Shown: piece by piece, positions 1 through 64,000 of the stretch
Numbering within the stretch: the stretch's first letter is position 1
Layout of the letters: every line of letters starts with the position of its first letter
NCBI GenBank assembly: GCA_003554865.1
Contig: PWHJ01000088.1
Span: forward strand, 1-64,000
DNA: 64,000 bases
DNA from: Bacteroidota bacterium
Lineage (GTDB): Bacteria > Bacteroidota > Bacteroidia > Bacteroidales > PUMT01
Direction of reading: 5' to 3'
Program-made: the position numbers and the translations under genes
The notes under the pieces: generated by a model
The model's database searches: none
Told to the model about the DNA's origin: nothing
What the model saw: the letters and a program-made list of their open reading frames with translations, nothing else

Positions 1-55
1 CAATGGCAACTTTTGCCTTAAATTTTGCTGAATGTTTTTTCCTTTTTGACTTCAT
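1..55 (-). CDS. IS3-family transposase OrfA, N-terminus only
   Basis: The minus strand starts with ATG at base 55 and reads MKSKRKKHSAKFKAKVAI before leaving the window. A basic start followed by S-x-x-F-K-A-K-V-A is the classic N-terminus of IS3/IS911-type OrfA proteins, which carry the helix-turn-helix that binds the IS ends. Only 18 residues are visible, so it cannot be said whether the transposase is intact or whether OrfB follows. Confidence 0.6.
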   Translation of the reverse strand, partial: MKSKRKKHSAKFKAKVAI

Positions 56-141
56 AATTCACTTGGTTAAATTTACAAATATTAAACTTAACCAGTGGTT
101 TTAAAAATAGGGAGTATTATAGTCGGGTAAAGGACTGACCA
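1..141 (-). mobile_element. left end of an IS3-family insertion sequence, cut by the window edge
   Basis: The first 55 bases on the minus strand encode the start of an IS3-type OrfA. About 85 bases upstream the minus strand reads TGGTCAGTCC, beginning with the TG dinucleotide typical of IS3-family ends, so the element may end near base 141. The outer boundary is inferred: the other end lies outside the window and no target-site duplication can be checked. Confidence 0.4.
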
Positions 142-247
142 CCCTGGAATGATATTTTTCAATATTTAGTGGAGCCAGAAACCACTTAAATAAACGGGGC
201 GTAATCGAAAAGCCTTATGAGTAGAGCAATAAAAAAATTTCAAAGTA

Positions 248-649
248 ATGAAAAAAGCAAAACTTGCATTAATTTCAGTTATTTTGGGTCTTATTGTACT
301 TTCCAGTCTTTCAAGTTGTACCGCACACAGGCGAACAATGAGAGAACCAAACGCTAGGGTGGAATTTAAAAAAGATGATTTTGCTTTGTCAGACCAGGTT
401 ACTGCAGAAGCAAAGACAACCAGGGTGTTTGGCATTGATTTCAGGAGATTGTTTGACAGAAGGAGCGGCAATTATTCTACCCCTTATGTTGAGACAGGTT
501 TAAGTTTGGCCAGTATTCCGATAATTGGCAATGTGGTAAGGGACAGGGAGTCGGAATACGCAATTTACGAGTTAATGAGAGACAACCCCGGATATGATGT
601 TGTTTTTTCCCGCAGTTTGAAAGAAGGCAAACCAGATACCTTTTTATAG
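248..649 (+). CDS. small lipoprotein, probably frameshifted at its 3' end
   Basis: The product has a signal peptide with a lipobox (LSSC, Cys at about residue 24), so it is predicted to be a lipid-anchored envelope protein. The body has FGIDFRRLF and a YELMRDNPGYDVVF segment, resembling small Bacteroidetes lipoproteins of unknown function that, from memory, end in ...ARLGKL. Here the frame stops at 649 just after a run of five T (641-645). Adding one T lets translation continue as FFIVVITDVKATARLGRLD and stop at 697-699, giving the expected type of C-terminus. So the gene either carries a real one-base deletion or the run was misread. No function is known. Confidence 0.65.
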   Translation: MKKAKLALISVILGLIVLSSLSSCTAHRRTMREPNARVEFKKDDFALSDQVTAEAKTTRVFGIDFRRLFDRRSGNYSTPYVETGLSLASIPIIGNVVRDRESEYAIYELMRDNPGYDVVFSRSLKEGKPDTFL

Positions 650-814
650 TTGTTATAACCGATGTGAAAGCTACTGCAAGGCTCGGCAGACTGGACTAAA
701 CAATAGTGGTAACCGGGGCCGGGAAATAGATAAGTAAAGAGTAAGGTATCAGGTACTTTATTTGCAGCTTTTTTTGTGAAGGTTAGGATTTTTTATTCTT
801 TGACCTTTGTGATC

Positions 815-822
815 TATATTTG
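815..822 (+). promoter_or_regulatory. -7 promoter element TATATTTG
   Basis: The sequence matches the Bacteroidetes -7 consensus TAnnTTTG exactly and lies 53 bases before the ATG of the outer-membrane protein gene at 876. No well-spaced -33 TTG is obvious, so the call rests on the -7 box alone. Confidence 0.4.
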
Positions 823-875
823 TGTGTTTAGTCTTACCCGTTTGATTTTACTAAATAATTAAAAATAAATAAATT

Positions 876-1463
876 ATGCAAACAAAGAAAGCGCTTATAA
901 CTGCTCTTTTGCTTACGGTCTTTTTAGGAGCCGCATCTCAGGAGAACAGGATGTGGCTGAGTGGTACCCTGCAATTATCGGGCGAAGATACCGGCAGGGG
1001 AAGGGAGTCATCAGTTACCCTGTTGCCTGAGTTTGGCTATTATCTTAATGGCAACTGGTCGGTTGGGGGAAGGGTTGGTTTTACATCCACCAGAACTGAG
1101 CAGGCTAATGATACTCGCCGGGAGACACAAACGTCAATAGTTCCTTTTGCCCGCTATGTTTTTGCCGAACCTGGCAATTTCAGGCTTTTCGCACAGGGAG
1201 AACTTCCCGTAAATATTCATGGTGGCAGGGATTTTGACGGAAGTTCAATGGATGTTTCAAGCACGGCCGGTTTGAATCTTCGCCCGGGACTGCATTATGC
1301 GATAAACGAGAGATGGGGGTTCAACATGCTGATGCCATCGGTTTTTACATACCTTAATGACACTGATGGTGACAGTTTTTTTGAGTTTGGCATAAATGAC
1401 GGATATACCGTGCAGCAATACCTTCTAAGCACTAATATCGGTTTTACTTTTACACTAAGATAG
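876..1463 (+). CDS. outer-membrane beta-barrel protein
   Basis: The 195-residue product begins with a cleavable signal peptide (MQTKKALITALLLTVFLGAAS) and continues as alternating amphipathic strands rich in Gly, Tyr and Phe, for example FGYYLNGNWSVGGRVGF. It ends in FTFTLR, close to the terminal aromatic signature of barrel proteins. The size and pattern fit the eight-stranded OmpW/OmpX-like OMP_b-brl proteins common in Bacteroidota. It stands alone, with a -7 promoter element upstream and a hairpin over its stop codon. No ligand or role can be assigned. Confidence 0.75.
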   Translation: MQTKKALITALLLTVFLGAASQENRMWLSGTLQLSGEDTGRGRESSVTLLPEFGYYLNGNWSVGGRVGFTSTRTEQANDTRRETQTSIVPFARYVFAEPGNFRLFAQGELPVNIHGGRDFDGSSMDVSSTAGLNLRPGLHYAINERWGFNMLMPSVFTYLNDTDGDSFFEFGINDGYTVQQYLLSTNIGFTFTLR

Positions 1464-1483
1464 ATCTCTCCCGGGATCTATCT
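1458..1483. terminator. bidirectional hairpin between convergent genes
   Basis: AGATAGATC (1458-1466) pairs perfectly with GATCTATCT (1475-1483) around an 8-base loop. The stem spans the stop codons of both the barrel gene and the convergent binding-protein gene. Only short T tracts follow, so termination is plausible rather than certain. Confidence 0.5.
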
Positions 1484-2656
1484 TTCACTCCATCGGGGAG
1501 CAGGGTACCTGGGCTCAGCTGTGGCGAATTCTTCCGGCCATACTACGGCTCTTTTGCCGTCCTGCCACTGTATTATAACTCCCGTGTTTGCAATTTGGTA
1601 ACCTCTCTCATCCACGGCAAAATTGCCAAATATAGTTTGGGTCTCAAGTTCGAGAAGCTCATCACGAATCATATCGGAATCAAGAGTTCCGGCTTTTTCT
1701 ATGGCTTCTCTCAAGATCATACAGCTTCCGTAACCCCCTGCAGCATGAAAGCTTGGTTCCATATCGAATTTTTCGCGGTAGGATTCCACAAACTCATCAA
1801 TACCTGGATAGGGCAGAGTGGGCTCCCATGCTGAGAGTCCGTAGACGTATTCGGCTGCTTCTCCCAGCTCTTGCTGAAAATCATCGACCGCCCCTGATGT
1901 GCCGAACATTTTTACGTTAACATCCAGTTCTTTCATCTGACTTACAACGGTAATAAAATCTCCGAGAGCCGAAGCTGCCATTCCCATAACTTCAATATTT
2001 TCCTCCTGCACCTTTTTCAAAATGTTGGAAAAATCTTCGGTGCCTGAAGTGTATGTTTCATGGATCAAAACCTCCATGCCCTTTTCTCTTGCAAGGTCTG
2101 CCGCGCCGGTGCCTGCAGCTTTAGGGAAAAGCTCATCCTCCTGGATTACACCAACTCTTGTGAGGCCTTCCTCGTGACCCATTTCTATAAGTCCAGCAAG
2201 GAACAGTTCGGCGGGTGGCAGTACCATAAACAGGTATTCCCTTCCCTGTTCCCATATTGAAGTTGTGGCGGCAAGAGGAGAAATGTGGACCTGATTGTGT
2301 TTTTCGGTTACCGGTGCTACTGCTTCGGTTAGCGTGGAGCCGTAAGGGCCCATTATAAGGTCTACCTCGTCTTCGGTGATGAGTTTTTCATATAGCTTTA
2401 TTGCGGTGTCTGAGTCGGATTTATCGTTGTATATGATAAACTCAACGTCTCTTCCCAGAATACCGCCTTTTTCATTTATATGTTTTTCAAAAAGCAGGTA
2501 TCCGTTGCGTGCGGCTGTCCCTTGCGTAGAATAAGCCCCGGTTTCGGACATTGTCGCACCTATCCTTATCGGGGGCTCTTCCTGAACAAGCCTGTTTACA
2601 ACAAAGACAATTACTACTACCAGCAAGACAATAAAAAACAAAGATTTTGATCTCAT
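1478..2656 (-). CDS. ABC-type amino-acid (Leu/Ile/Val-like) substrate-binding protein
   Basis: The 392-residue protein has an N-terminal hydrophobic segment (residues 5-20) followed by the type I periplasmic-binding fold of the LivJ/Peripla_BP_6 family. Typical landmarks are IRIGATMSETGAYSTQG at the start of the domain, INEKGGILGRDVEF, DLIMGPYGSTLTEAVAPV and the C-terminal GNFAVDERG. No cysteine lipobox is present, so it is probably held by an uncleaved N-terminal helix or secreted. The usual permease and ATPase genes (livHMGF) are absent on either side, making it an orphan. It might serve a distant transporter or a receptor; the ligand is unknown. Confidence 0.8.
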   Translation of the reverse strand: MRSKSLFFIVLLVVVIVFVVNRLVQEEPPIRIGATMSETGAYSTQGTAARNGYLLFEKHINEKGGILGRDVEFIIYNDKSDSDTAIKLYEKLITEDEVDLIMGPYGSTLTEAVAPVTEKHNQVHISPLAATTSIWEQGREYLFMVLPPAELFLAGLIEMGHEEGLTRVGVIQEDELFPKAAGTGAADLAREKGMEVLIHETYTSGTEDFSNILKKVQEENIEVMGMAASALGDFITVVSQMKELDVNVKMFGTSGAVDDFQQELGEAAEYVYGLSAWEPTLPYPGIDEFVESYREKFDMEPSFHAAGGYGSCMILREAIEKAGTLDSDMIRDELLELETQTIFGNFAVDERGYQIANTGVIIQWQDGKRAVVWPEEFATAEPRYPAPRWSER

Positions 2657-2838
2657 AATATCTTAATTTTAAAATGTGTAGCTTAAGGAAAAAATTATTT
2701 TGATTCTGCAATATATAAAAAAGATTATAAATCGTAAATTTCCGCCCCGGTTAACGAAATTAACTGATTTTAAATTTAATAATTTTACCCCTGTGCCGAC
2801 AGGCTGATTAGAGGTTGGATTTTTTAACAGCTAAAGAA

Positions 2839-3753
2839 ATGGATTATTCAAATATTCTTCAGGAGGTTTATGAAAAGGTAAGCAAAGAGGAGGGTCGGGG
2901 AGGGGTGGCCTCTTACATCCCGGAACTTGCAAAAGTAGATCCCCTCAAATTCGGTGTTTTTTTTAAGGAAATTAATGGCAGGGATTTTGGTATGGGAGAC
3001 TTTGATGAGAAATTTTCAATCCAGAGTATTGCCAAAGTTGCTTCGCTTTGTCTGGCTTACAAAATGCTTGGAGAAAAAATATGGGAGAGAATGGGTGTAG
3101 AACCTTCCGGTACACCCTTTAATTCACTTGTTCAGCTTGAATCTGACAGGGGTGTGCCGAGGAATCCCTTTATAAATGCCGGAGCAATAGTTATTTGTGA
3201 TATACTTATAGGTGAGCTTAACAATCCTGAGGAAGATCTCTTGTCTTTTATGCGGGAAATTTCCGATAATTCCTCAATAAGTTTTTCAGAAAATATTGCT
3301 GAATCAGAAAAATCAACCGGTTACAGAAATGTTGCACTTTGCAATTTTATTAAATCGTTCGGTAATATTGAGAACAGTCCGGAAAAAGTTATAGATTTTT
3401 ACTTCAAGCTTTGTTCGATAGAAATGAGTTGCAGGGAAATATCCTGTGCCTTTTTGTTTCTGGCAAATGGCGGCAGGAAAATATCCGACAATAAACAGAT
3501 ATTAAGCGAAAGCCAGACAAAACGCACCAATGCTATAATGCAGAGCTGCGGATTATATGATGAGTCGGGAGAATTCACCTTTAAGGTAGGATTGCCCGGT
3601 AAAAGCGGAGTTGGAGGCGGTATTCTGGCGATCCATCCATATAAATATGCCGTTACCCTTTGGAGTCCAAAGCTTAACAGTAAGGGAAATTCCTACAAGG
3701 GGATGAGGTTTCTTGAATTGTTTACAACCAAAGCAAGGTCTTCCATATTTTAA
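2839..3753 (+). CDS. glsA: glutaminase A
   Basis: The product converts L-glutamine to glutamate and ammonia in the cytoplasm. It has the beta-lactamase-like glutaminase fold with the catalytic S-x-x-K motif (FSIQSIAKVAS), the conserved PRNPFINAGAI segment and the C-terminal GLPGKSGVGGGI loop. With the ATG at 2839 (MDYSNILQEVYEKV) the protein is 304 residues, the usual family length; a TTG at 2815 in the same frame would add eight residues but gives no family match. The stop overlaps the convergent pyruvate kinase stop by four bases (TTAA, 3750-3753). The promoter is not clear. Confidence 0.92.
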   Translation: MDYSNILQEVYEKVSKEEGRGGVASYIPELAKVDPLKFGVFFKEINGRDFGMGDFDEKFSIQSIAKVASLCLAYKMLGEKIWERMGVEPSGTPFNSLVQLESDRGVPRNPFINAGAIVICDILIGELNNPEEDLLSFMREISDNSSISFSENIAESEKSTGYRNVALCNFIKSFGNIENSPEKVIDFYFKLCSIEMSCREISCAFLFLANGGRKISDNKQILSESQTKRTNAIMQSCGLYDESGEFTFKVGLPGKSGVGGGILAIHPYKYAVTLWSPKLNSKGNSYKGMRFLELFTTKARSSIF

Positions 3754-5171
3754 TGTTTCTGGTTCGAGAGTAAGTTCTGGGCAGTGCTGACTTCCACGAA
3801 TGAGGGCCCCGCTTTCTTGCCGAAGTTTCCTGCCAGCACTGCAATCAGGTCACCGGGGTTTATTTCCCCTTTTTTAATAAGACGGTTAAGTGTAGCGTGA
3901 AGAAACTCCTTTTTGGATGTTTCCACTTCCATGAAGTCAGGGTATACACCATAGTTCAAAGCCAGCTCCCTTACTACTCGCATTTCATAGCATTGGGCAA
4001 ATATTGGTACTTTGCCCCGGTAAGCTGAAATGTACCTGGCGGTTTTACCTGTATCGGTATCGGTTATAACCGCTTTTGTGTTTAGCTCCGGAACAGTTCG
4101 TATGGCGGTCTTTGAAAGAAAAACCGATATTTCGTTTTCGTGTGGCATTACATCTTGTTCTAAAAGGGCAGGTTTGCTGCTTTCCGCTTCATGTGCTGTT
4201 TTACTCATTATCTCTACCGCCTGGACAGGATAGGAGCCGTAAGCGGTTTCGCCGCTCAGCATGATGGCGTCTGCACCGGAAAAAACGGCATTTGCTACAT
4301 CACTTACCTCTGCTCTGGTGGGCCTGGGGTTTTTAATCATGCTGTGAAGCATTTGTGTGGCTATAATCACCGCTTTTTTCCTGCGTATACACTTGTTTAT
4401 TATCATGTTCTGTACAACCGGTATACGCTCGGCGGGCAATTCAATTGCCAGATCGCCGCGTGCTACCATGATGCCGTAAACATGGTCGAGGATCTCGTCA
4501 ATATTATTCAGTCCTTCCTGGTTTTCGATCTTGGCTATTATCTTAACCGGACTTTTGTGCCTGTTAAGAATACGTTGTATTGCAAGTACATCTTCCTTGT
4601 TACGCACAAAAGAGTGGGCAATAAAGTCGATATTCTGTTTTATGGCAAGATCAATGAATTCCAGATCTTTGTCACTCAGGGAAGGAAGACTGATACTGGT
4701 TCCGGGCAGGTTTACGCTTTTGCGGGGCTTTATTACACCCGAATTTTTGGCACTGCACAGAAGGTGGTCTTCGTGTTTTTCTTCGATAATAAGTTCAATG
4801 GCCCCGTCGTCTATCATTATGGTTTTGCCCTCATCCATTTGAGTTACAAAATCGCTGAAGTTTACATATACCTGATCTTCGTCAGTCGGGCGGGTGGGAT
4901 CACCTTTTACTTTTACCCGGTCTCCCTGTTTGATCTTGTATGTATATGAAGATTCTGTTGTTCGTATTTCTGGTCCTTTTGTATCAATTAAAACTGCGAT
5001 CTTGCTTGAGACTTTTCTGATGTTTTCAATTATTTTAAGCGACTGATTTGTGTTTTGGTGAGCCGTGTTAAGGCGTACAACATTCATTCCGGCATCATGA
5101 AGCTCCTTGAGGAATTTCGTGTCACATTTGTTGTCGGATATGGTTGCAACTATTTTGGTGAGCTTTTCCAT
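3750..5171 (-). CDS. pyk: pyruvate kinase
   Basis: This enzyme makes pyruvate and ATP from phosphoenolpyruvate and ADP, the last step of glycolysis. The 473-residue protein shows the family signatures in order: TKIVATISDN at the start, MNVVRLNTAHQ, VLIDTKGPEIRT, the metal- and substrate-binding IIAKIENQEGLNNIDEIL, the GIMVARGDLAIELP box and ATQMLHSMIKNPRPTRAEVSDVANAV. The C-terminal allosteric-type domain ends GPSFVEVSTAQNLL. It is a single-gene unit: convergent with glsA and divergent from the membrane protein at 5328, with a TACCTTTG box on its own strand upstream. Confidence 0.97.
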   Translation of the reverse strand: MEKLTKIVATISDNKCDTKFLKELHDAGMNVVRLNTAHQNTNQSLKIIENIRKVSSKIAVLIDTKGPEIRTTESSYTYKIKQGDRVKVKGDPTRPTDEDQVYVNFSDFVTQMDEGKTIMIDDGAIELIIEEKHEDHLLCSAKNSGVIKPRKSVNLPGTSISLPSLSDKDLEFIDLAIKQNIDFIAHSFVRNKEDVLAIQRILNRHKSPVKIIAKIENQEGLNNIDEILDHVYGIMVARGDLAIELPAERIPVVQNMIINKCIRRKKAVIIATQMLHSMIKNPRPTRAEVSDVANAVFSGADAIMLSGETAYGSYPVQAVEIMSKTAHEAESSKPALLEQDVMPHENEISVFLSKTAIRTVPELNTKAVITDTDTGKTARYISAYRGKVPIFAQCYEMRVVRELALNYGVYPDFMEVETSKKEFLHATLNRLIKKGEINPGDLIAVLAGNFGKKAGPSFVEVSTAQNLLSNQKH

Positions 5172-5216
5172 AGGGTTATCTTTTGTGATACTTTATCCAG
5201 TATATTGATTACAAGG

Positions 5217-5224
5217 CAAAGGTA
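5217..5224 (-). promoter_or_regulatory. -7 promoter element for pyk
   Basis: On the minus strand the sequence is TACCTTTG, an exact TAnnTTTG match, 45 bases before the pyk ATG. No -33 TTG at the usual spacing was found. Confidence 0.35.
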
Positions 5225-5309
5225 CAATTTTATTGAAAAATTGACGGAGACAATTTTTCATGTAAACGGTTTATCTTTTTGTTTGATTAACCAGACGGAA
5301 AATTTAACG

Positions 5310-5317
5310 TATATTTG
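5310..5317 (+). promoter_or_regulatory. -7 promoter element for the membrane protein at 5328
   Basis: TATATTTG matches TAnnTTTG exactly and ends 10 bases before the ATG at 5328. A TTTG lies at 5282-5285, 24 bases upstream of the box, slightly further than the usual spacing. The position argues for translation from 5328 or 5346 and against an upstream in-frame ATG at 5055, which lies inside pyk. Confidence 0.4.
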
Positions 5318-5327
5318 TTTAGTTAAC

Positions 5328-6260
5328 ATGTCAGATATTTTTTTTATGGATTACAAAGCTTTATTCGGATTTATAAGGAGGTTCACATTTCTTCATCTTA
5401 TCAGTTACGGGTTGTTTGCTTCCATATTTCTGATTATTCAGAAATCCATGCTGCCGGCACAGAAAGAGGCATTAGAGTTTTATGAGGTTTACCGTTCGGT
5501 AAACTTTCCGGTTCTTGGTACAGAGTTATTGCGCGGTGTTATTACCGCTTTGATACTATCTCCATTTTACCGTATAATAGTGTCGAACAAATATTCTTTT
5601 CCGATTCTTTTCGGCGCTTTATGGGGACTGGCAATTTTAGGCTCACTGGCACCCTTTCCCGGCTCCATTGAGGGGATGATCTACACTCAGGCCTCCGTTA
5701 GAGAGCATTTAATGATTCTGCTGGTAAGTGCATTGCAAATGCTTTTGCTTTGCGGATTTTTACTGGAATGGGAAAAACTTCTTGGAACAGCAGATACCTA
5801 CAGGGAAGAAAATCCGGTAACCTTTAAGCCTAAGGAGATTACCGGTTATGCAATGCGTTTTACAGTACTTTACGTTGTAATTTATGGTTTGGTCGGTATA
5901 CTTTTCTTTTTTATTCAGGATTATGAGGCAATGCTTGAAACCGGCGAGCGGTTTTCTCAGTTCAGAGCAACTGATCATCCACTGGTAGCTTTTGCCATAC
6001 CCATTCAGATATTTCGGGGTGCTTTGCTGGCACTGCTGATCTATCCTTTTTACAATATGATAATGAATGCAGCAAAGGGATGGTTGTTGTTGTTTCTTTT
6101 ATTTTTCGGTCTCACTGTCGTTAGCTCACCGGTTTTTCTGCCTTCGGTCTTGTCCGAGCCGGCTGAAAGCTTAATTGCAGGAACACCCGAGGCAGTCGTT
6201 CAGATTCTGCTTTTTTCATGGCTGATGTTTAAGTGGGAAAAGAGAGTCAGAAAGAGTTAA
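5328..6260 (+). CDS. eight-helix membrane protein with two homologous halves
   Basis: The 310-residue protein (start MSDIFF; an ATG at 5346 is possible) is almost entirely hydrophobic. The two halves repeat the same layout: FIRRFTFLHLISYGLFASIF matches MRFTVLYVVIYGLVGILFFF, ELLRGVITALILSPFYRII matches QIFRGALLALLIYPFYNMI, and LLEWEK matches FKWEKR at the end of each half. Each half has about four membrane segments, so the protein looks like a tandem duplication of a four-helix unit, as in many transporters. No known family is recognised and the substrate is unknown. It is probably transcribed alone from the box at 5310. Confidence 0.7.
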   Translation: MSDIFFMDYKALFGFIRRFTFLHLISYGLFASIFLIIQKSMLPAQKEALEFYEVYRSVNFPVLGTELLRGVITALILSPFYRIIVSNKYSFPILFGALWGLAILGSLAPFPGSIEGMIYTQASVREHLMILLVSALQMLLLCGFLLEWEKLLGTADTYREENPVTFKPKEITGYAMRFTVLYVVIYGLVGILFFFIQDYEAMLETGERFSQFRATDHPLVAFAIPIQIFRGALLALLIYPFYNMIMNAAKGWLLLFLLFFGLTVVSSPVFLPSVLSEPAESLIAGTPEAVVQILLFSWLMFKWEKRVRKS

Positions 6261-6324
6261 AAAACCAAAAGTATTCCGGTCAACTTGTACGGGTTATCAA
6301 TTAATAACTAAATTTCATTAAATT

Positions 6325-6834
6325 ATGAAGGCATTAATTTTTTTATTTACCGCATTTATCGTATTTGGATCTTTTGCCGGCTGCGGTTCAAGGACAACCG
6401 AAGAAGCAAGGGAGGCTGCTGATGAAGCTACTTCTGAGATGGAAGTAACCCATGAAGAACCTGCTCCTATGAGTGCTGCTGAATACGCAAGTAAAGCTCT
6501 GAAAGCTTTCCAGGATCAAGATCTGGATAAAGTGAAGGAGCTGGTGCAGCCAACTTTGGCTTATTATGTTGACGAAGAGTATGTAGAAGACAGAAGCAGG
6601 CATGTTGAAGGTTGGGATGGGGAAATCAGAGGAGTAAAATACAAAAAAGACACCAGAACAGGCTTGCCTCTGGCTGTGGTTTATTATGCCGACAAAGACG
6701 AGGATAACATTTTGGTTCACATACTTGACTGGATGGGTGACGAATGGCATGCAATGGGCGGAGCCTGGGGATTTGAAGAAAAAACAAGAGAGGAGTTCGA
6801 GAGTTATGCAGATAACATGGAAGATCTCGATTAA
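6325..6834 (+). CDS. lipoprotein of unknown function
   Basis: The signal peptide ends in a lipobox (SFAGC, Cys at about residue 20), so the mature protein should be lipid-anchored in the envelope. An acidic Ala/Glu-rich linker (EEAREAADEATSEMEV) precedes a globular domain from about residue 50, with AAEYASKALKAFQDQDLDKV followed by a strand-rich half (LPLAVVYYADKDEDNILVHILDWMGDEWHAMGG). The second half is reminiscent of NTF2-like or DUF4878-type folds that follow a short helical start; this is only a shape impression. It ends in a four-base overlap (TTAA) with the convergent small membrane protein. Confidence 0.6.
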   Translation: MKALIFLFTAFIVFGSFAGCGSRTTEEAREAADEATSEMEVTHEEPAPMSAAEYASKALKAFQDQDLDKVKELVQPTLAYYVDEEYVEDRSRHVEGWDGEIRGVKYKKDTRTGLPLAVVYYADKDEDNILVHILDWMGDEWHAMGGAWGFEEKTREEFESYADNMEDLD

Positions 6835-7016
6835 AGTTTTTTTAGTTGTTTTAAAATCATAATGACAAAAAAACTAAAACCAATAACTCCCAGCAATGAA
6901 GCAGTAATTTTCCAAAGTATAAAATCACCTCCAATACCTTTTGTAATAAAAATGTATCCTGAAAGCAAAAGAAATAGGAGATTTAGAAATAATGCTATAA
7001 TTATCTTATTACCCAT
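6831..7016 (-). CDS. small two-helix membrane protein
   Basis: The 61-residue product has two long hydrophobic stretches (residues 4-24 and 33-55) joined by a short Lys/Gly loop, and ends in basic residues (LKQLKKL). It starts 14 bases after a decayed glycine-zipper peptide reading on the same strand. A small hydrophobic protein behind a glycine-zipper peptide resembles a peptide-plus-immunity pair, but this is speculation. The stop codon shares TTAA with the convergent lipoprotein gene. Confidence 0.45.
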   Translation of the reverse strand: MGNKIIIALFLNLLFLLLSGYIFITKGIGGDFILWKITASLLGVIGFSFFVIMILKQLKKL

Positions 7017-7029
7017 AATAATATATTTT

Positions 7030-7204
7030 TTAACATGCTGCAGCTGCTCCGGTTAGCCCTCCGGAAATTCCACCTACAATAAGACCTGCTTTAGTACCCA
7101 ATCAGAGGAACTACAGATCCTGCAGCTGCGCCGGATAATGCACCTAATTGCTTTTATAAACTTCATCAAATTTTGCCTGCCAAAGTCTGATGGGGTCATT
7201 CCAG
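7030..7204 (-). pseudogene. remnant of a small glycine-zipper peptide gene
   Basis: Reading the minus strand across two frame changes gives IWNDPIRLWQAKFDEVYKSN, then LGALSGAAAGSVVPLIG, then TKAGLIVGGISGGLTGAAAAC and a stop at 7030. The small-residue G-x-x-x-G pattern is like glycine-zipper peptides such as class II bacteriocins or pore formers. No single frame is open across the region, so it is decayed or mis-sequenced. The upstream part overlaps a degenerate copy of the dispersed repeat, so the first segment may not be native coding sequence. Confidence 0.35.
7163..7200 (-). repeat. degenerate copy of the MNPHQPLADKI dispersed repeat
   Basis: On the minus strand this reads AATGACCCCATCAGACTTTG followed by GCAGGCAAAATTTGATGA. 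Compared with the intact copies at 29391, 42259 and 55194 it has two single-base deletions and a few substitutions. Allowing for these, it would encode MNPHQTLAGKI. Confidence 0.6.
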
Positions 7205-7308
7205 ATTTCTGTTCAGGCAATTTTGATGTAAAAATAACTGAAAGACATTATTTATAACTAAAATATGTTTTTTTTATATTTACCCAAAAACCTGAAAAAT
7301 ATAATTCT

Positions 7309-8247
7309 ATGTTTGATCCACAATCATTTAAAAAACAGGCGGAGTTTTTGATTTTAGGTGCCGCTGTAAAAACCGGGTTGATTGATGCCTTAAGCCATGA
7401 GCCGCAGACATCAGAACAACTTGCTTTGTTAACCGGAACCGATAAAAGGGCGTTGTCATTTGTTGTAAATGCAATGGTGGAGCTGGGTTATTTCAAATAT
7501 GATAACGGGAAAATAGATCTTTCAAGTCAGGCCAGATTGGTTTTTTATGATAAGGATAATCCTTATTATACCGGCTTCTCTTTTATGCACTTTTATAACC
7601 TTATTTCCAAATGGCTTGAATTGCCTGATGTTCTTAAATCAGGCAGGCCTGTTGAAAGAAAGGGGGATATTCACGAGACCCGGAACTATATAGCTGCTAT
7701 GAGACAGTTTGGTAAATATTCCGCACCTGAAATTGTTGAGTGGTGTATGAAAAGTTTGCCGGCTAATCCGCATGTGCTTGATGTAGGTGGAGGACCTTTA
7801 ACCTATGCCAGGGTTTTTGCCGAAAAAGGTGCCCGTGTAACGGTGCTTGATTTGCCTGAAGTGGTTGACATGGTTAAAGAGGAGCTTGATTCGGATATGG
7901 CGGTGAACCTTATTAAGGGTGATTTGACAAAGGGTTTGCCGGAAGGTCCTTTCGATATGATTTACCTGGCCAACGTGTGTCATATTTATGGTGAAAATGA
8001 GAACAGGAAGCTGTTCAAAGAGGCGGCAAATGAATTACATGAAGGTGGAAAGCTTGTTATAAATGATATTATCGGAGGAACAGGGCCATTTGCTGCTGTA
8101 TTTGCAGTTAATATGCTTGTAAATACTCCTTCAGGTGGCACGTGGACTTATGAACAGTACAAAGGGTGGCTCCAGGATGCCGGTTTTTCAGTTGCCCCTT
8201 ATGAAGAGATTGCCGGCAATCAATTGATTGCTGCAACAAAACAATGA
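7309..8247 (+). CDS. SAM-dependent O-methyltransferase-like protein with winged-helix dimerisation domain
   Basis: The 312-residue protein has the two-part build of the acetylserotonin O-methyltransferase (Methyltransf_2) family. Residues 1-90 form a winged-helix domain (LILGAAVKTGLIDALSHEPQTSEQLALLTG), and the rest is a class I Rossmann methyltransferase with motif I VLDVGGGPLTYARVFAEKG, the acidic ribose-binding residue in VTVLDLPEVV and motif IV PFDMIYLANVCHIYGE. The catalytic His of plant enzymes is not clearly placed. The substrate cannot be inferred; in bacteria such proteins often modify small natural products. The GNAT gene follows at once, so the two may be cotranscribed. Confidence 0.8.
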   Translation: MFDPQSFKKQAEFLILGAAVKTGLIDALSHEPQTSEQLALLTGTDKRALSFVVNAMVELGYFKYDNGKIDLSSQARLVFYDKDNPYYTGFSFMHFYNLISKWLELPDVLKSGRPVERKGDIHETRNYIAAMRQFGKYSAPEIVEWCMKSLPANPHVLDVGGGPLTYARVFAEKGARVTVLDLPEVVDMVKEELDSDMAVNLIKGDLTKGLPEGPFDMIYLANVCHIYGENENRKLFKEAANELHEGGKLVINDIIGGTGPFAAVFAVNMLVNTPSGGTWTYEQYKGWLQDAGFSVAPYEEIAGNQLIAATKQ

Positions 8248-8281
8248 CTTGTTAAATGCACCAAACTTAAATATTTTCATT

Positions 8282-8719
8282 TTGAAAACGGAGGGCTTTC
8301 ATATCAGGAATTTTGAAGAACGGGATTACAAAAAAGTAGTTGAGCTGTGGGATGAGTCCGGTTTGAACTTTCCCGAAAGAGGTGATAGTCTCGAAATTGT
8401 ACTGGACAGTATCCGTATCGGTGGACAGCTGTTTGTTGTCGAAAACCGGGAAAAGCAAATAGTGGCAACTGCATGGATCACTTTTGACGGAAGGAGGCTG
8501 CACCTTCATCATGTTGGGGTAAAACACCCTTACCGGGGAAAAGGTGTGGGGAAATCTCTCGTTTCACATTGTATAATGTTTGCAAAAAATAAGGGCTACC
8601 AGTTAAAGCTTGAAGTACACCGTGAGAACCAGTCAGCAATAGACCTTTTCACCAACGCAGGATTCAAATACCTGGGAGATTATAATGTTTATATCATGAG
8701 GGACTTCAGCCATATTTAA
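8282..8719 (+). CDS. GNAT-family N-acetyltransferase
   Basis: The GNAT fold is clear: FHIRNFEERDYKKVVELW at the start, the strand pair LFVVENREKQIVATAWITF, the acetyl-CoA pyrophosphate loop in VGVKHPYRGKGVGKSLVSH (R/Q-x-x-G-x-G/A type) and the end motif NQSAIDLFTNAGFKYLGDY. No ATG precedes the fold in frame. I chose TTG at 8282 (MKTEGFHIRNF), which gives 145 residues; a TTG at 8228 would overlap the methyltransferase end. The substrate is unknown; it could acetylate a small molecule or a protein amino terminus. Confidence 0.75.
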   Translation: MKTEGFHIRNFEERDYKKVVELWDESGLNFPERGDSLEIVLDSIRIGGQLFVVENREKQIVATAWITFDGRRLHLHHVGVKHPYRGKGVGKSLVSHCIMFAKNKGYQLKLEVHRENQSAIDLFTNAGFKYLGDYNVYIMRDFSHI

Positions 8720-8730
8720 TTTGGAAATAT

Positions 8731-9891
8731 CTAAAATCCAAGGTGTTTGCTGATTTCGGCTGCCACCTGTTTGAGGGGAAGTTCTTTTTCCAGGGAAATC
8801 CTTTTCAGATCATCGTATTCAACTTTTATGTTAACAGGATTGCCCCTGTAATTGGTGATTTTTGCCCTTACTTTCCCGTAAGGTGTGTTAAAATCTTTTG
8901 TTTCCCTTTCAAGAATTTCGCGCGACTCCCTTCTTGTCCTTGCTCCAATGGATGTTGTTTCGCTGAAAATGATCTCCAGGAGCTTTTTTTTGTTTTCCGG
9001 GTCTGCCAGAACGGTTAGCATTATCCCCGGCCTGTTTTTCTTCATCTGGACATTTGTGAGAAATACTTCCAGTGCTCCCTGCAGGTAGAGCTTTTCGATA
9101 ATGTGGTCATACCACTGCGGGTTCATGTCATCGATGTTTGTCTCTATAACTTCTACCACTTTGCCCCCTTTTTCACCGGCTGTTTCTCCGGTATAAACCC
9201 TGAGTACGTTTGGGTGTTCAAAATCGCTTGTTCCTGAACCGTAGCCAATGGAGGAAATTTTCATGGGGGGGACATCACCGAAATCCTTGCAGAGAGTTGT
9301 AATTATTGCCGCCCCTGTGGGTGTTACAAGCTCCCCCCTTGAGTCGGTGGAATAGACCGGCACTTCTTTAAGGATTTCTGCGGTTGCGGGTGCGGGAACC
9401 GGGAATTTCCCGTGGGAGAACCTGACAAATCCTGAGCCGACATTAAGCCTTGAACACGTGATCTTGTCAATTCCAAGCACGCGGAACCCTGCCAGAGCCC
9501 CAACAACATCAACTATAGTGTCTACAGCCCCAATTTCATGGAAGTGGACTTTTTCGGGGGGCATATCGTGTATTTTTGCCTCAGCAACCGCTATTTTATG
9601 AAAGACCTCCCTGGCCTTTTTCTTTGTATTGTTATCTATAGCTGACTTGTCGAGAATTGCGTAAATATCTTCAAGATGTCGGTGGTGTTTCTGACTGGCG
9701 TAATGTACAGTGAATTTTGTGGAGGCGATGTTTTGCTTGACTGTTTTTTCCGCTTTAATTTCAACGGAATCCAGTCCGAGCTTTTTTATCTCATCTTCAA
9801 TATACTTGATATCAAGTCCCGCATCAATCATTGACCCAAGTAGCATATCCCCGCTGATGCCGGAGAAACAGTCAAAATAAGCTATTTTCAT
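8731..9891 (-). CDS. larC: LarC, nickel insertion protein for the nickel-pincer cofactor
   Basis: LarC uses CTP to insert nickel into the pyridinium dithio-acid made by LarB and LarE, giving the nickel-pincer nucleotide cofactor of lactate racemase and related enzymes. The 386-residue product has the family start KIAYFDCFSGISGDMLLGSMIDAG, a His-rich patch (KHHRHLEDIY), the conserved VHFHEIGAVDTIVDVVGA and ELVTPTGAAIITTL, and ETNIDDMNPQWYDHIIEKL in the C-terminal half. Unlike Lactiplantibacillus, where larC is read through a programmed frameshift, the frame here is continuous. It is the last gene of the minus-strand nik-lar locus, about 100 bases after larB. Confidence 0.92.
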   Translation of the reverse strand: MKIAYFDCFSGISGDMLLGSMIDAGLDIKYIEDEIKKLGLDSVEIKAEKTVKQNIASTKFTVHYASQKHHRHLEDIYAILDKSAIDNNTKKKAREVFHKIAVAEAKIHDMPPEKVHFHEIGAVDTIVDVVGALAGFRVLGIDKITCSRLNVGSGFVRFSHGKFPVPAPATAEILKEVPVYSTDSRGELVTPTGAAIITTLCKDFGDVPPMKISSIGYGSGTSDFEHPNVLRVYTGETAGEKGGKVVEVIETNIDDMNPQWYDHIIEKLYLQGALEVFLTNVQMKKNRPGIMLTVLADPENKKKLLEIIFSETTSIGARTRRESREILERETKDFNTPYGKVRAKITNYRGNPVNIKVEYDDLKRISLEKELPLKQVAAEISKHLGF

Positions 9892-9988
9892 TTGTTCAGT
9901 TTATAATAATTTCCATCTTCATATTATGCTTACAACAGATGCTAAATTACACGCAGTTTGCGATTTTTCAAATTTTTACCGAAGATGG

Positions 9989-10738
9989 TTATTTGTTGAC
10001 CATTGATGCAAAGTACCCGGCACCGAAACCGTTGTCAATGTTTACTACCGTAACACCGGGGGCACAAGTGCTGAGCATCGTCAGCAAAGGCCCTACACCC
10101 TGGAAACTGGCACCGTACCCAACGGAAGTTGGAACGGCAATTACAGGTTTTTCAACTATTCCTCCAACCACCGAAGGAAGGGCTCCGTCCATTCCTGCAA
10201 CAACTATAAGTACATTCGCCTTGTCTATAATTTCCTTATTACCGAAAAGCCTGTGAATACCTGCTACACCCGCATCATAAAGAGTCTCGACCCGGTCGCC
10301 CATGAATTTTGCCGTCTCTGCAGCCTCTTCGGCAACCGGAAGATCCGATGTGCCGGCCGTTATTACCAGTATATAATTGTTTTGATCTTTTTTTACAATT
10401 TCATCTTCTTTTCTGACCGTTATTGTCCTTCCGGCCTCATTATACCGGGCTTCCGGCAAAACTGTTTTGATCGCCTCATACATCTCACGTGTTGCCCTTG
10501 TTGCGAGTACCATATTTTGCATTGACAGGTGCTGGACTATGTTTTTGACATGCTCAACGGTTTTGTTCTGACAAAATACTACCTCGGGATAACCTCTGCG
10601 GATTGAGCGGTGGTGGTCAAGCTTTGCATAGCCGAGATCCTCGAAAGGGAGGTTTACTGTTTTTTCAAGGGCTTCCTCAATGCTAATCTCCCCTTTTTGG
10701 ACGCTTTCAAAAAGGGTTTTTAATTTATTTTTTTGCAT
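9989..10738 (-). CDS. larB: LarB, pyridinium-3,5-biscarboxylic acid mononucleotide synthase
   Basis: LarB carboxylates nicotinic acid adenine dinucleotide and hydrolyses it, the first step of nickel-pincer cofactor synthesis. The product has the N-terminal LarB segment (LDHHRSIRRGYPEVVFCQNKTVEHV) and a C-terminal PurE/AIR-carboxylase-like domain with VVAGMDGALPSVVGGIVEKP and the glycine-rich SVGYGASFQGVGPLL. The ATG at 10738 lies inside the end of larE (14-base overlap), indicating translational coupling; a TTG at 10747 is also in frame. Length, about 249 residues, is normal. Confidence 0.9.
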   Translation of the reverse strand: MQKNKLKTLFESVQKGEISIEEALEKTVNLPFEDLGYAKLDHHRSIRRGYPEVVFCQNKTVEHVKNIVQHLSMQNMVLATRATREMYEAIKTVLPEARYNEAGRTITVRKEDEIVKKDQNNYILVITAGTSDLPVAEEAAETAKFMGDRVETLYDAGVAGIHRLFGNKEIIDKANVLIVVAGMDGALPSVVGGIVEKPVIAVPTSVGYGASFQGVGPLLTMLSTCAPGVTVVNIDNGFGAGYFASMVNK

Positions 10739-11540
10739 TAATTCCAATTAGTTTATTTAGTGAACCACTTTCAAAATCCTTTATTTCGGTGTGTTTGAAT
10801 CCCAGTTTAACAAATTCCTGCCTTATTTTTTCAAAGTTGGCTTCGACGGTTTCCCGGCAGGAAGGGTTAACTTCCAGAACAGCCTTGTCTCCAAAGTGGC
10901 GAACCCTCAACTCTTTAATTCCAAAACTTTTTACATAATCTTCCGCTTTTTCAACCTGGGCAAGTTTTTCCCTGGTGACAGGCTCCCCGTAAGGAATGCG
11001 TGATGCAAGACAGGGGCTGGCAGGCTTGTCCCATATATTAAGTCCAAGCTTATGTGCAACCTTGCGTATATCTTCTTTTGTCAGCTTTGCATCCCTGAGC
11101 GGGCTTACAACACTGTGTTCGGCCGCAGCTTTCAGCCCGGGACGGTAATCACCCAGATCGTCCAGATTTGTCCCGTTTGCTATATACCTTATTCCTTCTT
11201 CTTTAGCAATCTTTTCAATGTTGAAATAGAGCTCATTTTTACAGTAATAACATCGCTCATCAGGGTTTTGCCGGTAATTTTCATTATCCAGCTCATTTGT
11301 GTTGATCACCTTCACCCTTGCGCCGTTCTCCCTTGCAAATCTGATAGCATCATCCAGCTCTTTGCGGGGAATTGAGGGTGAGCCGGATATTACGGCCAGA
11401 ACTTTTTCTCCCAGAACCATTTGTGCAACTTTCAGCAGCAGCCCGCTGTCAAGTCCCCCTGAATAGGCAATTATCAGCTTATCATATTTGGAGAGCTCAT
11501 TTTTCAGTGCTTTCAGCTTTTCTTCAGTTTTTTTGCTCAT
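10725..11540 (-). CDS. larE: LarE, ATP-dependent sacrificial sulfur transferase
   Basis: LarE adenylylates the LarB product and replaces its carboxylate oxygens with sulfur. The PP-loop ATP-binding motif is at the N-terminus (IIAYSGGLDSGLLLKVA), and the cysteine in SPCLASRIPYG corresponds to the sulfur-donating Cys176 of Lactiplantibacillus LarE. A second pair, RCYYCKNELY, is the family's conserved C-x-x-C. The 271-residue length is typical. It is the first lar gene of the locus and is separated from cbiO by a 175-base gap containing a copy of the dispersed repeat tail, so lar genes may have their own promoter. Confidence 0.92.
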   Translation of the reverse strand: MSKKTEEKLKALKNELSKYDKLIIAYSGGLDSGLLLKVAQMVLGEKVLAVISGSPSIPRKELDDAIRFARENGARVKVINTNELDNENYRQNPDERCYYCKNELYFNIEKIAKEEGIRYIANGTNLDDLGDYRPGLKAAAEHSVVSPLRDAKLTKEDIRKVAHKLGLNIWDKPASPCLASRIPYGEPVTREKLAQVEKAEDYVKSFGIKELRVRHFGDKAVLEVNPSCRETVEANFEKIRQEFVKLGFKHTEIKDFESGSLNKLIGINAKK

Positions 11541-11598
11541 ATAATCTGTTTATATTTAATTGAGTATTCCCCCGTCATACTTAAGCATACAACAATTA

Positions 11599-11690
11599 GA
11601 TGAACAAACACGTGGGGGAATGCAGTAAGAAATGTATTAATTGACATTCTATAATAACTTGTTGAATATTAGTTTAATTAACCATATTTG
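11599..11690 (+). repeat. tail-only copy of the dispersed repeat
   Basis: From ATGAACAAACACGTGGGG onward this segment aligns with the second halves of the repeat copies at 42296-42392 and 55101-55195. Shared blocks include ATTGACAT, TATAATAACTT, TTTAATTAAC and the end TTTGTACG. It contains TTG (11662-11664), 18 bases, then CATATTTG (11683-11690), close to a Bacteroidetes promoter but pointing against cbiO. The first half of the repeat is missing. Confidence 0.7.
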
Positions 11691-11715
11691 TACGTATAAA
11701 AATATAAAATATATT

Positions 11716-12456
11716 TCAAAAATAATTCCGGAATATTTCCCTGTAAAAACTCATATCCATTCCGCTGCTTTTCATCAGTTCTTCATTTCTTACAATCTTC
11801 TCTTTAGGACCGTCTGCAATTATTTCACCCTCTTTGATAACTGCAAGCCGGCTGCAGCAAGACAACAGGGGAAGCAGCGACTGTGATACTATAACAAGAG
11901 TGGCATCAAGTCTGCCGATAATGTTAATAATCTGCAATACCATTTCGGGGTTGAGGCTGGAGAAAGGTTCGTCAAAAGCTATTATATCTGGCTTCATAGC
12001 AAGCACTGTTGCTAGAGCAACCCTTTTTCTCTCACCCAGGGATAAGTGGTGTGATACTGATTTTTCCAGTCCTTCAAGATTCATTGTCTTCAAAGCCTGC
12101 CTGACCCTTACAGCTGTTTCCTCCCTGCTTAATCCGAAATTGAGGGGGCCAAAAGCGATATCTTCCTCTACGGTTGGATTGAAAAGCTGGTCATCCGGGT
12201 TCTGGAATACAAGACCTACCTTCTTCCTTATCAGGGGGAGAGTCTTTTTTTCTACTTTTGTCTCATCAATTCTAACCGTCCCGTTTCCTGCAAGTATACC
12301 GTTAAGGTGAAGAAGAAGAGTTGATTTACCTGCTCCTGAGCGGCCGATAATGCCTAGTTTTTCACCAGCTTTAACTTCCAGAGACACCTCCTTCAATACA
12401 GGCTTGTCAGGTGTGTATGAGAAACTAAGATTTTCTATTTTTATTTCAGAAGGCAT
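11716..12456 (-). CDS. cbiO: energy-coupling ATPase of a nickel/cobalt ECF transporter (CbiO/NikO)
   Basis: This cytoplasmic ATPase drives metal uptake with CbiQ and NikM. The Walker A motif is GRSGAGKSTLLLHL, the Q-loop is VFQNPDDQLFNPTVEEDIAFGPLNFG (the DQLF sequence is typical of CbiO/EcfA), the signature is LSLGERKRVALA and Walker B is DIIAFDEPFSSLNPE. The usual Walker B partner D-E-P is complete, but the H-loop region reads IVSQSLL, with Gln where His is normal (compare IVTHD), which is unusual. It starts six bases after cbiQ ends and shares its operon. Confidence 0.9.
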   Translation of the reverse strand: MPSEIKIENLSFSYTPDKPVLKEVSLEVKAGEKLGIIGRSGAGKSTLLLHLNGILAGNGTVRIDETKVEKKTLPLIRKKVGLVFQNPDDQLFNPTVEEDIAFGPLNFGLSREETAVRVRQALKTMNLEGLEKSVSHHLSLGERKRVALATVLAMKPDIIAFDEPFSSLNPEMVLQIINIIGRLDATLVIVSQSLLPLLSCCSRLAVIKEGEIIADGPKEKIVRNEELMKSSGMDMSFYREIFRNYF

Positions 12457-12462
12457 TTAAAT

Positions 12463-13239
12463 TCAGTTAAACAGGTAATTGTGAATATTCTGGCTTGTAA
12501 GGCGAATTGTAAGTACCATTAAGATAATTGCACCCGGTATCAGCAAGTCTGTTCCTTTAAGAGAAAATTTGCGCATGGAAGGAAACTCCCCGTTAAAGCC
12601 CCTTGAAAGCATCGAACTGTATAGTATATGTGATCGCTCCAGGCTTCTTACAAAGATCATGGCTGCCTGATTGCCGTATACTTTGAATCTGCTCATTTTC
12701 AAACTTCCGGGGCACCGGCTTTCTCTTGCCAGATTTGTCCTTAATATTTCGTCATGTATTAAAAATACATACCTGTACATCAACGCAGATATTACACCGA
12801 TTAGTTTCGGCATTTTCAGTTTTCGTAAACCCAGCAGTATGTTATGGAATTTTTCCGTTGAGGTAAGCAGTATTAAAAGTATCAAAGCCGAATAAGCCTT
12901 CAGGATAACGGAGAGGCCAACCATGAACTCATGACTGTATGCCCCCAAAGAGTGGTAGCCTTGTGTCAGCATTTGTGAGAGGGGATAAAACAGTGCAGCA
13001 AGTAAAATAAACGGACTGACTATCAGGCACCGTTTTATAATATAACTCCATGGTATACGGCTAACTCCTGCAATTATAGCAACCAGGGGAATATAGAACA
13101 GAAAAGGAAAGATTTCCCCGCGTGCTTCTGAAACAATTATAACAATCAGGCACAGGGCGGTGATTGTTTTTACACGGGGGTCAAGCCTGTGAACAGGTGA
13201 ATTCAGGTTGCTGTACTTGTCAAGAAATGAGTGCTTCAA
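12463..13239 (-). CDS. cbiQ: ECF transporter transmembrane component CbiQ/NikQ
   Basis: CbiQ is the membrane coupling subunit (T component) linking the ATPase to the metal-binding NikM. The 258-residue protein begins HSFLDKYSNLNSPVHRLDPRVKTITAL, has about five membrane helices, and carries the cytoplasmic coupling motifs RGFNGEFP (usual form A-R-G/ S-R-G) and SRCPG near the C-terminal half. It overlaps nikL by four bases (ATGA), showing tight coupling. Substrate is inferred as nickel from the neighbouring lar genes; cobalt cannot be excluded from sequence alone. Confidence 0.88.
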   Translation of the reverse strand: MKHSFLDKYSNLNSPVHRLDPRVKTITALCLIVIIVSEARGEIFPFLFYIPLVAIIAGVSRIPWSYIIKRCLIVSPFILLAALFYPLSQMLTQGYHSLGAYSHEFMVGLSVILKAYSALILLILLTSTEKFHNILLGLRKLKMPKLIGVISALMYRYVFLIHDEILRTNLARESRCPGSLKMSRFKVYGNQAAMIFVRSLERSHILYSSMLSRGFNGEFPSMRKFSLKGTDLLIPGAIILMVLTIRLTSQNIHNYLFN

Positions 13240-13763
13240 TTTTTGGTACTGTTATTTTTTGCTGCCTGTTTTGCCTTTACACCGTATATTATCCCCGTTA
13301 CGCCCAGTATAAGGGCAAGTCCGAAAATTACTCTGTAAATAACGGGAATTCCTTCCGTAAACACACATTCGGAAGATGATCTTTCCGCCGCTTCGGCTTC
13401 CTCTTCCTTATCAATTTCCCCTGGGGATTCTTGCTCTGAGTCAAAAAAATTGCTGCTTACCTTAACAGTGATCCTGTCGGCATGTCCCATGCCGTCATCA
13501 ATTTCAAACCTCCATTCACCTGACCTGTCAGGTGTAAAGGCAAAAAAACCCTCTTTGTCTGTGTAGCCTGACTGGTGTGGGTCATTTTCTCCGGGTGCAT
13601 AAATTGTAACATTTGCATCTGCAACAGGCGAGGTTGGTGAAAAGAAAGACTTAACCCTGACAACGGGCGGGTGTTTTTCTGTTTCAAACTGAATTGCGTG
13701 ACCTGCTGCAGGCGCACAAACTATAAAGAAAGCAATGATTGCTAAAAGGATTGATTTTCTCAT
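13236..13763 (-). CDS. nikL: NikL-type accessory component of the nickel ECF transporter
   Basis: The 175-residue product has a signal peptide, an extracytoplasmic carboxypeptidase-regulatory-like beta domain (VKSFFSPTSPVADANVTIYAPGENDPHQSG, EGFFAFTPDRSGEWRFEI), an acidic linker and a single C-terminal membrane helix (residues 141-165). After processing the chain would start near HAIQFE, resembling the NikL proteins whose extracellular domain accompanies NikM and replaces NikN/CbiN. It lies between nikM and cbiQ, as expected for a nikMLQO order. It is unlikely to bind metal alone. Confidence 0.75.
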   Translation of the reverse strand: MRKSILLAIIAFFIVCAPAAGHAIQFETEKHPPVVRVKSFFSPTSPVADANVTIYAPGENDPHQSGYTDKEGFFAFTPDRSGEWRFEIDDGMGHADRITVKVSSNFFDSEQESPGEIDKEEEAEAAERSSSECVFTEGIPVIYRVIFGLALILGVTGIIYGVKAKQAAKNNSTKN

Positions 13764-13813
13764 GATAACTTGTTTTATTAAACTACAATTAAATAAACCA
13801 GAAAAATATTTCT

Positions 13814-14389
13814 TTATGGCAGCAATGCGGGTTTAACTCTGCGTATAAACCTGACCGCTCCAAGTGTTATAATACTTTCAACAACGGCTGCAATAACATA
13901 TACGGAAAGCAGGTAAATAATACCCCTGCCGTAGCCTGAAAGGCGGAACTCAACCGACATAAGCAAAACCGGGATGATAATCCCCAGAAACCCTGCCAAA
14001 AGAGCCCTGATATTTTCGTTCATAAATTTTGTCCTCCAAATCAGCCAGCCCGCAAATGCACCTGCTCCCATATTTAAAGAGTTGACCCCCAGGGTTACTA
14101 GTCCCCCGTGCTGAAAGATAAGCGACTGGAAAAGCAGTGCCGCAAAAACAGGCGGAAATGAACGTTTCCCAAGGATAATACCGGCAATGCCAAAGAGTCC
14201 CAAATGCATAGAGGTACCTGCAAGCGGAAAATGGATAAGCGATGCCACAAAAAGGGCCGCACCCATCATCCCCATCGTGGGTATCTCATCAACAGTTGCT
14301 TTTCTTCCGGATATGTAAACCAACCCTATTGATACAGCACCCGCAGCGATACAAACATTTGTATCAATTATACCGTCAGAAATATGCAT
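13814..14389 (-). CDS. nikM: NikM/CbiM, substrate-binding membrane subunit of the nickel transporter
   Basis: This membrane protein captures Ni(II) or Co(II). I chose the ATG at 14389, giving MHISDGIIDTNVCI: family members need Met1-His2 at the free amino terminus because the N-terminal amine and His2 are metal ligands. A longer frame starting at 14503 would bury this end. Further landmarks are FPLAGTSMHLGLFGIAGIILG, with the third ligand His in the TSMHLG loop, and several helices; the length is 191 residues. It heads the nik-lar locus, with a -7 box at 14428-14435 and a perfect palindrome further upstream. Confidence 0.88.
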   Translation of the reverse strand: MHISDGIIDTNVCIAAGAVSIGLVYISGRKATVDEIPTMGMMGAALFVASLIHFPLAGTSMHLGLFGIAGIILGKRSFPPVFAALLFQSLIFQHGGLVTLGVNSLNMGAGAFAGWLIWRTKFMNENIRALLAGFLGIIIPVLLMSVEFRLSGYGRGIIYLLSVYVIAAVVESIITLGAVRFIRRVKPALLP

Positions 14390-14427
14390 GAAAATGATAT
14401 ATATGAAGATGTAAATATAAACTATTT

Positions 14428-14435
14428 CAAATATA
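14428..14435 (-). promoter_or_regulatory. -7 promoter element for nikM
   Basis: Minus-strand TATATTTG is an exact TAnnTTTG match, 38 bases before the nikM ATG. A suitably spaced -33 element is not visible. Confidence 0.4.
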
Positions 14436-14467
14436 TTGCCAATGCCTTTATTCCTGTCTGTTTTTAA

Positions 14468-14485
14468 AGAGGGATGCATCCCTCT
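14468..14485. promoter_or_regulatory. 18-bp perfect palindrome upstream of nikM
   Basis: AGAGGGATGCATCCCTCT is self-complementary over all 18 bases. It lies about 33 bases upstream of the nikM -7 box, between nikM and the divergent murF. A dimeric metal-responsive repressor or activator could bind here, but it is unlike the E. coli NikR operator. In RNA it would form a hairpin with almost no loop, so DNA binding is favoured. Confidence 0.35.
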
Positions 14486-14606
14486 GCATATAATATTCCC
14501 CATAATAGTATCATTGCCAGCTGTAAAGGGTTCATGGGGTACAGGAAATCTTTATATATTTACAATTAAAAGTTTTTATTTGACTGGTTTGGTGAAATCT
14601 TTTCTA

Positions 14607-14614
14607 TATTTTTG
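14607..14614 (+). promoter_or_regulatory. -7 promoter element for murF
   Basis: TATTTTTG matches TAnnTTTG exactly and lies 43 bases before the murF ATG at 14658. TTG at 14580 is 24 bases upstream of the box, rather far for a -33 element. Confidence 0.4.
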
Positions 14615-14657
14615 TTTGTAAATTGAGGGATTATTATAAAAATGAACCCCCATCATA

Positions 14658-16025
14658 ATGATAACTATTCCACTACTTGAGGCTTGCGTTGCAGTTGGCG
14701 GACGATCCAACAAACCGGTCTCACCCCTTGATTATGTAATTAAAGTAACCCAGAATTCCAGGGAAGTTCAGTCCGGTACCCTCTTTGTTGCTCTCAGGGG
14801 AAACAATGCAGACGGGCATTCATTTGTTGCTGAGGCTGAAAAACTGGGGGCAGTTGCAGCGGTGGTTGAATACGAAGTAAGTAATGTTGAAATGCCCCAG
14901 TTTGTTGTCCCTTCAACAGTTGAGGCCCTCGGAGATATGGCCCGGATATGGAGGGGAAGGCTCAGTATTCCCGTTATTGCAGTAACAGGAAGCGTGGGCA
15001 AGACCAGCACAAAGGAGTTGATAGCACATACTCTTTATGGCACATTTAACACACATAAAAGCCGCAAAAATTTTAATAATCAGCTTGGTGTACCAATAGA
15101 GCTGATGAGGCTTGACAGGGAGCATGAATGCTCGGTTGTTGAGTTCGGAATGCGTGATTTGAACCAGATAAATTACCTTTCAAGGATTGCAAGGCCCGCA
15201 TTTGCAATAATTACAAATGTGGGGGTATCACATATTAATGTGCTTAAAACAAGAGAGAATATTGCAAGAGCGAAGGCTGAGATATTTGAGGGTGTTGATT
15301 CTGGAGGGGTTGCTATATTGAATCGGGATGATGATTTTTTTGAGTTTGTTAGCAGGTATTCCAGCTGCAGGGTTATCACCTTCGGGGAAAATAGGAAGGC
15401 AGATATAAAGATAAGTGATATTCATCTCAGCAAGGAAGCAAACCCCATATTCAGGCTCAACGGCCGGGAGGTAAACATGTCTAGTTGTGTCGGGAAGCAC
15501 CATGCATACAATGCCGCTATAGCTTATGCAGTTGCAACCGAGATGGGAGTGGACAGGGAAAGGATATTTGAAAGATTTTCAACCTTTGTTACTCCCGAAA
15601 GAAGAGGTGTTTTTTCGTATGCCAAAAACGGTGCTTTGTTGCTTGACAGCACCTACAGTGCAGCGCCCGACTCTATCAAAGCTTCCCTGTACACCCTGGC
15701 CGAGCTTTCCGGAAGAGGAAAGCGCACTGTTGCTGTAATAGGAGATATGCTTGAGCTGGGATCCCACAGCGAAGAGGCGCACAGACATATTGGGAAGTTT
15801 GTCTCGGACCTTGGAGGGATCGGCTTGCTTGTTACGGTCGGAAAGTATGCTGAGTTTATAGGCAGGGAGTCGGGTATAAAAGAGTGGCAACATTTTGAAA
15901 GTTCCGCTCCGGCTGCAAAATACCTTCTGGAAGCTGTAAAGGGAGATGAGATTGTCCTTTTGCAGGGGTCAAACAATGTTTCGCTTGATCTGGTTGTAAA
16001 TGCACTTGAGAGCGGGAGCTTATAG
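14658..16025 (+). CDS. murF: UDP-N-acetylmuramoyl-tripeptide--D-alanyl-D-alanine ligase
   Basis: MurF adds D-Ala-D-Ala to the UDP-MurNAc-tripeptide in the cytoplasm, the last soluble step of peptidoglycan precursor synthesis. The 455-residue protein has the N-terminal Mur domain (DYVIKVTQNSREVQSGTLFVAL, GNNADGHSFV), the ATP loop AVTGSVGKTSTKELI, the following RKNFNNQLGVPIELMRL typical of MurF, GKHHAYNAAIAYAVA, and the C-terminal domain with LLDSTYSAAPDSIKASL and AVIGDMLELG. It is a lone gene outside any dcw cluster. A second ATG, in another frame at 14642, opens a 12-residue reading frame that overlaps the murF start. Confidence 0.96.
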   Translation: MITIPLLEACVAVGGRSNKPVSPLDYVIKVTQNSREVQSGTLFVALRGNNADGHSFVAEAEKLGAVAAVVEYEVSNVEMPQFVVPSTVEALGDMARIWRGRLSIPVIAVTGSVGKTSTKELIAHTLYGTFNTHKSRKNFNNQLGVPIELMRLDREHECSVVEFGMRDLNQINYLSRIARPAFAIITNVGVSHINVLKTRENIARAKAEIFEGVDSGGVAILNRDDDFFEFVSRYSSCRVITFGENRKADIKISDIHLSKEANPIFRLNGREVNMSSCVGKHHAYNAAIAYAVATEMGVDRERIFERFSTFVTPERRGVFSYAKNGALLLDSTYSAAPDSIKASLYTLAELSGRGKRTVAVIGDMLELGSHSEEAHRHIGKFVSDLGGIGLLVTVGKYAEFIGRESGIKEWQHFESSAPAAKYLLEAVKGDEIVLLQGSNNVSLDLVVNALESGSL

Positions 16026-16160
16026 TTTTTAAATTAACAATTAACTGCTTTACCGGTTCTGTATAACCAATAATTGATACAGAAACTTTGGCAAAGCACC
16101 CCAGCTTTAAAATTCGATCACTAAACTTAGTGGTGTTGGATTTGTGTTCGCCGGTTCAGG

Positions 16161-16547
16161 CTATGTATGAGGTGTATCAAGTATTTCCCCCACCCTTGTA
16201 AGAAGAGTGTCAATCTCAACGGGTTTGGTCATATAATCCCACGCTCCTTTATCAAGGCAGGTCTTCTGTGTTTCCGGGTCAATTACTGCTGATACAATAA
16301 TAACAGGCATATCTTTGAACTCATTACTTGATTTTAACCTGTCCAGCATATCGTATCCGTTAACTCCGGGCATAAGAAGATCCAGAAGGATTAGATCAGG
16401 TTTTTCTGAGTGGAGTGTATCCATAGCCTGATTAACTGACTTTGCTGTGTTAACTTTCAACCCTCTTTCTTTAAGTACCGCTTCCAGCAAGACCAGATTA
16501 GTTTCTGAATCGTCTACAACTAAGATTGTTTTTGATTTTGGATCCAT
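16161..16547 (-). CDS. single-domain response regulator
   Basis: The protein is a stand-alone receiver domain with all key residues: the acidic pair in ILVVDDSETN, the phospho-accepting Asp in LILLDLLMPGVNG, the switch Ser in VIIVSA and the Lys in YMTKPVEI. I start it at MDPKSKTILVVDDSE (ATG 16547, 128 residues); an upstream ATG at 16601 would add a non-homologous tail. It is divergent from the chemosensory operon that begins with cheR at 16852, and its partner kinase is probably the local CheA or one elsewhere. Confidence 0.85.
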   Translation of the reverse strand: MDPKSKTILVVDDSETNLVLLEAVLKERGLKVNTAKSVNQAMDTLHSEKPDLILLDLLMPGVNGYDMLDRLKSSNEFKDMPVIIVSAVIDPETQKTCLDKGAWDYMTKPVEIDTLLTRVGEILDTPHT

Positions 16548-16720
16548 TTTGGTAACTGTGTGATTATTTGTTCTTGGTTGCTTTATTGTATTGGAGCACA
16601 AATAAAGATAAACAATTTGAAATGTTAAGCGGCAAAAATACCAACAAAAATTTGAATCCTTCGTACAAAAATGTATTTACAAAATTAATTTATGAAGGTG
16701 CCAACAATTCAAAATAAGGT

Positions 16721-16744
16721 TAACCGGCTTTTCAAGCCCGGTTA
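16721..16744. other. bulged hairpin in the rr-cheR intergenic region
   Basis: TAACCGGCTT (16721-16730) pairs with AAGCCCGGTTA (16734-16744) with one bulged C and a three-base loop. It lies between divergent genes, 108 bases before cheR, so it may act in the cheR leader RNA or as a DNA-binding site. Its role is unknown. Confidence 0.3.
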
Positions 16745-16851
16745 CTGGTGGTTTTAATGAAGGAATTTTTGTGAAAAATTATGAATCAGGACTTATTATA
16801 ATATAATAATTTTCGCCGGTGTTAAAGAGATAATTATCTAAGGTTTATTCA

Positions 16852-17706
16852 ATGGAAACAGAGGTTAAGGACAGGGATTTCAGACTATTTGTCAAAACGG
16901 TAAGACAGTACTCAAAATACGATTTTAGCGATTATTCCGATAAATCATTGAAGAGAATGGTTGCCAAAGTTCTCTCAGACAACAAAACCGATATTAATAC
17001 CCTTCTTTGTAATATCAGCAATAACAGGGAATACCTTGATAATATAATAAATAAGCTGACTGTTACCACTACAGAGCTGTTTCGTGATCCGTTGGTCTGG
17101 AAATATCTTCGTAAAAATGTTTTGCCGGGACTAAAAACATGGTCGACTATAAATATCTGGCATGCGGGGTGTTCGGCAGGTCAGGAGGTTTACTCGATGC
17201 TTATCCTTCTTAATGAGGCCGGAATGTTGGAGAGAGCCAGGATTATTGCGACCGACATCAATTCAGAGGTTCTCGGGATAGCGAGGTCCGGAAAATACAG
17301 ATACAGTTTTAATAAAGGTTACCTGGATAATTTTGACCTGGTAATGGGGAACAAAGGCGATAAGAGTGATGGTGTAACGCATGTCCCCTATTCCAGATAT
17401 CTTGATATTGACAGTGAACTTGACACTATTTCAATAAAACCCTTCCTTTTGGAGAAGCCTGTTTTTAAAAGGCATGACCTGGTTGCCGGTGAAATAACCT
17501 TTCCGGGTAAATTTGACCTTGTAATATGCAGGAATGTGGTTATCTATTTTAATTACTCACTGCAGAGCCGTATTTTTGAAATGTTTTACAATCACCTTCA
17601 CCCCGGAGGCTTCCTTGTAATTGGCAATCATGAAAAAATTGCCGCTCCGGTATCAGACCGGTTCATAAAGACAGGCCGTACTTATAAAAAGGCCGTTACA
17701 TTTTGA
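16852..17706 (+). CDS. cheR: CheR-family protein methyltransferase (first copy)
   Basis: CheR methylates receptor glutamates using SAM. The 284-residue product keeps the key motifs, though with changes: TTTELFRDPLVWKYL, a SAM-binding WHAGCSAGQEVYS (usual form WSAGCSTGEEPYS), IIATDINSEVLGIA and LVICRNVVIYFN. The N-terminal helical domain (residues 8-75) is short and lacks the positively charged alpha-2 pattern of receptor-binding CheR. An active methyltransferase of altered target choice is likely. It opens the first large plus-strand operon of the chemosensory cluster, and a hairpin or Fnr-like palindrome follows directly. Confidence 0.85.
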   Translation: METEVKDRDFRLFVKTVRQYSKYDFSDYSDKSLKRMVAKVLSDNKTDINTLLCNISNNREYLDNIINKLTVTTTELFRDPLVWKYLRKNVLPGLKTWSTINIWHAGCSAGQEVYSMLILLNEAGMLERARIIATDINSEVLGIARSGKYRYSFNKGYLDNFDLVMGNKGDKSDGVTHVPYSRYLDIDSELDTISIKPFLLEKPVFKRHDLVAGEITFPGKFDLVICRNVVIYFNYSLQSRIFEMFYNHLHPGGFLVIGNHEKIAAPVSDRFIKTGRTYKKAVTF

Positions 17707-17708
17707 AG

Positions 17709-17724
17709 GATGATCTCAATCATC
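17709..17724. promoter_or_regulatory. Fnr-like palindrome, or short terminator, after cheR
   Basis: GATGATCTCAATCATC contains TGAT-N4-ATCA, the same pattern and the same flanking G/C as the third repeat upstream of the 31970 operon. It lies 64 bases before the TACTTTTG box of the next gene. It could also be a small terminator hairpin, since TTTT follows. An isolated 8-base match is expected about once by chance in a window this size. Confidence 0.35.
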
Positions 17725-17779
17725 TTTTGAGAGTAATGAAGGTCATTTCCAGATTGATTAATCCTTGCCCCTTTTTGAA

Positions 17780-17787
17780 TACTTTTG
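17780..17787 (+). promoter_or_regulatory. -7 promoter element for the second CheR-like gene
   Basis: TACTTTTG matches TAnnTTTG exactly and lies 70 bases before the ATG at 17857. TTG at 17754 is 23 bases upstream of the box. Confidence 0.35.
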
Positions 17788-17856
17788 AATTTGTATATAT
17801 CCCGTTTTTTAAGTTCTGTTTGTAAATGGGATTTAGTGTTTAATAAAAGTTTCTGC

Positions 17857-18684
17857 ATGGCAAATTTAACACTGGGTGTGACCGAAGTACGGGAAATAAC
17901 TGCGGCTCTTGCCGAAAGCGGATACCCCGATTTTACCGGGTATTCTCTTTTTTCTATTACCAGGAGACTTGAGATTGCCGGAGGTAATTGCGGTATATCT
18001 GAATCCGGCATGCTTATTTCAAAAATAAACTCAGATCCTCTCTTTACAGATACTTTTGTTGATCATTTGATGGTTGAGACAACCGAGTTGTTCCGTGACC
18101 CTTCGGTATGGAAGCTTCTCAGAGACAATATAATCCCGGATATATTCAAAAAGAATGATCACCCTGTTTTCTGGCTGCCCGGATGCAGCACTGCCGATGA
18201 CCTGGTCTCTCTTTTTTTACTGCTTGAGGATGATAAGCTTTTTGAGAGATCTTCAATAATTGTAACCTCAATATGCGAAAAGAGACTCAAAAATATCAGG
18301 GCTGGCAGGTTTGATAACCAAAAGTTTAAGGTAAGCAATGAAAATTACAAAAAAGTTACCGGAAAAACAGATCTCTCAGGCTACCTCGATAAAGAGGAGG
18401 GCAAGCTTTACTGGAAAAAAGATATGTTGTCTGTCGCTGATTTCCTTCCCCAAAAGAGTCACCTGGAAGAACTATCCGCGCCTGTTAACTGTGTGATATT
18501 CAGGGACAAAATGATTTATTTCAACCTTGCCTTCTGCAACAGGGTGCTTGATACAATATACAATGGTCTTCACACGGGAGGATTCCTGGTAACAGGAGCA
18601 GGGGAGACTTTGGTTCATACACTTTATGATAAGTCTTTCATAAAACCGGATGAGAATGAAAATATTTTCAGAAAGATTGGATAG
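17857..18684 (+). CDS. CheR-like protein with a degenerate SAM site
   Basis: The 275-residue product aligns with its neighbour CheR over its length (VETTELFRDPSVWKLLRDNIIPDIF, GLHTGGFLVTGAGE) but the catalytic motifs have decayed. The SAM loop is FWLPGCSTADDLVSL rather than SAGCSTGEEPYS, the TDI ribose-contact motif is VTSICEKRL, and the C-R-N-V-x-I-Y-F motif is IFRDKMIYFN. It is therefore probably not a methyltransferase and may act as a binding or scaffold subunit. I start at the ATG 17857; a TTG at 17785 sits inside the promoter region. It ends two bases before the next gene (cheB). Confidence 0.75.
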   Translation: MANLTLGVTEVREITAALAESGYPDFTGYSLFSITRRLEIAGGNCGISESGMLISKINSDPLFTDTFVDHLMVETTELFRDPSVWKLLRDNIIPDIFKKNDHPVFWLPGCSTADDLVSLFLLLEDDKLFERSSIIVTSICEKRLKNIRAGRFDNQKFKVSNENYKKVTGKTDLSGYLDKEEGKLYWKKDMLSVADFLPQKSHLEELSAPVNCVIFRDKMIYFNLAFCNRVLDTIYNGLHTGGFLVTGAGETLVHTLYDKSFIKPDENENIFRKIG

Positions 18685-18686
18685 TT

Positions 18687-19265
18687 ATGTATAGGGCAAT
18701 AATAATAGGTGGATCGGCCGGGAGTTTTCAGGTAGTTGCCCGGATTCTCAGCACACTTGATAAGGATTTCCCGGTTCCTGTGCTTCTTGTCCTTCACAGG
18801 CTGAAGCATGTCAGGTCAGGTTTTGTGGAGGCTCTTTCAATAAAATCTTCTATTCCGGTAAAAGAGCCGGTTGACAAGGATTATATTAGGCCGGGTTTTA
18901 CCTGGCTTGCTCCTTCAAATTATCACTTATACGTTGAGTCAGGGAACCGGTTTGCATTATCAACCGAACCCCAGGTAAACCATTCGCGACCTTCTGTAGA
19001 TCTTTCTTTTTTTTCTGCAGCTAAGGAATACCGCCGTAACCTTGCCGGTATAATACTGTCGGGGGCCAACAAGGATGGTGCGGCAGGTCTTAAAATGGTG
19101 GGTGATATGGGAGGGACTACTATCGTGCAGGATCCTTCTGAATGCCAGGTTCCTGTTATGCCGCTGGAGTCGATGAAACTTACAAAAGTACACTATGTTT
19201 ACAATACGGAACAGATTGTCAGTTTTTTTAAAAAAATTCGGGAAAATGGGCAAAACAGGCAATGA
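18687..19265 (+). CDS. cheB: receiver-less CheB methylesterase
   Basis: CheB removes the methyl groups that CheR adds to receptors. The 192-residue protein is only the catalytic domain, without the N-terminal receiver of classical CheB. The triad is intact: Ser10 in IIIGGSAGS, His37 in LLVLHRLKH, and Asp130 in ILSGANKDGAAGL. Conserved RPGFTWLAPSNYHLYVE and RPSVDLSFFSAA follow the family pattern. Without a receiver it cannot be switched by CheA phosphorylation and may be constitutive or controlled by partners. It overlaps the next gene by 20 bases, indicating coupling. Confidence 0.9.
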   Translation: MYRAIIIGGSAGSFQVVARILSTLDKDFPVPVLLVLHRLKHVRSGFVEALSIKSSIPVKEPVDKDYIRPGFTWLAPSNYHLYVESGNRFALSTEPQVNHSRPSVDLSFFSAAKEYRRNLAGIILSGANKDGAAGLKMVGDMGGTTIVQDPSECQVPVMPLESMKLTKVHYVYNTEQIVSFFKKIRENGQNRQ

Positions 19266-20055
19266 TTGGTACCAGCCTACTGCGGCATTGTCTTTTATGC
19301 TGTTTTCTGCTTTTCTATTGTTGTTCTCATTTGGAAATGACGGTGAGGCAAGCCTGCTTACTTTTTTCTATCTGGCGCTGATACTTGTTTTAGGTATCTA
19401 CCTTTATGTTATTTCCCTGCAAAGGAGAGAAATAAAAGTTGCAGACAGGGGTGAGGTTATGCAGCAAAATGGTGAGCCTGAGGGTAATTTTTCACAGGAT
19501 GAATTCCATTCGGGTCATACGGAGGAAGAAAATGCAGAAGATGAAGTTTTTGACATAGAATTGTTTATGGATGAGCTTTTGAAAAACAGGAATGACGAAG
19601 AAGCTTCCGAAGCTTTAATGGAGAGGTTTCTCTCGGCTGCAGCCAATAAGTTTGAAGCAGTTCAGGGGATTGTGTATCTAAAGGATAATGATGGTGACAC
19701 CTTTTCCTGTGCAGCATCCTATGCTTTCTATTCTGACAATTCACCCGCCTCTTTTGAGAAGGGTGTCACATTGCCGGGACAGGTGGCTAAAAACCAGGAA
19801 ATACTTAATATAGACAATATCCCTGAGGGATATATGACTGTTTTGAGCGGTCTGGGAGAAAGCCGGCCTCGCCACCTGCTTATCGCTCCTTTTGTTTGGC
19901 AGGGTGAAACGGTTGCAGTAACAGAGATCGCATCCTTCAAACCTTTTACCGGAGAAGCTGAGCGGTTCTTTTTAAAGGCAGGGAGGATTTTAAGTAAAGA
20001 GATAACACTACGAGAAAGCAATAAAAATGAGTACTTAACTTATGATTACAATTGA
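19246..20055 (+). CDS. membrane-anchored GAF-domain protein
   Basis: The 269-residue product has two N-terminal membrane helices (residues 10-32 and 36-55), an acidic linker (EEENAEDEVFDIEL) and a GAF domain from about residue 120. The GAF region (FEAVQGIVYLKDNDGDTFSCAASYAFY, NIDNIPEGYMTVLSGLGESRPRHLLIAPF) resembles those of the neighbouring proteins at 20042 and 43527. There is no output domain, so it probably modulates a partner. Start MGKTGNDWYQ at 19246 is chosen; it lies within the end of cheB. Overlap of 14 bases with the phosphatase gene. Confidence 0.75.
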   Translation: MGKTGNDWYQPTAALSFMLFSAFLLLFSFGNDGEASLLTFFYLALILVLGIYLYVISLQRREIKVADRGEVMQQNGEPEGNFSQDEFHSGHTEEENAEDEVFDIELFMDELLKNRNDEEASEALMERFLSAAANKFEAVQGIVYLKDNDGDTFSCAASYAFYSDNSPASFEKGVTLPGQVAKNQEILNIDNIPEGYMTVLSGLGESRPRHLLIAPFVWQGETVAVTEIASFKPFTGEAERFFLKAGRILSKEITLRESNKNEYLTYDYN

Positions 20056-22648
20056 CCTTGATAAGGGAAGGCTTAATGATGTTATTTTACGGACAGGCAT
20101 AACAGTTGCCGCCACATTTGTATTGGTATTGCTGGTCTGGTCGGTAACTTTTGCAGGTTCGGGATACAGTTTTACTACTGATACCCTGAGAAAAATTCAC
20201 ATTGAATATCCTGGCTTCTGGTTTCTCTCAATGCTGCCTTTGACTGTAGGGCTTGCAGCTTTTGGATTTCTTTTCAGATCAGAGAGAGGACGGGAAAAGC
20301 TTTTGTGTGAACTGGAGGAGAAAAACCGCAGCATAAGAAAAAATGCTGCTTTTGCCCAAAGAATAGGCGAGGGTGATTTTAATGCAAGCCTGGATCTGGA
20401 ATTCAGGGATGATGATCTGGGCAGGTCACTATTGCTGATGAGGGATAATTTGCTGGAAAATAAGAGAAGGGAGGAGGAGCAGAACTGGATTGCCGAAGGT
20501 AAGGATATAATTGCAAATATCTTAAGACTTCATAATAGTATTGACAAGCTTTCAATTGAGGTGGTAAGGCAGCTGATAAGTTATGTCAATGCAATACAGG
20601 GTGCTTTTTACATATATAATGAAGAGAGTGCCAATCTTTTGAGCGTTGCCACTTTTGCATACAACAGGAGAAAATACGTAAACCAGGAATTCAGTATTGG
20701 CCAGGGGCTGATTGGCCAGTGTGCTTATGAAAGGGATATTATATACCGTACAGAAATTCCGGAGGATTATGTAACTATAACTTCGGGTATACTTGGCGAT
20801 AAAAAACCCGGCAGCCTTCTAATAGTGCCCCTGATAACAGATGAAAAGCTTCAGGGAATTCTTGAGTTTGCCTGGCTGGACAATGAGATACCTGAGCGTA
20901 CCATTACCTACATGCGTGAACTTGGTGAGATTATTGCAAGAACAGTATTTAACCTGAATATTAACAAGAAGACTGAAAAGCTTTTACAGGAATCCCGGCA
21001 GATGACCCAGGAGTTAACAGAGAATGAGGAGGCATTGAGGCAAAGTGCCGAGGAAATGAGAGCAACACATGAAGAACTGGAGAAATCAAACGAGAGACTT
21101 GAGATGCAGGTTGAGGAGGTGGAAAAAGCGAAGAAAAGACTGCACTCTCTTCTTGAGAATGCCTCGGAGATCATAACGATCTACGATCAGAATATGAAAA
21201 TGATATATGAGAGTCCCTCAGTATTAAGAATTCTGGGATACACTCCCGAAGAAATGATGGAGGGTAAGGATTTTGAGCGTTTAACCCCGAAGGGTGAGAG
21301 TGAGTTTAAGAGTATGTTCAACAAGCTTATCAAGGATCCTTCCGGGGCAATAACAATAAATTATACATATATAAGGAAGGATGGGAAGAAGATATACCTT
21401 GAAACAACAGGAAGGAACTTTTTACATGATCCGGCAATAAAGGGTATCATAATTAACACCCGGGATATAACAGAGAGGGTAAGGGCAGAAAAGGAGGAGA
21501 GGCTGAGGTCGAAAATGCAGGCACTATCCGAGAACAGTCTTGATATGATAGTGCGTATTGGCACAACAGGAAAATTCTTTTATGCCAATCCTGTTATTGA
21601 GAGGTATACCGGACTTGTGCCTGCAGAGGTAATAAACAGAACCATAAATGAGGTTAAACTTAACGATATGTTGTTCAACTTTTTCAAGGATGCTATTAAG
21701 CGGATAAAAACATCTTCCGAAAAAGTTGATTCTGAACTTACCATTGAGACTCCCGACGGAGAGAGGATAATGCGTTTGAATGCAATACCCGAATATAATG
21801 AAAATGAACTGGAAACAATTTTGTTTGTAGGTCACGATATTACCAAAGCCAAACAGATTGAGCTGCTTATACAGGAGAAGAACAAGAAGATTACCGAAAG
21901 TATAAATTACGCAGAACGTATTCAGGGTGCTATATTGCCGGACACATCGTTTATAAGGGATTTTCTGCCAAATTCATTTATTTTCTATGAGCCGCGGGAT
22001 GTTGTAAGCGGTGACTTTCCCTGGTTCTTCCAGAAAAATGAGAACCTCTATATTGCTGCCGTAGATTGTACAGGTCACGGTGTTCCGGGAGCACTTATAT
22101 CTTTTATAGGATATTTTCTTCTTAATAATATAGTTGATCATGAAAGAGAGTTGTCGGCAGCCGGGATACTGGACGAACTTCATAGACAGGTGCGCCAAAC
22201 TCTGAAACAGGAAAAGGCTGATGCAAATGCGTGCGATGGTATGGATATAGCTCTTATAAAAATAGCAATGGGCAAAAACCGGGTAGAATTTGCGGGTGCA
22301 CACCGGCCGCTATATATGTTAAGGGATGAGGAGCTGATCCAGTATAAGGGTGACAGAAAAGCTATTGGAGGGATTCCTCACCGAAAGAAGCCGGAAAAAG
22401 ATTTTACCAATCATGAGATTAAGATTCTCAAAGGTGACAAGGCTTTTGTCTTTTCTGACGGGTTACCTGATCAGATAGGAGGCCCGGAGGGGAAAAAATA
22501 TGGTCCGCGGCGCATAAGGGAGACAATAACAGGGAATAAAGACTTTACCATGGAGGAGTATAACCAGCATTTTGCGGTGGATTACAGGCAATGGAAGGGT
22601 GATAACAAACAGATTGACGATATTTTAATGATAGGAATTGAATTCTGA
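20042..22648 (+). CDS. membrane GAF-PAS-PAS-PP2C serine phosphatase (SiaA/RsbU-like)
   Basis: The 868-residue protein has two N-terminal membrane helices (about 13-36 and 57-78), a GAF domain (about 155-310), a coiled coil, two PAS domains (about 366-480 and 490-605) and a C-terminal PP2C/SpoIIE phosphatase. The phosphatase metal residues are present: RDVVSGDFPWFF, VDCTGHGVPGALIS, FSDGLPDQIGG and IDDILMIGIEF. Such enzymes dephosphorylate Ser/Thr on small regulators in partner-switching systems. With the SiaB- and SiaC-like genes immediately after, the likely target is phospho-SiaC. The inputs are unknown. Confidence 0.9.
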   Translation: MITIDLDKGRLNDVILRTGITVAATFVLVLLVWSVTFAGSGYSFTTDTLRKIHIEYPGFWFLSMLPLTVGLAAFGFLFRSERGREKLLCELEEKNRSIRKNAAFAQRIGEGDFNASLDLEFRDDDLGRSLLLMRDNLLENKRREEEQNWIAEGKDIIANILRLHNSIDKLSIEVVRQLISYVNAIQGAFYIYNEESANLLSVATFAYNRRKYVNQEFSIGQGLIGQCAYERDIIYRTEIPEDYVTITSGILGDKKPGSLLIVPLITDEKLQGILEFAWLDNEIPERTITYMRELGEIIARTVFNLNINKKTEKLLQESRQMTQELTENEEALRQSAEEMRATHEELEKSNERLEMQVEEVEKAKKRLHSLLENASEIITIYDQNMKMIYESPSVLRILGYTPEEMMEGKDFERLTPKGESEFKSMFNKLIKDPSGAITINYTYIRKDGKKIYLETTGRNFLHDPAIKGIIINTRDITERVRAEKEERLRSKMQALSENSLDMIVRIGTTGKFFYANPVIERYTGLVPAEVINRTINEVKLNDMLFNFFKDAIKRIKTSSEKVDSELTIETPDGERIMRLNAIPEYNENELETILFVGHDITKAKQIELLIQEKNKKITESINYAERIQGAILPDTSFIRDFLPNSFIFYEPRDVVSGDFPWFFQKNENLYIAAVDCTGHGVPGALISFIGYFLLNNIVDHERELSAAGILDELHRQVRQTLKQEKADANACDGMDIALIKIAMGKNRVEFAGAHRPLYMLRDEELIQYKGDRKAIGGIPHRKKPEKDFTNHEIKILKGDKAFVFSDGLPDQIGGPEGKKYGPRRIRETITGNKDFTMEEYNQHFAVDYRQWKGDNKQIDDILMIGIEF

Positions 22649-22744
22649 AACAGCCGGCGATTACTGCCAGGTGGTTTGGAGGTATAAGGAGCACAGTATG
22701 TATTTTATAATAGTAAACATTATTTATTAAAAAAAAATGTTATC

Positions 22745-23323
22745 ATGACAAGAGATAAGAATCTTACTGGCTTTCTGGAGTTTGTCTACGAGTTCTACAA
22801 AACCATGAAAGCACATGAAATTACTCTGGTGTATGAAGGAGAGATCACTCACCAGATTACGAAAGCGTTTACTTCGCTTACCGGCTCCAACATGTCCAAG
22901 GAAATGGAATCTGACAATGTACAAAGAAAAGTGTTTCATGTTATGGTTGAGTGCCTTCAGAATATTAGCAAACATGCCGACACATTTGCAAAGAACGATT
23001 TTCTTTATTCCGGCAGGGGTATATTCCTGGTAAGCAAGGCAAAGGAGGAGTATAATGTTACCACCGGAAATGTAATAGATAATAACAAAATTGAAGAGAT
23101 TACCTCTTTACTGGAGCAAATCAACAGTCTTAACAAGGAAGGGCTAAAGGAGCTTTACAAAAACCAAATGAAAGAGGGAAGGCTTTCGGAAAAAGGCGGA
23201 GCCGGACTGGGGTTTATAGATATTGCCCGTAAGACCGGGAAAAAGCTGATATATGATTTTCACCCGGTATCAGAGACAGCCTCGTTTTTTTTATTAACAT
23301 CAACGATTTCAAGAACTTTATAA
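22745..23323 (+). CDS. SiaB-family protein kinase
   Basis: In Pseudomonas aeruginosa SiaB phosphorylates SiaC on threonine. This 192-residue protein shows the family pattern: KVFHVMVECLQNISKHAD, resembling the N-box of GHKL ATPases, and EKGGAGLGFIDIARKTGKKL, resembling the second glycine box. The gene starts 96 bases after the PP2C phosphatase and 12 bases before the SiaC-like gene, the same functional trio as siaA-siaB-siaC. Activity and target are inferred by family and neighbours. Confidence 0.85.
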   Translation: MTRDKNLTGFLEFVYEFYKTMKAHEITLVYEGEITHQITKAFTSLTGSNMSKEMESDNVQRKVFHVMVECLQNISKHADTFAKNDFLYSGRGIFLVSKAKEEYNVTTGNVIDNNKIEEITSLLEQINSLNKEGLKELYKNQMKEGRLSEKGGAGLGFIDIARKTGKKLIYDFHPVSETASFFLLTSTISRTL

Positions 23324-23335
23324 ATTTTATTTATT

Positions 23336-23710
23336 ATGGAACCTATAAAAATTAAGGGAACAGATGACACTCCGGAGATAATGCTTGACGCCGGTAATGA
23401 CGTTTTTGAAATATCAGGCAGGTCCCTGCCGGAAGATGTAACATCTTTTTTTGAGCCTGTTATTAACTGGCTCGATGAATATGCTGAGAATCCAAAACCT
23501 AAAACTGAGTTTGTTTTTAAGCTTACTTACTTTAATACTGCCTCTTCTAAAGTACTTCTTGATATTTTGATGAAGCTTGAAGATATCAGCAGCTCCGGGA
23601 AGGAGGTAATTGTAAAGTGGCATTATCCCGAGGATGATGAAGATATGAAGGAGGCGGGAGAGGAGTATGCCGATATTGTAGATGTTGAATTTGATCAATT
23701 AAGTTATTGA
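23336..23710 (+). CDS. SiaC-family phosphoprotein
   Basis: SiaC is a small regulator switched by phosphorylation of Thr68; the unphosphorylated form activates a diguanylate cyclase in Pseudomonas. Here the 124-residue protein has the family core PEIMLDAGNDVFEISGRSLPED and TYFNTASSKVLLDIL, with Thr68 at exactly that position. The acidic C-terminus (EEYADIVDVEFDQ) is as in the family. No GGDEF protein lies in the window, so the downstream effector is unknown; the ABC transporter that follows 61 bases later is a candidate. Confidence 0.88.
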   Translation: MEPIKIKGTDDTPEIMLDAGNDVFEISGRSLPEDVTSFFEPVINWLDEYAENPKPKTEFVFKLTYFNTASSKVLLDILMKLEDISSSGKEVIVKWHYPEDDEDMKEAGEEYADIVDVEFDQLSY

Positions 23711-23771
23711 GCATTTTAATTGTGTTATTTTATTGAACCATGTTTTGAATTTACACTAAATTAAATTTAAA

Positions 23772-26700
23772 ATGAGTGAAGAGATACTAAGGGCACTGAT
23801 GCAGCTTTTTGCCTTGCTGGTTAAGCAGGATGAGGGGGTGGAGAACAAAGAGGTGAAATATGTTGATAATTTTCTCAATCAGCAGCTTAATGATGAGGAC
23901 GCCCGTGAGTACCTGATGCTTTTTAAAAAGCATGCAGGCCTTCTTGATGATAAGGGAAACGAGAAGGAGGGAGACAATAAAAGCAGGAAGTCAAGTGTGA
24001 AGCTTACTTCAGTTAAAGATTCTGTCAGGATCCTTGGTATCTGCAAAAAAATAAACAAAACACTCACTCAAAAACAGAAAGTAGTATCACTTGTAAGGCT
24101 TTTTGAGATAGTCAATGCGGCTGGTAAGTTTACCGAACAACGCATGGCCATAATTAATACGGTGGCAGAAGCCTTCAGGCTGGACCCGCAGGAGTTTGAG
24201 GATATTAAACAATTTGTTTTAAACCACGATGCACGGGATATGGATTATCCGGCGTTAATGGTTATCAGCAGCAAAAGTTATAATCTCAAACTTGCAAAAC
24301 ACATTCGTTGCGAATCTGAGGAGGGTGAAATACTGATATTACAGATAAAAAGCGAGGATTTATATTTTCTGCGCTATAACGGCACAGATGATGTTTACTT
24401 GAACGGCTTGCCATTAAACACCCGGCGAATATATCTTTTTGCAAACGGAAGTACAATCAAGCTGCCGAAGGGAAAGCCAATTTATTACAGTGATGTTGTT
24501 TCCCATTATCTGGCCGGCGAGTCTGTTGCAAGAATATCATACGAGGTTGACAGTGTTGGTTATACATTCAGCAATGGTGGAGTAGGGTTACGTGAAGTAT
24601 CTTTCTCAGAGGGTCAGAGCAGGCTTATTGGCATAATGGGTGCAAGCGGTGCAGGTAAAACAACATTGCTTAATGTTTTGTCGGGAGCTGACAATCCGAC
24701 TGCCGGTAGTGTAAAGATCAACAATATTGATCTTCATAAACAAAACGACTTACTTGATGGTGTTATCGGCGTTATACCTCAGGATGACCTCCTTATTGAA
24801 GAGCTTACAGTATTTGACAATCTCTACTATAACGCCAGGTTATGTTTTCGCGATAAGACTGAAGAAGAAATAACTGCACTAGTTGATAAGACTCTTGCTA
24901 GTCTCGGACTTCTTGAGAGACGGGATATGAAAGTGGGGTCGCCACTAAAGAAAGTTATCAGCGGCGGGCAGCGCAAGAGACTGAACATTGCCCTGGAGCT
25001 TATCAGGGAACCTTCAATACTTTTTGTTGATGAACCAACTTCAGGTCTCTCTTCAAGGGATTCTGAAAATGTTATGGATCTTTTAAGAGAGCTTACATTA
25101 AAGGGTAAGCTTATCTTTGTTGTTATCCATCAACCATCTTCTGACATATATAAGATGTTTGACAATATACTGATCCTTGATACCGGTGGGTATATGATAT
25201 ATTACGGAAACCCGGTTGAGGCAGTAATGTATTTTAAAAGGATCGATGCCCAGATAAACAGCGATGTAGGGGAGTGTGCCGAATGCGGCAATGTTAACCC
25301 TGAATTGATATTCAATATTGTAGAGGCACAGGTAGTTGATGAATTTGGCCGTTATACAAACGAAAGGAAAGTCCTTCCGCATAAATGGGATAAGCTATTC
25401 AAGGAGAACATTAAGCCTAAACAGGTAAAGAAAGTTAGCGGCTCTCCTCCAGCTAACCTCAGAATACCCTCATGGATCAAGCAATTAAAAATATATACCT
25501 TGCGCGATTTCTTCTCAAAAATAAGCAACAGGCAATATATCGCACTCAACCTGCTCGAAGCTCCCTTGCTTGCATTTATATTATCCTATATTATAAGGTA
25601 TATTGCTGATCCTACCTCTACGGTATATATATTCAGAGAAAACGAGAATATACCGGTTTACATCTTTATGAGCCTTATTGTTGCTTTATTCCTGGGTCTT
25701 ACAGTGAGTGCCGAGGAGATATTCCGGGACAGGAAAATTCTTAAGCGTGAGGCTTTTTTAAACCTGAGCCGGTCAAGCTACCTGTTTTCAAAAATTTTTA
25801 TCCTTTTTAGTATATCTGCCATTCAGTCATTTCTTTTTGTTATCATTGGAAATTCCATACTGGGTTTGAAGGGTATGAATTTTGAATACTGGCTTGCTCT
25901 GTTTTCAATAGCGTCATTTGCAAATGTTCTGGGTCTGAATATTTCGGCATCATTTAATTCGGCAGTTACCATATATATATTGATCCCATTGCTGATGATC
26001 CCGCAAATGATTTTAGGGGGGGCAATGTTCAGCTTTGAGAAACTTAACCCTACCATTGGAAGTGTTGACAAGGTGCCGGTTATTGCAGAGTTCATGCCTA
26101 CAAAATGGACCTATGAAGCCTTAATGGTAAATCAATACCGCAGTAATGCTTTTCAGAAACATTTTTTTGAGGTTGAAAAAAAGGAGAGCGTTGCAGATTT
26201 CCAGAGAGTATACTGGCTGCCCGGGCTGAAAGACCGTTTGAACAAACTCCTGGCTGAATATGAAACAAATGGCGATATTACCGGTCACATATCTGAGCTG
26301 CAATTGATATATAATGAGGTAGAGAAAGAGATGCTCCGGATGCCCGAAATTAAATTTGCCGGACTCGAAGATCTGAATGCCGGTAATTTCAATATCGAGG
26401 TGGCTGAGAAGTTATTTGAATATTTTGATTTACTTGATGATAGATACAGAGAAGATTATAACCAGGCAAACCGCAGGAAGGAGAATATTATAAATTACTG
26501 GATGCGGGAAAATCCGGAGCAGTACAGATATTTACGCGATTCCTACTATAATGAAAGTCTCTCGGATATAGTCAAAAAGGTTTTTGAGAAAAACCAGATA
26601 ATTGAGTACAATAACGAGCTTGTACAGCAGATAGACCCGATATATCGTGACCCCCTTCCGGACTCATGGTTAAACTTCAGGTCTCATTTTTATGCCCCTA

Positions 26701-26864
26701 ATAAATATTTTATGGGTAGGTATATTGACACTTTTAACTTTAATATCGCTTTTGTCTGGTTTCTCACCGGGTTGCTGTACGTTGCATTGTACTATGATGT
26801 GCTTAGAAGGGTGATGGATTGGTCTTCACGTATAAAGCCAGGAAAAATATTAAATATTAAGTGA
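23772..26864 (+). CDS. ABCG-type ATPase-permease with TerB-like and FHA-like N-terminus
   Basis: This 1030-residue fusion starts with a helical region (1-190) resembling TerB-type domains, then a beta segment (about 190-250; DDVYLNGLPLNTRRIYL, FANGSTIKL) that looks like the end of an FHA domain but lacks its Gly-Arg and Ser-Arg-x-His residues. The ATPase follows: Walker A GASGAGKTTLLNVLSGA, signature ISGGQRKRLNIALEL, Walker B ILFVDEPTSGLSSRDSE and the WHITE/ABCG-type IHQPSSDIYKMFD. The permease has about six helices from residue 580 to 990, interrupted by a long, charged coiled-coil insert before the last helix. Substrate unknown. Location right after siaC suggests regulation by the phospho-switch. 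Confidence 0.85.
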   Translation: MSEEILRALMQLFALLVKQDEGVENKEVKYVDNFLNQQLNDEDAREYLMLFKKHAGLLDDKGNEKEGDNKSRKSSVKLTSVKDSVRILGICKKINKTLTQKQKVVSLVRLFEIVNAAGKFTEQRMAIINTVAEAFRLDPQEFEDIKQFVLNHDARDMDYPALMVISSKSYNLKLAKHIRCESEEGEILILQIKSEDLYFLRYNGTDDVYLNGLPLNTRRIYLFANGSTIKLPKGKPIYYSDVVSHYLAGESVARISYEVDSVGYTFSNGGVGLREVSFSEGQSRLIGIMGASGAGKTTLLNVLSGADNPTAGSVKINNIDLHKQNDLLDGVIGVIPQDDLLIEELTVFDNLYYNARLCFRDKTEEEITALVDKTLASLGLLERRDMKVGSPLKKVISGGQRKRLNIALELIREPSILFVDEPTSGLSSRDSENVMDLLRELTLKGKLIFVVIHQPSSDIYKMFDNILILDTGGYMIYYGNPVEAVMYFKRIDAQINSDVGECAECGNVNPELIFNIVEAQVVDEFGRYTNERKVLPHKWDKLFKENIKPKQVKKVSGSPPANLRIPSWIKQLKIYTLRDFFSKISNRQYIALNLLEAPLLAFILSYIIRYIADPTSTVYIFRENENIPVYIFMSLIVALFLGLTVSAEEIFRDRKILKREAFLNLSRSSYLFSKIFILFSISAIQSFLFVIIGNSILGLKGMNFEYWLALFSIASFANVLGLNISASFNSAVTIYILIPLLMIPQMILGGAMFSFEKLNPTIGSVDKVPVIAEFMPTKWTYEALMVNQYRSNAFQKHFFEVEKKESVADFQRVYWLPGLKDRLNKLLAEYETNGDITGHISELQLIYNEVEKEMLRMPEIKFAGLEDLNAGNFNIEVAEKLFEYFDLLDDRYREDYNQANRRKENIINYWMRENPEQYRYLRDSYYNESLSDIVKKVFEKNQIIEYNNELVQQIDPIYRDPLPDSWLNFRSHFYAPNKYFMGRYIDTFNFNIAFVWFLTGLLYVALYYDVLRRVMDWSSRIKPGKILNIK

Positions 26865-26920
26865 TTGTGAACAAGAACAGCAGATTGATTAGTTTTTTTT
26901 AAATAATAAAATGGGTTAAT

Positions 26921-27826
26921 ATGTTAAAAATTGGATTGTTATTATTTATTATTCCGGTTCTTTTTACGTCCTGTCAGATGTGCAGTGATAGCGGACCGGA
27001 CAGTGAGTTTGAAATACCCGACTCGGTTATGTATGCTGAAACTCTGGAAGTATCCGAGGAGGTAATGGAAGGGATTATATCAAATGTTTCTTCAGTTATT
27101 GAAACCTCTTCTTTTATAAGGGACCTGGACGTTCCTTACTCAAACAGTTATCTTGCTACAACGGCTAATCTTGATAACTACAACACCAATTTCAGGAGGG
27201 CTCTAATGCTGGGGATTTACGCAGCCGATCTTGGTTATCTTAATATGTATAACCGAACGACGGAAGTTTTAGATTATTTAACTTCAATCAGAAGGCTTTC
27301 CGGGGGGCTGAACGTAGACCAGTTTTTTAATTTTTCAACACTGCGGCGCCTTGCAAACTCACAGGATAATCTTGATTCTCTTATGTTCATTTCGATGCAG
27401 AGCTTTAACCGTATGGACAATTATTTGCGTGAAGAGCAAAGAGCACACCTCAGTGCGGCAATGGTAGCAGGTGTCTGGTTAGAAGGTTTATACCTGTTAA
27501 CACAGGTTGCCCAAAAATCTTCCAGTGATGAATTGTTTGATCGTATTGCTGAACAGAAAATAATTCTGGATGAGCTGGTAATTATATTTAAAAATTATGG
27601 AAATGTACATCCGGAGTTCGATGAGCTTTATGAGGAATTAGCGGAAATCAAGCAGATATTTGATGAAGTGTCAATTACATATGAACACGGGGAACCTGAG
27701 GCAGTAGAAAAGGATGGGAAGCTCATGATAATACAGAAAGAACGGAGTATTGTAAATATTACTGAAGAACAGGTAAACGACCTTACAGAAACTACAGAAA
27801 AAATTCGTAATAAGTTAATTCTTTAA
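26921..27826 (+). CDS. lipoprotein of unknown function
   Basis: The signal peptide ends in LFTSCQM, a lipobox with Cys at about residue 18, so the protein is expected on the envelope surface or periplasmic face. The mature 280-residue part is mostly alpha-helical with repeated acidic stretches (LEVSEEVMEGIISNVSSVIE, LDELVIIFKNYGNVHPEFDELYEELAEI). No family is recognised. It is followed four bases later by another exported protein, and lies behind the ABC transporter, so it may be part of the envelope complex or its cargo. Confidence 0.65.
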   Translation: MLKIGLLLFIIPVLFTSCQMCSDSGPDSEFEIPDSVMYAETLEVSEEVMEGIISNVSSVIETSSFIRDLDVPYSNSYLATTANLDNYNTNFRRALMLGIYAADLGYLNMYNRTTEVLDYLTSIRRLSGGLNVDQFFNFSTLRRLANSQDNLDSLMFISMQSFNRMDNYLREEQRAHLSAAMVAGVWLEGLYLLTQVAQKSSSDELFDRIAEQKIILDELVIIFKNYGNVHPEFDELYEELAEIKQIFDEVSITYEHGEPEAVEKDGKLMIIQKERSIVNITEEQVNDLTETTEKIRNKLIL

Positions 27827-27830
27827 AAAT

Positions 27831-28256
27831 ATGAGACATATTTTAATATTATTAATTACTATACTGGCTTCAACAGCTCATTCACAAACCACCGATGAAC
27901 TGGTTGAAATTTGTGTTGATGGCCTTGATGATGCCACATACCTGAAGGATTTCCAGGTTGAACATGATGCTGCCCAACCCGGTCAAGAAGCTCCGGTTGC
28001 AAGGTATTCAATGGTGCTTAAAAAAGATACACAATACAGGTTATCTATATGCACTTCTGAAAGCACCTCTGAAAAAGGTATTATACAATTGTATGACAAA
28101 AAGGGACTTGTGGGAACAAATTATATTGAAGAAAGTGATACATTTTATGAATTTTTTGATATTCAAATACAAAGCACCGGGGTTTATCACATATTTATCT
28201 CTTTTAAAGATGGTGTCTCTGGCGCAGCGGTAGGCGTGCTTTCACTGGTGGAGTAA
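27831..28256 (+). CDS. small secreted protein
   Basis: The 141-residue product has a signal peptide (RHILILLITILASTAHSQ) and a beta-rich mature part with KKDTQYRLSICTSE, GIIQLYDKKGLVGTNY and TGVYHIFISFKDG, resembling small beta-sandwich or pre-peptidase C-type domains in shape. No family can be named. Four bases separate it from the preceding lipoprotein gene, so the two are cotranscribed and probably work together. Confidence 0.6.
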   Translation: MRHILILLITILASTAHSQTTDELVEICVDGLDDATYLKDFQVEHDAAQPGQEAPVARYSMVLKKDTQYRLSICTSESTSEKGIIQLYDKKGLVGTNYIEESDTFYEFFDIQIQSTGVYHIFISFKDGVSGAAVGVLSLVE

Positions 28257-28308
28257 ATTGCAGTTGTTATATTATTTTAAAAAATGACAAATCAAAAACT
28301 CCGTTAGA

Positions 28309-29265
28309 ATGAAAAACTTCTTGCTGATTATAATTATTATTGCTTTGTATGCCTTTAGTACAATGAAAAATAATAATGTAGACGTCCATATCAATGCTCC
28401 TGATCAGGTTGAGGCAGGCAGTGTTGTCGAAATTGAGCTTGAGCTGCACAAAAGCGGGTTGGGGGGATTTGCCAGGTTCAGGCAGGAACTGCCGCATGGT
28501 GTTACAGCTTCCCCTCTCTATCCTTCAAATATGAACTTTTCATTTGAAGACAACACTATTAACATGATATGGCTCAATCTGCCTGATGATAAAGTGATTA
28601 GAGCGCGTTACCAGCTTATATTCCATGAAAAGTTAAAGGGGGACCTTTTACTGGATGGTACTTTCAGCTATATTGAAAATAACCGGCGCAACTCTTCCAG
28701 TGCAACAGCGGAGACGGTTACTATCACACCGTCACCGGGTATTGACGAAGAACTTCTGGTAGATGTCAATGAATCAGAGAGGATAATGGATGTTGCGGAG
28801 TTGCCCGGAAGTAATTATTCCGGGGATGATACTGCAAGTACCCCCACAGGTGTTGAATCTGACATTGCTTCCGGTGAGGCGGTAAATACCGGTACAGATG
28901 TTGCGTCTGACATTGTTTCTGATGATACCAAAGTTACCGGCACAGAAAACCTGTCTGGTGCTGACCTTCCTCAGCCTCTCGAGGCTGAGGAAGGGGTTTA
29001 TTACAGGATCCAGCTTGCTGCAGGCAAAAAACCTGTTGATCCGGAAGAGTACTTCCGGGAGTATGATTTTGCAGGTGATGTTCGTACTGAAATCCATGAA
29101 GAGTGGATAAAGTATTCAATAGGTTCTTATTATGACTACAAGGAGGCCAGAAACAAAAGAGACCACATATGGAGCTCTGCCGGGATCGATGATGCTTTTG
29201 TTACTGCCTACACCTGCGGGGAGAGAATAACTGTCCAGGAGGCTTTCATGATCGCGAACCGTTAA
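28309..29265 (+). CDS. secreted protein with SPOR-like C-terminal domain
   Basis: The 318-residue protein begins with a hydrophobic signal/anchor (FLLIIIIIALYAFS). Residues 25-145 form a beta-sandwich-like region (VDVHINAPDQVEAGSVVEIELEL, YQLIFHEKLKGDLLLDG). A low-complexity acidic Ser/Thr linker follows, and the last 85 residues resemble a SPOR domain (VYYRIQLAAGKKPVDPEEYF, WIKYSIGSYYDYKEAR), which binds peptidoglycan stripped of stem peptides. It is the last gene of this operon. A perfect 14-bp hairpin lies in its coding sequence exactly at the linker. Confidence 0.7.
   Translation: MKNFLLIIIIIALYAFSTMKNNNVDVHINAPDQVEAGSVVEIELELHKSGLGGFARFRQELPHGVTASPLYPSNMNFSFEDNTINMIWLNLPDDKVIRARYQLIFHEKLKGDLLLDGTFSYIENNRRNSSSATAETVTITPSPGIDEELLVDVNESERIMDVAELPGSNYSGDDTASTPTGVESDIASGEAVNTGTDVASDIVSDDTKVTGTENLSGADLPQPLEAEEGVYYRIQLAAGKKPVDPEEYFREYDFAGDVRTEIHEEWIKYSIGSYYDYKEARNKRDHIWSSAGIDDAFVTAYTCGERITVQEAFMIANR
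28965..28994. other. perfect 14-bp inverted repeat inside the SPOR-protein gene
   Basis: CCTTCCTCAGCCTC (28965-28978) and GAGGCTGAGGAAGG (28981-28994) are exact complements around TC. The sequence encodes the linker before the SPOR-like domain. Such a strong hairpin in coding DNA is unusual; it could pause translation or transcription, or have arisen by a palindromic insertion. Confidence 0.6.
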
Positions 29266-29390
29266 TATAAAATGCCAGGTCTCAGTTGAGTTAATTGATC
29301 ATGGATATTTTATCTTATAGTAAATGGGCAAAGAGACAGGAAGAAGCTGTTCATCCCTGCGCCTGGGGAGGAGAAAAAATCGTTTCCGGG

Positions 29391-29436
29391 AATGAACCCC
29401 CATCAGCCTTTGGCAGACAAAATAATATTCGCATGA
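29391..29436 (+). repeat. dispersed repeat copy A with 14-codon ORF
   Basis: AATGAACCCCCATCAGCCTT, then TGGCAGACAAAATAA, is shared with the copies at 42259 and 55194. Starting at ATG 29392 it encodes MNPHQPLADKIIFA and stops at 29436. There is no Shine-Dalgarno sequence and the later half of the repeat is missing. The stretch from 29266 to 29390 otherwise shows no gene. Confidence 0.7.
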
Positions 29437-29438
29437 AG

Positions 29439-29801
29439 TTAATCCTTCTTTATGATGTTAAAAGGAATTTTTGTCAGTGATTGCAACATCTTGCCCACGT
29501 CATACATGGACTCATCATCGGCGTAGTAGAACCAGTTAATAACTATTTTATCCCCCTTTTCATACATCTCTTCAAGCGTTCTTATCATATTTACAAGGCA
29601 GCGCACCGAACTTCCGTTCAGATATTCGAAACCCATATCTATCTGTGATATAGCCCTGCTGTTATTTGCTTTTTTTTCCAGTAGTTTGTTCAATGGTGAA
29701 TAAAACAATGAAGAATCCTCTAGTATGCTTCTTCCTGCAATACTCATTCGTCCGTTATCTATATTTATTGCAGGTGTTTTAATCGTTCCGGTTATATCCA
29801 T
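29439..29801 (-). CDS. SiaC-family protein lacking the phosphorylated threonine
   Basis: The 120-residue protein aligns with the SiaC-like gene at 23336: NIDNGRMSIAGRSILEDSSLF, YSPLNKLLE and IDMGFEYLNGSSVRCLV. At the position of Thr68 it has Gly63 (FEYLNGSS against TYFNTASS), so it cannot be phosphorylated at the usual site; the next Ser might substitute. It stands alone on the minus strand between two operons, facing the SPOR-protein gene. It may act as a non-phosphorylatable competitor or as a signal-independent version. Confidence 0.8.
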   Translation of the reverse strand: MDITGTIKTPAINIDNGRMSIAGRSILEDSSLFYSPLNKLLEKKANNSRAISQIDMGFEYLNGSSVRCLVNMIRTLEEMYEKGDKIVINWFYYADDESMYDVGKMLQSLTKIPFNIIKKD

Positions 29802-30164
29802 CTGTTTTTTTGTATTTGAACGTTAGCCTGACGTTTTGAGTCAGGTTCATTAAAAAAATCATACAACATTGTTTTTTGTTATGATAAACGTTCAATATAA
29901 ATTTTAGTTAGGCACAAAACAGTTAAGCACATCACCTTTTTACGGATAATCTGGTTGTATCAGATGAAAACCTGTTTCACCTTTCCGTCTCTTTGTGAAG
30001 TATAACTGTCTGTAGTACGGTTTGTTGCAATATAATTATTTTGGACTGCAACCAACTAATAGATATTTTAAAAGGGCAGCATGATAAAAAATAAACTTAG
30101 TTCAGTCAATCAGTGGTCTGGAAAAGGGTAGTACTTCTTGGAATATAAAAGGAGTTTAACGGAT
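29802..30164. other. intergenic region of 363 bases, no gene
   Basis: No open frame or clear terminator is seen. The segment near 29880-29910 (ATAAACGTTCAATATAAATT) resembles the end of repeat copy B at 42393-42416 (ATAAACGTTCAGGTATATTT), so a decayed repeat tail may lie here. The promoter of the SiaC-like gene at 29439 must be at its left side. Confidence 0.4.
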
Positions 30165-30716
30165 TTAATGAGGCATAATACCGTAAGCAACCCCTTTCAT
30201 AGTAATTGAAGGCACATCGCCGAACCCCCCTCTGAAGCGGGTGTTTGTTACAAGCACCATGGTACCTCCCTTTGCCGCTGCCTGTTTTTTCAGCCTGATC
30301 TCTGCATTTCTGTGGGTGGTCCTTCTGTTGCGACCGGCAGGCGAGGTTACTTCTATTTCACCCAGTTCGTCGAGATGTTGCAGTATATCGTCAGGGTCTT
30401 CTGTTATGATCACATGGCGCCAGTCATCTTCTGTTATCATTTCAAAAGTGGGAGGATTGAAAACTTCAACCCTGCCGGTATTATGAATTACCTTCTCAAC
30501 CAGCTTCCTTTCTATTTCACTGTTTTCAGTTTCTCCTTCCTCCCTGTAATATATCATGTTATTGGAAATACGTCTAATTGTTACAGGAGTTTTTTTTCCG
30601 CCACGGTGAACAATAGTATCGGCAACCTTCTCCTCGCTTTTTTTCTCTTGGCCGTTCAGGTTTAACGTCATGCCTGTCCACGTTAGCAGAGATAGTATCA
30701 GAATAAAGGTTTTCAT
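30165..30716 (-). CDS. secreted protein of unknown function
   Basis: Starting at ATG 30716 the product has a signal peptide (MKTFILILSLLTWTGMTLNLNGQ) and a 160-residue mature part. It includes DTIVHRGGKKTPVTIRRI and MIYYREEGETENSEIERKLVEKVIH, which read as a short beta strand pair, and later KKQAAAKGGTMVLVTNTRFRGGFGD. An ATG further upstream (30794) adds a non-conserved lead. No family is recognised. It is downstream of the Crp/Fnr gene on the same strand, with 120 bases between. Confidence 0.55.
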   Translation of the reverse strand: MKTFILILSLLTWTGMTLNLNGQEKKSEEKVADTIVHRGGKKTPVTIRRISNNMIYYREEGETENSEIERKLVEKVIHNTGRVEVFNPPTFEMITEDDWRHVIITEDPDDILQHLDELGEIEVTSPAGRNRRTTHRNAEIRLKKQAAAKGGTMVLVTNTRFRGGFGDVPSITMKGVAYGIMPH

Positions 30717-30836
30717 AATTAATTCATAAAGTAGTAGAATAATGAAATACTTAAATTTCCTTTTTTGTTCATTCTGTTTGATGCTCTGGTGCAAGGGTCA
30801 GCCTTAAAGCAAGTGGTATTTTCCCTTTATAGTTAT

Positions 30837-31523
30837 TTAACCCAGTCTGCTGAGTGTTTGCAGTATATCCATACTGATGATATCAACCCGTCGCTTGTTG
30901 AGATTGATTATCCTGTCATGCTGGAACTCTGCAAGCGTTCTTATAAAGCTTTCCTTGGTCGTGCAGGCAAACTCGGCAAGTTCCCTTCTGGTCATTGGAA
31001 GCTCAAAAACACTGCTGTTGTATATGTTCTTTGAGAAAAACAGGAGCACATCAGCAATCCTGCCGGGTAATTGTTTATGGGCATTATTCATTAGCTTGTC
31101 GAGCATGTGCAAACCTTCTTTGCTTATTTGTTTCATCAGTTGCGCGGCAAAAAAGCCGTTATTTGATACAATCTCGTTGAAGACTCCAACATCAATGAAA
31201 ATTACCTGAGATTTTGAAAGGGATGAGGCACTATAGTGGTATATCTTGTCACCTAAAAGTGACAGCAACCCGATAAAATCTCCGGGCCTTGCAATTTGAA
31301 GTATAATCACCTTTTCATTCCTGCCCTCCTTGTAAACCTTTACAAGCCCTGATTTAATAAACATAACATGAGATGTCCTGGTATTTTGCTTTATTATCAC
31401 ATCACGGGTATTGTAGTTTACAATATTGCTATTATTTTCAATAAGGGCTTTTTCATCTTCAGTTAATGTGTTAATACCGGGAATATTCAAAACATTTTTT
31501 ACAGGAGTATCATATTTTTCCAT
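30837..31523 (-). CDS. Crp/Fnr-family transcriptional regulator
   Basis: The 228-residue protein has an N-terminal cyclic-nucleotide-binding-like barrel (VMFIKSGLVKVYKEGRNEKVIILQIARPGDFIGLLSLLG), a dimer helix and a C-terminal helix-turn-helix (PMTRRELAEFACTTKESFIRTLAEFQHDRIINL). The recognition helix KESFIR keeps the Glu and Arg that read the TGA core in Crp and Fnr. The only cysteine is in the DNA-binding part, so it cannot carry an Fnr-type iron-sulfur cluster; a small-molecule or heme signal is possible. The upstream region has three TGAT-N4-ATCA palindromes, probably its own targets and those of the divergent chemosensory operon. Confidence 0.88.
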   Translation of the reverse strand: MEKYDTPVKNVLNIPGINTLTEDEKALIENNSNIVNYNTRDVIIKQNTRTSHVMFIKSGLVKVYKEGRNEKVIILQIARPGDFIGLLSLLGDKIYHYSASSLSKSQVIFIDVGVFNEIVSNNGFFAAQLMKQISKEGLHMLDKLMNNAHKQLPGRIADVLLFFSKNIYNSSVFELPMTRRELAEFACTTKESFIRTLAEFQHDRIINLNKRRVDIISMDILQTLSRLG

Positions 31524-31653
31524 GTTGTATTTGGATTATGTCAGAAATGATAATTACAGTTTTTTTAATTTTTCAATACCTCATTCAAAATATATTATAA
31601 GTAAAACCATTATTTATACATATAATTTAATGATCAAGATACATTAAAACAGG

Positions 31654-31665
31654 TGATATAAATCA
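31654..31665. promoter_or_regulatory. Fnr-like site 1
   Basis: TGATATAAATCA with outer G and C (GTGAT-N4-ATCAC), a 14-bp near-palindrome of Crp/Fnr type. It lies 131 bases upstream of the Crp/Fnr ATG. Confidence 0.6.
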
Positions 31666-31759
31666 CTTTCCCTCCTTGTACTTCCAAATTAAATAGTTTT
31701 TAAAAGAAACATTCAACCTTTATACATTTATTTTAATAATTCTGATACATTAAAAAGGG

Positions 31760-31771
31760 TGATTTAAATCA
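31760..31771. promoter_or_regulatory. Fnr-like site 2
   Basis: TGATTTAAATCA is a perfect 12-bp palindrome of TGAT-N4-ATCA type, 106 bases from site 1 (start to start). Confidence 0.6.
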
Positions 31772-31863
31772 TCATTGGTGGCAATCAGGCTCAGTGAAAA
31801 ACTATTTCTGAAAAAATCCTTTCTTATACATTTAATTTAACTTTTCTGATACATATAAAAGGA

Positions 31864-31875
31864 TGATTCTAATCA
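31864..31875. promoter_or_regulatory. Fnr-like site 3
   Basis: TGATTCTAATCA, within GATGAT-N4-ATCATC, is 104 bases from site 2 and 95 bases before the ATG of the response-regulator gene at 31970. That distance allows an activator site upstream of its promoter. Confidence 0.6.
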
Positions 31876-31969
31876 TCGCTGCCCGGTAATCAAGCTCAGT
31901 TAAAATCTGATTCAAAGAGAGTTTGCCCTGCGTACATTTACACAGTAAAAAGCAATAAATGAATTTACC

Positions 31970-32371
31970 ATGAGTCAATACCGGGAAACCTTAATAGAAA
32001 AAGCCGAAAAAAACATCCTTGTTGTGGATTCTTCACAGACAAATCTTGTGCTGCTTGAGGCGATTTTGTCAACGGAGCACTATTTTGTTAAAACAGCATG
32101 TTCCAGGAGAACAGCCTTGAAAATAATGTTGAGGTGGAAACCGGATATGATAATTATTGATCTTCTGATGCCTGGGTTGAATGAGGGATTGCAATTTTTT
32201 AACCTCATAAAGAAGGATGATAACCACAATAAAGCAAAGATTGTGATAGTCTCAGCCCTGAGAGATCCCGGGATAATTAACAAGGTTGTGTCTGAAGGTG
32301 CAGCCGCATATATATTCAAGCCTGTTGATATGGAAAAGGTTATTGAAAAGGTAAATAAAATTATTGGTTAA
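31970..32371 (+). CDS. response regulator with altered acidic pocket
   Basis: The 133-residue receiver keeps the phospho-accepting Asp64 (MIIIDLLMPGLNEG), the switch Ser in VIVSALRDP and Lys117 in YIFKPVDM. The conserved N-terminal acidic pair is altered: VVDSSQTN, with Ser21 in place of the second Asp that helps bind magnesium. Phosphorylation may be weak. It is closely related to the receiver at 16161 (DSSQTNLVLLEAIL against DDSETNLVLLEAVL). It is the first gene of the second chemosensory operon, 14 bases before the coiled-coil protein. Confidence 0.8.
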   Translation: MSQYRETLIEKAEKNILVVDSSQTNLVLLEAILSTEHYFVKTACSRRTALKIMLRWKPDMIIIDLLMPGLNEGLQFFNLIKKDDNHNKAKIVIVSALRDPGIINKVVSEGAAAYIFKPVDMEKVIEKVNKIIG

Positions 32372-32385
32372 AAACATAACTTGCT

Positions 32386-34212
32386 ATGCCTCAAAAACCT
32401 GATAAATCTGCTTACACAATTACAAGTGCCTGTTCTTTCGAAAAGGTAATTGCAATCTTTTCTGAAATTGATAAAAAGATCGTTTCACTTCATGAATGCT
32501 CCTCTCAAGATTTTCTGGGACTAAACAGGCAGTTCAGGGATTTTTACTCTGAATCAAAAACCATATCCGACAACGCACAGAAGGTGCTGGATCTTATTAC
32601 AAAGGATAAAGCCCTTGAGGCTCTCAGGAATCTGCAATTACTGAAGGAGGAGTTAAAAAGCCAGATCGGCAAGGTGGAGCTGTTTCTTACCAATACCGGA
32701 AATATAATATATAATACAATCTCCGGTATTGAGAGAATTTTATTTGCATTGCGAAATCTTCGCCAGAACCTGGTTACGGTAAAATACCTTATAACCAGCA
32801 TTAAATTTGAGGCTTCGTGTGAAAGCAAGTATTACGGGGGAGGAGAAGCTGATATTTCCGGTTTGTTTTCTAAAACCGAAGAGGTAATAAAGGAGATACA
32901 CAAATATGAGAATGTTTTTATTGATATTAAGCAAGCCTTGCTGAGCAACCAGAAAAAGGTTACTGTTCTGTACGAGGAGAATTGTTTTGGGCTTGATCAA
33001 AGCTTCAAAAAGATAACCAACAAGATAAAAAAGCTTGTTGATATGAGGCAAAGTGCCTTAAAGGCAATACCAAGGCTGAAAACACTCACTGAGGAGAGTC
33101 GCCGGAATGTAAGCCAGATAATAACCAACCTGCAATACCATGATATTATAAAACAGAAGATTGATCACATTCAGCTTACCCACCGTAATATAGTAGAGGA
33201 GCTGGACAGTCTTCGCGATAATGCCGAAGATGAGGCCATGAGACATGATCATGCCAAATTTTTCCTCAAAATAAGGGATATTGCCGGGTTGCAGGCTGCC
33301 CAGCTTATTCATGCAAACAAATCATACCAGAATGCTATCAGGGAGATCACCTCAAGCCTGAGGGAAACCGGCGAAAATATGGCCGGTATTTCTCAGTTGT
33401 GCAATCAGTTTGCCTCACAACCCGAATTATTTGAAATACTTCATGAAAGTGACCTGCAGCTTCAGCTCAGGGATCTGAGCGGGAAGGTTGACACCGACAA
33501 GGACTATATAGAGGAATTGTCGCAATCAACTTTCCTTGCAATAGAAAAAATGATGGAGATCAAGCGTAATGGCTCATCATTTGAGAAGTCCTGCAAGGAA
33601 CTCACCAAAGAAATAACTGCTGTAATAAATCACTTCAGAGCTGATAAAGACAATGCAAATGAGAACAGCATTAAACAGATTGGGATACTGACCGAGGAAT
33701 CTGAGAGAATTAATTCTGCCATAATAGAGGGAATAGACAAAGAAAGCAGGAACCTTTCTTCACTTAATAAATCTCAGTCTTCCTTTATTGCGGGCAGGAG
33801 CGGATATCTTGATAAACTGTACAATACAACTGCCGACCTGTTGGGGGCCAGAAGCAAAACTCTTACCGAGCAGTTAAACGCATTGATGGACAATATCAGG
33901 GAGGGTTCAAATATAACTGAGTCAATCAGAACCAGCATTGACAAGGTCAGGTATTATGACTATTTCGAAAAGGTGATAGAGGAAATTATTTCAGAGCTAA
34001 ATGACCTGAATTATAAGCTTAAAACCTCAGATTCAGGCAATCAGCCTTCAAGCAAGGAAGAGAACCTTGGATACCTAAAAGGTCAGTACACGATGGAAAG
34101 TGAACATAAGATCCACGAGAGTTACTCCAAATCAGATCATGTATGTGAAAAGTCATATGCAGCAAATGAAGAGGACTCCGTCCAGGATGATGATAATCTC
34201 GAGCTTTTCTGA
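32386..34212 (+). CDS. long coiled-coil protein with CheZ-like motif
   Basis: The 608-residue cytoplasmic protein is nearly all helix with heptad repeats and no membrane segment. Around residues 248-262 it has NLQYHDIIKQKIDHI, in which Asp253 and Gln257 match the D-x-x-x-Q pair that CheZ uses to hydrolyse phospho-CheY. A second such helix near residue 525 (VRYYDYFEKVIEEI) has Asp but Glu/Lys at the Gln place. The C-terminus is acidic (SVQDDDNLELF). CheZ ends in a CheY-binding helix, which would fit. I infer a CheY-phosphatase or a scaffold; direct family match is not claimed. Confidence 0.6.
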   Translation: MPQKPDKSAYTITSACSFEKVIAIFSEIDKKIVSLHECSSQDFLGLNRQFRDFYSESKTISDNAQKVLDLITKDKALEALRNLQLLKEELKSQIGKVELFLTNTGNIIYNTISGIERILFALRNLRQNLVTVKYLITSIKFEASCESKYYGGGEADISGLFSKTEEVIKEIHKYENVFIDIKQALLSNQKKVTVLYEENCFGLDQSFKKITNKIKKLVDMRQSALKAIPRLKTLTEESRRNVSQIITNLQYHDIIKQKIDHIQLTHRNIVEELDSLRDNAEDEAMRHDHAKFFLKIRDIAGLQAAQLIHANKSYQNAIREITSSLRETGENMAGISQLCNQFASQPELFEILHESDLQLQLRDLSGKVDTDKDYIEELSQSTFLAIEKMMEIKRNGSSFEKSCKELTKEITAVINHFRADKDNANENSIKQIGILTEESERINSAIIEGIDKESRNLSSLNKSQSSFIAGRSGYLDKLYNTTADLLGARSKTLTEQLNALMDNIREGSNITESIRTSIDKVRYYDYFEKVIEEIISELNDLNYKLKTSDSGNQPSSKEENLGYLKGQYTMESEHKIHESYSKSDHVCEKSYAANEEDSVQDDDNLELF

Positions 34213-34239
34213 GAATACAAATTCAACATATAACAAGAT

Positions 34240-34545
34240 ATGAGCAGTAGTGAAAAAATGCAGGAATTAAAATTATTGAGTGCCACCGGTGAGTTTAATC
34301 ACCAAAAAGCCCGTGAATTTCTCGATCCGCTAATATCGGCACTGAATGAGGGAACCCCTGTTGAAATAAATCTTACACAAATAGGGTCGGTTGATCTAAC
34401 ATCGCTGCAGTTGCTGGTTGCTGCCCGCAGATCATTTCAAAATGCCGGTCTCCCTTTTCATTTAAAGTTCGGGTGTAGTGAGGAGGTCTTTTCACTTATC
34501 ACCAATTGCGGGCTGGCAGAGAAGACAGGAGCAAAATCAATGTAA
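34240..34545 (+). CDS. STAS-domain protein
   Basis: The 101-residue product is a single STAS domain (LKLLSATGEFNHQKAREFLDPLI, VEINLTQIGSVDLTSLQLLVAARR), the fold of anti-sigma-factor antagonists such as SpoIIAA. The VDLTSLQLL loop carries possible phospho-accepting Thr/Ser next to the Asp. Proteins of this type switch partners according to phosphorylation, so it may be another output of the cluster. It lies 27 bases after the coiled-coil gene and 17 bases before cheY. Confidence 0.8.
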   Translation: MSSSEKMQELKLLSATGEFNHQKAREFLDPLISALNEGTPVEINLTQIGSVDLTSLQLLVAARRSFQNAGLPFHLKFGCSEEVFSLITNCGLAEKTGAKSM

Positions 34546-34562
34546 TAATCAATATAAAGACT

Positions 34563-34928
34563 ATGGAAAAAACAATTTTGATCGTAGATGATTCCGAGAG
34601 TATTCGGGAGGTTGTAAGCTTCACGCTCGAGAGTGAGGGATTTAAAGTTCTTGTGGGAGTCGATGGCAAAGACGCCCTTAAGTTTCTGAATGGCAACAGT
34701 ATAGACCTGATAATTACCGATCTTCATATGCCCGTGATGAACGGAATAGAGCTTATAAGGGAGGTTAGAGGAATGGAGGCCTACTCCCGGGTTCCGATAT
34801 TATTTCTTACAACAGAATCACAAACGGCAAAGAAAAACGAAGCAAAGGAGGCTGGTGCAACCGGCTGGATAATCAAACCTTTTGTCCCGGCCAAACTTAT
34901 TTCTGCAATAAATAAAGTTATGAGATGA
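34563..34928 (+). CDS. cheY: chemotaxis response regulator CheY
   Basis: CheY is phosphorylated by CheA and carries the signal to the output. The 121-residue product is a canonical receiver: ILIVDDSESIREVVSF (acidic pair), LIITDLHMPVMNGIEL (phospho-Asp), ILFLTTE (switch Thr) and GWIIKPFVPAKLI (Lys). I start at the ATG 34563 (MEKTILIV). It overlaps cheA by four bases (ATGA). No FliM or other flagellar target is in the window. Confidence 0.93.
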   Translation: MEKTILIVDDSESIREVVSFTLESEGFKVLVGVDGKDALKFLNGNSIDLIITDLHMPVMNGIELIREVRGMEAYSRVPILFLTTESQTAKKNEAKEAGATGWIIKPFVPAKLISAINKVMR

Positions 34929-36997
34929 GATCAATGGAAAACTTTCAGGGTGGATTTATTGAAGAGGCGACAGACAATATAAATGATCTGGAAAGCGCCT
35001 TGCTTCTGTTGGAAGAAGATCCCGCTAACAGCGAACTAATCGAGAGGGTTTTCAGGGCCATGCATTCGCTTAAAGGTGGCGGTGCAATGTTTGGCTTTGA
35101 TGAGCTAAGTGATTTTACCCATCACATGGAGAGTGTCTATGACCTGGTAAGAGAAGGGAAACTGGAGGTTACAAGGGATCTGCTCAATATTACCCTGGAT
35201 TCTGTTGACCTGATGAAAAAGCTCCTGGTGGTGGAAGATGAGCGGCCGGAGGAGATTTCCGTTGAGCACAGCAAACTTGTCTCCGGCATAAAAGGGTTCC
35301 TGGTGGATGCTGAGGAGAATGCCCCCCGGGGGCAGGTATATGAAAGCGCGGGCTCTAATCCCGATTCCGGCGGAACTGTTATTATCACTTATTTGATCAA
35401 TTTCGTCCCGGACAAGGATATTATGAAGAACGGGACAAATCCGCTGTACCTGATTGATGAGCTGAACTCGCTTGGAAAAACCATGGTGATTGCCAATACA
35501 TGCAACATCCCGGAGCTTGAAAAATTTGATACATCAAAATGTTACATAAGCTGGAGGGTGTTTTTGTCAACTTCAGAGGATAAAAATGCTATATCAGATG
35601 TATTTATGTTTGTGGAAGATGATTGCATGCTTGAGATACACAAACTTGGAGCATCTGATCTGCTTGATGATGAAAGGTTTGTCCGTAAAATTGAGGAGTG
35701 CCGTGAAAGTGATTCTGAAATTGAAATTAACAGTATAAAAGATTTTGCAAAGAGCATTAAAGAGGAAGGCAATGATAAGAAATCACGGCAAATTAAAAGG
35801 AAGGTTGCCAACGGCAGGGAGAATACCATCTCATCAATAAGGGTTTCGTCCGATAAGATTGACCAGCTGATGAATTTGGTAAGTGAGCTTGTCATAACCC
35901 AGGCTAGTTTAAGCCTTTATACTGAAAATTCTAACAATGCGGATCTGCAGCCGATTGCCGAAAGTGTTCAGAAGCTGACACGTCAGTTGCGTGATAATGC
36001 TTTTTCTATCAGCCTTATTCCCCTTGAGAGCATGATGACAAGGTTTCAGCGCCTTGTAAGGGATCTGAGTGATGAGCTTGGCAAAGAGATCAACTTCAGC
36101 GCTAAGGGAACCGAAACCGAGCTTGACAAGACTATTATCGAGAGTCTTACAGATCCGTTGCTTCATATAATCAGAAATGCCATTGACCATGGTATTGAAT
36201 CGCCGGATGAACGCAAAAACAAAGGTAAACCGGCTAACGGTGAGATAGTGCTGAAAGCCTTTTATTCCGGTGCCAATGTGATTATAGAGGTTTCCGACGA
36301 CGGAGCCGGTATTGACCCCGAAAAAATCAGGAAGAAAGCAATAGAGAGGCAGCTCATAACACCTGATTCTGCTCTTAATGATAAGGAGTTGGTTAACCTT
36401 TTGTTTTTGCCAGGTTTTTCCACAGCAGAGAGTGTTACCGATTTATCCGGTCGGGGTGTTGGAATGGATGTGGTTAAGCGGAAAATATCTTCGATCAGGG
36501 GTGAAGTAGATATAGAATCCTCACCCGGCAAAGGAACTGTTGTCACTGTGAAGCTTCCACTTACATTGTCAATTATTGACGGGCTATTGGTAAAGATAGC
36601 AGGCAGCCAGTATGTGATCCCCCTTTCGGTGGTAGACAAAATATTTGCTGTTGAACATGAGACGATTGCTCGTGCTTCTAATAACCTCGTGGTACTCGAC
36701 GGGGAGCAGTTGCCTTTTTATTACCTGCGCGAAGAATTCGGGCTTGACGGCAAACCGCCTGCCAGAGAGGAGATGGTTGTTGTGGAGTATGAAAATGTGC
36801 GCATCGGTTTGGCAACAGACAGTGTTGTCGGGGAACATCAGGCAGTGCTTAAACCCCTGGGAAAATTCTACAGAGAGCAGGAGATCGTATCGGGCGGCAC
36901 TATCCTTGGTGACGGGAGCATTGCTCTTGTGCTTGATACAAACAAGATTATAAACCAATTTTCAAATAACAACAAAATTAAGGAGGTAATCTCATGA
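34925..36997 (+). CDS. cheA: chemotaxis histidine kinase CheA
   Basis: CheA phosphorylates CheY and CheB in response to receptor state. The 690-residue product has an Hpt (P1) domain with phospho-His47 in FRAMHSLKGGGAMFGF, a spacer domain (roughly 125-265) that may bind response regulators, a dimerisation region (SDKIDQLMNLVSELVITQ), an HATPase domain with HIIRNAIDHGIESPDER, VSDDGAGIDPEKI and SGRGVGMDVVKRKI, and a C-terminal CheW-like domain (DGLLVKIAGSQYVIPLSVVD). It is complete. Neighbours cheY and cheW overlap it at both ends. Confidence 0.95.
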   Translation: MRSMENFQGGFIEEATDNINDLESALLLLEEDPANSELIERVFRAMHSLKGGGAMFGFDELSDFTHHMESVYDLVREGKLEVTRDLLNITLDSVDLMKKLLVVEDERPEEISVEHSKLVSGIKGFLVDAEENAPRGQVYESAGSNPDSGGTVIITYLINFVPDKDIMKNGTNPLYLIDELNSLGKTMVIANTCNIPELEKFDTSKCYISWRVFLSTSEDKNAISDVFMFVEDDCMLEIHKLGASDLLDDERFVRKIEECRESDSEIEINSIKDFAKSIKEEGNDKKSRQIKRKVANGRENTISSIRVSSDKIDQLMNLVSELVITQASLSLYTENSNNADLQPIAESVQKLTRQLRDNAFSISLIPLESMMTRFQRLVRDLSDELGKEINFSAKGTETELDKTIIESLTDPLLHIIRNAIDHGIESPDERKNKGKPANGEIVLKAFYSGANVIIEVSDDGAGIDPEKIRKKAIERQLITPDSALNDKELVNLLFLPGFSTAESVTDLSGRGVGMDVVKRKISSIRGEVDIESSPGKGTVVTVKLPLTLSIIDGLLVKIAGSQYVIPLSVVDKIFAVEHETIARASNNLVVLDGEQLPFYYLREEFGLDGKPPAREEMVVVEYENVRIGLATDSVVGEHQAVLKPLGKFYREQEIVSGGTILGDGSIALVLDTNKIINQFSNNNKIKEVIS
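36980..36987 (+). promoter_or_regulatory. strong ribosome binding site for cheW
   Basis: AAGGAGGT lies six bases before the cheW ATG, a perfect complement of the 16S anti-Shine-Dalgarno core. Most genes in this window, and in Bacteroidota in general, lack such a site. Confidence 0.75.
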
Positions 36998-37533
36998 GTG
37001 AAAAAAAATTAGATCAAATCAACTCTTATCTCTCTTTTAATCTTGGAGAGGGGACTTTCGCGGCAAATGTCTCGAAAGTTCTGAACATTCTTGAGATGAC
37101 AGAGATCACCAAGGTCCCCAGGGCACCCGAATATATGAAAGGTGTGATCAACCTGCGGGGCTCTGTGCTTCCTGTTGTCGATACAAGGATTAAGTTCAAT
37201 ATGTCGCCCACGGAATACACCAGTAACACCTGTATCCTTGTAATGGAGGTAGATGTTGAGGGGGAGCGGGTTCAGGTTGGTGGACTGGTTGATGAGGTGC
37301 AGGCCGTACTTGAAATTGAAAAGGAGGATATTCTTCCCCCGCCCAATATCGGCAGCAAGTACAGGTCAGAATTTATCTCGGGAATGGCAAAGATAGATGA
37401 AAAGTTTATTATGCTGCTGAACATGGACAGTGTTTTCTCATCTGATGATGTGGCCAGTATCAGGGAGTCTGCCGGGCGCAGTAATCTGCAGGCTGAAACG
37501 GCTGTTAAAAATGAAAAAGAGAGGCAATCATAG
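36994..37533 (+). CDS. cheW: chemotaxis coupling protein CheW
   Basis: CheW couples receptors to CheA in the signalling array. The 179-residue protein has the CheW fold: YLSFNLGEGTFAANVSKVLNILEMTEITKVPRAP, the conserved YMKGVINLRGSVLPVVD and a C-terminal half with VGGLVDEVQAVLEIEKEDI and MAKIDEKFIMLLNMD. A 20-residue tail (GRSNLQAETAVKNEKERQS) extends beyond the fold. The ATG overlaps the cheA stop by four bases and is preceded by the strongest Shine-Dalgarno sequence of the window. Confidence 0.95.
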   Translation: MSEKKLDQINSYLSFNLGEGTFAANVSKVLNILEMTEITKVPRAPEYMKGVINLRGSVLPVVDTRIKFNMSPTEYTSNTCILVMEVDVEGERVQVGGLVDEVQAVLEIEKEDILPPPNIGSKYRSEFISGMAKIDEKFIMLLNMDSVFSSDDVASIRESAGRSNLQAETAVKNEKERQS

Positions 37534-37559
37534 CTCTTATAATCAAATAAATAAATAAT

Positions 37560-37565
37560 GGAGGG
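37560..37565 (+). promoter_or_regulatory. strong ribosome binding site for the chemoreceptor gene
   Basis: GGAGGG lies six bases before the ATG at 37572. With the cheW site this is the second clear Shine-Dalgarno sequence within 600 bases. Confidence 0.6.
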
Positions 37566-37571
37566 ATTTTT

Positions 37572-39680
37572 ATGAAATTCAACGATTTAAAAATTGGAAC
37601 AAAAATTATGTCGGGTTATGCAATTGTTGCTCTAATAGCAATAGCCATCGGCGTAATAGGTCTCTACAGCCTTCGAAATGTAGGAAACTATTTTTATCAG
37701 GTGTCTGACGTAAGGATGCCCAGTGTACAATACCTGCTTGAGATGGAGTCAGCAATGGAAGACTTGGATGGTTCTTTCCGTTCCCTGCTTAACCCGAACC
37801 TTTCGTCTGAAGATAAAGCTAACGAGATCAGGGCTATAGCAGAAGCAAGAGAGCGTTATAACAGGGCTATGGAAGATTTTGCCCCGCTTGAACAGACCGA
37901 GGAGGAAGAAATACTCTATAACCGGTTTCTTGATGCACTGGAGGAATGGAGAATGGCAAATGAGGAATTCGACAGATTATTTCAGGAGCTGGAGGAGATA
38001 GATATTTTCTATCCCATGCAGTTCCTGGCAAATCTTAACCAATTTGAGAGTGATCATTATGAATTGCAGGTGCAGATGGCCAATGCAATCCAGACAGGCC
38101 AGCTTTTCGAAGGGGGTGAGGACCCCACTGCCTGTAACCTGGGACAGTGGGTGCCTACCTTTGAAACTGACAATCCTGATGTAAACAATGCGATTGAAGG
38201 TATGCAGGATTATCATGATGATTTCCATCATGCAGTGCATGAGGCCAAGGACTACCTTGGTGCCGGCAACCATAATGCTGCAAGGGATGTTTATATGAAT
38301 AGAATGATACCTGCCGCGGAGGGTGTCTTCGGGTATTTCGAAATTCTTATTAATGAGGCTGAAAATGCAGTTGAATTATTTGAAGAGATGGAAAACCAGA
38401 ATATAAATATTGCTGAACAGGCAAAGAATGAATGTCTTGACCTGCTTGATCAGTTGATAGCTCTTAATATAGGTGTTGCAAATGAAGCAGTTGAAGCAGG
38501 TGATGAGACCATTGCCGGCAGCAACTTAATTGTAGCAACGGTTATTATAATCGGAATAATCATTGCTGTAATTCTTGGCATTTTTATTACAAGAGCCATT
38601 ACCAGCGGGCTTTTCAGGGGAGTCAATCTGGCCGAGAATATTGCGGATGGTAAATTGAATGTGGAAATAGACAAAGAACTGGTTGAACAAAAGGATGAGG
38701 TTGGCCAGCTGAGCAGGTCGCTTCAGCGGATGACAGAAAAGCTGAAGAGTGTAATAGGCGATATAATGAGTGGAGCCGATAATATAGGCAGTGCAAGCAC
38801 AGAGATGAGCTCCTCATCCCAGCAGATGTCACAGGGAGCCACCGAACAGGCTTCTTCGGCCGAAGAGGTATCCTCATCAATGGAAGAGATGGTTTCCAAT
38901 ATTCAACAGAATACAGATAATGCACAGCAGACTGAAAAAATTGCCCAGAATGTATCCAGCGGGATACAGAAGGTTGGCTCGTCGGCGCAGGAAAGCCTTG
39001 AATCGATTAGAAACATTGCAGATAAAATTAGTGTGATCAATGATATTGCATTCCAGACCAACATACTGGCCCTTAACGCGGCAGTGGAAGCCGCACGGGC
39101 GGGCGAGCACGGCCGTGGGTTTGCGGTTGTAGCTTCAGAGGTGCGTAAACTGGCTGAGAAAAGCAAGGTGGCTGCCGATGAGATAGTAGCCCTGGCAACA
39201 AGCAGTGTCGATGTTACAGAGGAGGCTGGCAAGCTTATGAATGAACTTATACCGGATATTGAGAAAACCGCCAAACTGGTGCAGGAAATATCAGCTGCCA
39301 GCATGGAGCAGAATTCCGGAGCTGATCAGATAAATAATGCGGTTCAGCAGCTTAATCAGGTTATTCAGCAAAATGCTGCCGTTTCAGAGGAGATGGCAAC
39401 AAGTTCCGAGGAGTTGTCCGGTCAGGCAGAACAGCTTAAGGAAACAGTATCATATTTTACTGTTGATGATACCAGGGTTAACAAAAAATCATCATTTGTC
39501 AAAGCTCCCCAAAAGCAGGCAGCAGCCTTTCAGCCGGAACAAAAGAAGGAAATATCGGTTGAGGATGCAGATGCGGCTCAGAAAAAGGGGACAACTTCAG
39601 TTCCCCAGGCAGAAAAAAAGGGGGTTGATCTGAATATGGGCAGTGAATCTGTAAGTGACAATGATTATGAAAAATATTGA
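37572..39680 (+). CDS. methyl-accepting chemotaxis protein with CZB-like extracytoplasmic segment
   Basis: The 702-residue receptor has a first membrane helix at about 14-33, an extracytoplasmic four-helix-type region, a second helix at about 318-342, HAMP, and a signalling hairpin whose tip is [20 protein letters not shown] and [20 protein letters not shown]. Within the ligand region, residues 184-225 read [15 protein letters not shown] and [12 protein letters not shown], the C-x-x-G-x-W plus His pattern of CZB zinc-binding domains, which usually occur in the cytoplasm. The tail ([12 protein letters not shown]) lacks the CheR-binding pentapeptide. It is the only receptor of the cluster. Confidence 0.93.
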
Positions 39681-39703
39681 AAATTTGCCTGCCGATAGTT
39701 TGA

Positions 39704-39735
39704 AATACCCGGGAGTTTTACTCCCGGGTATTTTA
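39704..39735 (+). terminator. rho-independent terminator after the chemoreceptor gene
   Basis: AATACCCGGGAGT (39704-39716) pairs perfectly with ACTCCCGGGTATT (39720-39732) around TTT, followed by TTTAA. The 13-bp stem is the strongest hairpin in the window and would end the cheY-cheA-cheW-receptor transcript, leaving the following cheR to its own promoter. Confidence 0.85.
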
Positions 39736-39802
39736 ACCGCTTTTGCAGCAGTTTTTAGTTGAGTTTTAATTTAAAACAAGGATAGGATATTTTTTTAAAC
39801 TA

Positions 39803-40660
39803 ATGATTGATCCTGACATTAGCGAAATTTACAAAGCCCGGATGTCGGAAGAGGAGTTTGAGAGACTCAGTACATTCATCTACAGGGAAACCGGCATAAA
39901 AATGCCGCCTGTTAAGATTACAATGTTGCAGAGCCGGTTGCAGAAAAGGCTCAGGCATTTAAAGATAAGGACATTCGGTGAGTATATAGATTATGTTTTT
40001 GGCCAGAATGGTGCAGATGCAGAGATAATTCACATGCTGGATGTGGTAAGTACTAATAAGACTGACTTTTTCAGGGAGCCCGTTCATTTTGAATTTCTTG
40101 CAGAAAATATATTGCCTGAGGTGATTCAAAGGACCGCTGACAGGCCTCTTAAAATTTGGAGTGCAGGATGTTCCAGCGGTGAGGAAGCATTCACTATAGC
40201 CATTACCATTAGTGAATTTATTGAGGAGCACAGGGAAAACATAGATTATAAGATACTTGGCACCGATATTTCCACAGATATATTGCAAAAGGCAGTTGAT
40301 GGAGTTTACAAGGAAGAGAGGATTGCCAACATACCTATGAATATTAAGAGAAAATATTTTTTGAAAAGCAAAAACCCGAAAAACAAAACTGTAAGGGTTG
40401 TCCCCAAACTTAGACAGAAAGTTTCCTGGCAAAGGCTCAACTTCATGGAATCAAACTATGATATAAAAGACTCATATGATATTATTTTCTGCAGGAATGT
40501 GCTTATATATTTTGAGAGGTTAACACAGGAGAATGTTATTAATAAGCTTTGCACTCACCTGAGGCCGGGAGGCTTTTTCTTTCTTGGCCATTCTGAGTCA
40601 ATTATGGGCATGAATGTTCCTGTTAAAATTTTGAAGCCTACAATATATCGCAAAATGTAA
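39803..40660 (+). CDS. cheR: chemotaxis methyltransferase CheR (canonical copy)
   Basis: This CheR is canonical: an N-terminal helical domain (EEFERLSTFIYRETGIKMPPVK, MLQSRLQKRLRHLKIRTFGEYIDYV), TNKTDFFREPVHFEFL, the SAM loop IWSAGCSSGEEAFTIAI, ILGTDISTDILQKA, IIFCRNVLIYFERLTQ and LRPGGFFFLGHSESI. It methylates receptor glutamates, most likely on the receptor at 37572. With the CheR at 16852 and the degenerate one at 17857 there are three CheR-type genes in the cluster. Confidence 0.95.
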   Translation: MIDPDISEIYKARMSEEEFERLSTFIYRETGIKMPPVKITMLQSRLQKRLRHLKIRTFGEYIDYVFGQNGADAEIIHMLDVVSTNKTDFFREPVHFEFLAENILPEVIQRTADRPLKIWSAGCSSGEEAFTIAITISEFIEEHRENIDYKILGTDISTDILQKAVDGVYKEERIANIPMNIKRKYFLKSKNPKNKTVRVVPKLRQKVSWQRLNFMESNYDIKDSYDIIFCRNVLIYFERLTQENVINKLCTHLRPGGFFFLGHSESIMGMNVPVKILKPTIYRKM

Positions 40661-40689
40661 ATAAGACAAGTAAACTTTAAAAAAAGAAA

Positions 40690-40788
40690 ATGGCAGATCA
40701 AGCTTTATTAAAAAGATACAGATGGTGGATCACAATCAAACAGGAAAAGAGCTGGTGTGGTCATCCTTGCATGTATCTGCAGCCATGA
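40690..40788 (+). CDS. possible 32-residue ORF
   Basis: Between cheR and the kinase-like gene an ATG opens a 32-codon frame (MADQALLKRYRWWITIKQ...), ending at 40788. The DNA near 40738-40770 (AACAGGAAAAGAGCTG, GTCATCCTTGCATG) resembles 29334-29362 (GACAGGAAGAAGCTG, TTCATCCCTGCGCC), just upstream of repeat copy A, so this may be part of the dispersed repeat rather than a gene. Confidence 0.2.
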   Translation: MADQALLKRYRWWITIKQEKSWCGHPCMYLQP

Positions 40789-40819
40789 GGGGTCTGTCGT
40801 TAATTAAAACCCTGAAATT

Positions 40820-41716
40820 ATGAACAAGCTAAGTGATGCCGAGCTGATTAATGAGCTTACAGCCCGCTTGAAAGCATACAGTAAGACACTGAAAGAGATG
40901 CAGGACCTTAACAATGAATTAAAGGTCGTCAACAAAAAACTTGAAGAATCCGAGGCATTGAAAAGCCACTTCATTTCCAATATTACAAATGAAATTGTAA
41001 ACCCTTTTGCCTCTATAATCGGATTATCAAAGAATATTCTCTCTGCTAAAAAAGAGGACTGGAAAAAAGTTATTTCAATGGTTTCATTGATTCATTCCGA
41101 AGCCTTCAACCTTGACTTCCAGTTCAAGAACATTTTTGTTGCCGCAAAGCTTGAAGCCGGCGAGATCAGTCCGCATGTAATTAAAGTGGATATAAATTCA
41201 CTTATTGAAGGTGTGATTGAGTCTTTCAGGATTGAAGCCAAAAAGAAAAAGGTGGGTTTTAATTTTGACTTCAGTGTTACCCCTGGGGTTGAAAAAATCT
41301 ATTATTTCAATACCGACGCTGAAAAGCTCCAGCTGATCACCTCAAACCTGATAAGCAATGCGGTAAAATTCAGTTCACCCGGACAGGTTATTGAGGTACG
41401 TGTATCAATGAATGAAGATAAGCTTGTTATAAGGGTAAAGGATCATGGAACGGGAATCTCTCAGGAAAATCAAAAGATCATATTTGACAGGTTCAGGCGT
41501 CTTGATTCAGGGATTAATTCCCTTAACGGGGGTCATGGCCTTGGCCTGTCTGTTAACAAAGCCCTTCTGGATATGCTTGATGGTACCATAAATATTGAAA
41601 GTAAGCCGGGTGAGGGTGCGGAGTTTATAGTTTCTATTCCCGAACATTTTCTGGAAACCGAGGGTGTTTCACATGAGGGGAGCGAAACTTTTTTTGAAGA
41701 CGAGGAAATGTTTTAA
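40820..41716 (+). CDS. histidine-kinase-like protein lacking the phospho-histidine
   Basis: The 298-residue cytoplasmic protein has a coiled-coil start, a dimerisation region and an HATPase domain (LITSNLISNAVKFSS, VKDHGTGISQENQKIIFDRF, LNGGHGLGLSVNKAL). In the dimerisation helix the H-box reads FISNITNEIVNPFASI; Asn57 stands where His accepts phosphate in typical kinases (FISNMSHELRTPL). It can bind ATP but should not autophosphorylate on His, so it may act as a regulator or phosphatase-type subunit. It is ten bases before cheD. Confidence 0.82.
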   Translation: MNKLSDAELINELTARLKAYSKTLKEMQDLNNELKVVNKKLEESEALKSHFISNITNEIVNPFASIIGLSKNILSAKKEDWKKVISMVSLIHSEAFNLDFQFKNIFVAAKLEAGEISPHVIKVDINSLIEGVIESFRIEAKKKKVGFNFDFSVTPGVEKIYYFNTDAEKLQLITSNLISNAVKFSSPGQVIEVRVSMNEDKLVIRVKDHGTGISQENQKIIFDRFRRLDSGINSLNGGHGLGLSVNKALLDMLDGTINIESKPGEGAEFIVSIPEHFLETEGVSHEGSETFFEDEEMF

Positions 41717-41726
41717 TACCCCGGAT

Positions 41727-42197
41727 ATGGAAATAAATAACAGACATTTTCTTTATCCGGCCGCGATACATGTGAGCAGCTCTCCCTGTATAATCAATAC
41801 AATTCTTGGCTCATGCGTTGCAGTGTGTCTTTATGACCAGGTTAACAGATTTGGAGGGATGAATCATTTTATGCTTCCCCTGTGGAACGGGCAGGGGCTT
41901 GCATCACCAAAATACGGGAATATAGCCATAGAGAAGTTAACGGAAAAGATGATAAATCTCGGTTCAGGCAAAAATAATCTGATAGCAAAGGTTTTCGGGG
42001 GCGGGGATGTGATCGATACTCTTCACTCACAGCTTAATATCGGACACAGGAATGTTGATGTGGCAGTCCAGATCCTCGAGGAGCTCAGAATACCTGTTAA
42101 AAGTTCGAGTCTTGGAGGTAAGCTTGGCAGGAAAATATCATTCAATACTTATACCGGTGGTGTTTCACAGAGGTATATAAACAGGCAGTTAAGATAA
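41727..42197 (+). CDS. cheD: chemoreceptor glutamine deamidase CheD
   Basis: CheD deamidates receptor glutamines and interacts with CheY/CheC-type proteins. The 156-residue product has the catalytic Cys and Thr/Ser in NTILGSCVAVCLYD, the His in FGGMNHFMLP, and the conserved VFGGGDVI and NVDVAVQILEEL. I start at ATG 41727 (MEINNRHFLYPAAIH); an upstream ATG would overlap the preceding gene. CheD fits the non-flagellar chemosensory set, and no cheC is present. Confidence 0.93.
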   Translation: MEINNRHFLYPAAIHVSSSPCIINTILGSCVAVCLYDQVNRFGGMNHFMLPLWNGQGLASPKYGNIAIEKLTEKMINLGSGKNNLIAKVFGGGDVIDTLHSQLNIGHRNVDVAVQILEELRIPVKSSSLGGKLGRKISFNTYTGGVSQRYINRQLR

Positions 42198-42212
42198 TGT
42201 AAGTTTAAAAAC

Positions 42213-42230
42213 TTTCCGGCTAGCCGGAAA
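42213..42230. terminator. 18-bp palindrome after cheD
   Basis: TTTCCGGCTAGCCGGAAA is a perfect palindrome 15 bases after the cheD stop. No poly-T follows, so it could be a weak terminator or a protein-binding site. Confidence 0.4.
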
Positions 42231-42235
42231 TATAA

Positions 42236-42392
42236 ACTGGAGGTTATTTCAACCACATATGAATTCCCATCAGCCTTTGGCAGACAAAATAAGATGAACA
42301 AAATATGGAGGTCCATTCAGAAAAAAGAAATGTATTTAATTGGTGTACTGTAATAAATTGCTGAATATAAGCTTAATAAACCATGTTTGCGC
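42236..42392 (+). repeat. dispersed repeat copy B with promoter-like tail before cheB
   Basis: From GGAGGTTATTTC (42240) through ATG 42259, the core ORF and the tail ending CCATGTTTGCGCG, this copy parallels copy C at 55101-55245. The tail has TTG (42358-42360), 21 bases, and CATGTTTG (42382-42389), close to a Bacteroidetes promoter, 32 bases before cheB. Confidence 0.7.
42259..42297 (+). CDS. 12-codon ORF MNSHQPLADKIR of repeat copy B
   Basis: ATG AAT TCC ... ATA AGA TGA encodes MNSHQPLADKIR. It differs from the copy at 55194 by one synonymous and two amino-acid changes and keeps its stop. A GGAGGT lies 14 bases upstream. A second ATG overlaps the stop (ATGA) and opens MNKIWRSIQKKEMYLIGVL. 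Whether it is translated is unknown. Confidence 0.35.
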   Translation: MNSHQPLADKIR

Positions 42393-42421
42393 GAATAAAC
42401 GTTCAGGTATATTTTTAAGGG

Positions 42422-43501
42422 ATGAAGAACAGCATTAAAGTCCTTATTGTTGATGATTCCGCTGTTGTAAGGCGAACATTATCCGATATCGTAAATTCTG
42501 ATCCTGCACTGGAGGTGATCGGAACAGCATCTGACCCTTATGTGGCAGCAAAGAAGATGTTGTCGCAGGCACCGGATGTAATAACTCTTGATGTAGAGAT
42601 GCCTAAAATGGACGGCCTGACCTTTTTAAAGAAGATCATGTCTCTTCATCCGATCCCTGTTGTGATTATCTCCAGCCTTACGGCAGAAGGTACTGAAACC
42701 GGCTTAAAGGCCCTTGAATATGGCGCAGTTGAAATTATTACTAAACCGAAAATGGATACGAGGACTTTTATCGAAGAGTCCAGGATCCGTTTGTGTGATG
42801 CAATAAAAGCCGCCTCGCTTGTGCGCCTGAAACGAAAGAATATACCTGCCCCGGCTATAAATGTGCAGCCTAAACACAATGCTGATGTAATAATGCCGAG
42901 GAGTACCTCCCAAAGTATGATCAAAACAACAGAGAAGGTAATTGCCGTTGGTGCCTCAACCGGGGGAACAGAGGCACTTACGGTTTTCTTGCGGGCTTTT
43001 CCGCCTGACTCTCCGGGGATGGTCATAGTGCAGCACATGCCGGAACAGTTTACCAGATCATTTGCCCGCCGGTTGAATGAGCTGTGCTGTATGAACGTGA
43101 AGGAGGCCGAGAACAATGATACCGTTATCAGGGGCAGGGCGCTGATAGCCCCGGGTAACAGGCATACTATGCTGAAAAGGAGCGGTGCAAGATATTACGT
43201 GGAGGTAAAGGATGGCCCGCTTGTTAACCGGCACCGGCCCTCGGTCGATGTTCTGTTCAGGTCAACCGCCAGGTATGCCGGCAAAAATGCTGTAGGAATA
43301 ATAATGACGGGTATGGGTAGCGACGGTGCCAGCGGTCTTCTTGAAATGAGGGAGGCAGGAGCTTATACAATAGTACAGGATGAGAAAAGTTGTGTTGTTT
43401 TCGGAATGCCCAACGAAGCAATTAAGCTGAAGGCGGTTAAAGCCGTTCTGCCGCTGAATGATATTGCCGGCAAGGTGATTAAACTGACAAAGAATGATTG
43501 A
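42422..43501 (+). CDS. cheB: chemotaxis methylesterase CheB with receiver domain
   Basis: Two-domain CheB: receiver at 1-125 ([41 protein letters not shown]) and methylesterase at 165-355. The triad is present: Ser in [12 protein letters not shown], His in [13 protein letters not shown] and Asp in [26 protein letters not shown] is also conserved. It resets receptor methylation when phosphorylated by CheA. With the receiver-less copy at 18687 the locus has two CheB enzymes. Preceded by the repeat with its promoter-like tail. Confidence 0.95.
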
Positions 43502-43526
43502 TCCATTGTATTAAAAGAGATATATT

Positions 43527-45806
43527 ATGATTGCAAAAATTTTAAAATGGCATTACCCGGTACTTCTTACCTTTTTGGTGGGGGTATTGGCATGGGCCGG
43601 TTTTGTGGCTGACAAGGCTTATTTTAGAGATGATATATACGGTTTTTCAGAGGCAATTGCCGGTAATACAGCTAATCCTGTCTTCTGGATCCTTTCGGCA
43701 GCTCCCGTGGTGTTTTCCTTAGCTGTATACAGGTATAACAAAAGCCTAATGTCCGAATTGAAAACAAATAAGCGCAAGCTTAAGCTTTCAAACAGGAACT
43801 CCCGAAAATTGCTCGAATTTGTTCAGGGGCTCATCTCAGGCAAACAGGACTTGCAACTCGATACCGGCGATCAGTCTGATGAGCTTGCAAATTCGCTTGT
43901 AAAATTGCAGGAGCACCTTGTAAAGAGACAGAAGGAGGATGAGCAAAGAAGGAAAGAGGATGAGCAGAGAAGATGGACAGCCGAGGGACTCGCAAAATTC
44001 GGTGATATTTTACGAGTTAATTACGATAACATTGAGGAACTCTCATATCAGATCATCAGCAATCTTGTTAAGTATACAAACAGCAACCAGGGAGCTGTTT
44101 ATATCCTTCATAGTGAAACGCAAGAGGATAAATATTTTGAAATGACCGCCTGCTATGCCTATGAAAGGAGAAAATATGCCGATAAAAGGATCGAGTATGG
44201 CGAAGGACTTGTAGGTGCCTGCGCTCTTGAAATGGAGAAGATCTATATGACTGAAGTGCCGGATGATTATCTTAATATTACCTCGGGACTTGGAACTGCC
44301 AATCCCCGGTGTATTTTGCTTATTCCCCTGAATATAAATGAAACAAATCACGGAGTAATTGAGATCGCCTCATTTTATGAACTTGAGAAATATAAAGTGG
44401 AGTTTATAGAAAAAGTTGCTGAAAGTGTGGCTTCAACTATTGCTACGGTAAAGATAAACATCAGGACTTCTGAGTTACTCAGGGAATCGCAGGAGCAGGC
44501 CAAGGCACTTGCCGAAAAGGAGGAACAGATGAGACAAAGTATGGAGGAGCTGCAGGCCACACAGGAAGAAGCTGCAAGGTACAGTGAGCAGTTTGTGAGT
44601 TTTACCAACTCTGTAAACCAAACTCTTGTCAGGGCTGAATATGATACAAGGGGAGTTCTTCTCTATGCAAATGCGAAATTCCTCAACAAACTGGCATACT
44701 CGGGGAAAGAGGAGGTTGAAGGGCAGCATATTTCAATATTTATAAATGAGAAGGACAGGGAATGGTTTGAACCTATATGGGATAATCTGGTCAAGGGTGG
44801 AAGGCATTTTGAGGGTTATATGAAACATGTTACCAAAACAGGCCAGGATCTGTGGACAATGGCTACATATACCTGTGTAAGGAATAATAATGGTGAAATT
44901 GAAAAAATCCTTTGCCTTGCCATTGACACTACTGAACAGAAAAAGCAAAGTCTTGACTATGAGGGACAGTTGGCGGCCCTTGATTTATCAAACCTGAAGG
45001 CAGAATATTCAATAGACGGGGAGTTGATAACTGCCAATGAGAAGTTTATGGATGCTATGCAGTATTCAGAAGATGACCTTGCCGGCAAGATGGTTTTTGA
45101 TATATTTCATAAAGATGAGCGTGAGGAGTTTCAACAGGTCTGGGAAGATGTAATGAAAGGTAAGCCTTTTGAAGGACAGATTAAAGCTGTCACCCAGCGT
45201 GGTGAGGAGTGCTGGCTTCGCGGTACCCTGTCAGCAGTAAGGGATATGTACGGTGATATTGCCAAAATAATACTTATTGCAACAGAGATTACCAAGGAGA
45301 AGAAAATGGAAATGGAAACGATAAGGCAGACTGAGCTGCTTAAGGAGCAGGAGGAGAAACTAAAGAATTCAAGGGTTGAATTGAGAGCTAAACTTAAGGA
45401 AACAAAAGAGGAGATGAAGCAGCAATTCAGGGAAACTGAAAGGATAAAACTCAGGAATGAACGAACTCTTGAGGGTGCCCTGGATGCAATTGTAACAATA
45501 AATCAGGCGGGATTGATTCAGTTCTTCAACAAGGCGGCTGAAGAGTTATGGAACTACAAAAGGGAAGATATCCTCGGTGAGTCGGTTTCAATCTTGTTTT
45601 CCCGCGAGCAGGCCGAAGAAGATGAATTTATAAAGGCATATGTTGCCCCCGGGGCAAAGAAGATAATAGGTGAGAGGAAAGAGGTAAATATTACCGACAG
45701 TAATGGTAAGGTAAAGCCTGTATTATTCCTGCTTTCAGAGGCGAAAGTGGATAATGAGCATACATATACTGCATTTGTTCAGAATATAGAGGTTGAATTA
45801 TTTTAA
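43527..45806 (+). CDS. membrane GAF-PAS-PAS-PAS protein without output domain
   Basis: The 759-residue protein has two N-terminal helices (12-31, 51-69), a GAF domain (about 170-310) with VPDDYLNITSGLGTANPRCILLIPL, a coiled coil, and three PAS domains (roughly 360-475, 480-590, 640-755; for example AEYDTRGVLLYANAKFLNKLAY). It ends in the last PAS with no kinase, phosphatase or cyclase. Its GAF resembles those at 19246 and 20042. It may be a signalling partner of the receptor array or of a separate output protein. It is the last gene of this cluster. Confidence 0.85.
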   Translation: MIAKILKWHYPVLLTFLVGVLAWAGFVADKAYFRDDIYGFSEAIAGNTANPVFWILSAAPVVFSLAVYRYNKSLMSELKTNKRKLKLSNRNSRKLLEFVQGLISGKQDLQLDTGDQSDELANSLVKLQEHLVKRQKEDEQRRKEDEQRRWTAEGLAKFGDILRVNYDNIEELSYQIISNLVKYTNSNQGAVYILHSETQEDKYFEMTACYAYERRKYADKRIEYGEGLVGACALEMEKIYMTEVPDDYLNITSGLGTANPRCILLIPLNINETNHGVIEIASFYELEKYKVEFIEKVAESVASTIATVKINIRTSELLRESQEQAKALAEKEEQMRQSMEELQATQEEAARYSEQFVSFTNSVNQTLVRAEYDTRGVLLYANAKFLNKLAYSGKEEVEGQHISIFINEKDREWFEPIWDNLVKGGRHFEGYMKHVTKTGQDLWTMATYTCVRNNNGEIEKILCLAIDTTEQKKQSLDYEGQLAALDLSNLKAEYSIDGELITANEKFMDAMQYSEDDLAGKMVFDIFHKDEREEFQQVWEDVMKGKPFEGQIKAVTQRGEECWLRGTLSAVRDMYGDIAKIILIATEITKEKKMEMETIRQTELLKEQEEKLKNSRVELRAKLKETKEEMKQQFRETERIKLRNERTLEGALDAIVTINQAGLIQFFNKAAEELWNYKREDILGESVSILFSREQAEEDEFIKAYVAPGAKKIIGERKEVNITDSNGKVKPVLFLLSEAKVDNEHTYTAFVQNIEVELF

Positions 45807-45954
45807 GATTGCAGGGCATTTAAATTCGCTCTCTGCAGGTTATTAGCGTAACTTAATTTTTGTAAATGCGTAAGATTTTTTACGGTTCACTTCGGTGGAT
45901 GTATCGAAAAAACAGGTATTCAATGGGAAGTTTTTTAATTAATTACAACGTGAT

Positions 45955-48900
45955 ATGAATAAGCGATTATTTTTTATAATAATGCTTTCGTTTCTGGTGT
46001 CTGCTCCTTTATACGGTCAGTTTCAGCCATCTGTAACACCAGAGCCTGTAACCTGTTTCGGCGACACTGACGGAGTGATCCATGCTCAGGTTACCGGGGG
46101 CATTGCTCCTTATCGCTTCATATTATATGATGACATGTTTAATGAGCTGGACAGGTATGAGGGAGACAACTCTTCACACTCCTTTTATGAACTTGCCCCC
46201 GGCACCTATTATGTTATAATACGTGATGATGATAACAGTGAGCTTTTGTATGCAGTTGTTGGAGAGCCTGATGAATTGATAGTCGATGTTTTGCCTGAAC
46301 CGGCAGATATTTGTCCGGATACTGACAGGCAGTTGCACGGGCAATATTCCGGAGGTAACGGTGAACCTTATACTCATTTGTGGACTGGTAGCGGGGCGGA
46401 GTATCTTGATGATAATACAATTGAGGCACCGGTATTTAATTCCGGTGATATAGGGGTGCATGATCTTGTCTACCGTGTGGAAGACCATAGGGGGTGCTTT
46501 AAAGAAGAGAGTGTCAGCATTGAGGTTTTTGAAGATATAACTGCAGGATTTACACATGAAGATGTCACCTGTTTTAACGGTGACAACGGATCTGTTACCA
46601 TTATTAACGAAGAAGGGGGGTCTGGCAGTTACGAGTATATGGTGGAGGACAGTGACTGGCAGGAAACACCTGTTTTCGAAGGCCTGACTGCCGGAGAATA
46701 CGATATATGGATAAGGGATGCTTTGAATCCTGATGAATGTACTGTGCTTGTGGGCACAGCTGAGATCAGCCAGCCTGACCTTCTAACTGCAGATATTTCT
46801 CATACTGATGTAACATGCTATGGCGGTACCAACGGAGCTGTCTCGGTTGAATCCCCTGATGGAGGTTCCGGTTCTTACCAGTACCGTGTCAGTGGTTTTG
46901 ACTGGCAGGAGGAGGGTTTGTTCGAGGGGCTAACTGCGGGTGATTATGTAGTAGAGATCCGTGATGCCGGAGATACCGGTTGTGTTATTGAGCTTGACGG
47001 CTCATATACTGTTAGTGAGCCCGATCCTCTCACTGCAGATATTTCCCATACAAATGTAACATGTTATGGCGGTTCAGACGGGACTATCTCGGTTGAATCT
47101 CCTGATGGAGGTTCCGGTTCTTACCAGTACCGTGTAAGCGGTTTTGACTGGCAGGAGGAGGGTTTGTTTGAAGGTCTGATTGCGGGTGATTATGTAGTAG
47201 AGATCTGTGATGCCGGAGATACCGGTTGTGTTGTTGAGCTTGACGGGTCTTATGAAGTTCAGGAACCCTCTGAGCTGGCCGGAAGTATAGAGCATGAGGA
47301 TGTAACTTTATGTCATGGTTACTCTAACGGATGGATAGAAATAAGCTCCTCGGGAGGTTGGGCCGAAAATACAGGGGAGTACGAGTATTCAATAGACGGT
47401 GGGGAAAGTTGGTCGGCCGATAACCGTTTTGAGGACCTTCCTTCGGGATATTATAATGTGAAGGTAAGAGATGCCGGCTATACCGGTTGTTCACTGGTTA
47501 TTGACGATAATTACTTTATAGACCAGCCTGAAGAGATCACAGCCGATGTATACTGGGAGCCGGTTAGCTGTCACGGAGGTGATGACGGCCTCATACGGTT
47601 TGATAACACTGAAGGCGGTTCGGGTATGTATTATTATACTGTAATAGGTTATGAAACCTATGAGCAATCGAACAACGTTTTTGACAACCTGCCTGCCGGA
47701 ACTTATGATTTGCGGATAAGCGACCTTATTGATGAAGACTGTATTGTTATAATCGACCAGTTTTTCGAGCTGCCTGAAGCTGACGAGTTGAATGCTTCTG
47801 TATCGAAGAGCGATGTTACCGGTTGCCACGGGAATGATAACGGAGAAATAGTTGTTGACCAAATTGAGGGTGGTTCCGGTAATTACCAGTATTCAGCAGA
47901 TGATGGTGCTTCATGGCAGGAGGATAATAATTTTACCAACCTTACAGCCGGGGAATACCCTGTCTGGATAAGGGATGCTGATGTTCCCGGGTGTACCAAA
48001 TTCCTTGAAAATGTTGAAATAACAGAACCGGAAGAGCTTCAGGCCGGATTTGAAGTGAATGATGTGAGCTGTTTCGGGGGCTCTGACGCGAGTATATTAA
48101 TTACCGATCCTCAGGGCGGTTCGGGGAGTTATGAGTTCTCCGCAGACGGGTCTACATGGCAGGAAGAACAGGAGATCACTTCTCTTGAGGAAGGAGAATA
48201 TACTGTATTAATGAGAGACATGAATTTCCCGGTTTGTGAAATAGTGCTGGGTTCTGCAACTATTGACCAACCTGAGGAGATATCGGTTGACATCCCTGAA
48301 GTTTCCGGAAATAATTGCCACGGATCAAATGACGGTATTATCGAAGCAATTGCCAGCGGTGGCACACCCGGTTATATTTACTCTCTTTATGAAGGCGGGG
48401 AGCTAATAGCCACTTCTGAGCCGGAGCATCCTGAGCCTGCTGTTTTTGAAGATCTTTACGCGGCCGACAATTACCGGATAGTTGTAACCGACAGCAGGGG
48501 GTGTGATCCGGCAGAGGTTTCAGGAATTGTTGTTGCTGAGCCTGATGAATTGGTGATATCCTCTGTTGATGTTGAACATATTGATTGTTACGGCTCCGAG
48601 ACAGGAAAAATTACAATCAGCGCATCAGGTGGAACAGGTAATATAAAGTATTCTGTTAACGGAGTTGATTTTTACGATAACGGCGGGGTGTTTGAAAATC
48701 TACCGGCCGGTGTTTATGATATTAAAGTTAAGGATGAGAATGATTGTATAACTGAGCATGGTAATGTCGAGGTAACTCAGCCCGGCAGGCTGTCAGCAGA
48801 TATAACGGTGTCTGATATTACGTGTCACGGAGCTGAAAACGGGCGTATAGAGATATCCAATACCGGCGGTGGCAGCACGCCCGGAAACTATGAATATTCT

Positions 48901-51900
48901 ATTGACGGGTCAAACTGGATCGATGACCCGCTTTTTGAAAACCTCACTTTCGGAACATACAATGTATTTATTCGTGATGCAGATGTTCCCGGTTGTTTTG
49001 TAGAGCTTGATGAGAGTCCGGTTGAGGTTGCCGAGCCGGAAGTACTGGAAATGGAAGTCAATGTAACTCATGTTGATTGCCATGGAAATAGCTCAGGAAT
49101 GATCGAGATTTTTGCCGAAGGGGGTAATGAAAATTATGAATACAGGCTTGATGGGGGTGAATGGCAGGAAACGCCGGTTTTTGAGGATCTTCCCTCCGGG
49201 GAGTACCTGGTGGAAACCCGTGACAAGATGGATTGCTCGGTGAGTGAAATGGTTGAAATAACAGAACCGGATGATTTAAATATTTTTAATATCGGAGTTA
49301 ACAATGAATCCTGCTTTGAGGCAGAAGACGGAAGAGTGACAATTACTCCGGAAGGAGGTACTCCTGCTTATTTATATTCTATTGATGGAGGTGAAACATT
49401 TCAGGAAGATAGTGTGTTTACCGATCTGGCTCCCGGTTTTTATGATGTCAGAGTAATGGATTATAAAGGTTGCGTGGTGGATGCCGATATTCCGGCACGA
49501 ATAAGGGCTGCAAATGAAATAGTATTTGACAAAATAGATGTTGACCATATTTCGTGTTATGGCGCCGGCGACGGGGAGTTGGATGTTGAAGCATCGGGAG
49601 GTGAACCATCCCTGCAATATAGTATTGATAATGAAAGCTGGCAGGATAACGGGAATTTTTCAGACCTCGACGGTGATATTTATACTTTATGGGTTAGAGA
49701 TATTCGTGACTGTACTGTTAGCGAAGAATTGCAGGTTGATGAACCCGACTCTGTGACCATTGACATTGCAGTTGATGACATTGACTGTTTCGGTGCCGGC
49801 AACGGTGTTGTTTATGCTTCCGCTGAAGGTGGATCAGGCGATTATACCTATTCTTTGTTCGAGGCAGAAACAGATATGGTTGCAGCTCCAGAGCAGATAT
49901 CTTCCGGTGAGGTGGAGTTTGGCGAACTTGAGCCCGGAGATTACTATGTCATTGCAGTCGATGAGAACGGTTGTGCTTCTGGTGAATCTGCTATAGTAAC
50001 TGTAGGTGAACCCGAGGAACTGATCATTTCCCTGCTTGAAGCTGAAGATATCTCATGTTACGGGGCAGATGACGGTACAATAACAATAACGGCTGAAGGT
50101 GGAACAGGGGAGTTAATATATTCTGCCGACGGGGGTGAAAGTTTTAACAGTAACGGCGGAGAATTTACCGGCCTGCCTGCCGGAACCTATAATATTGTAG
50201 TAACAGATGAAAAGGGTTGCGAAAAAGAGTACCCTGACCCTGTTGAAATAATTGAGCCCGCGGAAATTGAGCTCATATCTTCAGATATTTCGCCCGCCGA
50301 ATGCCATGGTTCCCAGACCGGCTCAATAAGGGTTACTGCCGACGGTGGTACCGGAGAGCTGGAGTATTCACTTGATAATGACAGCTACCAGGTGGACGGT
50401 GATTTTGAAAATATAAGTGGTGGTGATTATACTTTATATGTTAGGGATGAAAATGAATGCATAAAACTGTTTGATCTTTCTGTTCCCCAGCCCGATGAAC
50501 TTGTCCTCTCGAGCGAGGTTCTGAATACCGAATGTGGCGGAATTGAGTCGGATCCCAAGATAAGGGCAAGTGCCACTGGCGGAACCGCTCCCTATGTGAT
50601 AACCCTTTATCTTGAAGGTGATCAGCAGGCTTCTTTTGAAAATATAGATGAAGATGAGACTGTATATTTTGAAGCGCTCAGTGAGGAGGAAACCGGCTAC
50701 GAGGTTGTTGTGCATGATGATGCCGGTTGTCCGCCGGTAAGCAGTGGAATGCTTAGCACCGAAATACCGGATCAGCTTGAGGCCGGATTACTTTCAGTAT
50801 TGCATCTGGAATGCCACGGGGTAAATGAAGGTGGATTAGAAGCATCGATAACCGGCGGCACAACTCCCTATTATGTTCAACTCTATATGGATGGGGTTCC
50901 TGCCGGAGATCCGGTGGAATCAGACGGAACTGTTATTTTTGAAGAACTTGCTGCCGGCACTTACAGTATATCGGTAACAGATGTTAATGGCTGCGGGCCT
51001 TTCGAAATTCAAGATATTGAGGTCGACGAACCTGACCAGCTGCTGTTTGGTGATTTCAACCTTGATCACAACACATGTATCGGTGACAGTGCAGGAATAA
51101 TTGAAACAGAAGCCTTTGGCGGGACGCAATCCTATGTATTCACCCTCCTGGATAATGAAAATGAGCCGGTTGAGGGGTATGAGCCGCTTGTAAGTGACAG
51201 GGGCGCTGTTTTTGAAGATCTTCCCGCCGGGACATACAGGATAAGACTTACAGATGAAAATTCATGCGGGCCGGTTATTTCATCCGACAAAGAGATTGAG
51301 GATCCTGAACCTCTTGATGTGCAGGTTGATAAAACTGATATTTTGTGTTACGGACAGGAAAATGGCTCTATTACCATGCTGGTTGAGGAAGGAGGCGGTA
51401 CACTGGAATATTCGATCGACGGAGGCTTTACATTCCATGACAATGAGGGTGTATTTGAGAACCTTGGTCAGGGTTCTTACGAAATAGTAGTGCTTGATTC
51501 AGACGGCTGTACCCAAAAAGCCGGCACCTTTGAAATTACAGAGCCGCAACAGCTTGATTTTGTCAATGTTGAAACTGAGGATATTATTACCGGTTCGGGA
51601 GATGATAACGGTGTAGTTACAGTTGAAGTAGCCGGCGGGGTTGAGCCATACACATACAGCATTGATGATGGCACCACCTGGCAGGATGAAAATGTGTTTG
51701 ACACTTTGTCTGCCGGAGAACACAATATTATTGTGAGAGATGACAATGAATGTACCGGGGAAACAACGGCAGAGATCCGGGAGGTGACAGGAATAGATGC
51801 TTCTGTGTCAGCTTCTGATCCGACCTGCAACGGTTATAACAACGGTGCTATTAATGTTGAAGGAGAGCTTGGTACGGAGCCTTATGAGTACTCAATTGAC

Positions 51901-53013
51901 GGCGGCATCGAGTTCAGTTCCTCGGGTAATTTCGATGAACTTAAGGCGGGCACATATATGGTTGTGGTAAAAGATGATGAAGGGCTTGAATATCACGAAA
52001 GTGTCACACTGAATGATCCGGCTTCTATTGAGGCAGCTGCTGTTATAAATAATGCTTCGTGCAGCAACTTCAGTCTGGATGGCGATGATGGCGGAATTGA
52101 GCTGGAAGTTACAGGCGGATCGGGCGGGTACTCATATCTTTGGTCAAACGATGAAGTTACAAGAGATCTGAAAGATATACCTGCCGGAGATTACAGTGTT
52201 GTTATTACAGATGAAAACGAGTGTGAGGAATCATTCAGCTTTACAGTTGACTATGATAATCTGTTAGAGGCTACCCTGCCTGAGGTGATTACGATTTGTT
52301 CAGGAGAAGATGTGCAGCTTGAGCCCTCGGTTAATTCATCATCTTCCCCGGAAATATATTCATGGCTTGCATCGGATGGCCCTGACCCCGATTCGGTAAT
52401 GTCGCCGGTTGTTGCTCCTTCAGCTCCAACAAATTATTCTTTTAGGGTTGCAGATTCCAACAGGTGCTATGATGATACTGAGGTGTATGTTGATATGCAT
52501 CCCCTGCAGGGTTTATCTATAGGTAATGATACGGTGGTTTACGAGGGCAGTACTATTACGCTTGAGGCTTCAGGCGGGGAGTTTGTTGATTATAAATGGA
52601 AACCCTCAGCCGGACTTTCTGAAATCGAAGGGCATGTAGCAACAGCTATTGTGAACGAAGAAATAAGGTATTACCTGTTTGCAGAAACTGCGGAAGGATG
52701 CATTGAATCTGATTCAATACTGATTGGTGTGGCATCACCGATTGAGCCTGTTTCTGGTTTTGCACCAAACGGTGACGGAAGGAACGACTATTTTGAAATA
52801 CTCAATGCACAGGATTACCCTGATATTGTTGTAGAGGTTTACAATCGTGCCGGACAGAGGGTATTCTATTCGGAAGGTTACAGTGATGATAAAAGATGGG
52901 ATGGAACCTATAATGGCAGGGATTTGCCTATGGGAACCTATTATTATGTTATAACGCTTAATGATAAGTTTGGTACCAGACCGGTTACCGGACCGGTTAC
53001 AATAGTGAGATAG
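45955..53013 (+). CDS. giant SprB-repeat surface adhesin with type IX (type B) sorting domain
   Basis: The 2352-residue protein has a signal peptide (KRLFFIIMLSFLVSAPLYG) and about two dozen copies of an 80-90-residue SprB-type repeat, each with V-x-C-(Y/F/H)-G-x-x-(D/N)-G, G-G-(S/T) and Y-S-I/A-D-G. After a non-repeat domain (about 2090-2260) the C-terminus is the gliding-motility-associated type: APNGDGRNDYFEI, VEVYNRAGQRVFYSEGY and WDGTYNGRDLPMGTYYYVI. Such proteins are exported by the type IX system and presented at the surface. Two adjacent repeats are nearly identical at DNA level (period 246 bp). The PorP/SprF-like gene starts two bases after it. No gldK-N genes are in the window. Confidence 0.95.
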   Translation: MNKRLFFIIMLSFLVSAPLYGQFQPSVTPEPVTCFGDTDGVIHAQVTGGIAPYRFILYDDMFNELDRYEGDNSSHSFYELAPGTYYVIIRDDDNSELLYAVVGEPDELIVDVLPEPADICPDTDRQLHGQYSGGNGEPYTHLWTGSGAEYLDDNTIEAPVFNSGDIGVHDLVYRVEDHRGCFKEESVSIEVFEDITAGFTHEDVTCFNGDNGSVTIINEEGGSGSYEYMVEDSDWQETPVFEGLTAGEYDIWIRDALNPDECTVLVGTAEISQPDLLTADISHTDVTCYGGTNGAVSVESPDGGSGSYQYRVSGFDWQEEGLFEGLTAGDYVVEIRDAGDTGCVIELDGSYTVSEPDPLTADISHTNVTCYGGSDGTISVESPDGGSGSYQYRVSGFDWQEEGLFEGLIAGDYVVEICDAGDTGCVVELDGSYEVQEPSELAGSIEHEDVTLCHGYSNGWIEISSSGGWAENTGEYEYSIDGGESWSADNRFEDLPSGYYNVKVRDAGYTGCSLVIDDNYFIDQPEEITADVYWEPVSCHGGDDGLIRFDNTEGGSGMYYYTVIGYETYEQSNNVFDNLPAGTYDLRISDLIDEDCIVIIDQFFELPEADELNASVSKSDVTGCHGNDNGEIVVDQIEGGSGNYQYSADDGASWQEDNNFTNLTAGEYPVWIRDADVPGCTKFLENVEITEPEELQAGFEVNDVSCFGGSDASILITDPQGGSGSYEFSADGSTWQEEQEITSLEEGEYTVLMRDMNFPVCEIVLGSATIDQPEEISVDIPEVSGNNCHGSNDGIIEAIASGGTPGYIYSLYEGGELIATSEPEHPEPAVFEDLYAADNYRIVVTDSRGCDPAEVSGIVVAEPDELVISSVDVEHIDCYGSETGKITISASGGTGNIKYSVNGVDFYDNGGVFENLPAGVYDIKVKDENDCITEHGNVEVTQPGRLSADITVSDITCHGAENGRIEISNTGGGSTPGNYEYSIDGSNWIDDPLFENLTFGTYNVFIRDADVPGCFVELDESPVEVAEPEVLEMEVNVTHVDCHGNSSGMIEIFAEGGNENYEYRLDGGEWQETPVFEDLPSGEYLVETRDKMDCSVSEMVEITEPDDLNIFNIGVNNESCFEAEDGRVTITPEGGTPAYLYSIDGGETFQEDSVFTDLAPGFYDVRVMDYKGCVVDADIPARIRAANEIVFDKIDVDHISCYGAGDGELDVEASGGEPSLQYSIDNESWQDNGNFSDLDGDIYTLWVRDIRDCTVSEELQVDEPDSVTIDIAVDDIDCFGAGNGVVYASAEGGSGDYTYSLFEAETDMVAAPEQISSGEVEFGELEPGDYYVIAVDENGCASGESAIVTVGEPEELIISLLEAEDISCYGADDGTITITAEGGTGELIYSADGGESFNSNGGEFTGLPAGTYNIVVTDEKGCEKEYPDPVEIIEPAEIELISSDISPAECHGSQTGSIRVTADGGTGELEYSLDNDSYQVDGDFENISGGDYTLYVRDENECIKLFDLSVPQPDELVLSSEVLNTECGGIESDPKIRASATGGTAPYVITLYLEGDQQASFENIDEDETVYFEALSEEETGYEVVVHDDAGCPPVSSGMLSTEIPDQLEAGLLSVLHLECHGVNEGGLEASITGGTTPYYVQLYMDGVPAGDPVESDGTVIFEELAAGTYSISVTDVNGCGPFEIQDIEVDEPDQLLFGDFNLDHNTCIGDSAGIIETEAFGGTQSYVFTLLDNENEPVEGYEPLVSDRGAVFEDLPAGTYRIRLTDENSCGPVISSDKEIEDPEPLDVQVDKTDILCYGQENGSITMLVEEGGGTLEYSIDGGFTFHDNEGVFENLGQGSYEIVVLDSDGCTQKAGTFEITEPQQLDFVNVETEDIITGSGDDNGVVTVEVAGGVEPYTYSIDDGTTWQDENVFDTLSAGEHNIIVRDDNECTGETTAEIREVTGIDASVSASDPTCNGYNNGAINVEGELGTEPYEYSIDGGIEFSSSGNFDELKAGTYMVVVKDDEGLEYHESVTLNDPASIEAAAVINNASCSNFSLDGDDGGIELEVTGGSGGYSYLWSNDEVTRDLKDIPAGDYSVVITDENECEESFSFTVDYDNLLEATLPEVITICSGEDVQLEPSVNSSSSPEIYSWLASDGPDPDSVMSPVVAPSAPTNYSFRVADSNRCYDDTEVYVDMHPLQGLSIGNDTVVYEGSTITLEASGGEFVDYKWKPSAGLSEIEGHVATAIVNEEIRYYLFAETAEGCIESDSILIGVASPIEPVSGFAPNGDGRNDYFEILNAQDYPDIVVEVYNRAGQRVFYSEGYSDDKRWDGTYNGRDLPMGTYYYVITLNDKFGTRPVTGPVTIVR
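46789..47280 (+). repeat. recent tandem duplication of a 246-bp adhesin repeat unit
   Basis: The unit starting GCAGATATTT at 46789 recurs at 47035 with few differences (for example CTCATACTGATG against CCCATACAAATG, CCGTG against CTGTG). Other repeats of the gene are much more diverged, so this 82-codon duplication is the newest. Confidence 0.85.
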
Positions 53014-53015
53014 CC

Positions 53016-54008
53016 ATGGAGAAAAATAAAACATTTAATTACCGGTCAAGGACCGGGAACTGGACCCCAGGTAAAAGATTTATATGGGCGGGTAAGAGGT
53101 TTTTCTCGCCCTTAATAATTGTTGTGATAGTGTTTGTGGCACAAGCAAAATTAAATGCTCAGCAGCTTCCCATTTATACACAGTTCATGTTTAACTCTTT
53201 CGTTTTCAATCCTGCAGTGGCCGGAACTCATAATTATTATCAGGTAAGGCTCAACAGCAGGTTTCAGTGGGTTGGCATAACAGATGCACCCCATACCAAC
53301 AGTCTGAGTGTGTACGGGCCTCATAAAGAAAGAGAAATGGGTTTCGGAGGGCATGTCTACAACGATGTCACTGGTCCAACGAGCCGCAATGGTTTGTACG
53401 GCTCCTATGCCTATAACTTAAATGTTAATGACAGGATGAGACTCTCTCTGGGAGTTTCTGCCGGTGTGATACAAAGCAAGGTAGATGGTACCAGGATAAC
53501 GCTTTTAGACCCGTCTGATCCTACGTTTCAGAATGCGGTATCATCCGATTTCTCTCCTGATGCCACACTTGGAGTTTATCTCTATGCTTCAAATTTCCAT
53601 GTTGGGTTTTCTGCTCATCAGCTTTTCGGGAATACAATTAAATTGTTTGAGGAAGATGGTGATGATAATACCGGTCTGAATAAATTGAAGACTCATTTTT
53701 ACCTTACAGGAGGATACCGCTATTATCTGAATTTAGATTTTGCCTTTGAGCCTTCAGTAATAGTTCGCGGATCTATGCCGGCACCTGTTCAGGTTGATTT
53801 TTGCCTCAAGGCTCTTTACAGAAACATGCTGTGGCTTGGTTTTGCTTACCGCTCGCAGGATGCGGGATCTTTCCTTGTTGGGTATACCCACGATGATAAG
53901 TTCCATTTCGGGTATTCATACGATATGAGCCTCTCACCTATGAGACATCATAACACCGGCTCACATGAATTATTCCTTGGTATGCGCTTCGATGCAATTA
54001 AAGATTAA
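53016..54008 (+). CDS. PorP/SprF-family outer-membrane protein, type IX partner
   Basis: The 330-residue protein belongs to the PorP/SprF family that anchors or exports a cognate type B CTD adhesin. Landmarks are QQLPIYTQFMFNSFVFNPAVAGT, FQWVGITDAPHTNSLSVYGP, the glycine-rich FGGHVYNDVTGPTSRNGLYGSYAYNL, and AHQLFGN. The signal peptide is preceded by about 25 extra residues; a shorter internal start is not visible. The gene is almost fused to the adhesin gene, two bases apart, a common pairing in Bacteroidota (sprB-sprF). Confidence 0.92.
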   Translation: MEKNKTFNYRSRTGNWTPGKRFIWAGKRFFSPLIIVVIVFVAQAKLNAQQLPIYTQFMFNSFVFNPAVAGTHNYYQVRLNSRFQWVGITDAPHTNSLSVYGPHKEREMGFGGHVYNDVTGPTSRNGLYGSYAYNLNVNDRMRLSLGVSAGVIQSKVDGTRITLLDPSDPTFQNAVSSDFSPDATLGVYLYASNFHVGFSAHQLFGNTIKLFEEDGDDNTGLNKLKTHFYLTGGYRYYLNLDFAFEPSVIVRGSMPAPVQVDFCLKALYRNMLWLGFAYRSQDAGSFLVGYTHDDKFHFGYSYDMSLSPMRHHNTGSHELFLGMRFDAIKD

Positions 54009-54053
54009 GTCTTTACGCCGGCGTGAGAAATAGTAACCCAAGATTGCCGTGAT

Positions 54054-55097
54054 TCATTTAAACCTGTCAATTACCTTAACTCCACTCCCCTCGAACTTGT
54101 TCATATTAACAAGCTCATTCAGCGACTCCTCCAGGCTTATGGTTTTTCCAATCAGTTTTTCCGGGGCAAGCCTGCCTGAGCTTACCATAGCAAGTACCGA
54201 TGGGTATCTGTGTGCTTGCATTCCATGGCTTCCCAATATTTCCAGCTCACCGGCAATGACCTGGTCCATTGGCACTGCCGGGCAACTGTCGCTTCCTTTC
54301 ATTAGACCGATTTGAACATGCTTGCCGCGTTTTCTGAGGCTTGCTATTGAGTTGAAACATGTTTCGGAGCTGCCAAGTGCATCGATTGATAAATGCACTC
54401 CGCCACCGGTTATATCTTTTATATTTTCTGTAACGTTTTGTACATTTTTCGCATTGATGGTAGCTGAAGCTCCTACTGATCTGGCAAATTCAAGCTTGTC
54501 ATCGCCTGTGTCAACTGCAACGACATTTGCTCCTGCCGAATCTGCTATCATAATGGCTGACAATCCGACTCCTCCGCAGCCATGAACGGCCACCCATTGC
54601 CCGGGAAGTACACGCCCCTGATCCACTACAGCCCTGAAAGATGTAATGAACCGGCATCCAAGGCTTGCTGCTGTAACAAAGTTTATTTCACCGGGCAATT
54701 TGACAAGGTTGGTGTCTGCATACTGAATGGCAACATATTCAGCAAATGATCCCCAGTGTGTGAAACCCGGCTGGAATTGATGATCGCAAACCTGATGGTT
54801 GCCGCAAGAGCATTCAGGGCAGGTGCCGCAGCCACAAACAAATGGCAATGTTACCCTGTCTCCCTCTTTCCAATGAGTTACATCTTTTCCCTTTGCCACT
54901 ACAAATCCTGCAAGTTCGTGTCCGGGAACATGGGGCGGGGTAATATCCGGATCATGTCCCATCCATCCGTGCCAGTCGCTTCGGCAAAGACCGGTAGCTT
55001 TAACCTCTATCACTACACCGTTTGGTGCAGGGTAAGGGTCTGGCAAATCTTCTATGGCGAGGGGTTTCCCAAAGTCATTGTATATTGCTGCTTTCAT
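54054..55097 (-). CDS. zinc-dependent alcohol dehydrogenase
   Basis: The 347-residue product is a medium-chain dehydrogenase/reductase. Catalytic zinc ligands are in [12 protein letters not shown] and [10 protein letters not shown], the four-Cys structural zinc site is [17 protein letters not shown], and the NAD(P)-binding loop is [14 protein letters not shown], followed by the acidic [14 protein letters not shown], favouring NAD. Start: ATG 55097 ([10 protein letters not shown]); an extension to 55109 is TTG-based. The substrate is unknown; the family covers alcohols and polyols. Its upstream region is the dispersed-repeat copy C, which may supply its promoter. Confidence 0.92.
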
Positions 55098-55100
55098 GCG

Positions 55101-55232
55101 TACAAACAAAGTTAATTAAACTAATTTTCAATAAGTTATTATAGTATGTCAATTAAGTTCATCTCTTTTGGTCGCATGGCCCCCCATGTTTGTTCATTTT
55201 ATTTTGTCTGCCAAAGGCTGATGGGGGTTCAT
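55101..55232 (-). repeat. dispersed repeat copy C with promoter-like tail
   Basis: Minus strand: AGGAGGT (55239-55245), six bases, then the ORF at 55232-55194, then ATGAACAAACATGGGG and the tail TTGACATACTATAATAACTT ... TTTAATTAACTTTG, ending at TTTGTACGC immediately before the dehydrogenase ATG. TTG (55129-55131), 18 bases, TTTGTTTG (55103-55110), or the exact TAACTTTG at 55107-55114, may act as promoter. Confidence 0.75.
55194..55232 (-). CDS. 12-codon ORF MNPHQPLADKIK of repeat copy C
   Basis: ATG AAC CCC ... ATA AAA TGA reads MNPHQPLADKIK, preceded at six bases by a clear AGGAGGT. Its stop overlaps a second ATG (AATGA) that opens MNKHGGPCDQKR. The strong ribosome site and conserved frame suggest translation, but peptide evidence is needed. 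Confidence 0.4.
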   Translation of the reverse strand: MNPHQPLADKIK

Positions 55233-55245
55233 AGTAATACCTCCT

Positions 55246-55605
55246 GATTAAAACGAAAAAAGGATTTGTTTAACTTTAAAATATCAAGTGTGTTTAGTTT
55301 ATAAAACTAAAAAAATATTAAATACAGTCAAATAATAAAATGTGACGTCAGGGGATTTTAAGTTTTGTTTGATAATTGACAAAAAGCTTTAGGGGTGATT
55401 GATGCTGCCCTTGAGCTGCTTATCGCACCGGTTTTATTTTTTTAATCTAAATAAGCTTTGAAAAACAGACAACCAGTACAATATAAAAAAAAAAAATGTG
55501 TTATTGTATTTGCAGTTTACCCCGCTCAGACCCGGCACAGAAGGGGTTTTTGAGTTAAAATATATTAAAGAACCCCCATAAGCTAAAGCTCACAAAATTC
55601 TACGC
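55246..55605. other. AT-rich intergenic region of 360 bases
   Basis: It holds no gene. TTTAGTTTATAAAACTAAA (55293-55311) is a perfect 8-bp inverted repeat around ATA. GAACCCCCATAAGCTAAAGC (55571-55590) resembles the start of the dispersed repeat (GAACCCCCATCAGCC), and both that sequence and repeat copy A end with CGCATGAAG, here at the ATG of the hydrolase gene. Confidence 0.4.
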
Positions 55606-57603
55606 ATGAAGGAAATAAGTGTTTTTGAAAATGTCTGGATTCCAATGAGTGACGGGACAAACCTCGCTGCAAAAATATGGCTGCCAAAAGATGCGGAAAA
55701 GAACCCGGTGCCAGGCATTCTTGAATATATCCCTTACAGGAAACGTGATTTGAAAGCAACCAGAGATCACAGGCTTCACGGTTATTTTGCACGTTGCGGT
55801 TATGCCGGCATACGTGTTGATCTAAGGGGAAGTGGTGATTCCGAGGGAGTTCTTTGCGATGAGTATCTGCAGCAGGAGCTGGATGACGGGGTTGAGGTGA
55901 TCAAGTGGATAGCTTCACAGGGATGGTGTGACGGGAAGGTTGGAATGATTGGCATATCATGGGGCGGGTTTAACGGCTTGCAGCTTGCATCTTTTGGACT
56001 TCCTGAACTGAGAGCGGTTATTACCGTTGCTTCATCGGATGACAGGTATTCAGATGATGTCCATTATATGGGGGGATGCCTCCTCTCTGACAACCTTTCG
56101 TGGGCTTCTGTCATGTTTGCCAGTAACAGTTGTCCGCCCGACCCCGAAATTGTGGGTTCCAAGTGGAAGGAGATGTGGCTTGAGCGTTTGAGTGGAAGCG
56201 GGTTATGGCTCAGCAAGTGGCTTAAACATCAAAGGCGTGATAATTACTGGAAACATGGTTCGGTATGCGAAAATTACGATGCGGTAAAGTGTCCTGTTAT
56301 GGCTGTAAGCGGCTGGGCTGACGGTTATACCAATACCGTATTCAGGCTATTGGAAAATCTAAAGGTTCCCCGCAAAGGGATAGTGGGAGCATTCGGCCAT
56401 AAATATCCTCATCTGGGAGGCCCCGGGCCTGCTATTGATTTCCTCAGGGTGGCCGTCAGATGGTGGGATCAGTGGCTAAAGGGAATAGACAACGGGGTTA
56501 AGGATGAACCAATGCTTACTCTTTGGATGCAGGACTCAGTTTCTCCTCTTTCCTCAAGGCGTCCGGGCAGATGGATTGCCGAAAAATCATGGCCTTCGCC
56601 TCTTGTCAGGGAAGAGGTTTTCCCTCTTTATACCGTTAAAACCGGGTTCATGGATAAGGGGTCGAAGCAAAGCGATGGGCTTAGCGTACAAAGTCCATTG
56701 AGCGTTGGTTTGTTCGCGGGCAAATGGTGCTCATATTCTGAATCGACTGATCTGCCGAGTGATCAGCGGGAGGAAGACGGCGGGGCATTGGTGTTTGACA
56801 GTTTGCCGCTTCAGGAGGATTATGAAATACTGGGGAGGCCTTCACTGAAGTTGAAGCTGAAATCAAACAAACCGGTGGCAATGGTTGCAGTACGCATATC
56901 TGATGTGGCACCTGATGACAGGTCGACAAGGGTAACTTATGGGTTACTTAACCTGACTCATCGTGAATGCCATGAATATCCCACAGAATTGGAGCCCGGC
57001 AGAGTGTACGAGGTAACCGTACCTTTGAATTATATAGCACAGAGGTTCCCTGCAGGCCACAGGATGCGCGTTTCAGTTTCATCTTCTTACTGGCCTCTTG
57101 TCTGGCCTTCACCTGAACCGGCCATGCTCACAATATATCCATCTGAAAGCCGGCTTATTCTTCCAAAACGGGTTGCGGGAGAACGCGATACTACTTCAAG
57201 GATCCTTGAAAAACCCGAAGCCCTGGGAGAACTGGATACCGAACTACTGGTCCCTGCACACAGAGAGTGGAAGGTTGAACACAACCTGGCAACAAATGAG
57301 GTTGCTTTGAATGTTGTCAACAACGATCCCCGCTACCGTCTTAATCATATTAACCTTGAACTGAGAAAGGATGTAACCGAAAGATATTCATACAGCAATA
57401 ATGATTACGAAACTGTGAAAGGAAAAGTGGAGAGCATAAGGGAATTCAGGCGAGACGGGTGGATTGTCAAAACATCTACCCGAACAGTACTGACATCCAC
57501 ACGCACCCATTTTCTGATAAGTGCAACCCTTGATGCTTACGAAGGCGATGTGAGGGTTTTCAGTGAATCTTACAATGAGACAATTCCAAGAGATATGATG
57601 TAG
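55606..57603 (+). CDS. CocE/NonD-family alpha/beta hydrolase (X-Pro peptidase-like)
   Basis: The 665-residue enzyme belongs to the S15/CocE group. Conserved elements are VWIPMSDGTNLAAKIWLP, ILEYIPYRKRD, RVDLRGSGDSEG, the nucleophile loop IGISWGGFNGLQLA, VSGWADGY with the Asp, and the His in GAFGHKYPHLGG. The C-terminal jelly-roll domain (PLNYIAQRFPAGHRMRVSVSSSYWP) is complete. It acts on an ester or a peptide; no signal peptide is present, so it is cytoplasmic. It forms a pair with the ATP-grasp gene 24 bases later. Confidence 0.9.
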   Translation: MKEISVFENVWIPMSDGTNLAAKIWLPKDAEKNPVPGILEYIPYRKRDLKATRDHRLHGYFARCGYAGIRVDLRGSGDSEGVLCDEYLQQELDDGVEVIKWIASQGWCDGKVGMIGISWGGFNGLQLASFGLPELRAVITVASSDDRYSDDVHYMGGCLLSDNLSWASVMFASNSCPPDPEIVGSKWKEMWLERLSGSGLWLSKWLKHQRRDNYWKHGSVCENYDAVKCPVMAVSGWADGYTNTVFRLLENLKVPRKGIVGAFGHKYPHLGGPGPAIDFLRVAVRWWDQWLKGIDNGVKDEPMLTLWMQDSVSPLSSRRPGRWIAEKSWPSPLVREEVFPLYTVKTGFMDKGSKQSDGLSVQSPLSVGLFAGKWCSYSESTDLPSDQREEDGGALVFDSLPLQEDYEILGRPSLKLKLKSNKPVAMVAVRISDVAPDDRSTRVTYGLLNLTHRECHEYPTELEPGRVYEVTVPLNYIAQRFPAGHRMRVSVSSSYWPLVWPSPEPAMLTIYPSESRLILPKRVAGERDTTSRILEKPEALGELDTELLVPAHREWKVEHNLATNEVALNVVNNDPRYRLNHINLELRKDVTERYSYSNNDYETVKGKVESIREFRRDGWIVKTSTRTVLTSTRTHFLISATLDAYEGDVRVFSESYNETIPRDMM

Positions 57604-57627
57604 AATTTTTAATAAAAACAGAATTTA

Positions 57628-58923
57628 ATGGAGCAGAAAAAAAATGTTTTTGTTTTAGGCCTTGAAGAATTTAACCTTGCCAAATTGAACAGGTTGCCTG
57701 AAGCAAGGGAATGCAGGTTTTTGCCTGCATTGAAATTCTCAGAAATAAGGGGAGTGGAAAATATTAGTATTAAAGAGCTTCTTGATCTGATCGATGAAAG
57801 GATAAGGGATGCCGGCAGTATAGATGCAATTGTTTCCTACTGGGATTTTCCCGGAACAATACTGGTTCCAATTGTAGCAAAAAAGTACGGTCTTTTCGGT
57901 CCTTCTCTTGAGAGTATTCTTAAGTGTGAGCATAAATACTGGAGCCGGCTGGAACAGCAAAAGGTGATCCCCGGCAATATACCTCATTTTAAGGCTTTTG
58001 ACCCTTTCGATGAAGATTCTTATGAGCAAATTAACTTTATGCCTCCCTTCTGGATAAAACCAATAAAATCGTTCCATTCTTTCCTTGCCTACAGGGTAAA
58101 TGATCCTTCCCATTTCAGCGAGTGCAACAGAGAAGTTTGTGAACATATAAATTATATAAGCGAACCTTTCAGCTACATTTTGAGAGAATATGTGGCGGCA
58201 AGGGAGTTTGGACAAATGAAAGAGAGTATGATAGCCGAAACAATGATTGCCGGTCATCAGTGTACTGTGGAAGGTTATTCTTTCGGCAATGAAGTAGTGG
58301 TATACGGTATAGTTGATTCTGTAAGGGAAGAGGACCGCTCTTCTTTTTCAAGGTATGAATACCCCTCATCTCTTCCCCAGGAGATACAATTCAGAATGGT
58401 TGACCTTGCAAGGCGGGTTATAGAAGAAATCGGACTGGAAAATTCTGCCTTTAATATTGAATTTTTCTACAACGAGACTGCCAATCAAATTTATCTGCTT
58501 GAGATAAACCCCAGAATATCACAAGCCCATACTGATCTGTTTGAAAAGGTTCACGGGGTATCTCATCACCAGATTATGCTTAATCTGGCACTGAACCGGC
58601 GCCCCAAATCACTTACATATAACGGCGATTTCAGGGTTGCCGCCCATTTTATGCTCAGAACTTTCCATCCGGGTTTTGTTCTAAGTGCCCCTTTAAATCA
58701 GGAAATTGAGCACCTTAAGACAAAATACCCGGAGCTGGAGGTACAGGTAAATGTAAAAGAGGGTATGGATCTGAATGAAATGGGGATGCATCATCTTGAC
58801 AGCTACAGTTTCATTTTGGCAAATGTTTTTCTGGGGGGAAGGAACAGGGATGAGCTTCTTGAAAAGTACAATGATGTAACAGATCACCTTAATTTCAAGG
58901 TAGAGAGTTTTATAAAGGTGTGA
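57628..58923 (+). CDS. ATP-grasp superfamily ligase
   Basis: The 431-residue protein has an N-terminal pre-ATP-grasp segment (VFVLGLEEFNLAKL, DAIVSYWDFPGTILVPIVAKKYGL), the conserved GPSLESILKCEHKYWSRLEQQ, a P-loop-like MPPFWIKPIKSFHSFLAYRV and the C-terminal metal/ATP core SAFNIEFFYNETANQIYLLEINPRISQAHTDLF, which matches the E-x-N-x-R pattern of the family. Such enzymes join a carboxylate to an amine using ATP. Next to a peptidase-like hydrolase, it may make a dipeptide-like or peptide-conjugated product. No precise family is recognised. Confidence 0.75.
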   Translation: MEQKKNVFVLGLEEFNLAKLNRLPEARECRFLPALKFSEIRGVENISIKELLDLIDERIRDAGSIDAIVSYWDFPGTILVPIVAKKYGLFGPSLESILKCEHKYWSRLEQQKVIPGNIPHFKAFDPFDEDSYEQINFMPPFWIKPIKSFHSFLAYRVNDPSHFSECNREVCEHINYISEPFSYILREYVAAREFGQMKESMIAETMIAGHQCTVEGYSFGNEVVVYGIVDSVREEDRSSFSRYEYPSSLPQEIQFRMVDLARRVIEEIGLENSAFNIEFFYNETANQIYLLEINPRISQAHTDLFEKVHGVSHHQIMLNLALNRRPKSLTYNGDFRVAAHFMLRTFHPGFVLSAPLNQEIEHLKTKYPELEVQVNVKEGMDLNEMGMHHLDSYSFILANVFLGGRNRDELLEKYNDVTDHLNFKVESFIKV

Positions 58924-58930
58924 AAAGCTT

Positions 58931-58938
58931 TATATTTG
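58931..58938 (+). promoter_or_regulatory. -7 promoter element for nfo
   Basis: TATATTTG is an exact TAnnTTTG match, eight bases after the preceding stop and 50 bases before the endonuclease ATG. Confidence 0.4.
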
Positions 58939-58988
58939 CAGGTATGAGCCCGTGAGTTTTTTGACAGGCAAAATAATATAATATATAT

Positions 58989-59831
58989 ATGAAGTATGTG
59001 GGAGCACATGTGAGTGCAGCCGGAGGGGTTGAAAATGCCCCCCTGAATGCACACAAAATAGGTGCAAAGGCTTTTGCACTTTTTACCAAAAACCAGCGTC
59101 AGTGGACTGCCAAACCCCTTAGTGAAAAGAGTATTAAAAGGTTCAGGGAAAATTGCGAACAATATGGTTTCAAGCCTTTTCAGATATTGCCTCACGACAG
59201 CTACCTTATAAACCTTGGTCACCCGCAAAAAGAGGCTTTGGAAAAGTCCAGGGCTGCGTTTTTAGAAGAGATGCAAAGATGCGAGCAATTGGGACTGGAC
59301 AGGCTTAATTTTCACCCGGGCAGCCACTTGAACCGGACAGACGAAGAAACCTGCCTTAAAACCATGGCAGAATCTGTTAATTTAGCGCTTGAAAAAACCC
59401 GGAGTGTAACAGCTGTTATTGAAAATACGGCCGGACAGGGAACGAATCTCGGATATTCCTTCGAGCAGATAAGGTTTATAATTGACAATATTCAGGACAA
59501 GGAACGTGTGGGGGTTTGCATTGATACTGCCCATGCATATTCTGCCGGTTATGACTTAAAGACAACCTCAGGCTATGAAAAGACTTTTGAGGATTTTGAA
59601 AAAATAATCGGTTTCAAACTGCTTAAGGGTATGCATATAAATGACTCCAGAAAGGATTTTGCTTCGCGTGTTGACAGACATGATATGATAGGAGAGGGAA
59701 CTCTGGGAAAAGATGTTTTTGTAAGAATAATGAATGACCAGCGTTTTGACAATATTCCTGTAATACTGGAAACGCCCGATCCTGACAAATGGAGCGAGGA
59801 AATTGCATTTCTTTACGGATCGGTAAAATAA
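58989..59831 (+). CDS. nfo: endonuclease IV
   Basis: Endonuclease IV cuts DNA at abasic sites and 3'-blocked ends in base-excision repair. The 280-residue TIM-barrel protein carries the metal ligands in order: [84 protein letters not shown] and [10 protein letters not shown]. It is normal in length and lies alone, downstream of a -7 element. Confidence 0.97.
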
Positions 59832-60186
59832 TCAGCCCACCCCAACTTTTTTAACATTTTTTTTAAAAAAAAAGTATTTTAAAATATGCCGGTTTGATAA
59901 ATATTTTATATTTGTCAAATAAAGTATGTCTGGCCAGTTGGTTTATCGGGTAGTTTAACAATTTTTTTGAAAAGAGTTAGCAAGGGGGTGATTACAACTT
60001 AATTTTTCAGGCAGATATAAAAATTTTTATATACTAAAATAACTGCATAAGAACGTTGATAAAAAGATGGTTTTCTTAAAGATCAGGAAAAGGCGGCTAA
60101 TATTTATTTAAGTATTATGAGATAAAACTTTTTTTAAAATTAAGAGAATATATAAGTTTAATGTCAAACCAATTTATTAAAGACCA
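59832..60186 (+). other. intergenic region of 355 bases with promoter element
   Basis: No gene is seen. A TATATTTG box at 59907-59914 exactly matches TAnnTTTG, 272 bases before the next gene, so a long leader or a small RNA could start near 59922. No clear terminator is visible inside. Confidence 0.35.
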
Positions 60187-60555
60187 ATGAAAAAGTTAAT
60201 TATCTTTTGTGCTGCATTACTATTTAGTTTTGGATGTAATGGTGAAGGGGATTTACCAGAGGTGGAAACTTCAGCCGTTTCGGTTCAGGGTAACACCGTA
60301 ACGAGTGGTGGAATAGTACACAGTGAGGGAGCCACTGGTGGACAGGTGCACCGCAGGGGTGTGGTATGGCTTGAAGACGGAACAAGAAGGCCTACTATTG
60401 ACAGGAATATCGGGCGGACTTCCGACGGCGTTGGGCCGGGAGAATTTACCAGCACTTTTGAGGTTGATGAGTCCGGTACATATCAGTTGCGTGCATATGC
60501 AACAAATCAAAGAGGTACTACGTACGGTGCTGTTGAAAAGTTTGAGATTGATTAA
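60187..60555 (+). CDS. small lipoprotein with one beta-sandwich repeat
   Basis: The 122-residue protein has a signal peptide with lipobox (LFSFGC, Cys at about residue 17). The rest has the repeat pattern common in Bacteroidota exported proteins (VETSAVSVQGNTVTSGGIV, HRRGVVWLEDGTRRPT, GPGEFTSTFEV, YQLRAYATNQRGTTYG), in which R-G-V-x-W and R-A-Y-A-T-N-x-x-G-T-x-Y-G are typical of fibronectin-like units in long multi-repeat proteins. Only one unit occurs here. It is preceded by a long leader and has no genic partner. Confidence 0.75.
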   Translation: MKKLIIFCAALLFSFGCNGEGDLPEVETSAVSVQGNTVTSGGIVHSEGATGGQVHRRGVVWLEDGTRRPTIDRNIGRTSDGVGPGEFTSTFEVDESGTYQLRAYATNQRGTTYGAVEKFEID

Positions 60556-60695
60556 AACCTTATATCACAGGTATTAGGTTAATTTGTCCGGAAATGGCTT
60601 CCTTGATTTTAGGGGGCCATTTTTGTTTTTAAAATTGAGTGTTATTTCAAAACTCCAAAAGCGTGGAGTTGATTGGTAATCAAAAAAATACAATT

Positions 60696-60926
60696 ATGAT
60701 TGATTTTTTTTTCCCCGGGCTTCTTATAACATTTGCCCTTTTTTTGTCTCTTGCTGTTTTGATTCTCACTCTTGTAGCCCTTATTGATTTGCTTCAAAGC
60801 CGCTTCAGGGACAATGACAAAATTGTATGGGCCATAGTTATAATTTTTGTAACCCTTATAGGCCCTGTATTGTATCTGGTTATTGGGAGAAAACAAAAAC
60901 TCGGGGAACAGGGGGGCAAACAGTAA
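60696..60926 (+). CDS. small PLDc_N-type membrane protein
   Basis: Starting at ATG 60696 (MIDFFFPGLLITFALFL) the 76-residue product has two membrane helices and the motif ALIDLLQSRFRDNDKIVWAIVIIF with GPVLYLVIGRKQKL, the PLDc_N pattern (W-x-x-x-x-x-x-x-x-x-x-G-x-x-x-Y-x-x-x-G-R/K) seen at the start of cardiolipin synthases and in small stand-alone membrane proteins. A longer in-frame start at 60639 is possible but lacks homology. Its role is not known. Confidence 0.7.
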   Translation: MIDFFFPGLLITFALFLSLAVLILTLVALIDLLQSRFRDNDKIVWAIVIIFVTLIGPVLYLVIGRKQKLGEQGGKQ

Positions 60927-61158
60927 AAATTGCTGAAAGCTTTTTCCCGTATACTTACTGTAGGCTTCTTCAGCCGGTAGAAGCTCTAATATTATTAACA
61001 ATACCTGCCCGGTATATTCAAAGCCGCTAAGAGCTGTTATTATTGAAATATCCTTCATTTGAATTTTCCCAAATTTATTCGAACAAATAAAGCTTATATC
61101 TGTTGTTATATGTATTAAATATATTGTTCAATTGTCGTTGAATTTAAAAATCTGAATT

Positions 61159-61494
61159 ATGAGCACTTATTTGAACCAGGCAAAAGCAGTATCAAATTTT
61201 ATGGGAGTTCTTTCAAAGGAAAATCCGAAGATAGCAGAAGGTTTTGGAACTATGCACAAAGCGGTAACCGAAGACAATGCTCTCACTTTTAAGCAAAAAG
61301 AGCTGATAGCTCTTGGTATTGCCATTTCCATACGCTGTGAGGGCTGTATTGCCTCCCATGTTAAATCTGCTTTGAAAGCAGGTGCAGTAAAAGAGGAAAT
61401 AGTAGAGACAATTGGTGTTTCTGTGGTTATGGGTGGCGGTCCGTCGGTGGTTTACGGTGAAAAAGCTTATGCTGCAATGAAAGAAATGATGTAA
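61159..61494 (+). CDS. AhpD-like carboxymuconolactone-decarboxylase-family protein
   Basis: The 111-residue protein has the AhpD-type core: LTFKQKELIALGIAISIRCEGCIASHVKSALKAGA, with the redox C-x-x-C motif and the His that completes the proton relay, and a second half EIVETIGVSVVMGGGPSVVYGEKA. Such proteins reduce peroxides via thiols or act on small thiols. The Bfd-like protein downstream also has Cys pairs, suggesting a redox role. It lies alone with 100 bases before and 42 after to a small ORF. Confidence 0.85.
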   Translation: MSTYLNQAKAVSNFMGVLSKENPKIAEGFGTMHKAVTEDNALTFKQKELIALGIAISIRCEGCIASHVKSALKAGAVKEEIVETIGVSVVMGGGPSVVYGEKAYAAMKEMM

Positions 61495-61536
61495 AAAAAA
61501 GTGTTGAATTAACCAACCAAGTCATAAAAACTATGA

Positions 61537-61674
61537 GTGAGTTTACTTAAAAAAAAAGTTATTGCTCCTTTTTTGCCGGCACCTTTGATTGATAAGGCTA
61601 GCAGCCTGGAGGTGCAGCATTGGGTTGAAAAAGAAGGTGAAGAAAATTATATTGTTTATTTTTACAAACCGTAA
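61537..61674 (+). CDS. possible 45-residue protein
   Basis: A frame starting at GTG 61537 reads MSLLKKKVIAPFLPAPLID, followed by ASSLEVQHWVEKEGEENYIVYFYKP and a stop at 61674. A nearby ATG (61533) opens another frame that stops after five codons, just before a run of nine A; a one-base slip there would join both. Composition looks coding-like, but support is weak. Confidence 0.35.
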   Translation: MSLLKKKVIAPFLPAPLIDKASSLEVQHWVEKEGEENYIVYFYKP

Positions 61675-61725
61675 GATTTTTTAAAAACAATTAAATGTTA
61701 AGTAACCAGCTAAAATTGAAAAACT

Positions 61726-61899
61726 ATGGAAGACGAGATTATTTGTAATTGCAATGAAGTTTACAAAAGCACAATAGTTAATGCTATAAAAGAAAAGGGA
61801 CTGAAAACTGTCGAAGAGGTGGGTGATGAGACTGAAGCAGGCACCGTTTGCGGTCAATGCCAGGAAGATATTCAGGATATTCTGGATGAGCTGAATTAG
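61726..61899 (+). CDS. Bfd-like [2Fe-2S]-binding protein
   Basis: The 57-residue frame encodes ICNCNEVYKSTIVNAIKEKG and ETEAGTVCGQCQEDIQDILDELN. The C-x-C ... C-x-x-C spacing with the helix between matches the BFD-type [2Fe-2S] domain of bacterioferritin-associated ferredoxins and NAD(P)H-nitrite reductases. It is shorter than typical Bfd proteins of about 64 residues and stands alone. A role in electron transfer or iron release is plausible. Confidence 0.8.
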   Translation: MEDEIICNCNEVYKSTIVNAIKEKGLKTVEEVGDETEAGTVCGQCQEDIQDILDELN

Positions 61900-61947
61900 T
61901 AAAAGATTTTACTGATTAAGACTTTAATTTTATCCGTGCTTTTCTCA

Positions 61948-61967
61948 CCCCCTGAATTAAGGGGGTG
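61948..61967. terminator. hairpin between the Bfd-like gene and the convergent gene
   Basis: CCCCCT (61950-61955) pairs with AGGGGG (61962-61967) around GAATTA, followed by TGTTGTTTTATATTTTT. It has the form of a rho-independent terminator for the plus strand. Confidence 0.65.
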
Positions 61968-61972
61968 TTGTT

Positions 61973-62500
61973 TTATATTTTTGTAGAATCGTAAGCCCAA
62001 TGTAAAAGAGCTTGCCTTTGCCTTTTTCTGCATTGAAGGTCGCCTTTATAGCAGTTTTTTCTCACCTGTGCAAGATGTCTTTTATAAGCCCTCCATCTTC
62101 CAATTTGCCTTTTATCTTCATAATCCAGCCTCCTTCCCATGTAATACCTGCAATACCACTGAAACCACCCCCTGGGGTCATGGTTCTCGTTTATCCATCC
62201 CTTTTTCCGCCAGTAATCCAGTGATTTTGATGCCAGGACTTTGAAATAGTTTAAACCGGCTTCCTTTTTGTTTCCCCGGGCAAACTTTGCGTTTTTAAAC
62301 CAATATGCCGGGAACTCCTCCCTGCAGTCTCTCATGTAAATCCCTCCAAAAATTCCCATCTCCAGCATTTTTTTCGGGGTTAATTCAGGCTTGAATGCGG
62401 GGTCAAAATTTTCTCCTTCCGGTTCTGTCAATGCGTAAGTATAATTCTTCTGCATTTTGTCATTTACTATGATTATTTGAGGGCGGTTTTCAAAAGACAT
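61973..62500 (-). CDS. conserved-looking protein of unknown function
   Basis: The 175-residue cytoplasmic protein is rich in aromatic and basic residues. Notable are LTPKKMLEMGIFGGIYMRDCREEFPAYWF, WINENHDPRGWFQWYCRYYMGRR and QIGRWRAYKRHLAQVRKNC. The many Trp/Tyr residues with Arg/Lys suggest binding to nucleic acid or other proteins. I do not recognise a family. It ends convergent to the Bfd gene 74 bases away; the intergenic CACCCCCTGAATTAAGGGGG (61948-61967) is a hairpin that could end both transcripts. Confidence 0.65.
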   Translation of the reverse strand: MSFENRPQIIIVNDKMQKNYTYALTEPEGENFDPAFKPELTPKKMLEMGIFGGIYMRDCREEFPAYWFKNAKFARGNKKEAGLNYFKVLASKSLDYWRKKGWINENHDPRGWFQWYCRYYMGRRLDYEDKRQIGRWRAYKRHLAQVRKNCYKGDLQCRKRQRQALLHWAYDSTKI

Positions 62501-62731
62501 AAACTTAATTTAAATGAGTTTTTATACCTTAAAGCTTGTATTAATATGTAAGCTTAAAGTATTTAACAAGGATTTTTTCATTTAGTTTATACAAATATAG
62601 GGGTTTTACCGGGATGCAATTTCAATTTTTATTAATTAGTATTGAACCAAAATATTGATAATGTGTTGAATGTTTGTAATTGTTTTGATGTTTAAAGTGA
62701 AATTAAACCCGAAATAGCATACTCAAAAGTG

Positions 62732-63712
62732 ATGACTAATAAACAGGAGTTTAAAATAAACGATGTTTTACATCGCAGCAGCAAGGAAGAGATTGTAGAT
62801 GAGATATTTCAGGGGTTATCAAAGAAAGATAAATACATTTCCTGCAAGTTTTTTTATGACTCTCTCGGGTCAAAGCTTTTTGAAGAAATAACCCGATTGC
62901 CTGAATATTATCCTTCGCGTACGGAAAAAAATATATTGAAAAAAAAATCACCTGAAATCTCAAAATACATAGAACACAAGACCGATATAGTAGAGCTGGG
63001 CAGTGGCGATTGCTCAAAAATTTCCATAATACTCAGTGCCGTGGATTATAGCATCCGGAACTCATTACGCTATATACCAGTGGATATAAGTATTTCTGCC
63101 ATACGCGATTCGGCTGCAGTACTTCAGGAGAGATATAAAGGTATTGGGGTTTACGGAATTTCTGCAGATTTTACCAGGGATATGGGTTTTATACCTTCAG
63201 CCTCAAAAAGGTTGATCTGTTTTTTTGGCAGCACCCTTGGTAATCTTCCGGCAGAGGAACAGACTGAGCTTTTGAACGGTTTAAAGAACATAATGAAACC
63301 CGGCGACAACCTCTTGCTTGGGATTGATATGGTAAAGGATTCTGAAATACTTGAAAGTGCTTATAATGACAAAAGCTCTGTTACTGCCGCCTTTAACAAA
63401 AATATACTGAATGTTGTTAACCGATTGGTAAATACAGACTTTGATACTGCACAATTTGAACACCTTGCCTTCTACAACAACAAAGAGTCAAGAATAGAGA
63501 TGCATTTAAGAGCCCTTTCAGAGATGGAAATATACAGCCTACATTTTCCGGAAAAAATTGTTGTAAGGAAGGGAGAGACAATTCATACCGAAAATTCCCG
63601 TAAGTTCACATATGCCGATATTTCGAAATTTTCTCTCCTGACCGGGCTAAATGTTGAAAATGTTTTTATGGATCCAAATAAGTGGTTTTCCTTAGTACAA
63701 TTTATTGCTTGA
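62732..63712 (+). CDS. egtD: EgtD-type L-histidine N-alpha-methyltransferase
   Basis: EgtD makes N-alpha-trimethylhistidine (hercynine) from histidine and SAM, the first step toward ergothioneine. The 326-residue protein has the family start YISCKFFYDSLGSKLFEEITRLPEYYPSRTE, SAM-binding VELGSGDCSKISIIL, the catalytic-pocket CFFGSTLGNLPAEEQTELL, and the C-terminal IEMHLRALSEMEIYS and TENSRKFTYADI. EgtB, the partner enzyme, is not in the window, so it is uncertain whether the product is ergothioneine. Start ATG at 62732; GTG at 62729 is adjacent. Confidence 0.9.
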   Translation: MTNKQEFKINDVLHRSSKEEIVDEIFQGLSKKDKYISCKFFYDSLGSKLFEEITRLPEYYPSRTEKNILKKKSPEISKYIEHKTDIVELGSGDCSKISIILSAVDYSIRNSLRYIPVDISISAIRDSAAVLQERYKGIGVYGISADFTRDMGFIPSASKRLICFFGSTLGNLPAEEQTELLNGLKNIMKPGDNLLLGIDMVKDSEILESAYNDKSSVTAAFNKNILNVVNRLVNTDFDTAQFEHLAFYNNKESRIEMHLRALSEMEIYSLHFPEKIVVRKGETIHTENSRKFTYADISKFSLLTGLNVENVFMDPNKWFSLVQFIA

Positions 63713-64000
63713 GACTTTTAAATTTGCCGTTAAGGTTATTCTCCTGCGGCTTTTATGTTCAGCAGACTCTGTTAATCAGGTTTTAAAATGCCCCAAATGG
63801 TCACGGTAAATATATTTTTGATTTTGTAATACTCTGATTGAATGTATCTTTCTGTAAGTTGTTTGTGTTAATAACTTGTTATTTTATTTTACTCTCTTTT
63901 TTAACCTTAATTGCAACTTTCCCGGGTATACGGCCGTATTTCAAGTAACGGGACAACTTAAAAAAATCTTTAATAACGGAAGCAAAAAACTCATGGACAA
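63713..64000. other. right-edge intergenic region
   Basis: No complete gene. ATACGGCCGTAT (63928-63939) is a 12-bp perfect palindrome. An ATG at 63993 may start a gene that leaves the window after M-D, 54 bases after the palindrome. Confidence 0.35.

Follow-up and report, generated by a model that had tools for sequence, protein, structure and literature searches.

Several described families of short repeats offer points of comparison for the element considered here. IS200/IS605 transposons select their cleavage sites through base complementarity with guide sequences located 5′ of each palindrome (PMC8266576). REP and BIME sequences are short hairpin repeats present in tens of copies, for which the RAYT protein (TnpA-REP) is believed to provide mobility in trans; the site of cleavage may be set by a tag word 5′ of their hairpin (PMC8266576, PMC3733652). 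Integron attC sites are folded sites into which group II introns have been found to insert, in saline habitats (PMC7923331). Among the Bacteroidales, Porphyromonas gingivalis carries the BrickBuilt MITE, with inverted-repeat ends and tandem units of 23 nt; it is located 49-591 nt away from genes, and promoter activity has been measured for it (PMC4596501).

The present analysis concerns a repeat found in a stretch of 64,000 nucleotides (hereafter the window) from a Bacteroidota genome assembly of 243 contigs, 3.2 Mb and 96% completeness (G000). The copies of this repeat are probably short non-autonomous mobile elements, which would join at the word ATGAA and finish in an equivalent start codon. 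An insertion at a start codon would normally be expected to break or silence the gene. An element that ends in its own target word could settle there harmlessly, possibly altering expression.

Copies and distribution of the repeat

The first-pass annotation had described three copies sharing a core, each with a short ATG-initiated reading frame, and all of this is borne out by the sequence. The 27-base core CCCATCAGCCTTTGGCAGACAAAATAA occurs exactly at 29399-29425 (+), 42266-42292 (+) and 55199-55225 (-), in copies A, B and C, respectively, with none expected from shuffled windows. The GGAGGT reported upstream of copies B and C is present, and the degenerate core reported around 7163-7200 was recovered at 7170-7192 (-) with two mismatches. 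The tail-only copy proposed at 11599-11690 has to be redrawn, as a full element with another inner sequence but the same plan (Table 1). Instead of being a long copy cut short, copy A is one of several near-identical short elements ending in AATAATATTCGCATGAA. Copy B is bordered by an ORF at 41664-42197 on one side and by a response-regulator/CheB-like ORF starting at 42422 on the other. The terminal CGCATGAA of copy C provides the start codon of a zinc alcohol-dehydrogenase-like ORF (55097-54054). Its left ATGAA is read as the former start codon of this gene, and the GGAGGT that precedes it would be the ribosome-binding site of that former start. A scan for other ATGAACCCCCATS sites yielded further copies and one footprint, which is possibly the remnant of a deleted copy; no autonomous copy was among the results.

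Table 1. Positions of the repeat copies and of associated features (window coordinates unless a contig or locus is named)
Feature	Position	Strand	Basis
Copy A, left junction word ATGAA (putative target)	29392..29396	+	sequence, junction consensus
Copy A, short form CCCCCATCAG...TTCGCATGAA	29397..29437	+	sequence; short form also seen elsewhere
Copy B, left junction word ATGAA (putative target)	42259..42263	+	sequence
Copy B, long form, ends GCGCGAATAAA	42264..42399	+	sequence
Copy C, left junction word ATGAA, GGAGGT before	55228..55232	-	sequence; orthologues without element
Copy C, long form	55093..55227	-	sequence
Fourth element, left end CCCCCGTCATACTTAAGCATAC, different left hairpin region	11569..11700	+	side-by-side reading of copies
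Degenerate left-end fragment	7163..7200	-	core search, 2 mismatches
Footprint ATGAACCCCCATCATA, 16 bases	14642..14657	+	directly before ORF start at 14658
P0001 gene	L238:1003-2118 (G000:C128); L239:6539-7654 (G001:C160)		shared gene block beside element copy
Intron-like sequence, left-end breaks	G000 C18:76006-76107, C226:35381-35482, C36:1-76, C167:1-76		four contig ends
Intron-like sequence, right-end breaks	G000 C10 (L143), C102 (L139)		two contig ends

Other repetitive stretches of the window were also recorded. Three 53-base direct repeats, spaced by 104-106 bases, occupy positions 31613-31875, a stretch without a long ORF, and a 2352-aa ORF at 45955-53013 contains internal repeats of about 250 bases.

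The genome-wide count proposed in the first-pass annotation gave 69 copies in G000 with at most three mismatches to a 23-base core, the reversed pattern used as a control giving none. With at most two mismatches, the core was found in all 16 genomes of the same family and in none of the 25 genomes from other families of the order (41 genomes searched). The element is so far restricted to one Bacteroidales family. The names of family-member MAGs (CSSed, T3Sed), read together with papers on soda lakes, point to an origin in Kulunda soda-lake sediments. Neither plasmid and phage collections nor an exact pattern scan of viral contigs returned a match to the repeat.

Architecture of the element

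Side-by-side alignment of all copies reveals sharp element ends. On the left, ATGAA is the most frequent flanking word, ATAAA, TTGAA and others being rarer. The element then starts with CCCCCATCAGCCTTTGGCAGACAAAAT, that is, CCCCCAT, a small hairpin and ACAAAAT. In the short form, of about 41 bp, this start runs straight to TTCGCATGAA. In the long form, of about 135 bp, it is followed by AAGATGAACAAACATGGGGGTCCATNCG, an AT-rich tail and CGNATGAA. The right end of the element is either CGNATGAA or CGNATAAA. The two ends, CCCCCATCAG and ...TACGNATGAA, do not form an inverted-repeat pair. Head-to-tail tandem copies also occur, and their joint is ATGAA. The flank words can differ within one copy, as with ATAAA on the left and ATGAA on the right at locus L023 and the reverse at L035.

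Some copies are longer because of an additional hairpin module, TTGACCTGCGGTCGATTTCACAT...ATGTGAAATT, located between GGGGGT and CAT. At L238:2273-2404 in G000 and L239:6335-6384 in the related genome G001, the same element is found in two versions that differ by the presence of this extra module (TTTGACCTTTGGTCGATTTCAAATG...), as if it were gained or lost as a unit. The word before the left hairpin is CCCCCAT or ACCCGCAT, and some copies have CATCAGCTAAAGCTCAC or CATGAGCTAAAGCTCAT in the hairpin region. Taken with the different hairpin region of the fourth window element, these variants indicate that the hairpin sequence may vary while the plan remains constant. A separate sequence, TTAATTAGGGTTTACTGATTTTCTCATGCCGGC, follows element-related sequence both at the end of contig C5 (L003) and at the start of contig C62 (L032) of G000; it probably corresponds to another multicopy insertion left unassembled.

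Long forms fold into two helices, both of which show compensatory changes. In helix A, CCCCCAT faces ATGGGGG; in helix B, the internal CATNCG faces the terminal CGNATG, which holds the start codon. Single-sequence folding produces both helices in several copies, though not in all. The first variable base of helix B is Watson-Crick paired in 19 of 24 own copies (7.7 after shuffling) and in 8 of 10 copies from relatives (3.3 after shuffling). In A2, a small alignment spanning several genomes from which the long tail loop was omitted by hand, 93% of the cells of both helices are paired, against 29-36% when the partner strand is slid. This alignment contains 14 double changes, against 4.8 in shuffles, and none of 500 shuffles reached as high a count; the shuffles ignore relatedness, and the values should not be taken as formal probabilities. 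Three pairs, C-G, G-C and U-A, are found at the fifth stem position of helix A, and three, C-G, G-C and A-U, at the variable position of helix B. Covariation is similar but weaker in an alignment of 26 own copies, from which RNAalifold alone recovers helix A, and this only in part. The left ATGAA and the right CGNATGAA are both complementary to the internal word TTC(C)ATNCG, which can therefore pair with only one of them at a time. In the mRNA, the new start codon could be buried in helix B, and gene expression may change as a likely side effect of the insertion.

Probable insertion at start codons

The terminal ATG is intact in 22 copies, and in 13 of them it begins an ORF of at least 138 codons. 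By comparison, about 24% of the permissible ATGAA sites, defined as those at gene starts or between genes (about 99 kb of G000), are gene starts; the excess corresponds to P=5e-4 with a crude calling of ORFs. Judged by sequence resemblance, the genes behind the copies include common genes of housekeeping type, namely dapB-, miaA-, recX-, NAD-synthetase- and relA/spoT-like ORFs. Some copies precede no gene.

The upstream regions of 20 element-preceded genes were compared with those of their orthologues in five relatives, which gave 55 stretches of at most 300 bases. Any element-like match was found in only 5 of the 55. Most orthologues have their start codon at the same place but lack the element; as the compared genomes are MAGs of different species, its absence at a single locus may also reflect a loss. 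For example, the orthologues of the copy C dehydrogenase in G001 and G002, 85-88% identical, have no element and share its start codon, and dapB-like and PepSY-like genes likewise have matched start codons without it. In G001, a different element stands exactly at the start codon of a NAD-synthetase-like gene, as an independent insertion. A single insertion is common to two genomes in place (L014/L199), in a block that also encodes a 98%-identical recombinase protein. The idea of a mobile repeat, one of those put forward in the first-pass annotation, is therefore upheld by about 70 dispersed copies, their absence from the same genes in relatives and their sharp ends at ATGAA. These data fit copies that were moved by transposition and survived at start codons. 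Their placement there may be either targeted or merely tolerated.

The short reading frame and the tail

The same annotation had also seen the repeat as a possible family of tiny proteins, MNxHQPLADKI, or as a leader-peptide control element. Roughly half of the own copies do have this frame open. In the peptide MNPHQPLADKI, the start codon and the beginning of the codon after it nevertheless belong to the junction word ATGAA, outside the element, and 35 of 66 copies lack ATGAA at their left junction. Frameshifts arise from length changes in the C run. Core substitutions number 33, 27 and 20 at the first, second and third codon positions, so that there is no excess of synonymous change and third positions change least. 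Nor does the frame persist in relatives, where the left end is often ATGAA followed directly by ACCCGCATCAG, which gives a different frame, and where the hairpin loop varies between TTT, TTC and TTA, with an in-frame stop among the variants. A protein family is almost certainly the wrong reading, and protein-level constraint as the reason for conservation of the repeat is refuted by the codon-position and relative-frame data. Since the small-protein reading is not supported, the resemblance of the peptide to RarA-type N-termini is put down to chance. MNPHQPLADKI would be an accidental by-product of an old ATGAA read into element sequence. It would offer a case of an apparently conserved short ORF produced purely by the insertion site of an element.

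A conserved cis-regulatory leader, in which a leader peptide and a structured RNA would control the downstream genes, could account for the GGAGGT placed before the short frame in copies B and C, for the conserved structure and for the many copies that precede genes in the same orientation. It is extremely unlikely as an explanation of the repeat, given that these genes are unrelated and their orthologues lack the element, that the peptide is not conserved, that some copies have no gene behind them and that no Rfam family matches the repeat up to E=1. A leader-peptide effect may arise as a side effect at those genes which keep their old start codon and ribosome-binding site upstream of the element.

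The promoter-like tail keeps a layout, with TTG, then TTTG 22-23 bases further on, and about 5 bases from there to the ATG. The Bacteroidetes promoter consensus is TTTG/TAnnTTTG (PMC6847099). A canonical promoter would combine this −7 box with a −33 element about 19 bases away. The canonical TAnnTTTG box is present in 5 of 27 full copies, none of which has a TTG 16-22 bases upstream of the box, and a canonical promoter as a conserved feature is not supported on this count. The tail could possibly act as a weak promoter giving an almost leaderless mRNA, but most mRNAs of Flavobacterium johnsoniae carry leaders.

Search for a mobilising enzyme

No enzyme able to mobilise the element was found, and neither excision nor a circular form was seen. 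The Y1 transposase domain (Y1_Tnp, PF01797) was absent from six genomes, all carriers of the element (G000, G001, G002, G003, G005 and G006), and Y2_Tnp/IS91 was absent from G000. Y1 genes of other family members adjoin different hairpins. In G009, a Y1 transposase gene (L230:1489-1881) lies between hairpin repeats of its own, CCCACGGTT...AACCGTGGG, which bear no relation to the element. These assemblies collapse repeats, and a transposase gene present in several copies could thus be absent from them.

Protein P0001, an IntI/XerA-like tyrosine recombinase, is encoded in both G000 and G001 at a distance of 155 bp from an element copy. It is 98% identical between these two species-level genomes, and the block may result either from a recent transfer or from mixed binning. 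P0001 was not found in many other carriers, for example G002, G005, G010 and G011, which counts against it as the mobiliser.

An autonomous partner with the same ends was also considered. Four contig ends that break inside the left end of the repeat, and two in the right end, carry a multicopy sequence that resembles a group II intron and not a transposase, and this candidate was dropped. The sequence lies inside the repeat at an exact site, between CATGGG and GGTCCAT, and a similar one follows other left-end hairpins in relatives (L117, L118). Its 3′ end aligns with the full model of RF00029 (positions 1-77); the score, 30.2 bits (E 0.011), falls short of the gathering threshold of 40.

Possible mechanisms

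Considering these properties, the following scheme may be envisaged. Insertion would take place through a joining event at ATGAA, for which TTC(C)ATNCG inside the element would probably serve as a guide that aligns both joining points in folded DNA, and a putative recombinase would act in trans. Where this ATGAA contains a start codon, the gene would receive an equivalent one from the element end, and such insertions would survive for this reason. Some left flanks are not ATGAA, which counts against this scheme. If the guide does select the site, it would represent a further base-pairing-directed way of moving DNA. It may even be imagined that the element belongs to a class in which an unrecognised mobiliser selects start codons through pairing of the guide with ATGAA, and the element restores the start codon at its own end, within a stem that could open through the alternative pairing, thereby placing a portable translation switch on the captured gene; such a class is rather unlikely.

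A narrower form of the preferred explanation names the enzyme class. The repeat would then derive from IS200/IS605 or REP/RAYT sequences; an HUH (Y1) transposase would move it in folded, single-stranded form, and the cleavage sites would be selected by guide words lying 5′ of the hairpins. This is a tentative possibility, suggested by the lack of terminal inverted repeats, the subterminal hairpins, the insertion 3′ of a fixed short word and the internal word complementary to the right end. Single-strand transposition is strand-specific. Pairs of copies on shared contigs are in the same orientation in 17 cases and in opposite orientations in 18, counted irrespective of the replication direction of the contigs, and the absence of Y1 from the six carriers and the unrelated hairpins beside other Y1 genes also weigh against this proposal. 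The CATNCG-CGNATG covariation is equally compatible with a guide word and with a stem of folded RNA or DNA. In another proposal, the repeat would be a recombination site of integron type, of which a tyrosine recombinase would recognise the folded helix B end and join it at ATGAA, as IntI does with attC. The pairing and covariation of the outer boxes, the tandem copies joined at the end box, the recombinase gene close to a copy in G000 and G001, and the invasion of the repeats by group II intron-like sequences, as attC sites are invaded by such introns, all point in this direction. Such an integron-type site is distinctly unlikely all the same, because GTTRRRY/RYYYAAC boxes are absent, all aligned copies having CATNCG and CGNATGAA, no cassette genes accompany the repeat, and P0001 is missing from many carriers. 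An ordinary MITE moved by a DDE transposase, for which ATGAA would happen to be a 5-bp target duplication, would explain that this word stands on both sides of most copies. This origin is very unlikely for an element devoid of terminal inverted repeats, in which the left and right words often differ within one copy. Moreover, the right word covaries with the internal box and hence belongs to the element.

Comparison with known systems

Like the BrickBuilt MITE, the present element is a lineage-specific intergenic repeat of Bacteroidales found in tens of copies; it differs in that its end is the start codon itself and in that its promoter is only putative. With attC sites and CALINs, it shares a folded site, paired and covarying outer boxes, and the insertion of what look like group II introns. 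However, its boxes are CATNCG/CGNATG and not RYYYAAC/GTTRRRY, it is not associated with cassettes, and the integrase is not common to all carriers.

The likeness to IS200/IS605 lies in the absence of terminal inverted repeats, the subterminal hairpins, the fixed 5′ target word and the internal word complementary to an end, whereas the lack of Y1 in six carriers, the absence of strand preference and the distance of about 75 bases between the guide and the end set the element apart. As in the case of REP and BIME sequences, it is a short hairpin-bearing repeat in tens of copies, but it has neither a GTAG nor a CGTC tag, and no RAYT was found in the genome. REP and BIME sequences are located mainly downstream of genes, whereas the element is located at gene starts and carries ATGAA as its own end word. 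Because of these findings on the enzyme, the tag and the strand preference, it is not filed as a member of either group. A search of the literature on elements targeting start codons found nothing close. Small non-autonomous repeats are a known kind, of which a variant that replaces the start codon seems to be new within the literature and collections searched, and the element works most like REP or IS200/IS605-derived repeats.
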